From positions 1 to 33,385 of the forward strand of contig WTCE01000125.1 in assembly GCA_013138735.1 (NCBI GenBank): 33,385 nucleotides of DNA, in the 5' to 3' direction. The position numbers were made by a program, and so were the translations under genes. Shown piece by piece: positions 1-33,385 of the stretch. Under the pieces are notes generated by a model that ran no database searches, was not told where the DNA came from, and worked only from the letters and a program-made list of their open reading frames with translations. The stretch's first letter is position 1, and each line of letters starts with the position of its first letter. The stretch is from Crocinitomix sp. (GTDB taxonomy: Bacteria; Bacteroidota; Bacteroidia; Flavobacteriales_D; Crocinitomicaceae).

Positions 1-111
1 GATTTTGAAAAAAGTAGAGCCCAGAAAAATCCGAGCCCTACGCAGGATAGAATAAATCTTCCTTTAGAAGTTTAAAAATAATCATATTTTTATTAGGATA
101 TTAACACAGAA

Positions 112-180
112 TCTCGATACTATTTTAATTAATCTTGCTTCGCTCGATTAATTAAAATCACTCGAACTGACGCTTCTATT
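112..180. repeat. REP-like palindromic intergenic element
   Basis: A perfect 13-bp inverted repeat, ATTTTAATTAATC at 122-134 and its complement at 146-158, closes on an 11-nt loop containing GCTTCGC. Flanking pieces (TCTCGATAC before, CTCGAACTGACG after) resemble dispersed palindromic elements common in Bacteroidota intergenic DNA. No T-run follows the stem, so it is not a simple terminator. Nothing else is seen in 1-279. Confidence 0.55.
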
Positions 181-279
181 GACAAATTAGGATGTTTGAG
201 GTTGGTGTTTTTGAGGCGGATAATTGATGTGGTTTTGCGAATAATAAACGAGGGAATTCGTTTCATGTAAGGAGACAAT

Positions 280-960
280 TTACTCTATTCCAAATTCAAG
301 CAAATCATAATAAATCTCACTGCCTTTTTGAATGTCGGTAGTATCTGAATTGTCGATTTCTAGGTTTTTAAAAACGGATTTTATTCTACCGATATGACTT
401 GCATAAACGCTATAATTTCGCTTAAAATCAATGAATGAAGTAAAGTTTTCTTTTTCTACAATTACCGTTGAATCATACGTCACTCCGTCAACCGTATAAG
501 GTTCGTAAATATTTTCATAATAACATTCTAACGAAGGTTCATTATTTAATGCATTACAATCCCAAGTACGGTTATAGGCAATAGCGAAAATCATACTAAT
601 TTGCCGATCATTTTCGCCCACAACCTCTCCAGTTGATGCCGTTCTTTTTTGAGTCCAAATATCTTGAATGGCCCAATCTTCGGTTTCATCTGTGCGGATA
701 TAACGTTTTAGTTTTTGAATGGTATCTCCTTCTCCATCAACTAAAGTTTCTGCAATTACTTCTTTAATTTGAAATCGATTTGTATCGTGTGCGGGTTCAA
801 TTTCTAGATCATGAAAAATATCAACTACATCATAAACTACATAATGTCCTTCTTCAATTGGAAAATATTCATAGCCGTAATTAATCGAATTGTCGACGGG
901 GTCTTTTTTACAAGCAAATAGACTTATTAAAACAATGCATAAGATAACTCCCTTCTTCAT
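280..960 (-). CDS. Putative lipoprotein, function unknown
   Basis: The protein has 226 residues when the Met of MKKGVILCIVLISLF is taken as start. I prefer this start over one six codons upstream because it places a normal signal peptide at the N-terminus. A type II signal peptide ends in a lipobox LFAC with Cys17 as the lipidation site, followed by KKDP. The mature part is acidic, has no visible membrane segment, and contains a Cys pair near positions 135-145. It should be a periplasmic or outer-membrane-anchored lipoprotein. I do not recognise the family. It is the last of four same-strand genes, 36 nt after the preceding one, so it is probably co-transcribed with hisS and hutH without an obvious functional link. 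Confidence 0.8.
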   Translation of the reverse strand: MKKGVILCIVLISLFACKKDPVDNSINYGYEYFPIEEGHYVVYDVVDIFHDLEIEPAHDTNRFQIKEVIAETLVDGEGDTIQKLKRYIRTDETEDWAIQDIWTQKRTASTGEVVGENDRQISMIFAIAYNRTWDCNALNNEPSLECYYENIYEPYTVDGVTYDSTVIVEKENFTSFIDFKRNYSVYASHIGRIKSVFKNLEIDNSDTTDIQKGSEIYYDLLEFGIE

Positions 961-996
961 ATATTCTATAGACGCCATAACACTCGGAATAGTTTG

Positions 997-1470
997 TTAT
1001 GACATTTTTTTTAGTTGCGTTCCGTATAGGATAACGAATAGCATTGAAAATACTACTGAGATAGTGATTAAAATTGTACCAAATGTCAATCCGTGGAAAT
1101 AATAGACCCAATAACCAACGGAGATAAGACTGTAAATGATGTACAAATGAAAACCTAATTTACGCAGTTGGAACATCATAAACACACCAATTAATCCAAT
1201 AATTAAAGCCACAAAATTAATGACAACCATAGCTGTGAAATTCTCAGATGAGATATTTAACATGGTTACTGAATCTTCAATCATCCACGGAGCAGCCTCA
1301 ATGGCTTCTGGTGTTTGACTTTCTATGAGAATTATTTTTTGTGCGCGGATATCAGCCTCCGTTAAACGGCCTGTATTAAGCTCTGTAAACGAGTTCCATA
1401 TTGCGATCACCATCCAAACCCATGAAAGAATGCATAATGCCGTTAATCCATTTGATCTTGCTTTTTCCAT
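997..1470 (-). CDS. Four-helix integral membrane protein, unknown function
   Basis: This 157-aa protein has about four hydrophobic segments, near residues 9-26, 79-100, 105-125 and 128-150. A polar, acidic loop of about 50 residues lies between the first and second. The C-terminus is short and basic (QLKKMS), so it is probably cytoplasmic. The start codon lies 1 nt past the hutH stop codon, which suggests translational coupling in an operon. The general look resembles small Bacteroidota membrane proteins with no assigned role. No catalytic motif is visible and I do not assign a function. Confidence 0.75.
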   Translation of the reverse strand: MEKARSNGLTALCILSWVWMVIAIWNSFTELNTGRLTEADIRAQKIILIESQTPEAIEAAPWMIEDSVTMLNISSENFTAMVVINFVALIIGLIGVFMMFQLRKLGFHLYIIYSLISVGYWVYYFHGLTFGTILITISVVFSMLFVILYGTQLKKMS

Positions 1471-1471
1471 A

Positions 1472-2962
1472 CTAGTTTAATTCAATGGTTTTAACAAACT
1501 GAATTGATTTTTCAATTTCAGGTTGCATGAACTTGTCATTCTCAACGAAAGGTACAATTTTTCTATAGTTTTCGACCAAGTTTTCAATTAACTCACTCGA
1601 TTTTAAAGGACGTCTAAAGTTTAAAGCTTGTGCTCCGTTAAACAGTTCTATCCCCAATATTTTTTCTAAATTCTCTACAATTCTAAAACATTTTGTGGCC
1701 GCATTTGCTCCCATGCTCACATGATCTTCTTGCCCATTTGAAGATTCGATAGAATCAACCGAAGCAGGGGTTGCCAATTGTTTATTTTGACTGACTACTG
1801 AGGCCGCAGCATATTGCGGAATCATAAAACCAGAATTAATCCCTGGATTTGCCACTAAAAAAGCAGGCAAACCTCTATTTCCGCCAATCAATTTATAGGT
1901 TCTTCTTTCAGAAATATTTCCTAGTTCAGCCAAAGCAATCCCCATTAAGTCGAGTGTTATTGCAAGCGGTTGACCATGAAAATTACCAGCAGATATAATT
2001 TCATCCGTATCTGGAAAAATGGTTGGATTATCTGTTACGGCGTTTATTTCTCTTTCAAAAATTGTTGTTGCATATTCAATGGCATCCTTTGAAGCACCGT
2101 GTACTTGCGGAATACATCTGAATGAATAAGGATCTTGCACATGTGCCTTTTCCTGCTCAATGATTTGACTGCCGGCTAATATTTCGCGCATTTGTTTTGC
2201 CGTTTCAATCTGGCCTTTTTGCTTCCGAACCGCATTCACATTATGAAAAAACGGATTCGGTCTCGCATCATAACCTTCGACAGAAATGGCACCAATAACA
2301 TCTGCCGCATTTGACAATTGATGGGCATGCATTAAGATCCAAATACCATAAGCACTCATGAACTGCGTACCATTCAATAAAGCCAAACCTTCTTTCGATT
2401 TTAAAGCCAAAGGCTGCCAATTCATTTTTTTAAGCATTTCAGCCGCGGTCATTAATTCACCTTTAACATACACATTTCCTTCGCCCAATAATGGCAATGA
2501 CATATGCGCCAAAGGAGCTAAATCGCCTGATGCACCAAGGGAACCTTGTTGATATATGACGGGTGTAATATCATTATTATAAAAATCTAAAAGACGTTGC
2601 GCCGTTTCCAATTGGATGCCCGAATGTCCGTAAGATAATCCTTGAACTTTCAAGAATAGCATGAGTTTAACAATTGCTGCAGGAACTTCTTCACCAATAC
2701 CACAAGCGTGCGAAATCACTAAATTGCGTTGTAATTTCCCTAAATCTTCGTTGGAAATAACGGTATCACAAAGCGATCCAAAGCCTGTATTAATGCCATA
2801 AAAAACGTGCGTTCCTCCTGCCATTTTATCATCCAAATATTGGCGACATTTTGTAATTCTTGCTGTAGCAGCATCAGAAAGTTTTAATGTTGCCTGTGAG
2901 GCTAGAATTTCTTTGACTTTATCAATCGATAAATGGTTGTCGTCAATATGGTGTTCTGTCAT
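1472..2962 (-). CDS. hutH: Histidine ammonia-lyase
   Basis: The enzyme deaminates L-histidine to trans-urocanate, the first step of histidine degradation, in the cytoplasm. The 496-aa length fits the family (about 500-510). The residues that form the MIO electrophile are Ala144-Ser145-Gly146, inside GSLGASGDLAPLAHMSLP. The substrate-pocket motif YGINTGFG is at about 55-62. The motif NLVISHACG with His85 is the histidine-type signature; tyrosine/phenylalanine lyases carry other residues there. Its start is 1 nt after the hisS stop, so the two genes are surely co-transcribed. Odd point: no other hut gene (hutU, hutI, hutG) is nearby. A lyase acting on another aromatic amino acid is possible but less likely given His85. 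Confidence 0.93.
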   Translation of the reverse strand: MTEHHIDDNHLSIDKVKEILASQATLKLSDAATARITKCRQYLDDKMAGGTHVFYGINTGFGSLCDTVISNEDLGKLQRNLVISHACGIGEEVPAAIVKLMLFLKVQGLSYGHSGIQLETAQRLLDFYNNDITPVIYQQGSLGASGDLAPLAHMSLPLLGEGNVYVKGELMTAAEMLKKMNWQPLALKSKEGLALLNGTQFMSAYGIWILMHAHQLSNAADVIGAISVEGYDARPNPFFHNVNAVRKQKGQIETAKQMREILAGSQIIEQEKAHVQDPYSFRCIPQVHGASKDAIEYATTIFEREINAVTDNPTIFPDTDEIISAGNFHGQPLAITLDLMGIALAELGNISERRTYKLIGGNRGLPAFLVANPGINSGFMIPQYAAASVVSQNKQLATPASVDSIESSNGQEDHVSMGANAATKCFRIVENLEKILGIELFNGAQALNFRRPLKSSELIENLVENYRKIVPFVENDKFMQPEIEKSIQFVKTIELN

Positions 2963-2963
2963 C

Positions 2964-4328
2964 TTAAATGCGATTTAAAAATACGTCTGTAGCAATCGTT
3001 TCTTGTTCACCCGATTCCATATTCTTAATGGTTAGGGTATTATTTTCAATTTCTTGCGAGCCTAAGATAATGACAAAAGGAATACCGCGATCATTTGCGT
3101 ATTTCATTTGCTTTTTCATTCCTTTTGCGCTCGGGTAAACTTCGCATGAAATATTTTTATCGCGGATATTTTTTGCAAGGCGCATACAATGTCCTTGTTC
3201 TTCTTCTCCAAAATTGATGAATAAATATTCTGTTGTTGTTAAAACTGATTTTGGAAATAAATCCAACTCTGTCATCACATCATAAATTCTATCGGCTCCA
3301 AAAGAAATACCAACTCCTGACATTCCTTTCAAACCAAACAAAGCTGTTAAGTCGTCATAACGTCCACCTCCGCAAATGCTTCCCATGTTCACATTATTGG
3401 CCGTTACTTCAAATATGGCGCCTGTGTAGTAGTTTAATCCGCGTGCTAATGTTACTTCAAATTCAATTTTGGCTTTATTTAAGCCTAGTGTTTTTACATT
3501 GTCTAATACGTATCGCAACTCTTCAATTCCTTTCAATCCCGTTTCAGAATCTGCCAAATAAGTGCTTAGCATATCTAAGTTGGCATCATTGTCTCCAGAA
3601 AGATCAAATAAAGGATCAATTTTAGCTATTGCGGTTTCGCTCACTTCTCGTTCACGCAATTCTTTTATAACGCCTTCTTTTCCAATTTTATCTAATTTAT
3701 CTATGGCAACGGTAATCGGAATCAATTTTTCAGACTCGCCACAAACCTCAGCAATTCCAGATAAAATTTTGCGATTATTAATTTTGATCGAAAAATCTGG
3801 CAATCCTAATTTTGAAAGTACCTCATCAAAAATTTGAACCAATTCAATTTCATATAAGAGTGAATCGCTTCCTACAACATCCGCATCACATTGATAAAAC
3901 TCGCGGTAGCGTCCTCTAGCTGGTCGATCTCCTCTCCAAACAGGTTGAATTTGGAATCGCTTAAAAGGAAAAGATAATTCATTTTGATTTTGCACAACAA
4001 ACCGCGCAAATGGCACAGTTAAATCATATCGCAAGGCTTTATCAGAAATTGAATTTGCAAAGCGTCCAAGCTTACCTTCTTCAATGGCTGTTGTATCTGC
4101 TTTTTTCAAACTGTCTCCTAAATTTAGGACACGAAAAATCAAACGATCTCCTTCTTCCCCATATTTCCCCATCAAGGTTTCCGTTTTCTCAATACAAGGC
4201 GTTTCTATTGGTGAAAAACCGTATTTCTCAAAAACAGTTTTGATGGTTGAAAAGATATAATTCCGCTTTACCATTGTTGCAGGTAAAAAATCGCGGGTTC
4301 CTTTTAAGATGGAAGGTTTGCTACTCAT
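2964..4328 (-). CDS. hisS: Histidyl-tRNA synthetase
   Basis: Class II aminoacyl-tRNA synthetase that charges tRNA-His; cytoplasmic and essential. The 454-aa protein shows the N-terminal GTRDFLP motif and motif 2 with RGDRPARGRYREFYQCDAD. The histidine-recognition segments LARGLNYYTGAIFE and SICGGGRYDDL are present, as is motif 3, GVGISFGADRI. A C-terminal anticodon-binding domain occupies roughly 360-454. It heads the minus-strand run hisS-hutH-membrane protein-lipoprotein with 1-nt gaps between the first three genes. No clear TAnnTTTG promoter was found in the 255-bp gap to the divergent cation transporter. Confidence 0.97.
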   Translation of the reverse strand: MSSKPSILKGTRDFLPATMVKRNYIFSTIKTVFEKYGFSPIETPCIEKTETLMGKYGEEGDRLIFRVLNLGDSLKKADTTAIEEGKLGRFANSISDKALRYDLTVPFARFVVQNQNELSFPFKRFQIQPVWRGDRPARGRYREFYQCDADVVGSDSLLYEIELVQIFDEVLSKLGLPDFSIKINNRKILSGIAEVCGESEKLIPITVAIDKLDKIGKEGVIKELREREVSETAIAKIDPLFDLSGDNDANLDMLSTYLADSETGLKGIEELRYVLDNVKTLGLNKAKIEFEVTLARGLNYYTGAIFEVTANNVNMGSICGGGRYDDLTALFGLKGMSGVGISFGADRIYDVMTELDLFPKSVLTTTEYLFINFGEEEQGHCMRLAKNIRDKNISCEVYPSAKGMKKQMKYANDRGIPFVIILGSQEIENNTLTIKNMESGEQETIATDVFLNRI

Positions 4329-4555
4329 ACTTTTTATAAATTATTGCTGTAAATTTAATTCGAATTATCGTTGTAAGCGCATATTTCTGATTGATATTTG
4401 AGTAGAAAATTTAAAATATATTGAAATCTCAAAAATCAATTCTTAAATGATAGCCATAAATCACAAGAAGCTAGAGCGTTTAACCGATTGGATTGATCAG
4501 TGCTATAACTGACCATTATCAGGGTTAACAGGAAGATTCGAGGCTTATAATCCCG

Positions 4556-4563
4556 TATATTTG
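4556..4563 (+). promoter_or_regulatory. Candidate -7 box TATATTTG
   Basis: An exact match to the Bacteroidota -7 consensus TAnnTTTG, ending 20 nt before the ATG of the cation diffusion facilitator. No convincing TTTG is present at the -33 distance. Confidence 0.55.
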
Positions 4564-4583
4564 TAAAATAGCTAATTTAGATA

Positions 4584-5483
4584 ATGTCCCATAATCACGA
4601 TCATAGTCATGCGACTAAAAACATTAAAGTTGCATTTTTCATTAATCTCATCTTTACCGTTTTTGAGATTATAGGTGGCATCTATACCAATAGTATTGCT
4701 ATAATTTCAGACGCCGTGCATGATTTGGGTGATAGTTTATCCTTAGGAACGGCCTGGTATCTTCAAAACAAATCTGAACAAAAACCGGACAAAAAATACT
4801 CTTTTGGTTATCGCCGCTTTTCCTTATTGGGTGCACTAATTAATAGTCTAGTACTTTTGGCTGGATCAATTTATGTCATTTACGAAGCCGTTGGACGATT
4901 CATTGAACCCGAGCATGCCGATCCGACCGGAATGTTATTATTTGCAATTGTTGGAATTGCTGTAAATGGCTACGCAGCTTGGAAATTAAGTAAGGGGAAA
5001 TCCATGAATGAAAAGGTAATCTCATGGCATTTATTGGAAGATGTTTTGGGATGGGTAGCCATTTTAATTGTTGCCATTGTCCTTCAATTTAAAGAAATTC
5101 TATATTTAGACCCTGCCCTATCCATCTTGATTACGCTTTATATTTTATGGAATTCTTTAAAGCGTCTGAAAGAAACCCTTTTTCTTTTTCTACAGGGTAC
5201 ACCAACAGAAGTTGATCATGAAAAAGTGGATGCCGAAATTTCAGCCATTAACGGAGTAGCATCCTTACATCATACGCACATTTGGTCATTAGATGGGGAA
5301 CATCACGTTTTTACCTCTCATGTGAAACTCGAAAAAATTGAACATATTGACCGGATTATTGAAATTAAAAAGCAAATTAAAGCCGTGCTAAACAATTACC
5401 CGTTTGAACATTATACAATTGAAACAGAGATGGAAAATGAGGATTGCGGCTTAATCAAAGAAAAAATTGAGAAAAAAGATTAA
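4584..5483 (+). CDS. Cation diffusion facilitator (Zn2+/heavy-metal efflux)
   Basis: A 299-aa CDF-family antiporter that exports divalent metals (typically Zn2+, Cd2+ or Co2+) against H+ across the inner membrane. It starts with a His-rich cytoplasmic tail (HNHDHSH). Six transmembrane segments follow, with metal-site residues Asp43, His46, Asp47 and Asp50 in SDAVHDLGDSLSLG and a matching HLLEDVLG motif in TM5. The C-terminal cytoplasmic domain (about 205-299) carries the HHTHIWSLDGEHH stretch typical of ZitB/CzcD-like members. The stop codon lies inside a heptanucleotide tandem repeat that runs up to the next gene. Metal specificity cannot be read with certainty. Confidence 0.92.
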   Translation: MSHNHDHSHATKNIKVAFFINLIFTVFEIIGGIYTNSIAIISDAVHDLGDSLSLGTAWYLQNKSEQKPDKKYSFGYRRFSLLGALINSLVLLAGSIYVIYEAVGRFIEPEHADPTGMLLFAIVGIAVNGYAAWKLSKGKSMNEKVISWHLLEDVLGWVAILIVAIVLQFKEILYLDPALSILITLYILWNSLKRLKETLFLFLQGTPTEVDHEKVDAEISAINGVASLHHTHIWSLDGEHHVFTSHVKLEKIEHIDRIIEIKKQIKAVLNNYPFEHYTIETEMENEDCGLIKEKIEKKD

Positions 5484-5502
5484 AGATTAAAGATTAAAGA
5501 TT
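5475..5502 (+). repeat. Heptanucleotide tandem repeat (AAAGATT)x4
   Basis: Four perfect copies of AAAGATT begin in the last codons of the cation transporter, contain its TAA stop, and end 3 nt before the ATG of the LOG-family gene. Adding or removing a unit would keep the upstream stop in place while changing the spacing in front of the downstream start. Confidence 0.85.
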
Positions 5503-5505
5503 AAT

Positions 5506-6087
5506 ATGAAAAGTATAACTGTTTTTTGCGGATCAAGTTCAGGTAATGACTCTAATTATGAATTAAGTGCATTTGCCGCAGGCCAGCATTTAGCTGCGGA
5601 AAACATTACCGTAATCTATGGTGGTGCGCAAATTGGTTTAATGGGGAAAGTAGCCGAAGGGGCTTTGCAAAACAAGGGGGAAGTCATTGGCGTTATTCCG
5701 CACTTTTTAAGTGGAAAGGAAATTTTGCATGAAGGTTTAACTGAACTGATTCAGGTGGATACAATGCACGAACGCAAAACGATCATGGCCGAAAAAAGTG
5801 ATGGATTTATAGCTCTACCTGGTGGTTTTGGAACTTTTGAAGAACTGTTTGAAATTCTAACTTGGGCGCAATTGGGCTTGCATCAAAAACCAATTGGAAT
5901 ATTAAATATTGATGGATTTTATGACGATTTGCTTGAAATGATTCAAAAAATGGTGGATAAGGGTTTTTTAAAAACAATCAATCAGGATATGCTCTTAAAA
6001 AGTGGATCAATAGCTGATTTAGTGACGCAAATGCGAAGCTATAAAGCACCAGATGTTCCTAAATGGATAAAATCGGATGAAACATAA
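5506..6087 (+). CDS. LOG-family protein (TIGR00730, nucleotide 5'-monophosphate phosphoribohydrolase type)
   Basis: A 193-aa Rossmann-fold protein of the LOG family. Members hydrolyse nucleoside 5'-monophosphates to base and ribose 5-phosphate, some acting on cytokinin ribotides. The diagnostic PGGFGTFEE motif begins at Pro105 and is preceded by MHERKTIM, which supplies the conserved Arg and Lys. The N-terminal VFCGSSSG and VYGGAQIGLMG phosphate-binding loops are intact. The length is typical (about 190-195). It lies 22 nt after the cation transporter in the same direction and probably shares its transcript. Biological substrate in this organism is unknown; it may be a general nucleotide-salvage or house-cleaning enzyme. 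Confidence 0.93.
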   Translation: MKSITVFCGSSSGNDSNYELSAFAAGQHLAAENITVIYGGAQIGLMGKVAEGALQNKGEVIGVIPHFLSGKEILHEGLTELIQVDTMHERKTIMAEKSDGFIALPGGFGTFEELFEILTWAQLGLHQKPIGILNIDGFYDDLLEMIQKMVDKGFLKTINQDMLLKSGSIADLVTQMRSYKAPDVPKWIKSDET

Positions 6088-6110
6088 GCCATGTTCTACT
6101 GACTTATTCT

Positions 6111-6118
6111 TAAATTTG
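6111..6118 (+). promoter_or_regulatory. Candidate -7 box TAAATTTG
   Basis: Exact TAnnTTTG match ending 16 nt before the ATG at 6135; this predicts a leader of roughly 10 nt. No good -33 partner. Confidence 0.5.
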
Positions 6119-6134
6119 CACAAATTTCTTTGAG

Positions 6135-6845
6135 ATGGATAAATTGAAAAATCGGATAAAATACTTTGCAATAGGCATGAGCATTGGCGCAATATTCGTG
6201 TATTTTATGTTTGGCAATCGTGGATGCGCATGGCTTCCCGAAAATCGTGTTAAAAACATGATTGGTGAAAAAGAGATTGTAGTTGGAGATAGTATTTTGG
6301 CGGTAATGAACTGCATAGGACTAAACAACGACGACATTTACGACTTATTGAAAGATAGTGGTGAAGTAGAATTCTCTGAAAGTGAGACGCAAACATTGCC
6401 AAAAACCTATTATATTGAAGGATATAAGGACGATCTTTTATACTGGGCAAAATTTGCTTTGTATGAAGAAAAAGATTTGGCTGAAGTAACAGAAGTATTT
6501 GTAGAAGATGCGCGTTCTTGTGATATAAACGTCACCAACGAGTTTTTTTCAACCATGCCATTGCCCCACAAAGATGTTATTTCGATTATAGAATCGCATG
6601 AATTTAGAATTTTGGAAGAGGCCGAATGTCATATGGAGTTTTATGGCATTTCAGAAGAGGATCTGTTTGAATTTCACAAAACTGCGGTTATTAATATTGA
6701 AAGATCTGAACCAAGAAAATTACCAAACCCATTTTATATTATGAACGGGAAACTTAATAATAAAGCGTTCAGTGTAAAATATATTATCGGTGACAATCGG
6801 ACAAGAATACATTCGATCGTAGGTGAAAATCCAACCGATTGTTAG
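6135..6845 (+). CDS. Membrane-anchored protein with two DUF4258-like repeats
   Basis: A 236-aa protein with one N-terminal membrane anchor (about residues 9-25) followed by GNRGCAWLPENRVKNMI, an opening I associate with Bacteroidota DUF4258 proteins. The rest appears to be an internal duplication. Residues of about 37-120 contain GLNNDDIYDLLK, then LPKTYYIEG. Residues of about 148-230 contain GISEEDLFEFHK, then LPNPFYIMNG, in the same order and spacing. Each unit ends in a strand-rich segment. The soluble part is presumably periplasmic. The DUF4258 relation is recalled from motif shape, not tested. No catalytic residues can be named. Confidence 0.75.
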   Translation: MDKLKNRIKYFAIGMSIGAIFVYFMFGNRGCAWLPENRVKNMIGEKEIVVGDSILAVMNCIGLNNDDIYDLLKDSGEVEFSESETQTLPKTYYIEGYKDDLLYWAKFALYEEKDLAEVTEVFVEDARSCDINVTNEFFSTMPLPHKDVISIIESHEFRILEEAECHMEFYGISEEDLFEFHKTAVINIERSEPRKLPNPFYIMNGKLNNKAFSVKYIIGDNRTRIHSIVGENPTDC

Positions 6846-6903
6846 CAACACTATTGACAAATACAAAATAGTAGACCGTCAGAAATAAGCTAAACAAAAA
6901 TAC

Positions 6904-7206
6904 ATGGGATTATTATCAAATTTATTTGGAGGAGGGAAAAAAGCACGAGTTGAAGCACTTCTTGCAAAAGGAGCGGTAATTATAGACGTTCGGAACCCAG
7001 GAGAATTTGCTGCCAGAAATCATAAAGGCTCTATTAATATTCCTTTGCAGCAAATTGGTCAAAAAATGAATCAAATTAAGGCACATAAAAAACCAATTGT
7101 AGTTTGTTGTGCAAGCGGCATGCGCAGTGCAAAAGCTAAAAGCATGATTGCCAATGCTGGAATGGAAGTCGAAAATGCTGGCGGTTGGCGCGCTTTAGAA
7201 AAATAA
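6904..7206 (+). CDS. Single-domain rhodanese-like protein
   Basis: A 100-aa rhodanese domain, the size of PspE/GlpE-type sulfurtransferases that move sulfane sulfur to thiols or cyanide. IIDVRNPGEFAARNHKGSINIP gives the CH2A-like start. The active-site loop CASGMRS has the persulfide-forming Cys69, with another Cys (68) directly before it. No signal peptide is present; the N-terminal MGLLSNLFGGGKK is a common opening in Bacteroidota homologues. It is followed after 3 nt by a 58-aa membrane protein with a C-terminal Cys pair. That pairing suggests a role in membrane-linked sulfur or thiol chemistry, which is inference. Confidence 0.9.
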   Translation: MGLLSNLFGGGKKARVEALLAKGAVIIDVRNPGEFAARNHKGSINIPLQQIGQKMNQIKAHKKPIVVCCASGMRSAKAKSMIANAGMEVENAGGWRALEK

Positions 7207-7209
7207 AAT

Positions 7210-7386
7210 ATGCAAAGTTTACTTAGAAACTGGTCTCTTGTTCGCATCATTAAAGTTGGTGTTGGATTGGCATGTTTGATCAGTTTTCCAAAACATGAAG
7301 AATTCATAATTGTATTTGTTGGCTTATACTTGTTGGTTAATGGCTTATTAAATGCTGGGTGCAACAACAACAATTGCGCAACTTAA
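7210..7386 (+). CDS. Small membrane protein (DUF2892/YgaP-TM-like) with C-terminal CxxxxC
   Basis: A 58-aa reading frame starts 3 nt after the rhodanese stop and ends in a TAATG overlap with the next gene. It begins NWSLVRIIKVGVGL, has two hydrophobic stretches (about 15-27 and 32-48), and ends GCNNNNCAT with a Cys pair at 51 and 56. This matches the pattern of small Bacteroidota proteins (NW..R..R...G, two helices, GC....C at the end) found beside rhodanese or thioredoxin genes. They are related to the membrane half of YgaP-type rhodaneses. I infer that the rhodanese and this peptide work as a split equivalent of YgaP. Confidence 0.75.
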   Translation: MQSLLRNWSLVRIIKVGVGLACLISFPKHEEFIIVFVGLYLLVNGLLNAGCNNNNCAT

Positions 7387-7961
7387 TGGATGATTTAAAA
7401 GAGGCACTCGATTCAAGCTCAATCACAGATTCTGTAGCGGATATAACTTACCACAACGGTTATACCTTTAGTTTCGGTTTACGTGTTGCTATTAGTTTTT
7501 TAGGATTGTTTGGTTTATTTGCCATTTTAAGTGGAGGCCCCGGTTATATTCTTGGTCCGCCCATTGTGTTTTTTACCATTTACGCGCATACTTCGACTTT
7601 TGGAACGGACGTTTCGTTTAGCAATAATTACATTCGAGAATACTCTAAATCATTTTGGTTTAAACGCGGAAAATGGAAAACAACGGTATTACTTCCTGAT
7701 ATCACGATTCTAAAAATGGGTAAGTCTATTGGTGTGAATCATGTGTATAGCGAAAAAACTGCACAGGTTACAAAAACCGTTTATTCTGTTTGGGTTTTAA
7801 GTGCCAATCACCGAAAGCGGGTCTTAATTCGTGAAACTGAATCTGCAGCCAAATGTTATGAAGTAGCAGTTTATTTGTCTGAAAAAATGGGCAAGAATTT
7901 GGTGGATTTTAATCCGGTTATTTCACAAGCTACTCGGGCTAAGCGATACGAGAGGCATTGA
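7386..7961 (+). CDS. Membrane protein with N-terminal hydrophobic hairpin, unknown function
   Basis: A 191-aa protein when started at the ATG of the TAATG stop-start overlap with the preceding gene. An upstream in-frame ATG at 7359 would overlap that gene by 28 nt and is less likely. Two adjacent hydrophobic segments, about residues 28-45 and 48-65, form a hairpin. A soluble C-terminal domain of some 120 residues follows, rich in beta-type segments and basic near the end (ATRAKRYERH). It looks like a PH-domain-style membrane protein, but I do not recognise it. Translational coupling places it in the rhodanese operon. Confidence 0.7.
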   Translation: MDDLKEALDSSSITDSVADITYHNGYTFSFGLRVAISFLGLFGLFAILSGGPGYILGPPIVFFTIYAHTSTFGTDVSFSNNYIREYSKSFWFKRGKWKTTVLLPDITILKMGKSIGVNHVYSEKTAQVTKTVYSVWVLSANHRKRVLIRETESAAKCYEVAVYLSEKMGKNLVDFNPVISQATRAKRYERH

Positions 7962-7986
7962 TTTATAGTCGTTAGTCTCTAGTATG

Positions 7987-8048
7987 TTGGATATTGGATA
8001 TTGGATATTGGATATTGGATATTGGATATTGGATATTGGATATTGGAT
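7987..8048. repeat. Heptanucleotide tandem repeat (TTGGATA)x8.9
   Basis: Eight perfect copies of TTGGATA plus a six-base ninth copy. The array lies between a membrane protein gene (stop at 7961) and the promoter of a T9SS secreted protein (ATG at 8218). The perfection of the copies suggests recent expansion by slippage. Confidence 0.97.
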
Positions 8049-8184
8049 TATGAAAACTAAAACGGAACACTGAGGTGCACGCAGTACAAAACTCGCCTTG
8101 CTATGCTGTAGCTTCGCGAAGGCAATGAAGTGTGAATTTTGAATTTAGCCCGAAAATTTGCGGTTTCACAACTTTTAATATCAC

Positions 8185-8192
8185 TATCTTTG
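8185..8192 (+). promoter_or_regulatory. Candidate -7 box TATCTTTG
   Basis: Exact TAnnTTTG match 25 nt before the ATG at 8218, with TTTC at 8164-8167 as a possible -33 element (17-nt spacing). It lies 136 bp downstream of the TTGGATA array. Confidence 0.6.
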
Positions 8193-8217
8193 AAGTCGAA
8201 ATGTAAAAAATTAAACA

Positions 8218-9639
8218 ATGAAAATCACGCTAATTTCTCTACTTTTAATTATTAATACCATTACTTGCTTTGCTCAAAAGGAATTTAACATTTGGTATTT
8301 TGGAGATAAAATTGGGTTAGATTTTAACTCAGGAACTCCAGAAATTCTTACTGATAGTGAAATGTTTGCAGGTGAGGGTTGCTCCTCAGTCAGTGACGCA
8401 GATGGGGCCTTACTTTTTTATACAAATGGTCTTAGTATTTATCGCAAAGATCATTTTGTAATGACAAACGGATCTGGTTTAGCTGGGCATGAAAGTAGTT
8501 CTCAGGCCGCGCACATAGTAAAAAAACCTGGCGTTAACAATATTTATTATGTTTTTACAACTGACGGTATCTTTGATTATAAGGGTCTTGCCTACAGTAT
8601 TGTTGATATGAGCATGAATGATGGATTTGGTGAGGTGACAGATAAAAATATATTAATCGCCGAAAAAACATGTGAAAAAGTAACGAGTACCTGTCATGCC
8701 AACAAAGAAGACATGTGGATTCTAACCCACAAAAGAGATAGTGATGCTTTTATTGCGTTTTTGTTAACTGCTGATGGTATTTCTATGACTGTTTTTAGCA
8801 ATGTTGGAGATTATGTTGATTCAGAAGGAGATCTTTACTCAGCAGCTCATGGAGAAATGAAAATCTCTCCATCAGGCGATAAATTAATAATAGCAAATTT
8901 TTATCATCAAAATCAGCTCTTAGATTTTGATAATACAACAGGGTTATTGTCAAACCCTTTGACATTGATTGAGCCCGACACAACTGATGGTCCGGGATTT
9001 AAAAGTCCTTTTGGATGTGAATTTTCGCCCTCGAGTACAAAAGTATATTTTTCAAATTTCTCTCATTTAGGAACGGACGACGAAATAATTCAGTTTGATT
9101 TAACAGCTGATGACATTGTTGGATCAAGATCAAATATTGGCGCTTCTCTTGATTACGTTTTAGCAGGAATGCAGCTTGCTCCTGATGGTAAAATATACAT
9201 TGCACGTCACAATTCTAATTATCTGTCCGTAATTAATGATCCCGACAATGATGGGCTTGATTGCAATTTTGAGGAACTAGCTGTTGACCTTGGAACTGGA
9301 GTATGCAAACTGGCCTTACCGAGTCATAACATCAAAATATTCCCGGATTTTGGAGCAGCTATTAAAGAGTATCAAACCGTTCAAAATGTGCAGCTATCTT
9401 TCAGTCCAAACCCCTTTGAGGCATCAAGTACGATTACCTTAGATGGTCTGGATCAGCATGAAAAATATATCATTAAAATAATGACGCTGACGGGAAAAAT
9501 TGTTCATTTGGAACCTATGAATGGAACTACGAGTTCATTAATTTTTGACAGATCTAATTTGAGCAACGGTATGTATTTGGCAGTTGTGCAGGATAGTAAT
9601 GAAAATATTGTGGCTCAATCAAAAATGATAATTCAATAA
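8218..9639 (+). CDS. Secreted beta-propeller-like protein with T9SS type A sorting domain
   Basis: A 473-aa exported protein. A signal peptide (about 1-19, ending CFAQ) is followed by NIWYFGDKIGLDF, a start shared by a large group of Bacteroidota secreted proteins. Repeated motifs such as SDADGALLFYTNG, KPGVNNIYYVFTTDG and MKISPSGDKL suggest a WD40/PQQ-like propeller over about 25-380. Residues of about 395-473 form a T9SS C-terminal domain: SFSPNPFEASSTI, then LTGKIV, then LSNGMYLAVV. The tail directs passage through the Por secretion system to the cell surface or medium. No catalytic residues are visible; adhesion or binding roles are possible. Confidence 0.88.
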   Translation: MKITLISLLLIINTITCFAQKEFNIWYFGDKIGLDFNSGTPEILTDSEMFAGEGCSSVSDADGALLFYTNGLSIYRKDHFVMTNGSGLAGHESSSQAAHIVKKPGVNNIYYVFTTDGIFDYKGLAYSIVDMSMNDGFGEVTDKNILIAEKTCEKVTSTCHANKEDMWILTHKRDSDAFIAFLLTADGISMTVFSNVGDYVDSEGDLYSAAHGEMKISPSGDKLIIANFYHQNQLLDFDNTTGLLSNPLTLIEPDTTDGPGFKSPFGCEFSPSSTKVYFSNFSHLGTDDEIIQFDLTADDIVGSRSNIGASLDYVLAGMQLAPDGKIYIARHNSNYLSVINDPDNDGLDCNFEELAVDLGTGVCKLALPSHNIKIFPDFGAAIKEYQTVQNVQLSFSPNPFEASSTITLDGLDQHEKYIIKIMTLTGKIVHLEPMNGTTSSLIFDRSNLSNGMYLAVVQDSNENIVAQSKMIIQ

Positions 9640-9650
9640 TTTCATTAAAG

Positions 9651-10172
9651 TCACAATCGCTCAATTGCTTCAATCAAATCATCCAATCTTTTTGCTGAGA
9701 GACTCATGGCTTTAGTCGTATAATTTGCCATATTATAGTAGTCCTCGCGGTCTTTCAATTTTTCTTCAATAAAAGTCAATAGCGCTTCTTTATCATCCTT
9801 AATAGGTTCGATTAAGGGGCGAATACCTTTTGCATTTTGTAAACGATCTAGCAAAACCTTCGGTTCTAATTGTAAATAAACGGATTTTCCTTTTTCGAGG
9901 ATGAGTGACATATTATCATTGAAACAGGGCGTTCCTCCACCCAATGATATAATTGTATTTTCAGCATCCAAATCTTGTAACCAATTTGTTTCAAGGGTTC
10001 GAAAACCTTCCTCTCCTAACAAGTCAAAAAGTTGCTCAATGGTAGCGTCATTTTCCTTTTCTATTTCCTGATCAGCATCTAAAAACGAATAGTTCATTCG
10101 TTTAGAAAGCCGTTTTCCTAAGCGGGATTTCCCAGCGCCCATAAAACCAATCAAAAAAACACAATTCTTCAT
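9651..10172 (-). CDS. aroK: Shikimate kinase
   Basis: Phosphorylates shikimate with ATP to shikimate 3-phosphate in the chorismate pathway; cytoplasmic. Counting from MKNCVFLI, the protein has 173 residues with Walker A GFMGAGKS (9-16). FLDADQEIE supplies the Mg/shikimate Asp, GFRTLE supplies the conserved Arg, and SLGGGTP is the shikimate-binding glycine motif. GIRPLI is the lid-region Arg. An upstream in-frame ATG at 10181 is rejected because it falls inside an exact -7 promoter box. It converges with the T9SS gene ending 11 nt away and diverges from the gene at 10270. Confidence 0.95.
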   Translation of the reverse strand: MKNCVFLIGFMGAGKSRLGKRLSKRMNYSFLDADQEIEKENDATIEQLFDLLGEEGFRTLETNWLQDLDAENTIISLGGGTPCFNDNMSLILEKGKSVYLQLEPKVLLDRLQNAKGIRPLIEPIKDDKEALLTFIEEKLKDREDYYNMANYTTKAMSLSAKRLDDLIEAIERL

Positions 10173-10178
10173 GCGGGG

Positions 10179-10186
10179 CAAAGATA
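10179..10186 (-). promoter_or_regulatory. Candidate -7 box TATCTTTG for aroK
   Basis: Exact TAnnTTTG match on the minus strand, ending only 6 nt before the chosen aroK ATG. If real, the mRNA is leaderless or nearly so, and the box rules out the alternative ATG at 10181. Confidence 0.6.
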
Positions 10187-10257
10187 ATGAAATGGTGAGA
10201 ATTTCACCGATCAGGAATTATGACGGGTTCACAATTAAGTATTCCGAAATGAATTTT

Positions 10258-10265
10258 TAATTTTG
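10258..10265 (+). promoter_or_regulatory. Candidate -7 box TAATTTTG
   Basis: Exact TAnnTTTG match ending 4 nt before the ATG at 10270, predicting a leaderless or near-leaderless transcript. It mirrors the aroK promoter on the other strand. Confidence 0.5.
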
Positions 10266-10269
10266 CGCC

Positions 10270-10815
10270 ATGACAAAGCTTAATTCAGAAGTACTTGGAA
10301 CATTGGTTCAAAACGAAGAAATTGCAGATTGGTGGCATAGCGCCCCTATTCACATTCCTTTACTCGATATAGAATTAGGCATTACTTGTGTTGAATTAGA
10401 CCCGAGTGTTGACGAACAGTTTTTGGCTGAGGCAGACTTAGCAATAAAAAACTTCTTGGACTTGCAGGCTTTTGACAAATTAAAAATGGCTCCTCATATC
10501 TTTGCAAACTTTGTAGAAATCTGTTCTTATATAGAAGAGTCGGCCATTCCAGAAAAAATGAAGGGAGCACAACCTTTAAGTATTTGGAACTTCGTTCATC
10601 CAAGTGCCATTTATGTGAGCAGGCGTCAAAGCAATGACAAGGACATTTATATTGTACTGGCATGCGAATGCGACTGGGAAACAGAGCATGGCTTGCAATT
10701 GGTTTTTAGACAAGGCAAAAAATTAACACGTGTAAGTGACCAAGATGGCCACTTGACGGAAGCAGATGCTTTTAACTTACCAGATGCTGAAGATGTGTTA
10801 TTATCGGCATTTTAA
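10270..10815 (+). CDS. DUF6985-like cytoplasmic protein, unknown function
   Basis: A 181-aa soluble acidic protein with no signal peptide or membrane segment. The C-terminal half contains YIVLACECDWETEHGLQLVF, then RVSDQDGHLTEADAF. This block recurs in Bacteroidota and other bacterial proteins that I recall as DUF6985; the label is from memory and unverified. Conserved Cys, Asp, Trp, Glu and His in CECDWETEHG could form a binding site, but no activity is known to me. It is divergent from aroK, with 97 bp between the two start codons, and ends 17 nt before a convergent T9SS gene. Confidence 0.75.
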   Translation: MTKLNSEVLGTLVQNEEIADWWHSAPIHIPLLDIELGITCVELDPSVDEQFLAEADLAIKNFLDLQAFDKLKMAPHIFANFVEICSYIEESAIPEKMKGAQPLSIWNFVHPSAIYVSRRQSNDKDIYIVLACECDWETEHGLQLVFRQGKKLTRVSDQDGHLTEADAFNLPDAEDVLLSAF

Positions 10816-10831
10816 ACTGAAAGCGCAATAG

Positions 10832-11806
10832 CTATTTGACGATTTTTATTGTCTGCACTACTCCATCATTTTCGCATTTCAGAATATACAAGCCACTTTC
10901 TAAACTTGCCATACTAATTTGGATGTTTGATTCGGATATAGCATCATTCGAATAAACGATTTGTCCAATTGAATTGTAAAGCTGAATTGACGTTTTCTTA
11001 TTTTCATCAATTAATCCCACATTTAAAATATTAGTCGTTGGATCTAAAAAGGCATTCATTAAATCTTTTTCTATTTCATTTTCATTGATAGCTGAAGCAT
11101 CTATAAATAATTCAACACTGATATCGTCAACAAAATAATAGGCGCCATAAGTCCCAGGTTCGCCAGAAGCGGTCTCATTCGCCATCAATGTTGTTGCAGC
11201 ATCATCATTAAAATGTCCAATTGTTATATAGCCCATTGCTTCCGTTGCAGTAATAGTATCACTAATAAGCACCCAATCTTCAGTTTCCAAAATAACTTCT
11301 GTTGAAACTACTTGTGCATCAAAATCAAGCACACCATCCGTTCCAATTGAAGGCGCATCAGTAGACAAATAAGCCCCCAATCCAGTTGCCCCATATTCAA
11401 TATTATCTGCCAAAGAAGTATAAAACGAAACAATATACTGTTCTTCTACGACCAAATTCTCAGTCAATTCTACCTGAACATACTGCCGTTGATTTAAATC
11501 TGGGATTGTATAAATCCATAATCCAACCATAACTTCTCCAGAATGAGGTGCTTGATTGCCTTTAATACCTATTGGCCCAGGATAAGTGCTTAAAGGTTGA
11601 TAATTATAACAGGCCTCATCAATTGATGTATAATATGCTAATGGAGTTGCAGTGTTGGGATTGTTCCAATCTTCTAAACTAGATTCTAAATCGCCGTCTA
11701 TTCCACAAGTGGATGAAATTACACCTTCAAAATCTGGATTAGGCACTAAGTTTTGACCAGTCGCATTGATTGAAAAGGCCAATAGGCTGTAAAAGATAAT
11801 CTTCAT
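10832..11806 (-). CDS. Secreted protein with T9SS type A sorting domain
   Basis: A 324-aa exported protein. The signal peptide covers about 1-17 and ends ATGQ; the mature part starts NLVPNPDFEG. That opening is typical of carbohydrate-binding-like jelly-roll domains in Bacteroidota cargo proteins. The middle (about 20-235) is strand-rich and contains DDISVELF at its end, as in such domains. The last 75 residues form a T9SS tail: DPTTNILNVGL, then IQLYNSIGQIVYS, then LESGLYILKCENDG. It is predicted to be delivered to the cell surface or medium through the Por system. No enzymatic motif is visible. It converges with the gene ending at 10815. Confidence 0.87.
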   Translation of the reverse strand: MKIIFYSLLAFSINATGQNLVPNPDFEGVISSTCGIDGDLESSLEDWNNPNTATPLAYYTSIDEACYNYQPLSTYPGPIGIKGNQAPHSGEVMVGLWIYTIPDLNQRQYVQVELTENLVVEEQYIVSFYTSLADNIEYGATGLGAYLSTDAPSIGTDGVLDFDAQVVSTEVILETEDWVLISDTITATEAMGYITIGHFNDDAATTLMANETASGEPGTYGAYYFVDDISVELFIDASAINENEIEKDLMNAFLDPTTNILNVGLIDENKKTSIQLYNSIGQIVYSNDAISESNIQISMASLESGLYILKCENDGVVQTIKIVK

Positions 11807-11875
11807 AAAAATTTTATTATTGTTGTTAATTTGATGCTTTTGAGCAAGAAAGGGTTGGTTTAGGTTTAATTTTTT

Positions 11876-11892
11876 TTCGAAATTATTTCGAA
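11876..11892. promoter_or_regulatory. 17-bp dyad TTCGAAAT-T-ATTTCGAA
   Basis: A perfect 8-bp inverted repeat around a central T, flanked on both sides by T-runs, about 70 bp upstream of the start of the minus-strand T9SS gene. It could be an operator or a weak AT-rich hairpin. The rest of 11807-12121 holds no gene that I can see. Confidence 0.35.
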
Positions 11893-12121
11893 TCGTTTTT
11901 TTTAAAACAGTTCAGAACTTAAATTGTTGCCCAAACTGACATTAAAATTTTACAGAATCCTGCTCAGTTTTCATACAATTCCACTCTGCATTCAGCATAA
12001 TACGGCATTAATTTCAATTTAAAAACAATTTTTATTTAACCCTTAATTTTTTGACTTTCAATCGGTTATTTTGGAGTTTAGATTGATTCGAAAAAAGAAT
12101 TTAAAAAATAATCCAATTTAT

Positions 12122-12152
12122 TTTGGGAAATAAAATAAACCCTGTATATTTG
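12122..12152 (+). promoter_or_regulatory. Canonical Bacteroidota promoter for tRNA-Lys
   Basis: TTTG at 12122-12125, an exact 19-nt spacer, then TATATTTG at 12145-12152. This is the complete -33/-7 consensus and lies 16 nt upstream of the tRNA-Lys 5' end. Confidence 0.9.
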
Positions 12153-12168
12153 CACCCGCAATAAGGAA

Positions 12169-12244
12169 GATCTGTTAGCTCAGCTGGTAGAGCATCTCCC
12201 TTTTAAGGAGAGGGTCCAGGGTTCGAGCCCCTGACAGATCACCA
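12169..12244 (+). tRNA. tRNA-Lys(TTT)
   Basis: A full cloverleaf. Acceptor GATCTGT pairs with ACAGATC, and TAGCTC opens the D arm. The anticodon stem TCTCC/GGAGA encloses the loop CTTTTAA with anticodon TTT. The T arm is CAGGG/CCCTG with TTCGAGC. Discriminator A and a genome-encoded CCA (12242-12244) complete it. It has its own consensus promoter and terminator. Confidence 0.98.
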
Positions 12245-12254
12245 AAGCAAAATG

Positions 12255-12286
12255 AAGCCTTGACAGCAATGTCGAGGCTTTTTTTT
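12255..12286 (+). terminator. Rho-independent terminator of tRNA-Lys
   Basis: An 11-bp stem (12255-12265 with 12270-12280, one G-T pair) capped by a GCAA tetraloop of the GNRA type and followed by eight Ts. Confidence 0.93.
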
Positions 12287-12628
12287 GTGAATAAAATTTA
12301 GGGGCGAGAAGTGCTGCCTTGAGCTAATCGAAACATTTATGTAAAGGGAACTCGTAGAAAGCCCCTGCTTGCCTTCGCGAAGTTTCAACTACTCAAGGCG
12401 AAGAACTCGATTTAATTTATCTTTATTCTGTTTTGCCTTCATTCAAAAGTCATTCGGATTCGTCAGACGATATTAAGGAAGCAACAATAGTCTAATTTTA
12501 AGAAATAGCTTAACAACCCACCCCAACATTCATAAAATACCGCTCAGCCCTCACTAATCACTACTCATAAAATAATCCATAATCACCCAACAAAAATTCC
12601 CTAGCTTTGTAATTCAAACCGAAACAAC
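12287..12628. other. Gene-free spacer with short inverted motifs
   Basis: No coding frame is convincing. The stretch holds a CTTCGCGAAG palindrome near 12372; the same core occurs near 8113. TAGCTTTG at 12602-12609 is an exact -7 box 19 nt before the TonB-dependent receptor ATG and is its likely promoter. Confidence 0.5.
12602..12609 (+). promoter_or_regulatory. Candidate -7 box TAGCTTTG
   Basis: Exact TAnnTTTG match ending 19 nt before the start codon of the TonB-dependent receptor; no -33 TTTG at the usual spacing. Confidence 0.55.
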
Positions 12629-15067
12629 ATGATTTTTAGACAATTACAACTCATAGCAAGTGCCGCTTTTATTTTATGCACATCTTTTGCAGCACAGGCA
12701 CAATCAACGTTTAATGTTACCGGAATTGTTTCTTCGGAAAAAGCTGCCGTGCCTTTTGCAACGGTTTTAGTGAAAGCTAGTAGCGATTCTTCTGTTGTTA
12801 AGTTTGGAGTGACGGATACCTTAGGAGAATTTAGAGTTAGTGGCGTTCCGAATGGGGATTATTTTGTACGAATTTCATCAATTGGTTTTGAGAATTATAG
12901 TTCAGCTGGGTTTAGTGTGAGTGGTAAATCACAAGCAATGGGTGCCATAGAAATGTTGCCTGACGCGGATCTTGAAACGGTGCAAGTATTACAATTAAGA
13001 CCAATCATTGAAATTCATCCAGACAAAACGGTATTTAATGTTGACAATACCTTGAATGCTACGGGATCAAACGGCTATGATTTATTACGTAAAGCGCCAG
13101 GTGTCATCATAGACAATAATAACAACATTATTGTAGAAGGAAAATCGGGAGTTCAGATTTTTATTGACAATAAACCGTCCATATTGGCAGGTGATGATTT
13201 AATCAATTATTTGAGAACATTACAAGCCGCAGATATCGACAAAATTGAAATTATTACACAACCGTCTGCTAAATTTGATGCTGCTGGAAATGCTGGGATT
13301 ATCAATATCATTTTGAAAAGAGATAAAAATTTAGGGACAAACGGAACCATTACCGCTGGGTATGCTTATGGGCGGAATCATCATGGAAATTCATCCATAT
13401 CTTTAAATCATAGAAATAAAAGAACGAATGTTTACGCTTCTTACAGCAATAATTTTGGTAAAAACTGGAGTTTCTTTGACATGGATCGTACACAATACGG
13501 TTACCTCTATAATACAGAAACTACAAATAACAATTATACCGGAGCGCACAATGCAAAAGTGGGTGCCGATTGGTTTTTAAGCGATAAACATACCATTGGT
13601 GTGCTGGCAAGTGGGAGCTTTTTTGATTCGAAAGGTGAAGGGGTTACGAACACATTTATCATTCCGCTTGAAACGAATATTGCAGAACAACAATTGATTG
13701 CTGAAAATAGTGGCTTTGGAACGAACTATCAGGTGGCAGGAAATGTTAATTATCGTTTTGCAGATACCTTGGGTCATGAACTAACAATGGATGCCGATTA
13801 TGCTGTTTATAATAGAGATGCAACAAATTATCAACCCAATCTTTATCTCGACGGTATCACTCAGGATACTTTATTTGAGAATAATTATCGCATGAATACA
13901 CCTACCGCGATTTCTATTTATTCGGCAAAAATTGATTATAGCCAAAATTTATGGAATGGAAAAGCAAGTATTGGTGTAAAATCATCCTTTGTAACAACTG
14001 ATAATAACTTTAATTTTTATGATGTTTCAGATGGAGTTGATGTCTTAAATATAGATCGAACGAATCAGTTTATCTATTCAGAAAACATTAATGCGGCCTA
14101 TATTAATTATGCAAAAAACTTGAGCAAAAAGTGGAAAATGCAATTGGGTTTACGGGCAGAGCACACCAAATCGAACGGTGAATTAATTAGCACGCAACAA
14201 AGTGATGAGGATGAAGTAAAACGGGAATACATTAACCTGTTCCCTAGTGGTGGATTGACGTTTAATCCGAACCATAAACATATGTGGGCCTTAACTTTCA
14301 GCAAACGAATTCAACGTCCAAATTATCAATCATTAAATCCGTTTGTGAACCAATCTACTGAGCTTTCTTTTATGAAGGGGAATCCATTTTTACAACCGCA
14401 ATATGGTTATAATGCCCGTGTAGCACATACCTTTAAATATCGCTTTACAACCTCTATAAGTTACGGTTATGTTCAAGACTTTTTTGCGCAAGTAACAGAT
14501 ACACTTGGGACAGACAAAGCTTTTTTAACTTCCTTAAACGTTGCCGACCAAAGCACGCTAAACATTGGAGTGAGTTTACCATTTCAAATAAAAAAATGGT
14601 GGAGCGTTTATCTTTCAGTCAATGCTTCTACAACTTCTTATATCGCCAATGATCCAAAATTCAATCCAATTACGCAGGAATCGATAAATGGCTATGCGCA
14701 AAACACTTTTTTGCTTCCAAAAGGATTTAAGTTAGAACTTTCTGGATGGGTTAGTTCTCCTTCAGTTTGGGGTGGAACTTATATAACCCAAAGCATGGGA
14801 TCTTTTAATGCTGCCATTGAGAAGAAGTTTTTAAACGACAATTTATCTTTGCGTCTAGCTGGTTCAGATATCTTTTATACGTCATTTTGGAAAGCAAATG
14901 CGACTTTTGGAGATGTTTCTTTTATTGGTTCTGGTGGATATGAAAGTCAACGCATTTCTTTTAACATTAGCTATAATTTTGGTAATAAGGATGTGAAGAA
15001 AACGCGCGATCGTGAAACGGGATTAGAGGATGAGAATAAGAGGACTGGTGGTGACGGGGGTAGATAG
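12629..15067 (+). CDS. TonB-dependent outer-membrane receptor with CarboxypepD_reg domain
   Basis: An 812-aa outer-membrane protein. The signal peptide is about 1-24 (AAQA/QS). A carboxypeptidase-regulatory-like beta-sandwich spans about 28-110, starting FNVTGIVSSEKAAVPFATV. The plug region at about 120-235 includes NATGSNGYDLLRKAPGV and IEIITQPSAKFDAAGNAGI. The remainder, about 240-800, is the beta-barrel. The basic/acidic tail after NISYNFGN is usual in the 'outer membrane beta-barrel' subgroup of these receptors. TonB-ExbBD-energised uptake of an unknown ligand is expected. No SusD partner follows, so it is not a standard glycan-utilisation pair. Confidence 0.93.
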   Translation: MIFRQLQLIASAAFILCTSFAAQAQSTFNVTGIVSSEKAAVPFATVLVKASSDSSVVKFGVTDTLGEFRVSGVPNGDYFVRISSIGFENYSSAGFSVSGKSQAMGAIEMLPDADLETVQVLQLRPIIEIHPDKTVFNVDNTLNATGSNGYDLLRKAPGVIIDNNNNIIVEGKSGVQIFIDNKPSILAGDDLINYLRTLQAADIDKIEIITQPSAKFDAAGNAGIINIILKRDKNLGTNGTITAGYAYGRNHHGNSSISLNHRNKRTNVYASYSNNFGKNWSFFDMDRTQYGYLYNTETTNNNYTGAHNAKVGADWFLSDKHTIGVLASGSFFDSKGEGVTNTFIIPLETNIAEQQLIAENSGFGTNYQVAGNVNYRFADTLGHELTMDADYAVYNRDATNYQPNLYLDGITQDTLFENNYRMNTPTAISIYSAKIDYSQNLWNGKASIGVKSSFVTTDNNFNFYDVSDGVDVLNIDRTNQFIYSENINAAYINYAKNLSKKWKMQLGLRAEHTKSNGELISTQQSDEDEVKREYINLFPSGGLTFNPNHKHMWALTFSKRIQRPNYQSLNPFVNQSTELSFMKGNPFLQPQYGYNARVAHTFKYRFTTSISYGYVQDFFAQVTDTLGTDKAFLTSLNVADQSTLNIGVSLPFQIKKWWSVYLSVNASTTSYIANDPKFNPITQESINGYAQNTFLLPKGFKLELSGWVSSPSVWGGTYITQSMGSFNAAIEKKFLNDNLSLRLAGSDIFYTSFWKANATFGDVSFIGSGGYESQRISFNISYNFGNKDVKKTRDRETGLEDENKRTGGDGGR

Positions 15068-15912
15068 ATTTGTTGATTTTCATTTTAATCTTTTCAGAAC
15101 CATGGCCTAATTGGCGATCAAGACTAATTGTTGGGTATTAGAGATAAAATGTGAAAATTATGAGACTCGAAAATGACATCCTTTCATATTCAAATTTAAT
15201 GATGAATTAAGATTTATTCTTTTAATGAAACTATGGTACTTTTTGCTCGACCAAAAAGCACCAAAAAGGAGAAAAAGCACTGCTTTTGAAGTAGCAGGGC
15301 TAAAATTCGGAGGGCACATTCTCAAATCAATCCGCCTGAGGCGGATCAATTCTCCGACGAACGCCTATAAACATTTTAACTCTTTATCGAAGTTTTGCAA
15401 TAATCAAAGCCGTGGATTTAGACTATCAGTAAATTATTCCCCCTTAAATTCCTAAGCAACTTTCCCCACCGACCGAAGCCTTTCCACGACGGCTGTAGCC
15501 TTTAGCGAAGGATCTTGGCAAAGGACTTTGTAACTGATCCGTAATTTGAAGTTCGTTTGAATTTCACCCCTTTTTCCTTTTTGTCTTGATACAAAAGAAA
15601 GAAAAAGATCAAGACCCGGATTTTTTTCTTTCATGGCACTCCTAAAAACGGACAACGTCGGTGATCTCCCTGCTTCGCTACGGGAGCTTCCTCTCTTGTT
15701 AACCGGTTTTAGTTCGCTGCATTCAATCAAAAAATATGGTCGGAAATTTGCCTTTGATTTGTTTTAACAATTCGATTAGATGTTTAAATCCAGATGTGCA
15801 CACACCAACTCTCAAAGACCTGGTCATCTACAGCTTATTACGTTCGTTTAGACGTCTCCTATCAATAATTAACGACAGCTTTAATCAAAATAAATTTGCA
15901 TAGCTCAAAAAG
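15068..15912. other. Long gene-free, repeat-like intergenic stretch
   Basis: About 850 bp with no credible gene. Short open frames on both strands (for example 15225-15455 plus and 15452-15730 minus) have composition and wording I associate with spurious translations of dispersed Bacteroidota intergenic repeats. Visible parts are a poly-A/T-flanked stretch around 15235-15275, a GC palindrome at 15330-15346, and inverted GCTTCGC/GCGAAG-type motifs near 15480-15510 and 15670-15690. TAAATTTG at 15891-15898 is a possible -7 box for the downstream regulator. Confidence 0.5.
15330..15346. repeat. Palindrome ATCCGCCT-G-AGGCGGAT
   Basis: A perfect 8-bp inverted repeat around a single G. It resembles short GC palindromes dispersed in many Bacteroidota intergenic regions. 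It has no T-run. Confidence 0.6.
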
Positions 15913-15934
15913 TATTTAGATATTTGTCTAAATA
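15913..15934. promoter_or_regulatory. Operator-like dyad TATTTAGA-N6-TCTAAATA
   Basis: A perfect 8-bp inverted repeat separated by TATTTG, ending 8 nt before the ATG of the ArsR-type regulator. ArsR-family dimers bind such imperfect or perfect dyads; the position suggests autorepression of the sdpRI-hydrolase operon. The spacer also forms part of a near-consensus -7 box (GATATTTG at 15919-15926). Confidence 0.7.
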
Positions 15935-15942
15935 TATAATTA

Positions 15943-16212
15943 ATGAAGAACCTCTTCAAAGCGCTAAACGATCAAACGCGGCGTGAAATATTAGATTTAT
16001 TAAAGGAAAAGGAGATGACTGCAGGAGAAATTGCGGAAAAATTCAACATTTCCAAGCCTAGTATTTCGCATCACCTTGATTTATTAAAACGTGCCGATTT
16101 GGTTTCAAGCGTTAAAAAAGGACAATTCGTCACCTACTCTATCAACACCACAGTTTTAGAAGATTTGGTTTCATGGGTAATGACTTTAAAACAAGATAAA
16201 GATGAAGACTAG
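15943..16212 (+). CDS. sdpR: ArsR-family autorepressor, SdpR type
   Basis: An 89-aa winged-helix regulator. FKALNDQTRREILDLLKE is the standard ArsR opening, and the recognition helix is in AGEIAEKFNISKPSISHHLDLL. The wing segment VSSVKKGQFVTYSINT follows. No metal-binding Cys motif (CVC-type) is present, so it is unlikely to be a metal sensor. It overlaps the SdpI-like gene by 11 nt. In Bacillus subtilis SdpR represses its own operon and is sequestered at the membrane by toxin-bound SdpI. The pairing here implies an equivalent circuit, though the signal in this organism is unknown. A perfect dyad sits immediately upstream. Confidence 0.88.
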   Translation: MKNLFKALNDQTRREILDLLKEKEMTAGEIAEKFNISKPSISHHLDLLKRADLVSSVKKGQFVTYSINTTVLEDLVSWVMTLKQDKDED

Positions 16213-16858
16213 TTTGAAAAGTGAAATAATGTGTATTGGCTTAGTGCTTTTGCCTTTTATTTATTTAGCTATTGTTTGGACAGGACTACCTGACGTTGTT
16301 CCTATTCACTGGAATGCTTCTGGAGAGGTTGACGGTTGGGGTACAAAAACAGTATTGATTCTGATCCCATTTATCCTTCCCTTTTTAGTCTACCTTCTTT
16401 TTCTCTTATTGCAAAGATTTGGTCCTGCTGAAAAATTAAATAAAATGGGCAAAAAATTTGCTGCATTGAAGTTTATTCTCACACTTGCCATGTCTCTTTT
16501 AGCTGTATTTATAATTTATTCTGCCAATCATGGAGAAGTTGCTCGGCCAACGTTTATCTTCGTTTTGCTAGGATTATTATTTGCCGCATTGGGTAACTTT
16601 TCCAAAACCATTCAACCCAATTACTTTTTAGGAATTAGAACTCCATGGACCCTAAAACATCCTTCTGTCTGGAAATCGACGCATGAATTAGGTGGTAAAA
16701 TGTGGTTTATTGGTGGATTAATTATCGCGCTTACAGCATTAATCTCCACTTCATTGATTGCCATTATTTGCATGATTTCAATTTTAGTTATCATAACTAT
16801 TGTACCTGTTGTTCATTCATATTTAGCTGCTAAAAAATTAAAAACATCTCAATCATAA
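16202..16858 (+). CDS. sdpI: SdpI/DUF1648-family membrane immunity-sensor protein
   Basis: A 218-aa inner-membrane protein with about six transmembrane helices. The N-terminal DUF1648 part contains LPDVVPIHWNASGEVDGWGTK, the signature of the family. The C-terminal SdpI domain has FLGIRTPWTLKHPSVWKSTH, followed by paired helices. In B. subtilis the homologue confers immunity to the SDP toxin and captures the repressor SdpR. Here it overlaps its regulator by 11 nt and is followed after 9 nt by a secreted hydrolase. No SDP-like toxin gene is in the window, so the sensed agent may come from other cells, or the system may serve as a general membrane-stress switch. Confidence 0.9.
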   Translation: MKTSLKSEIMCIGLVLLPFIYLAIVWTGLPDVVPIHWNASGEVDGWGTKTVLILIPFILPFLVYLLFLLLQRFGPAEKLNKMGKKFAALKFILTLAMSLLAVFIIYSANHGEVARPTFIFVLLGLLFAALGNFSKTIQPNYFLGIRTPWTLKHPSVWKSTHELGGKMWFIGGLIIALTALISTSLIAIICMISILVIITIVPVVHSYLAAKKLKTSQS

Positions 16859-16867
16859 TATCGCTCT

Positions 16868-18181
16868 ATGAAAATTAGCTTCACATTATTGATTCTATCG
16901 CTTAGCCTAATTGCGAATAGTCAAACCTACCCCAATATTGAAATAAAGGCCGCCGCATTTTCAGAAGCGCTCGTAACAGCCGATTATCAAACCGCCGTGG
17001 ATTATTTTACACCTGAAGTTTTTGCGCAAGTAGACGCCAATAAATTAAAAGAAATCTGGAATCAAATCCAAGACCAAGCGGGCACTTATAAAAGCAAAGC
17101 TGCCGTAACCGTGTTGAAAGAAGGTGAAATTGTGGCTTCTTATCAAGCGCTCACTTTTGAAAATACAGTACTCGATTTAAAGCTGGCCTTTGATGCAAGC
17201 GAAAGTGTTGCCGGAATTCTTTTCTTACCGCACAAAATAATCGAACTCGACTTAGTAGATACTGATCAGATTTTTGAGGAAGAAATTTTGGTAAAAACAG
17301 GTAAAGACGTTGAACTAAGAGGAATTCTAACGTTGCCAAAAGATGCGACGAAAGTTCCTGCAATAATTCTGGTGCATGGCTCAGGTCCCAATGATATGGA
17401 TGAAACTTATGGACCTAACAAATTGTTTAAAGACTTGGCCCATGGTTTGGCAGAAAAAGGTATTGCTGTCATTCGTTATACCAAACGCACAAGAGAATAT
17501 ACAGGCCCACCGGCAATAGACATTGCTTCGCTCACTTTATATGAGGAAACAATCGAAGATGCGATCTCAGCGGTTGATTTGGCAAAAAAGGATAAAAGAA
17601 TTGACAAAAAGCAGATTTATGTATTGGGTCATAGTTTAGGAGGAATGGCTGTCCCTAGAATTGGCACATTATCAAAAAACACTAAAGGCATAATTATAAT
17701 GGCAGGAAATGCTAAACCTATGGAGGACTTAATTTATGAGCAATACCAATATTTAGTTGAAGAAGACGGCATAGTCACACCTGAAGAAGAGAGCTTAGTC
17801 GTCAATTATGAAGGACAATTAAAGGCGTTGGAAGAACTGCTTCAAGACGGTGAAACTGACGGGATTCTGCCCTTAGGGCTACCCGCTAAATACTGGGAAT
17901 ACTTGGCTGAATATAATCAGGTAGAAACGGCCGTGAATTTGAAAAAACCAATCTTAATTCTTCAAGGTAAACGAGATTATCAAGTCACAACTACAGACTT
18001 TCAAATATGGAAAAAGGTATTGGCTAACCGCGCTGATTGCACATTTAAAATCTATGAAAAACTCAACCATCAAATGCGCGAAGGAACAGGCCCTTCTTAT
18101 CCAAAAGAATATAATGTGAAAAGTGACCTTCCCTCCTATCTCATTACGGATATTTATGAATGGATTAATTCGCAAAAATGA
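16868..18181 (+). CDS. Secreted alpha/beta hydrolase with DUF3887-like N-terminal domain
   Basis: A 437-aa exported protein. The signal peptide is about 1-19 (ANSQ). A DUF3887-like domain covers about 25-125 (AFSEALVTADYQTAVDYFTPEV, wording typical of that family). An alpha/beta hydrolase domain covers about 140-437. The oxyanion-side motif is LVHGSGPNDMDE. The predicted triad is Ser256 in GHSLGG, Asp370 in GKRDYQVT and His401 in KLNHQMREG. It should act as a periplasmic or surface esterase/peptidase on an unknown substrate. It is third in the sdpR-sdpI operon, 9 nt behind sdpI. That position hints at a role in coping with a lipid- or peptide-type insult, which is inference. Confidence 0.88.
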   Translation: MKISFTLLILSLSLIANSQTYPNIEIKAAAFSEALVTADYQTAVDYFTPEVFAQVDANKLKEIWNQIQDQAGTYKSKAAVTVLKEGEIVASYQALTFENTVLDLKLAFDASESVAGILFLPHKIIELDLVDTDQIFEEEILVKTGKDVELRGILTLPKDATKVPAIILVHGSGPNDMDETYGPNKLFKDLAHGLAEKGIAVIRYTKRTREYTGPPAIDIASLTLYEETIEDAISAVDLAKKDKRIDKKQIYVLGHSLGGMAVPRIGTLSKNTKGIIIMAGNAKPMEDLIYEQYQYLVEEDGIVTPEEESLVVNYEGQLKALEELLQDGETDGILPLGLPAKYWEYLAEYNQVETAVNLKKPILILQGKRDYQVTTTDFQIWKKVLANRADCTFKIYEKLNHQMREGTGPSYPKEYNVKSDLPSYLITDIYEWINSQK

Positions 18182-18211
18182 TTACTTTGCGTCGATATTA
18201 AAAATAGATGA

Positions 18212-18589
18212 ATGACAGCAGCAGAACGATTATTTGAAGTATTTGGAGAATTACTCTATGCGATAGCCATGGCAGATGGATTGATACAAGATGAGGAACT
18301 AACAGCTTTGGAAGAAATAGTTGAAAATCACCCATGGTCGACAGCTGTAAAATGGTCTTTTAATTATGAAAAAACCAAAGCACATAATGTAGAAGAAGTT
18401 TATAATAAAGTAATCAACTTTTGTCATCAACATGGGCCATCTCCGCATTATACAGATTTTATCAGTGCAATGGAAAAAGTTGCTGCAGCTGCAAATGGAA
18501 CTGAGGATAGTGAAACTAAAATTATTCAATCCTTTTCTGCGGATTTAACAGCAAGATTTCAAGAAGATTTGGACAAGAAAAGTCGTTAA
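18212..18589 (+). CDS. TerB-like protein
   Basis: A 125-aa, mostly helical cytoplasmic protein. The opening, GELLYAIAMADGLIQDEELTALEEIV, resembles the first helices and acidic loop of the TerB/DjlA-N fold, where Asp/Glu residues bind metal. The second half (FISAMEKVAAAANGTEDSE) fits the matching C-terminal repeat. TerB proteins are found in tellurite-resistance and stress-associated systems, but no ter genes are nearby. It follows the hydrolase by 30 nt and could be part of the same transcript. I see TTACTTTG just upstream, one base off the -7 consensus, which could give it a separate promoter. Confidence 0.75.
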   Translation: MTAAERLFEVFGELLYAIAMADGLIQDEELTALEEIVENHPWSTAVKWSFNYEKTKAHNVEEVYNKVINFCHQHGPSPHYTDFISAMEKVAAAANGTEDSETKIIQSFSADLTARFQEDLDKKSR

Positions 18590-18708
18590 AATATTTATTA
18601 AGTATAGACGCATTGAAGATAAGTAGTTGTTAAATTGAGCAACTAAATGAAAAAATTAGCGTAATACTGTTAGTGGTCTATCAATTTTTTTATAAATTAG
18701 TCATTGAA

Positions 18709-19146
18709 ATGAGAAAAATTACACAAATTACAGCAATAACAGTAATCATGGCGTTCGGTTTTTTTAGCTGCGCAAAGCCTGGTTGTACTGACGAAAATTC
18801 AACAAATTATAACGGAGAAGCCAATGAAGACGACGGAACTTGTGCCTATAGAGGGGACATTACTTTCTGGTGTTTACCTGCAGTTTCAACCGATTTAATA
18901 GCTTTAGGACACACAATGTTGCGTTTTGAATTAGAAGGAGAAATTATTGATTCGATAGCAACTGAAGTTTTCTTTTCACCAACTGGAGAATGTAACACAC
19001 CAGGTGTAAAAACAATCGCCATGGAAGAATTACCATATGAGTACCGTTATTACAAATATCGTGTACGCGGAAATGGCTTTGTAACCTTATACGAAGATTT
19101 CATCAAATTAGACGCAAATACGTGTTTAGGCGTTAAGCTTGAGTAA
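18709..19146 (+). CDS. Putative lipoprotein with GCTDxxxxNY motif
   Basis: A 145-aa protein started at MRKITQIT. An in-frame ATG 12 codons upstream would put a charged extension before the signal peptide. The lipobox FFSC has Cys21 as lipidation site. Directly after it comes GCTDENSTNYNGEANEDDG followed by TCAY. This is a variant of a disulfide-containing repeat widely found in Bacteroidota surface proteins, usually near cell-surface anchors. The rest (about 50-145) is a small strand-rich domain with three more Cys. Function unknown. It is followed by a strong terminator. Confidence 0.83.
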   Translation: MRKITQITAITVIMAFGFFSCAKPGCTDENSTNYNGEANEDDGTCAYRGDITFWCLPAVSTDLIALGHTMLRFELEGEIIDSIATEVFFSPTGECNTPGVKTIAMEELPYEYRYYKYRVRGNGFVTLYEDFIKLDANTCLGVKLE

Positions 19147-19169
19147 TTAGAAAGCGATCAAAAAATATT

Positions 19170-19205
19170 AAATGCGCCTCAATTTAAATTGGGCGCATTT
19201 TTTTT
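19170..19205 (+). terminator. Rho-independent terminator
   Basis: A 14-bp stem (AAATGCGCC and CAATT on the 5' side, one bulged T) closing on a very short loop and followed by eight Ts or more. It ends the lipoprotein transcript and separates it from the tRNA-Leu region. Confidence 0.9.
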
Positions 19206-19240
19206 GTGGGTTTGAACGTAATACTCACATTAAAATGCAT

Positions 19241-19248
19241 TATATTTG
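19241..19248 (+). promoter_or_regulatory. Candidate -7 box TATATTTG for the tRNA-Leu region
   Basis: Exact TAnnTTTG match. It is 34 nt upstream of the broken tRNA-Leu 5' fragment and 100 nt upstream of the intact tRNA-Leu. No TTTG is present at the consensus -33 spacing. Confidence 0.5.
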
Positions 19249-19282
19249 GCGCGCAGAAAAGCACGTTTTGCATTTGATTAAT

Positions 19283-19325
19283 GCCCAGGTGCTGATCCCG
19301 ATAGCTATCGGGATGGTAGACAGGC
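19283..19325 (+). pseudogene. 5' tRNA-Leu fragment with an 18-bp palindrome in its D arm
   Basis: The first 13 nt of the downstream tRNA-Leu (GCCCAGGTGCTGA) are repeated at 19283-19295, and its TGGTAGACAGGC at 19314-19325. In the intact gene these pieces are separated by AAT; here the perfect palindrome TCCCGATAGCTATCGGGA (19296-19313) lies between them. The remainder of the tRNA is absent, so this is a non-functional partial copy. Confidence 0.85.
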
Positions 19326-19348
19326 ATATTGAATAGCACCTAATTATT

Positions 19349-19431
19349 GCCCAGGTGCTGAAATTGGTAGACAGGCCGCCTTGAGGGGGCGGTGTCCTTT
19401 GGACGTGGGGGTTCGAGTCCCCCTCTGGGCA
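19349..19431 (+). tRNA. tRNA-Leu(GAG)
   Basis: Acceptor GCCCAGG pairs with TCTGGGC (one G-T). The anticodon stem CCGCC/GGCGG encloses TTGAGGG with anticodon GAG. A long variable arm (TGTCC-TTT-GGACG) is typical of tRNA-Leu. The T arm is GGGGG/CCCCC with TTCGAGT. Discriminator A is at 19431, and no CCA is encoded, unlike the tRNA-Lys in this window. Confidence 0.97.
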
Positions 19432-19525
19432 CAAGACAGTTTTGAGTGTGAGTCTTGAGTTTTGAGACTTACACTTGAAAATGGCTTCCCTCAAAACTCA
19501 CACTCAAACTCCAACTGATTTTTTT
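19429..19525. repeat. Hairpin-forming repeat, copy 1, abutting tRNA-Leu
   Basis: It begins in the last three bases of tRNA-Leu. The first 25 nt are identical to 28957-28981, and the whole unit aligns with 28957-29050 with scattered mismatches. Internally CAGTTTTGAGTGTGAGT near 19437 is nearly complementary to ACTCACACTCAAAC near 19497, with a smaller nested hairpin. It could act as a terminator-like structure, a mobile miniature element, or an attachment site. Confidence 0.8.
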
Positions 19526-19638
19526 CTCGGTGGTTCAATAAAGCATAAAAGCCTAGCTGAGCGCAGCGAGATGGATTTTATGCTCGGGCTGTACAAAATT
19601 TTGGGGACCAACTTCATCCTTCGAAATGCAATGAAGAA

Positions 19639-19664
19639 GGGGGAGTTAGTCACGCTCTGGGCAC
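19639..19664 (+). pseudogene. Degenerate 3' tRNA-Leu-like remnant
   Basis: The segment has GGGGG, then AGTC, then CTCTGGGCAC at 19655-19664, in the same spacing as in the tRNA-Leu T arm and acceptor. The last ten bases are identical to 19423-19432. The T-loop TTCG is changed. A strong terminator follows directly, as expected behind a real tRNA. Confidence 0.55.
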
Positions 19665-19677
19665 TTTTCAAATTTTG

Positions 19678-19712
19678 AAAGCCGCTAAACGATTGAGTTT
19701 GGCGGCTTTTTT
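19678..19712 (+). terminator. Rho-independent terminator behind the tRNA-Leu region
   Basis: A 13-bp stem (19678-19690 with 19697-19709, one T-G pair), a 6-nt loop and a six-T run. It probably ends the tRNA-Leu transcript. Confidence 0.88.
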
Positions 19713-20205
19713 GATTGTCAGGGTCTGAATTGTAAGGCTAGCGCACTTACAACCCGAATAAGACTGCTGTATCTTATATCTTCACCTCTCTCGTATCTTC
19801 CGTATTGAGTTCTTGAAATCTCATTATCTTAGGCAAAAAACTCATAGCTATCATACTCCTTATGAATCCTGAGTTGTTTAATTCGATTTACAGGCTTAAT
19901 TACCTCAGATTTTGGACTTTATTTTTCTTTTTAGCTCCTTTTTGGTCTTTTTCATTCATACCACAAAGCACGCAAAAGAATTCCTAATTCGTAACCGCTA
20001 ATTTAGACACATCTATAAAGAATTTTTTTTCGTTGTATTTGTGTCAACAAACATAAGCGAACGGCAAGATTAAGACGAATGGAAAAAAACTAACCAACCA
20101 TTTACACTTAGCTTACGTATTATTATTACCAAGTATAAAGTTGCCCGTTAGCTTTCAAAAACCAAGAATACTGACTGTAACGTTTTACAATAATTTTATT
20201 ATACA

Positions 20206-20220
20206 TTACGTTCAACGTAA
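20206..20220. promoter_or_regulatory. Dyad TTACGTT-C-AACGTAA
   Basis: A perfect 7-bp inverted repeat around a single C, about 160 bp before the first precursor gene. A related GTAACGTTTTAC lies at about 20177-20188. A plausible regulator-binding site. Confidence 0.5.
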
Positions 20221-20221
20221 A

Positions 20222-20252
20222 ACCCGACTAACCCAAATTAACCCGTTTACCC
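20222..20252 (+). repeat. Phased ACCC direct repeats
   Basis: ACCC occurs at 20222, 20231, 20241 and 20249, spaced 9, 10 and 8 nt apart, close to one helical turn and immediately after the dyad. Response regulators often bind such direct repeats. Confidence 0.4.
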
Positions 20253-20356
20253 AAAAAAAACACGATCAAGACATATACAAAAAGATACATAGAATTTTCT
20301 CAGTAGCTACGGGAATAGATAAGGGAAGCCGAAAACCTTTAATAGAGTAGGCAAGT

Positions 20357-20364
20357 TATATTTA
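20357..20364 (+). promoter_or_regulatory. Near-consensus -7 box TATATTTA
   Basis: One mismatch from TAnnTTTG, 14 nt before the first precursor ATG. Candidate promoter for the lanthipeptide operon; no clear -33 box. Confidence 0.35.
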
Positions 20365-20378
20365 AACAATGAAAACTT

Positions 20379-20591
20379 ATGAAAAAGTTGAATTTAAAAA
20401 AACAAGAAGTTACGGCATTATCTTCTGACGAGATGAGCAATGTAAAAGGAGGACGTGGAGGATGGTCTAATTTTAGAACTGGAAGCTGCGGATATTCATC
20501 AGATAATCCAGTTGAGGAATGTGTGCTTACGCAAGACCAAGCTGGAGATTGGCACGAAAATTCAGTAACTGTTGGATGTGTAAAGAGTTAA
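20379..20591 (+). CDS. Class I lanthipeptide precursor 1
   Basis: A 70-aa RiPP precursor. Leader residues 1-25 read KKLNLKKQEVTALSSDEM, then NVKGG. The LxLKK block is the type recognised by LanB in Bacteroidota class I lanthipeptides, and Gly24-Gly25 is a double-glycine cleavage site. The 45-aa core has three Cys (37, 48, 67) and nine Ser/Thr (30, 34, 36, 40, 41, 51, 62, 64, 70) as substrates for dehydration and (methyl)lanthionine rings. It shares GWSNFRTG and VTVGCV with precursor 2. An ATG 10 nt upstream opens a different short frame and is not used. It precedes precursor 2 by 16 nt. Ring pattern and bioactivity cannot be read from sequence. Confidence 0.92.
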   Translation: MKKLNLKKQEVTALSSDEMSNVKGGRGGWSNFRTGSCGYSSDNPVEECVLTQDQAGDWHENSVTVGCVKS

Positions 20592-20607
20592 ACTTAAAAT
20601 TTAAAAA

Positions 20608-20814
20608 ATGAAATTACAATTAAAAAAACAAGAAATAGCGGCGTTATCGTCAGATGAGATGAAAAATGTCCAAGGAGGAGGAGTTGGATGGTCTAATTTC
20701 AGAACAGGTAATTGCAGTTATTCTGATAAAATGCCGGATAATTATCTTTCATGCGACGAATTCAATGAAGACGGCACACGTACCACCGTTACCGTTGGTT
20801 GTGTAAGCAAATAG
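20608..20814 (+). CDS. Class I lanthipeptide precursor 2
   Basis: A 68-aa paralogue of the preceding gene. The leader, residues 1-24, contains LQLKKQEIAALSSDEM and ends NVQGG. The 44-aa core has Cys at 36, 49 and 65 and ten Ser/Thr. Conserved with precursor 1 are GWSNFRTG before the first Cys, a Tyr-Ser pair after it, and TVTVGCV near the end. The middle differs in sequence and length: 10 versus 12 residues between the first two Cys, and 18 versus 15 between the last two. The two peptides could be a two-component lanthipeptide or simply variants. A strong hairpin follows the gene and separates it from the enzymes. Confidence 0.92.
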   Translation: MKLQLKKQEIAALSSDEMKNVQGGGVGWSNFRTGNCSYSDKMPDNYLSCDEFNEDGTRTTVTVGCVSK

Positions 20815-20828
20815 AAGTATCAATTCGG

Positions 20829-20875
20829 AACCCACGGTTTACCTCATTCGAATAAAACCGTGGGTTATTTTTATC
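20829..20875 (+). terminator. Terminator/attenuator between precursors and enzymes
   Basis: A perfect 12-bp stem, AACCCACGGTTT (20829-20840) with AAACCGTGGGTT (20855-20866), has a 14-nt loop and is followed by ATTTTTAT, an interrupted T-run. Partial read-through would give many precursor transcripts and few enzyme transcripts. The lanC ATG is 21 nt beyond the stem. Confidence 0.85.
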
Positions 20876-20887
20876 CAAATATTCATT

Positions 20888-22030
20888 ATGAATTATAAGC
20901 AGAAAATCGAATCCCATATTAATATTATTAAGGATAAATTGTTTCATCAAGAATACAATACAAAGGTGTCAAACTCGTCAGTTTTAAGTGGTCGTTTGAG
21001 TAGACTTATTTTCTTGTCGTCGTTAGACGCTTATTATTCAAATGAGGAGCATAAGGATTATATTAATAATGCAATTAAAAAGGAAATCGAATTTATCAAT
21101 GACAACGCAATTTCTCAATTCAGCATTGACGGGCTTGCGGGTTTCGTTCATGGTGTAATCTTATTGTCCAATCGCACTGAAATTAAAAATATCGACCAAG
21201 ACTTTTTTAAAGAAATAGACGAACACTTAATAACACTATCAAAATTCTACCTTGACCGTAATAATATCGATCCGTTTCATGGGTTTATTGGTATTGGGCA
21301 TATTATCCTATTAAGGATTAAGAAAGACCCTCATTTGCTTGAATCGACTGAACCACTTGTAGCGCAATTATTATCAATTGTAAATGATATTATCGATAAC
21401 GAAAAAAAAGATGAAATTGATTTTAGCCTTGCACATGGGTTGAGTGCCGTTTTAAGATTTATAACTGAATATGGTATTTCGAGTTCACAGATTGAAAAAT
21501 ACAAAGACTTTATTTCAAAGCTATGTTTTTTCATACTTTCCCATAAAAAACAGAATAGAATGCCGGATCGAATCAATACTGAAGAAGGGGAACCCACTTT
21601 TGCCCCGCTAAGATGGTGTCATGGTGATCTTGGAATTTGTTATGCACTTGGAAAAGCTGCGAAGGCCATAGATGATGATGAAATTTATACTCAAACTGCT
21701 TTGGTATTAGATGTTATCACTGTATTTCGCGAACCAGAGGATCAAGAATTATATTCAGCTACAATTTGTCATGGAACATTAGGTGTGGCTCATGTTTTTT
21801 CTAAAATTTGCACTATTTATAATTCTTCTAACGTTTTGACTGCAACAAATTATTGGTATGCAGAATCCCTAAAATTGTTAAATTCGGACGTAGCATACAA
21901 TTATGTCGATAACGACAAGAATAAAGCTGAACTTACTGGAACTTTGAATGGCATTGAAGGTGTTGGATTGGGATTATTAGCCCATATCAATGATGGAGAT
22001 GAATGTTTGGACTCAATTTTGCAACTTTAA
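20888..22030 (+). CDS. lanC: Lanthionine synthetase C-family cyclase
   Basis: A 380-aa zinc enzyme that adds Cys thiols to dehydrated Ser/Thr in the precursor cores, forming (methyl)lanthionine rings in the cytoplasm. The three expected Zn ligands are visible: Cys244 in RWCHGDLGICYALG, and Cys294-His295 in ATICHGTLGVAHVF. These are equivalent to the Cys and Cys-His pair of NisC. The repeated alpha-toroid motifs are present (GLAGFVHG, PFHGFIGIGH, SLAHGLSAVL, GLNGIEGVG-like TLNGIEGVGLGLL). The length is close to typical LanC (about 400). It begins 21 nt after the attenuator stem and ends 20 nt before the S9 fusion gene. Confidence 0.95.
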   Translation: MNYKQKIESHINIIKDKLFHQEYNTKVSNSSVLSGRLSRLIFLSSLDAYYSNEEHKDYINNAIKKEIEFINDNAISQFSIDGLAGFVHGVILLSNRTEIKNIDQDFFKEIDEHLITLSKFYLDRNNIDPFHGFIGIGHIILLRIKKDPHLLESTEPLVAQLLSIVNDIIDNEKKDEIDFSLAHGLSAVLRFITEYGISSSQIEKYKDFISKLCFFILSHKKQNRMPDRINTEEGEPTFAPLRWCHGDLGICYALGKAAKAIDDDEIYTQTALVLDVITVFREPEDQELYSATICHGTLGVAHVFSKICTIYNSSNVLTATNYWYAESLKLLNSDVAYNYVDNDKNKAELTGTLNGIEGVGLGLLAHINDGDECLDSILQL

Positions 22031-22050
22031 TCAAAAATAAATTATAATCA

Positions 22051-25000
22051 ATGACTAGAATTTTTGCATTAGTTGTATTTACATGCATATTTCACGGAGT
22101 TTTTGCTCAAGTGTTTCAAGGTCGCATATTGTCTTCTGAGGGTGAGGCTCTTCCTTTTGCTAAAGTTGAATTAAAAAAATTTAAGATTCAAACAAGAACG
22201 GATTATGACGGTGCTTTTAGAATTTCCCTTAAAAACCAAAAAATCCCGTTCACTGACACTATAATTGTGACTTATATTGGTTATGAAACGTACCGTAAGG
22301 CAGTTAAATTTAAGGGAGAAAATACGGAGATAGAAATTAGCTTGAAAGAAGATAGTAAAATGCTAAATTCAGTAACGATTAGAACGCTTAAAGATTATCC
22401 CGCCGAAGAAGTTGTGAGATTTGCCCTAAAAAACGTAAAAGATAATTACCCAAAAAATACAACTAACTGTCAGGGATTTTATCGAGAACAAATTGAGGAA
22501 GAAAATGATTGGGTTATTTTGAATGAAGCCGCCCTAGAATTGAATTATGGAAAATACCCACAAAAAGGTTATCAAAAAAAAGCCTTTAAAGCTTATCGCA
22601 ATTTAGATGAATTACCATGGAACATAAGTAAACATTCTGTTTTCAGGCACTTAATTTATTTCCCAAGTTACATTTCGGTTAAAAACGATCAGGTCAAGCT
22701 ATTGAGTGCAAGAAGTTCGTCAGACTTTGGCAAATACAACGTATTCTCAAGTCCAATTGGTGGCCCTTTAGATTTATTGGCCTTGGATAAAATAAAATAT
22801 CAGAGCGATTTCCTTGACCCAAAACTATTGAAAAAATACACCTACAAAAATGAGAAACAAGAGCGATTTAATAACGAACTTTGTTATGTTATCCGCTTTT
22901 ATCCGAATGAAGAATACCAAGAACCAATATTCCATGCGTTAAGTGAAAAAATGCAAAGCCCAATTTATGTGGGTAAAATGTATATCGCTGGAAAAGATTT
23001 TGCGGTAATCCACATTGAATACGAATTTGCTGATAATATTGACCTTACTAAGTATACTTTTTTTAATGGGAAGATTGGTTTACCAGAAAACGTATACGTT
23101 AAAATTGATTATCAAAAATATGAAGATGGGTGGATTTTAAAATCCGTTGAGGCGCAACAAAAGAGGCATTACAAAATAGACTTTGCACATAATGCGTTTA
23201 TTGATTATGAATGTGTGAGATCACTCAACTTGAATGAATTTAAAGAAAGTAAAACCGATTTTGACGAGGATAGTTTAATCTTTTTAACCAAATCTTTTCA
23301 TATAAACGATTACGCGAGTAGTTATGATAACGAATTTTGGAAAGAATATAAAAATAATAAAACGTATGTCCCGCTTGATATTGATGTTCGTAAACAGCTT
23401 GAAAGTAGGCTTTCCTTAGATCAACAATTCAATAATATCAATCTTCCACTTGATTCTTTAAAAGTTCCATTACCAAAAAAAATTAAAACATCCTCATTCA
23501 ATTTCGCAGATACGCTTGTTGATTTTTATCAGTGGATGGAAGATTCAAATGACTCCAATTTGATTCACTATTTGCTCAATGAAAACCTGTACTTTGAATC
23601 CGTACTGAATAAACTAAAAACACGCAATGTTCGACTTTTTCAACGTAAGTTAAATAGTCTATTTAACTACGATTCCGTTGATGTTGGAGGTCAAAAAAGT
23701 GAAGCTGACCCTTTCCAAGTCGATAACGGTTATTCTTATCGCGTTATTAAAAATGGCAACGGTTTACATTTAATAACAAAGGTGAATGAGCAACATACCG
23801 ATACATTAATGAATATTTCCAATTTTGTTCAAGGAAAAATCAACTTTAACTTGGAGCAAATATCCTTTGGAAATAACGGAGATGTTGCCCTATCGTATTC
23901 TGAAAAGGGAGGTTACTCAGCATCATTATTAATACAGAAGCAAAAAAGTAACCCGTACCTCATTGATTCTATTGCTGATTTTGTATGGGTAAATGATTCA
24001 AGCCTTTTGTACACCAAAAAGAACGAGAAATTACGCGGTTATCAAGTGCGATTATTTAATATCAACAACGCAAAAGACTCATTGATAATAGAGGAACGAA
24101 ACGAGGAATACATGGTAAGTTTATACCCTTCCGTTTCACGTGACTTAATATGGATAGAATCTCGAAGTTTGAATGCGAATTATTTTTATTCATGCCATAC
24201 CAACACGGCAGATTTAACGTTGAACCAAATAAACTCCCCTGAAGACAATAACTTTGTTACAGTTGAACATTATCAAGGCAAAAACACATATGTAAGTACG
24301 AATTTTCCCAATGGGAAAAATGAACTTGCAATTATTGATTTGGAAAGTGAATTTGAACCCTATAAATCAAGAAAAGTCGTCTATACTACAGATAAATTAA
24401 TTAATGAATTTTTGGTTACAGAAAACCACATTGCATTAACAGAATATGCGTTAAATAAATTCTCCTTAACGACCTTGACGAAGGATGATTATAGTATCAA
24501 TCATCTTAGTTTTGACGAAGAAATAAAAGCACTTTATTTGGAGGATGAAAATAACAATGATGAAAATATTGGCGTGATTCTTAGTTCGCCCAAAACTCCT
24601 TACAGGGAATACGACATTAATTTAGAAAAAAAAGAAAAAAAATCAATTTCTCAAGTTGGACTTAATGAGGAGATGGAGATTCAAATTGAAAATAGATTCA
24701 TTCCCTCGAATGACAGTATTGAGGTTCCTTTAATGGTTATTTCAAACAAGGCATTTCATAAAGACAGTATTAAAGGGGTTATTTTAAAAGCCTATGGTGC
24801 CTACGGTTATCCTGAATTTCCCAATTTTACTGATGAAGATATTGTTTTTGCAAATTTAGGTTTTGTGGTGGCATACACTTATGTACGCGGTGGTGGCGAA
24901 CTTGGGCAAACATGGCATAATTCGGGAAAAGGCTTACAAAAGAAGAATACGTTTGAAGATTATGTTCTATGCGCGAATTACCTTAAATCGTTTTACCAAA

Positions 25001-25479
25001 TTGACTCAAAACAAATGGTGGGTTACGGATCAAGTGCGGGCGGTTTAATAATGGGCTATGTCGCCAATAACCATCCTGAATTGTTTGGGACGCTAATTTT
25101 TGATCGTCCGTTTTTAGATGTGGTCAATATTATGAGTGATAGTTCTGACATTTTAACTGCACTTGAATATAGTGAATGGGGCAATCCGCTGGTCAAAGTA
25201 GATTATGAGTATATCAAAACATATTCTCCTTATCAAAACATTCGCCCACAAGCCTACCCAAACATGCTTTTTCTAGGAGGGTATTATGATCGTCAAGCTC
25301 CTTATTGGCAAATTGCAAAAAGTGTAGCACAATACAGGGATAATAATATTTCAAATTCTCTCATTTTAATGAAAATGAATTTACAAGCTGGACACAAAGG
25401 TTTGGCGTCTGGCTCTGACTCAAATACTAATCTAAGTGCAATAGCTTCACTTGTTTTCTACACATTGAATGGCGAATAA
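22051..25479 (+). CDS. Secreted fusion: CarboxypepD_reg/DUF5686-like region plus oligopeptidase B-type S9 protease
   Basis: A 1142-aa exported protein. The signal peptide is about 1-19 (GVFAQ, no lipobox). A carboxypeptidase-regulatory-like domain covers about 20-108 (FQGRILSSEGEALPFAKVEL). About 110-430 resembles the following part of Bacteroidota DUF5686-type proteins (NCQGFYREQIEEENDWVILNEA is wording of that family, recalled). From about 485 the S9A N-terminal signature FYQWMEDSND opens a beta-propeller. The catalytic domain has Ser995 in GSSAGG, Asp1080 in GYYDRQAP and His1115 in AGHKG. RGGGELGQTWHNSGK and EWGNP are oligopeptidase B-like. It overlaps lanB by 11 nt. Likely role: leader removal or product processing outside the cytoplasm; S9 peptidases such as FlaP do this for class III lanthipeptides. 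Confidence 0.88.
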   Translation: MTRIFALVVFTCIFHGVFAQVFQGRILSSEGEALPFAKVELKKFKIQTRTDYDGAFRISLKNQKIPFTDTIIVTYIGYETYRKAVKFKGENTEIEISLKEDSKMLNSVTIRTLKDYPAEEVVRFALKNVKDNYPKNTTNCQGFYREQIEEENDWVILNEAALELNYGKYPQKGYQKKAFKAYRNLDELPWNISKHSVFRHLIYFPSYISVKNDQVKLLSARSSSDFGKYNVFSSPIGGPLDLLALDKIKYQSDFLDPKLLKKYTYKNEKQERFNNELCYVIRFYPNEEYQEPIFHALSEKMQSPIYVGKMYIAGKDFAVIHIEYEFADNIDLTKYTFFNGKIGLPENVYVKIDYQKYEDGWILKSVEAQQKRHYKIDFAHNAFIDYECVRSLNLNEFKESKTDFDEDSLIFLTKSFHINDYASSYDNEFWKEYKNNKTYVPLDIDVRKQLESRLSLDQQFNNINLPLDSLKVPLPKKIKTSSFNFADTLVDFYQWMEDSNDSNLIHYLLNENLYFESVLNKLKTRNVRLFQRKLNSLFNYDSVDVGGQKSEADPFQVDNGYSYRVIKNGNGLHLITKVNEQHTDTLMNISNFVQGKINFNLEQISFGNNGDVALSYSEKGGYSASLLIQKQKSNPYLIDSIADFVWVNDSSLLYTKKNEKLRGYQVRLFNINNAKDSLIIEERNEEYMVSLYPSVSRDLIWIESRSLNANYFYSCHTNTADLTLNQINSPEDNNFVTVEHYQGKNTYVSTNFPNGKNELAIIDLESEFEPYKSRKVVYTTDKLINEFLVTENHIALTEYALNKFSLTTLTKDDYSINHLSFDEEIKALYLEDENNNDENIGVILSSPKTPYREYDINLEKKEKKSISQVGLNEEMEIQIENRFIPSNDSIEVPLMVISNKAFHKDSIKGVILKAYGAYGYPEFPNFTDEDIVFANLGFVVAYTYVRGGGELGQTWHNSGKGLQKKNTFEDYVLCANYLKSFYQIDSKQMVGYGSSAGGLIMGYVANNHPELFGTLIFDRPFLDVVNIMSDSSDILTALEYSEWGNPLVKVDYEYIKTYSPYQNIRPQAYPNMLFLGGYYDRQAPYWQIAKSVAQYRDNNISNSLILMKMNLQAGHKGLASGSDSNTNLSAIASLVFYTLNGE

Positions 25480-28400
25480 TATTGAAGTATTCTCGGAGGG
25501 GGTATTGAGGACTCCTATGTATCCTTTCCAATTGATTAAAAATATCAATAAAGATGCGATATTTAAATTAGCTTCCGATCAACAATTTCAAGAAGCAATA
25601 GCCTTATCCAGTTATGACTTTTATTCACAATTGAAAGAATGGTTAGAAAGCGACGCATCAGACCCTAAAAAGAAAGAAAAGATATATGCTACACTTTATA
25701 AGTATATCGCGCGGGCTTCGGCTAGAAGCACTCCTTTTGGTTTGTTTGGGACATTAGCATATCTATCTACTCGTAACACCTTCGAATCAGTCTCCGTTGA
25801 ATTGGATGATGAAATTAAACGAGATGTTCAAGTTGATGGAAGGCTATTAAAAAAAATAGTTGAGTTAGTAGAGCAATTTTCTTCACGTAATAATACACGC
25901 TATTATTTGAACAATACTATTTATTCAAATGACGGATTATATAGTTATTACGAACAAAAGTTGAGCGGGAACGAGATTTTCTATACATTATCTCGCTTTG
26001 AAAAAGACGAGGTTGTAACCAAAATACTGGATGCCTTTTCTCCTCATGGAAAAATTACAGCTATTTTAACACTAGGACTCGGGGATACCTATTCGGATCA
26101 AGACCTATTATCTTTTGTAGATGATTTGATTGCTGAAAAAATCTTAATTAGTGAATTCGATTTATTCTTTATTGATTCAAAGAACCTTTCTGAAGTCATT
26201 CAAAAAATTCAACAACTTGTTAGCGCTGATGCAGACGAAAGTGAAAATGAGTTAATTAAAGCTTTTGAAGAGATAACAAAAATCTTATTGTCAAATGGCT
26301 TGACTTTTAAAACCATAGAGTCGATTTCCCAAATATTGACTTCACAAAATATAAAACATGATAAAAAAGACTTAATTCACCTTGATGCTAGAAGAGACTG
26401 TAATAAGTCACTTCAAATTGCGGATGAGTTAAAAAGTGAGTTATTAGAAGCAAGGGAATTATTACTAAAAATTCATCCACCAATACCCGATTCTTTTGAA
26501 GGATTTAAGACCAAATTTTTTCAAAGGTACGAATATCGAACTATGAATTTAATTGAGGTATTAGATGCCGAAAACGGTATTGGCTTTCCGTATGAAGCCG
26601 ATCATATCGAAAATGATTCCATTCTCAAAACTATTCAGTTTCCGCATTCAAAATCCGCTAGCACCAATCATAAATTGACTGGCGGAGAAGTGTTTTTGTT
26701 AAATAAAATAATCGCATCTAAAACGAATCATTCAAGGAAAATTGATCTCTCGCTAGATGATGTAAGCCATTTAACCCCAATGAAAGGAAGTAATTCGTTC
26801 AACGCCTTTTTTACACTATTGGATGACGAAATTTGGCTAAATAGTTTTACGGGAAACTCAGCAACACAATTAATTTCCAGATTTGCCCATTTGGATGAAC
26901 GAATAGATCAATTATGCGCTGATATAGTTGAAAAGGAGTCCGAAAATGAGCCTGATAAAATTTTAGCTGAAATTACTCACATTCCAGAACTTAAATCGGC
27001 AAACCTAATACCGTTTAAAAATTATAGGGCAGTAGAAATTCCGTGTCTTTTTAAATCTAAAAACAAAACGATAGAAGAGTTACCAATATCGGATATATAT
27101 GTTCGGTTATTGCAGAATAGAAAAGTGGAGTTAATCTCAAAAAAATATCAAAAAGTAATTATTCCAAAATTGTCTAACGCTTTAAATTATAGTCGCAATT
27201 CCATTCCCCTCTATAAATTTTTATGCGCTTTAGAGTCCCAAGATGAATCTAGCTATCAAGCTTTTACTTGGAATCAGTTATTGCCATTATTCGATTTTTT
27301 TCCGCGTGTTGTTTTAAAAAAAATCGTTTTATCGCCAGCACTTTGGAAAGTAGCATTTTCTGAATTGTCCGGAATTGAATTGAATAGTACCAACATAAAA
27401 TCATGGCGAATTAGACGCAAAATAGATGAACAAGTCTATTTGTCAACCAATACGATAAATGATAATAAACTCTATATTGACTTTGGTAATGAAATAGCCG
27501 TCAATGTCTTTTTAAAAGAACTTAAAAAACATAAAACCCTTATTCTTTTTGAATCCTTAGCTGAGTTTAACTCCAAGCAAATTACAAATAAAGAAAACGA
27601 TTTTTTCTTGAATGAAATAGTCTTGCCTTGCTATCAAAAAACAAATAAAACAACGCAAAAAATTAACAAAGATCGGCTATTCTCACCAGATACTGAGCAT
27701 GTTTTCATTCCTGGTTCGGAATGGCTTAGTTTGAAGATATACTTAGACTATAAACCAGCGAATGATTTATTATCGACGGAGTTATTTAAAACCATAGGAG
27801 AATTGGTAGGAAATAAAATAATTCAAAAATGGTTCTTTGTTCGCTATTATGACGACGATTTCCATATTAGGTTAAGGTTTCAGTCTGACGATCAAAAGAA
27901 CTTGGCATTAATCTATTCGATCTTGTACCCCATTTTCAACGAACAAAAAAAAAGAGGACTCATCCACAACATTGTAATAGACTCCTATAAAAGAGAAAAT
28001 GAGCGATATAAGGCGAAGTTTATTCAATCAGTAGAAGAAATCTTTTTCAATGATAGTCATGCCGTTTGCCAATTTCATAATCTACCGAATCACCAATCTG
28101 AAATTTGGATTTTTGCACTTTTGAGTATTGATTATTTGCTCGAAGACTTCGGACTAAATTTTCTTCAAAAAAGAGATTTATTAGCCGATATGTTCAATGG
28201 TTTTTTTAAAGAATTTCATGGAAACAAGCCCCTTCTAAAATCAATTGATAAAAATTACCGAGAACGCAAAAAAGTCTTATTTACGTGCCTAAACAGTGCA
28301 TCCCATAATGATTTCCCTTATATCGAAATAGTGTCAATCCGATCTGCCAAAAACAAATCAATTATTGAAAAAATGCTTGAGGACGGCTGGGAAACGGATG

Positions 28401-28540
28401 AATCAGAAATTCTACCGAGTATAATACACATGAATATGAATCGTCTTTTTGTTTCTAATAACCGAAAAAATGAAATGGTTATTTATTACTTTTTATTCCA
28501 GTATTATAAATCGAAATGTGCTATTATGGCTAAGGGGTGA
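25469..28540 (+). CDS. lanB: Class I lanthipeptide dehydratase, full-length LanB
   Basis: A 1023-aa cytoplasmic enzyme that uses glutamyl-tRNA-Glu to glutamylate core Ser/Thr, then eliminates glutamate to give dehydroalanine/dehydrobutyrine. The N-terminal glutamylation part has RTPMYPFQLI, ASARSTPFGLFGT, FFQRYEYRTMNLIEVLD and NGIGFPYEAD. The C-terminal elimination (SpaB_C/thiopeptide-type) domain starts near Trp752 in SEWLSLKIYLDYK and includes WFFVRYYDDDFHIRLRF. The length matches NisB-like enzymes (about 1000). Some Bacteroidota loci, such as that for pinensins as I recall, split LanB in two; here it is one chain. The ATG lies inside the end of the S9 gene (11-nt overlap), so translation is coupled. 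Confidence 0.95.
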   Translation: MANNIEVFSEGVLRTPMYPFQLIKNINKDAIFKLASDQQFQEAIALSSYDFYSQLKEWLESDASDPKKKEKIYATLYKYIARASARSTPFGLFGTLAYLSTRNTFESVSVELDDEIKRDVQVDGRLLKKIVELVEQFSSRNNTRYYLNNTIYSNDGLYSYYEQKLSGNEIFYTLSRFEKDEVVTKILDAFSPHGKITAILTLGLGDTYSDQDLLSFVDDLIAEKILISEFDLFFIDSKNLSEVIQKIQQLVSADADESENELIKAFEEITKILLSNGLTFKTIESISQILTSQNIKHDKKDLIHLDARRDCNKSLQIADELKSELLEARELLLKIHPPIPDSFEGFKTKFFQRYEYRTMNLIEVLDAENGIGFPYEADHIENDSILKTIQFPHSKSASTNHKLTGGEVFLLNKIIASKTNHSRKIDLSLDDVSHLTPMKGSNSFNAFFTLLDDEIWLNSFTGNSATQLISRFAHLDERIDQLCADIVEKESENEPDKILAEITHIPELKSANLIPFKNYRAVEIPCLFKSKNKTIEELPISDIYVRLLQNRKVELISKKYQKVIIPKLSNALNYSRNSIPLYKFLCALESQDESSYQAFTWNQLLPLFDFFPRVVLKKIVLSPALWKVAFSELSGIELNSTNIKSWRIRRKIDEQVYLSTNTINDNKLYIDFGNEIAVNVFLKELKKHKTLILFESLAEFNSKQITNKENDFFLNEIVLPCYQKTNKTTQKINKDRLFSPDTEHVFIPGSEWLSLKIYLDYKPANDLLSTELFKTIGELVGNKIIQKWFFVRYYDDDFHIRLRFQSDDQKNLALIYSILYPIFNEQKKRGLIHNIVIDSYKRENERYKAKFIQSVEEIFFNDSHAVCQFHNLPNHQSEIWIFALLSIDYLLEDFGLNFLQKRDLLADMFNGFFKEFHGNKPLLKSIDKNYRERKKVLFTCLNSASHNDFPYIEIVSIRSAKNKSIIEKMLEDGWETDESEILPSIIHMNMNRLFVSNNRKNEMVIYYFLFQYYKSKCAIMAKG

Positions 28541-28956
28541 TTTGATCCGAGTTATACATGTGAATTCGGTTTTAAGTGAATCAATCTTTACTCCGAAAAC
28601 CTCAATACTGGTTCTTGTTCGAAAACAAATTGAATATAGATCTTGTATTATCGATTGAGCAATTTTCGTCACAAAATTTTGATGAATTATTCTGAAACTA
28701 ATGAATTGATTACTTAAATATTGGGTCAATAAGTTTTAAATAGAATAAGAAAAATAAAAGGGCTTATGAAGCCTAAGCAATTATCTATAATCTCAAATCA
28801 CCTCCTTACTTAACTCCCCCAACCTCTCCAAATCCACAACCAATTCCGCCAAATCAAACTCAACATCCTCCTCAAAACCACTCCCACCATCCCCAATATC
28901 CTTCGTCAAAGGACTTCGGTTATCGCAGAAAGAGTTCGATAACGCTCCCGTTGTCC
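28541..28956. other. Gene-free stretch behind lanB
   Basis: No transporter, immunity or regulator gene is present. A 39-codon frame at about 28580-28696 (GTG start after TAA) and a minus-strand frame at 28793-28990 could be gene remnants, but neither is recognisable. A 7-bp stem GTTATCG/CGATAAC (28919-28943) lies just before the second copy of the hairpin repeat. No clear terminator for lanB was found. Confidence 0.5.
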
Positions 28957-29050
28957 GCACAAGACAGTTTTGAGTGTGAGTTTCGTGCAAGAGACTTACA
29001 CTCGAAAATGGCTTTCCTCAAAACTCAAACTGAAACTCAAACTGATTTTT
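28957..29050. repeat. Hairpin-forming repeat, copy 2, distal side of the lanthipeptide locus
   Basis: The first 25 nt (to 28981) are identical to 19429-19453. The remainder aligns with copy 1 in the same orientation, with a diverged central segment. Arms CAGTTTTGAGT and ACTCAAACTG give a hairpin, with a nested GAGTGTGAGT/ACTTACACTC. Together with copy 1 it brackets the lanthipeptide genes as a direct repeat. Confidence 0.8.
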
Positions 29051-29224
29051 CTTGAATTCCATAAGCATAGAACATTTCAGCGAAGGAATAAACCGAAAAA
29101 GACAAATGAGTTCTACGAGTTGGATTCTATGCCTGTGAAGTCCTTTACCCAGCTATTTTGTTCTAAATTTTATTACCGTTACATTCAATTAAATCTTATT
29201 TTAGATGTTCCAAGAAAGAGACAC

Positions 29225-30442
29225 ATGACTGAAGAACAACAGAAGAATCAACAACTATTAAAAGACTTAATTCTAGAGGAGGGAAAGAGGATTAACCAAA
29301 TCAACTCTTTTGAAGATTTTCATACCTTCTGTTTAAATTTTTATTTCGATTCTATTTTTGATCGACCAATCAACTTAACGATTAAAAAATATGACGCCGA
29401 TTTGAGTAAAAAATTGGAAGCATATAATTATCCAAAAGATTTTATTGAATGGCATAGCAAATTCGGAAATTATCAACTTTGGATTGAACTGTTTATAAAC
29501 TCTACTGAAGAAATAGTAGATTACCTGGCGAAATACGACAACTTTGAACTTCTTAGGCAAAACAACTACCTTATTGCAGCAACGGATAGCGGTGGCAATA
29601 TACATGTATATGATATGAATGTCTCACCACCCGAACTCAAATTTGTTGACCACGAAAGTGTTTATTATGACATTGTAACATTGGAGGAATTTTATTCTGA
29701 AAAGCATGATTTTTGGAGAACGGATGACGGGAGTTATCGCAATTCAAAAAAGCTAGACGAGGATGAAATATTTGACAAGAAGGGAGACTTTAGGTTAAAT
29801 TCAATCTACATTAAGGAACATTTAGCACAGGAATTAAAAAAACCAGGGGAAACGAATTTTTTAACCTTTTTAAAAGACCAATTACATACTGCTTTTGAAG
29901 CTATTATTGACAGATACGAACCTCCTATTCTAGAAAGCACTGCTGAGGAAATAATACCTAATTGGAAGATACTACACAATAAAGCACATGCACTTGATCA
30001 AAACAAAATGTATGAATATGCGATAAAAGAGTATCATAAAGTCCTAAAAATTCACGAGAGTCCAGAAACATATATGGGACTTGGAGTTAGCCTTGCTCGA
30101 GGTGGCTATAATCCACAAGCTATAATTGCTTATAATAAATCAATTGAGCTTAATCCAACTTACAAAAGCCCCTATAATAATCGTGCTTTTGAATATTATT
30201 TATTGAAAGAATATGATAAGGCTTTGAAGGACATCAGTTATGCTATTGAACTGGATGGAGAAGATGCTCTGGCACATGCAACTAAAGCTGAAATTTTGTT
30301 TGGCATGAATGACGAAGAAGCATTTTTTGAATCGTTTGAAAAATCCCTATCTCTTGGAATTAGTCCATTTATTTTGGATGCCGCAATTGGAGAAAAATAT
30401 GCAGAAGACGAACGCTATATTGCGTTGCTTGAGAAATATTAG
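29225..30442 (+). CDS. SUKH-like N-terminal region plus C-terminal TPR repeats
   Basis: A 405-aa protein when started at MTEEQQKNQQ. The frame stays open upstream to 28970, but that part lies over the repeat and reads as low-complexity basic sequence, so I reject it. Residues of about 60-175 (YPKDFIEWHSKFGNYQLW, then LIAATDSGGNIHVYD, then YDIVTLEEFYSE) resemble the SMI1/KNR4 (SUKH) fold used by many bacterial immunity proteins. Residues of about 250-400 are TPRs: YEYAIKEYHKVLKIHE, AIIAYNKSIELNP and YDKALKDISYAIELD. No signal peptide, so it is probably cytoplasmic. SUKH assignment is moderate; TPR assignment is firm. It ends at a bidirectional terminator. Confidence 0.75.
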   Translation: MTEEQQKNQQLLKDLILEEGKRINQINSFEDFHTFCLNFYFDSIFDRPINLTIKKYDADLSKKLEAYNYPKDFIEWHSKFGNYQLWIELFINSTEEIVDYLAKYDNFELLRQNNYLIAATDSGGNIHVYDMNVSPPELKFVDHESVYYDIVTLEEFYSEKHDFWRTDDGSYRNSKKLDEDEIFDKKGDFRLNSIYIKEHLAQELKKPGETNFLTFLKDQLHTAFEAIIDRYEPPILESTAEEIIPNWKILHNKAHALDQNKMYEYAIKEYHKVLKIHESPETYMGLGVSLARGGYNPQAIIAYNKSIELNPTYKSPYNNRAFEYYLLKEYDKALKDISYAIELDGEDALAHATKAEILFGMNDEEAFFESFEKSLSLGISPFILDAAIGEKYAEDERYIALLEKY

Positions 30443-30467
30443 GATGAGCGAAGATTGGGCTAGAAAT

Positions 30468-30505
30468 AAAAAAGCCACTCTATTGTAAAATAGAACGGCC
30501 TTTTT
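30468..30505. terminator. Bidirectional terminator between convergent genes
   Basis: A 17-nt imperfect stem (30468-30484 with 30489-30505) and GTAA loop, with A-run on the left and T-run on the right. It serves the TPR gene on the plus strand and can serve the lipoprotein gene on the minus strand. Confidence 0.85.
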
Positions 30506-30526
30506 ATCACTTATAATTAAACTCGT

Positions 30527-31138
30527 TTAGAACGATACCATTTTCACTTTTGTATCAAATGTTGCGCTAACAATTGAAATACCTTCGGCATTATTCATTG
30601 TTAAAGAACCGCAAACATGATCTTCTGAAATTTCATTGATAATTACTGATTTAGAAATTTTATTCGATCCAATATCACCTGTTTTGATCGTTCCATCAAT
30701 TTTTTCACCTTTTGTGAATGATATATCAGCATCTGCATCATTAAACTCGCCAGCGGCAATCTCACCGCTCTTAGGTTTAAGCACAATTGTCAAGGAAATA
30801 TCTCCTGGGCTAAACTGTCCAATACCAACGTTTAAAATTTCAGAATTATTCGTGAATTTTATGCGTACAGATTTATGGCTTTTTGTCAATTCTGAATTGC
30901 AGTTCGTAAAAGTTGAGAGGTTAACACCTTGTATTTTTTCAAAAGCAAAAGCATCACTTTCGTTCAATTGATTGTCCGTCATTTTTAAATCATTGGTAGT
31001 CGGACATGTTTCGTAGGTGCTATGGTAGGTACTGTTTTCGACTTCAGAATTTCCGTCAGTAGATCCTTCATCTGATCCCCCACATGATAACATTGCTATC
31101 GCTGGAATAGCTAAAAAATAGTGCTTAATTTTCATCAT
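30527..31138 (-). CDS. Putative lipoprotein, unknown function
   Basis: A 203-aa protein with a type II signal peptide. The lipobox MLSC gives Cys19, followed by GGSDEGSTDGNSE, a flexible Gly/Ser/acidic linker usual for surface-bound Bacteroidota lipoproteins. The mature domain is strand-rich, with two Cys pairs placed far apart, and has no catalytic motif that I recognise. Two ATGs are adjacent (31138 and 31135); either could be used. It converges with the TPR gene and is 350 bp from the divergent gene at 31489. Confidence 0.82.
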   Translation of the reverse strand: MMKIKHYFLAIPAIAMLSCGGSDEGSTDGNSEVENSTYHSTYETCPTTNDLKMTDNQLNESDAFAFEKIQGVNLSTFTNCNSELTKSHKSVRIKFTNNSEILNVGIGQFSPGDISLTIVLKPKSGEIAAGEFNDADADISFTKGEKIDGTIKTGDIGSNKISKSVIINEISEDHVCGSLTMNNAEGISIVSATFDTKVKMVSF

Positions 31139-31454
31139 TAATTGGTTTTAGAATTTTGAGCCAAATTACGGTAAGAAATTTAATAACAGCCTTAACCGCA
31201 ATTTCAGCAACTTAGGAATAAGTTCGATTATCTCACTACAAACAACCTGACAGAAGACTGCTAAACCGTCTAAATAACAGCAAACTAACCTCGTTATTAA
31301 AACCTGTCTTAATCCCTATTAATCATGGCAGATCGGAGAAAGTATACCGGCTGTTTTACCTGTCAATTACTTTCGTTTACATAAGGATAGTTTCTGTTTA
31401 CGAGAAAAATGAAGCCGTTTACAGAAATAACAATTTACTACCCTTTTCACGCCT
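31139..31454. other. Divergent intergenic region, no gene seen
   Basis: About 315 bp between divergent genes, AT-rich, without a credible open frame, strong hairpin or exact minus-strand -7 box. The only promoter-like motif I can support is the plus-strand box just beyond it. Confidence 0.5.
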
Positions 31455-31462
31455 TAGATTTG
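31455..31462 (+). promoter_or_regulatory. Candidate -7 box TAGATTTG
   Basis: Exact TAnnTTTG match 26 nt before the ATG at 31489; TTTA at 31434-31437 is a weak -33 candidate (17-nt spacing). Confidence 0.6.
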
Positions 31463-31488
31463 TTTCATAACTATATAAAATAATTGAT

Positions 31489-32964
31489 ATGAAATTGACA
31501 AATCTAATTATGGGATGTTTACTGTTGATATCCTTCTCAACATTTGCACACCCCTCCAAAGACCAAGTAATCTCAAGATTGAAAAAAAGTAATCCTCAAA
31601 TCTTTAAAGTAACCTGTAGTAGTCCTGAAAAACGCTTTGAAGAAGGTATTAACAAATGGTATTTTGGTACAACTTGCCACATCAGAACTGAATACCCGGG
31701 TGTCACTCGTATTTATAGAGGAAATGAGCGCTATATAGGTAAATCGTATGAAAAAAGTCTATTAGGGAATAGTTATTATGAGGGTATACCAAATCCTAAT
31801 GTCAATGACTTTACACCCATTATAGCCGATCATTTTTTTCAATTACTGGGATCAGAGTTCAATTATATTGTCGGAACGGAATTACCTAAATATGAATTAG
31901 TGGAAGGCCAAGAGTTTTTATGGGGTAATTTGAATTATGTAACCGGTCAATTTGAACTCATTTATTACAAGAGAAATAAAGATGTAGATAATGGTGGAGT
32001 AATGACGCTACAAACAATTAGAAAAGTTATAGAAATCAGCTTTTCCCGTTCAGAAGATGGGTTAAAGTACGATCCTAAAGAGAAGCTTTTACTGAATGGT
32101 AAATGGATCAATGATCCAAATAAACATTTGGGTGGTAAAACCATTTCTACAGAAGTAATCAATAAGAAACCAATAACACAAGAAGAGTATGACGGCTATC
32201 GTTATATCAAGGATATCCTGCTTGAAGAAAGCGTAAAAGAATATTTAGCGACATTACCTGCTGTTGAGATTCCAACTTTCAATAGTGAAAATCATGTAAT
32301 TCAATACGTACATGAATTAATGATTGAAGGTGACAAAAAGAAAATTGAGGCTGTTCTATATCACATGACTCCTTCATATTATTATGATATTGAAGCAAGT
32401 AAGGTTATGAATCAGAATGGGATTGAATTTCATGAAAAAATAATTACTGATGCAGAAATGTACACGGAATATTTTTGTCAACACCCCCAAATAAAAAGCA
32501 GCCAGGCGGGACAAATTAGTTTCTATACACGCGACCTTTCTTCTTATGGACGAATTCAAGTTTTTCAAGCAAAGGATTTGACTTGGAGAATACATACTGT
32601 TGAATACCCAGCAAGTAAAGGAGATTGGTTAACAAAGTCTCAAGCCGCTGGAGATTCAAACTGCGGAGAAGCCATTGCCGTTTCGGCGCCAGTAGCCGTG
32701 GTTAAATATAAGACCGGGGATCGTGTGAAAGGCAAGTATAAAGGAGAATGGTATGATGGAACGGTTAGTAGTATTGACCCTGTAATGGACGATAGGTACT
32801 TTGTTAAATTTGATAATATTAATGGACAATGGCTGACGGCTGATGCAATGGAAAAGGGTGGCCCAAAATCCGAAACCGAAACCAGCAGCGGTGAAGAGAC
32901 GAAAAAAGACAAAAAAAGCAAAGTGAATTTAAGTGGCTTAAAAAATCGAATTAAAATTCCTTAG
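31489..32964 (+). CDS. Secreted protein with C-terminal Tudor-like domain
   Basis: A 491-aa exported protein. The signal peptide is about 1-20 (STFAHP). The N-terminal region has several Cys (CSSPEKRFEEG and TTCHIRTEYPG) and aromatic strands. Residues of about 265-390 could form a second domain of NTF2-like size. Residues 407-454 (YKTGDRVKGKYKGEWYDGTV, then YFVKFDNINGQWLTADAM) look like a small Tudor/agenet-type beta-barrel. The tail is lysine-rich and low complexity. Tudor-like modules are usually thought of as intracellular reader domains, but similar barrels occur in exported Bacteroidota proteins. No T9SS tail or lipobox. Function unknown. Confidence 0.78.
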   Translation: MKLTNLIMGCLLLISFSTFAHPSKDQVISRLKKSNPQIFKVTCSSPEKRFEEGINKWYFGTTCHIRTEYPGVTRIYRGNERYIGKSYEKSLLGNSYYEGIPNPNVNDFTPIIADHFFQLLGSEFNYIVGTELPKYELVEGQEFLWGNLNYVTGQFELIYYKRNKDVDNGGVMTLQTIRKVIEISFSRSEDGLKYDPKEKLLLNGKWINDPNKHLGGKTISTEVINKKPITQEEYDGYRYIKDILLEESVKEYLATLPAVEIPTFNSENHVIQYVHELMIEGDKKKIEAVLYHMTPSYYYDIEASKVMNQNGIEFHEKIITDAEMYTEYFCQHPQIKSSQAGQISFYTRDLSSYGRIQVFQAKDLTWRIHTVEYPASKGDWLTKSQAAGDSNCGEAIAVSAPVAVVKYKTGDRVKGKYKGEWYDGTVSSIDPVMDDRYFVKFDNINGQWLTADAMEKGGPKSETETSSGEETKKDKKSKVNLSGLKNRIKIP

Positions 32965-33051
32965 AAAGCTTTTAAGAATAAAAAAAATGATGGCCTTTTA
33001 CAATATCCGTCAGAAAGTACGTCAAGCTTTCATGATATAGTTAAGGCGGTT

Positions 33052-33078
33052 AAAGCCAGCACAACTGTGCTGGCTTTT
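33052..33078 (+). terminator. Rho-independent terminator
   Basis: A perfect 11-bp stem, AAAGCCAGCAC (33052-33062) with GTGCTGGCTTT (33067-33077), and a 4-nt loop. It ends the transcript of the Tudor-like gene; the T-run is only four long. Confidence 0.82.
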
Positions 33079-33172
33079 CCTATTCACAATTACACTGCAC
33101 TTACTCGAATTTAGATTAATATTTAAAACCTTAACTTACCTTCATTTTAAATACGTTATTTAGTAAAACCTC

Positions 33173-33268
33173 ATGAGATTTATCGCCCTACTCGTAGCAT
33201 TTATTGCTTTTAATTCTCATGCGAGTTTTGATACTGATACCAGTGCGGTAAATAATTGGAGTAAATAA
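33173..33268 (+). CDS. Possible 31-aa secreted peptide or truncated gene start
   Basis: The frame reads MRFIALLVAFIAFNSHASF, a good Sec signal peptide with a likely cut after HA-S, then only about a dozen residues (DTDTSAVNNWSK) and a TAA stop. No exact -7 box precedes it. It may be a genuine small exported peptide or the surviving start of a longer secreted protein interrupted by downstream rearrangement. A GC hairpin starts right after the stop. Confidence 0.35.
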   Translation: MRFIALLVAFIAFNSHASFDTDTSAVNNWSK

Positions 33269-33269
33269 T

Positions 33270-33290
33270 CCTCGGGGCAAGCCCGCGAGG
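33270..33290. repeat. GC-rich palindrome CCTCGGGGCAAGCCCGCGAGG
   Basis: A hairpin with outer stem CCTCG/CGAGG, one bulged G and inner GGG/CCC. It resembles dispersed GC palindromes of Bacteroidota. It could act as a terminator for either flanking frame, but no T-run follows on the plus strand. Confidence 0.5.
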
Positions 33291-33292
33291 CA

Positions 33293-33385
33293 TTAAAATA
33301 GCTTCAATTGATGATTTTCTTTTAGCTTTTTATACTCTTGTTCAATTCCTTGCTCCTTTACGTATTTTGCAATTAGCCTTTCAGT
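33293..33385 (-). CDS. C-terminal end of an unidentified protein, cut by the window edge
   Basis: The minus strand is open from the window edge to a TAA at 33293-33295. It encodes 30 residues that include RLIAKYVKEQGIEQEYKKL and end LKLF. The segment is helical, charged and clearly coding in style. Such an ending could belong to an IS200-like transposase or another helical-tailed protein, but I cannot identify it from 30 residues. Confidence 0.5.
   Translation of the reverse strand, partial: TERLIAKYVKEQGIEQEYKKLKENHQLKLF

Follow-up and report, generated by a model that had tools for sequence, protein, structure and literature searches.

An oligopeptidase B-related fusion gene between lanC and lanB in a predicted class I lanthipeptide operon of Crocinitomix sp.

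Genomes of the Bacteroidota encode many class I lanthipeptides, of which few have been obtained, and PMC7268733 describes clusters that encode LanB, LanC and precursors with leaders of the form LxLxKx5L...GG, and that often hold a C39 peptidase gene. The GG leader end is the site of C39 transporters and points to C39 leader removal (PMC7268733). The pinensin cluster, also a bacteroidotal class I system, carries a split LanB (PMC7268733), while S9 or prolyl-oligopeptidase proteases, including LanPB and NorP, are described from class III lanthipeptide clusters (PMC7268733, PMC10206099). In class II it is established that a transporter makes the first cut and a serine protease the second (PMC10885120); for class I clusters of Bacteroidetes such two-step processing was predicted by Caetano 2020 (cited in PMC9127955). 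The GG-cutting C39 domain LahT150 has been applied to a class I peptide of Pedobacter (PMC12328550), and improved production of class I lanthipeptides in E. coli is reported in PMC9993889. The study of lanthipeptides is often hindered by missing protease genes (PMC8960859).

The window analysed here, a stretch of 33,385 nucleotides of contig WTCE01000125.1 from Crocinitomix sp. (assembly GCA_013138735.1), carries an operon of five genes, all on the forward strand, in the order precursor 1, precursor 2, LanC, S9 fusion and LanB. The successive intergenic distances are 16, 73, 20 and -11 nt, the last being an 11-nt overlap shared by the S9 fusion gene and lanB. The features are as follows.

20320-20353, forward strand: DUF805b cis-regulatory RNA element (RF02914), H-type pseudoknot, from Rfam
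20379-20591, forward strand: precursor 1, 70 aa, leader end VKGG, core of 45 residues with three Cys; above the cut-offs of NF038158, NF038153 and TIGR04149
20608-20814, forward strand: precursor 2, 68 aa, leader end VQGG, core of 44 residues with three Cys; above the NF038153 cut-off and aligned with precursor 1
20829-20874, forward strand: terminator-like attenuator between precursors and enzymes, a 12-bp hairpin (20829-20866) followed by ATTTTTAT; from fold energy
20888-22030, forward strand: LanC cyclase, 380 aa, with C244, C294 and H295; PF05147, 113.7 bits
22051-25479, forward strand: S9 fusion, 1142 aa; from Pfam, NCBIfam, PDB search and triad alignment
25469-28540, forward strand: full-length LanB, 1023 aa, glutamylation and elimination domains; PF04738, PF14028 and NisB alignment

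These coordinates and domains agree with the original prediction, which had described a single strand holding, at close spacing, two GG-leader precursors, a LanC with three zinc ligands, a 1142-aa S9 fusion and a full-length LanB. The operon has LanB, LanC, the leader motif and the GG end in common with the Bacteroidota clusters of PMC7268733; however, no C39 gene was found within the window, and the S9 fusion gene lies between lanC and lanB. Moreover, LanB is a single protein and not split as in the pinensin type. GC contents of 0.33-0.39 in the operon genes lie close to the 0.35 of the window and give no sign of foreign origin, and a sigma-70 promoter scan yielded no signal, with 45 promoters found against 39.4 (sd 7.7) in shuffled sequences.

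The LANC_like domain scores above its Pfam cut-off and alignment places C244, C294 and H295 as a Cys-Cys-His zinc site, together with H183, the roles of all four being those that we assume from their NisC counterparts. In LanB, both the glutamylation domain (Lant_dehydr_N, 320.6 bits) and the elimination domain (Lant_dehydr_C, 198.8 bits) exceed their Pfam cut-offs. An alignment with NisB spans LanB residues 34-1015, and the positions of NisB R83, R87, E823 and R826 are kept, as is the His of a C-terminal SIIH motif; we take these residues to be catalytic.

Both precursors carry a recognised class I leader, and Cys and Ser/Thr in the core. NF038158 and NF038153 are class I lanthipeptide families and precursor 1 passes both, whereas precursor 2 passes only the latter. 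Since precursor 1 also passes TIGR04149, a family named for rSAM-modified peptides, leaders of this type do not belong to lanthipeptides alone, and it is the presence of LanB and LanC that decides. The Cys spacings of the cores, TGSC/TGNC and TVGC (TxxC), are compatible with thioether rings. Domains, catalytic residues and leaders support the earlier claim that LanB and LanC make class I lanthipeptides here, and, judged from sequence, this is very probably a class I lanthipeptide operon, most likely making two sulfur-bridged peptides.

Two RNA structures, neither of them listed in the original prediction, flank the precursor genes. The DUF805b element lies upstream of precursor 1, with 25 nt between its end and the start codon, and scores 42.6 bits (E 2.8e-9) against a gathering threshold of 35.6. 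Among 12 aligned copies, from which the helices themselves were named, 94.9% of cells are paired and 23 cells have changed on both sides, values each reached by 0/500 shuffles, and two-sided changes occur in six of the seven pairs. The covariation score was likewise reached by 0/500 shuffles, the number of two-sided pairs by 4/500 and the pair types by 73/500. No papers were found under the name DUF805b. For the hairpin between precursor 2 and lanC, the region 20820-20880 folds at -19.2 kcal/mol (z -4.16, reached by 0/200 shuffles); the hairpin is absent from the list of the terminator scan, in which loops are limited to 3-8, the probable reason for its absence.

The S9 fusion begins with a signal peptide, recognised by eye, followed by a CarboxypepD_reg-like domain (residues 23-110) and an S9 unit of oligopeptidase B type (481-1129). 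Peptidase_S9 (154.1 bits), Peptidase_S9_N (66.2 bits) and CarbopepD_reg_2 (53.1 bits) all score above the Pfam cut-offs, CarboxypepD_reg (PF13620) falls under its own, and residues about 111-480 receive no Pfam assignment at E up to 1. A single-sequence structure prediction for residues 21-475 gave a mean pLDDT of 29.6 and the model was discarded. The S9 unit combines a propeller and an S9 domain whose triad (S995, D1080, H1115) aligns with that of a solved oligopeptidase B, and oligopeptidase B (S9A) was the best match by both NCBIfam and PDB search. With the NCBIfam equivalog NF007511, for which the cut-off is 1313, the protein scores 252.7 bits and is, on this measure, a relative and not an equivalog. 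An acidic EYxEWGNP stretch, presumably with a role in basic P1 specificity, is kept and predicts that the enzyme may cleave after Arg or Lys.

An exported enzyme of this kind could protect the producer or recycle peptide by breaking down, outside the cytoplasm, peptides made by the strain itself or by others, as an immunity or scavenging factor. The oligopeptidase type and the putative signal peptide are in keeping with such a role, as is a profile search in which 0/5 operon genes matched an immunity family. Nevertheless, lanthionine rings resist oligopeptidase-type enzymes and we know of no S9A enzyme acting as a lanthipeptide immunity factor, and we regard this role as unlikely.

The original prediction had staked the dedicated role of the S9 fusion on its conservation beside lanB and lanC, and this did not hold. 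Fifty other Bacteroidota LanB stretches were compared, 23 of them with LanC, and none of these 23 carries an S9 gene within the 3 kb used as neighbourhood limit. Neither lanB nor lanC was found on the stretches compared for eight other fusion relatives, two of these stretches being cut short on one side. A dedicated LanP would show conserved linkage to lanB/lanC, and this was absent in both comparisons. A second lanA-lanC-lanB locus of the same genome also lacks an S9 gene. Of three S9 relatives detected when the genome contigs were scanned with the whole fusion, none matched in the N-terminal module. The gene order lanC, S9 fusion, lanB was not seen elsewhere in the sample, nor was it named in the titles or abstract openings of the literature surveyed; what had been proposed as a type of architecture is, here, an arrangement of one genome.

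These results also bear on whether the S9 fusion takes any part in lanthipeptide maturation, or whether an exported peptidase gene was inserted between the two lan genes and shares no more than their transcript. The latter, which we consider somewhat unlikely, accords with the lack of lanB and lanC on the stretches of the eight relatives, with the sister locus, and with two genomes, G067 and G008, that carry such fusions yet are not among the 7/240 genomes of the family in which LanB is matched at E<=1e-20. On the other hand, the tight, overlapping junctions (20 and -11 nt), together with an intact S9 frame and triad, favour selected co-expression. The best reading is that the S9 fusion represents a lineage-specific recruitment of an exported protease.

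The leaders and cores indicate where such a protease might act. Both leaders end in GG, preceded by Lys in precursor 1 and by Gln in precursor 2, and both contain further Lys. The eighth residue past GG is Arg in both cores (RGGWSNFR|TG and GVGWSNFR|TG), and this Arg8 is the only interior Lys/Arg equidistant from GG in both, leaving aside Lys44, the final residue of precursor 2. The two precursors are paralogues, and the common Arg8 may reflect their duplication.

Removal of the whole leader by the S9 fusion in one step, as originally proposed, could exploit the Lys directly before GG in precursor 1 and the other leader Lys, and the class III S9 proteases offer a precedent (PMC7268733, PMC10206099), although LanPB and NorP differ from the present enzyme, which is of oligopeptidase B type, is fused to an N-terminal module and lies in a class I cluster. 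We judge it improbable: the GG ends are C39 sites, among the other 23 LanC-bearing LanB stretches, 11 have a C39-type match somewhere along their length, precursor 2 lacks the Lys before GG, and an exported enzyme would require the peptide to leave the cytoplasm with its leader on.

The pathway that we propose instead, with its first two steps assigned from family knowledge, is as follows. LanB would dehydrate Ser/Thr of both precursors, LanC would close thioether rings on the three Cys of each, and a C39 peptidase transporter encoded elsewhere would cut the leaders at GG during export; outside the operon, the genome contains four C39 matches, among them one within a frame of 749 aa. The S9 fusion, recruited from a fusion family otherwise standing away from lanB/lanC, would then trim outside the cytoplasm, most likely after Arg8 of both cores, in the way that CylA and LicP, which are subtilisin-type (S8) enzymes, act after the transporter. 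The likeness lies in a proposed extracytoplasmic serine-protease cut following a GG-type cut; CylA and LicP, however, belong to class II and remove six residues (PMC10885120), as against an S9 enzyme, class I and a putative eight residues here. This whole explanation of a class I operon, C39 leader removal and second-step S9 trimming is put forward tentatively, as possible rather than probable.

The dedicated processing protease of the original prediction is only partly supported and finds no support in the comparison. The close and overlapping gene junctions, like the matching position of Arg in the two cores, leave room for a trimming function gained in this lineage. We rate trimming as conceivable but short of probable. 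The substrates of oligopeptidase B are usually peptides of fewer than about 30 residues, and the cores here have 44-45. Characterised second cuts in lanthipeptides almost all remove six residues, not eight (PMC10885120). The possible duplication origin of Arg8, the window without a C39 gene and the comparisons described above (0/23, 0/8 and the S9-less second locus) also count against trimming. In its favour stand the operon spacing, the oligopeptidase B matches with their acidic stretch, the placing of Arg8, the two-step precedents and the C39 matches elsewhere in the genome. Moreover, S9 recruitment to LanB loci recurs, with different, seemingly exported S9 proteins at seven other LanB loci.

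These seven loci have a split LanB and no LanC, and their precursors, where recognised, contain one Cys or none. Their S9A proteases, each encoded by a gene adjoining lanB, have a signal peptide by eye and lack the fusion module; for the two of the seven tested, the best PDB matches were prolyl endopeptidase or oligopeptidase. In the S9 tree they form a different clade, on the prolyl-oligopeptidase side (support 98/98), parted from the window's fusion by a 100/100 branch, which implies at least two entries of S9 genes into LanB loci. This tree rejects a common origin of the two, with the cautions that it is midpoint rooted and has several fusion rows on long branches, the program flagging fus_G008b with fus_G663a. 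The fusion architecture itself requires at least two changes on the tree and does not form one clean clade.

More broadly, the recruitment of exported S9A peptidases to mature LanB peptides may have happened at least twice in the Bacteroidota, as an oligopeptidase B-type fusion with LanC and as a prolyl-oligopeptidase-side clade at LanC-less loci, with the DUF805b leader RNA controlling many GG-leader precursors, lanthipeptides included; we regard this combined proposal as rather doubtful at present. If trimming by the S9 fusion is real, class I would gain a maturation protease of a new kind, whose cut site can be predicted. For peptides that have dehydration enzymes and no cyclase, the S9 clade next to LanC-less LanB offers a candidate protease open to testing, and the link to DUF805b would help in finding precursors.

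Judged on its sequence, the window locus is a genuine class I lanthipeptide operon and belongs to a known kind. The five-gene layout of the original prediction was confirmed in coordinates and genes, and it is listed here together with the RNA element that precedes it.

20320-20353, DUF805b (RF02914) H-type pseudoknot from Rfam, 25 nt from its end to the first start codon
20379-20591 (+), precursor 1
20608-20814 (+), precursor 2
20888-22030 (+), LanC
22051-25479 (+), S9 fusion
25469-28540 (+), LanB

LanB is full length, its alignment with NisB spanning residues 34 to 1015, and LanC does carry the three zinc ligands ascribed to it (C244, C294 and H295). Both precursor leaders are recognised by NCBIfam models for class I lanthipeptide leaders, and that of precursor 1 additionally passes one whose name refers to rSAM targets. 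When aligned, the precursors share GWSNFRTGxCxYS near the core start and VTVGCV at the core end, with a differing middle part; Lys44 coincides in the two cores, yet precursor 2 ends with it. A 12-bp hairpin followed by a T-rich tail stands between precursor 2 and lanC, and this hairpin could let the precursors outnumber the enzymes. An SdpI-family membrane protein (PF13630 and DUF1648) is encoded at 16202-16858, 3.5 kb upstream of the operon; immunity proteins are among the members of this family.

Contig C137 of the same genome carries lanA, lanC and lanB in the same order, with no S9 gene at the locus. Both the LanB and the LanC of C137 share 27% identity with their window counterparts, and in all the genome gives two matches to LanC and two to the LanB C-domain. 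The precursor of this sister locus (L041:12777-12992, minus strand) has a near-exact repeat inside its core, DSQMTVMDTLTCHC / DSQMTVMDTYTCHC. LanB was searched in 240 family genomes, 395 phylum genomes (E<=1e-40) and 349 order genomes; in this and the other searches at most two to four candidates were scored per genome, such that copy counts are lower bounds. The 50 LanB stretches compared comprise L041, 47 stretches representing every listed family or phylum match outside the own genome, with split halves counted once, and two new stretches from the order search. L086, L088 and L102 carry nothing more than LanB fragments, those of L086 and L102 being possible halves of a single gene. Profiles built for this analysis detected LanC somewhere on 23 of the 50 stretches.

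The DUF805b element recurs in the genome, with at least 19 matches at E<=0.001, seven of them over gathering, among 150 of 3724 candidates scored. Seven of these 19 copies (L195-L213) lie upstream of small GG-leader peptides and most of the remainder precede longer ORFs, several of which appear exported by eye; copy L201 has no ORF of 30 aa nearby, while L206 was missed by the pattern search, yet has a long ORF downstream. In an alignment of 12 copies (ten of the 19, one from L092 and one from L098), 94.9% of the cells in two crossing helices, defined from these same sequences, are paired, and 23 cells show a change on both sides. No shuffle of 500 reached the paired percentage, the two-sided cells or the covariation score; four reached the two-sided pair count and 73 the pair-type count, and slid controls gave at most 50.7% pairing. 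A pseudoknot-free single-strand fold of the window element yielded no stable structure (z 0.98). Across the 50 LanB stretches and the window, a pattern scan for the element matched 18 times, where block shuffles averaged 9.0. Eight matches have an ORF downstream (L083 twice, L085, L092, L095, L098, L114 and the window), always a GG-type leader peptide, that of L092 ending in AG, and the other ten have none, this downstream-ORF step being applied to the real matches alone. Elements over gathering precede the precursor in 2/23 LanC stretches (L085 and L092) and occur in one of five LanC-less stretches scanned (L098). On contig C66 (L190, 73900-74650) three similar GG-leader peptides lie in a row at a site that lacks LanB. 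Each is preceded by DUF805b, which exceeds gathering in two cases and falls just short of it in the third.

The S9 fusion, the odd part of the locus, is real. A signal peptide-like N-terminus, judged by eye, is followed by a CarboxypepD_reg-like domain, about 370 residues to which Pfam assigns nothing, and an S9 unit with an intact catalytic triad and oligopeptidase B as its best PDB matches (1.7e-65). Its score on the NCBIfam oligopeptidase B equivalog, 252.7 bits against a cut-off of 1313, makes it a relative only. When the whole fusion was searched in 200 family genomes, an S9 match was found in 147, and S9A itself is therefore common; in the own genome, where three of 24 candidates were scored, there are at least two other S9A genes, ordinary in size.

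Bacteroidetes class I clusters are described, in a portion of PMC7268733, as having GG leaders and frequent C39 proteases. There is no C39 match in the window, and four lie elsewhere in the genome, one of which sits in a 749-aa frame within 1 kb of another GG peptide. For class II peptides, an excerpt of PMC10885120 reports a separate serine protease making a second cut, almost always removing a hexapeptide, and a second cut has been predicted for Bacteroidetes class I clusters (Caetano 2020, as cited in part of PMC9127955). On account of these class II cuts and this prediction, the S9 fusion is placed as a putative second-step trimmer, which would cut at the Arg at position 8 past the GG.

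The fusion had been proposed as the dedicated processing protease of a lanC / S9 fusion / lanB architecture; in this sample its place next to lanB/lanC is not conserved, and that order turned up in one genome only. An S9 gene lies within 3 kb of lanB in none of the 23 LanC-bearing stretches and in seven of all 50, each among the 16 split, LanC-less loci; one further S9 match, in a LanC stretch, is weak, 6.1 kb from lanB and on the opposite strand. The N-terminal module matched in 3/395 phylum genomes, one being the own genome and the other two giving short matches confined to about the first 170 residues, and in 41/399 order genomes, mostly as short matches. Eight relatives in six other order genomes cover the module, seven as full-length fusions and one (G798) running off its contig. 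Neither lanB nor lanC was found on the stretches around them (L038-L040, L149-L153), with flanks of 2.7-9.7 kb except on one side of L150 (0.6 kb) and L151 (absent). Fusion-bearing G645 has a LanB and LanC locus with a C39 transporter on a different contig.

S9A genes beside a split, LanC-less lanB, each with a signal peptide by eye
L098:11493-13670
L099:6196-8400
L110:11232-13400
L115:10829-13012
L108:13913-16087
L116:13650-15857
L124:6465-8648

The S9 gene and lanB share a strand and are 1-19 nt apart in L098, L099, L110 and L115; they are about 2 kb apart in L108 and L116, and in L124 the S9 gene lies between lanB pieces that are on different strands. All seven proteins look, by eye, exported or like lipoproteins. 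Best PDB matches for the two compared are prolyl endopeptidases or oligopeptidases, and for the four scanned the best NCBIfam model is oligopeptidase B, far under cut-off. A pattern search found small GG-type ORFs near five loci, with no Cys in L098, L108 and L116 and one in L099 and L115; it found no such ORF in L110 or L124.

In a tree of 43 S9A sequences the seven form one side of a 98/98 branch, and the next rows are hk_G286_2 and hk_G514_3, two other S9A genes from the genomes that carry them, whose short stretches show no LanB. A 100/100 branch lies between this clade and the window's fusion, which has the G067 fusion as its sister (100/100). Since the clade is separate from the window's fusion, S9A genes joined LanB loci at least twice. 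The favoured reading of the S9 fusion is recruitment within this lineage.
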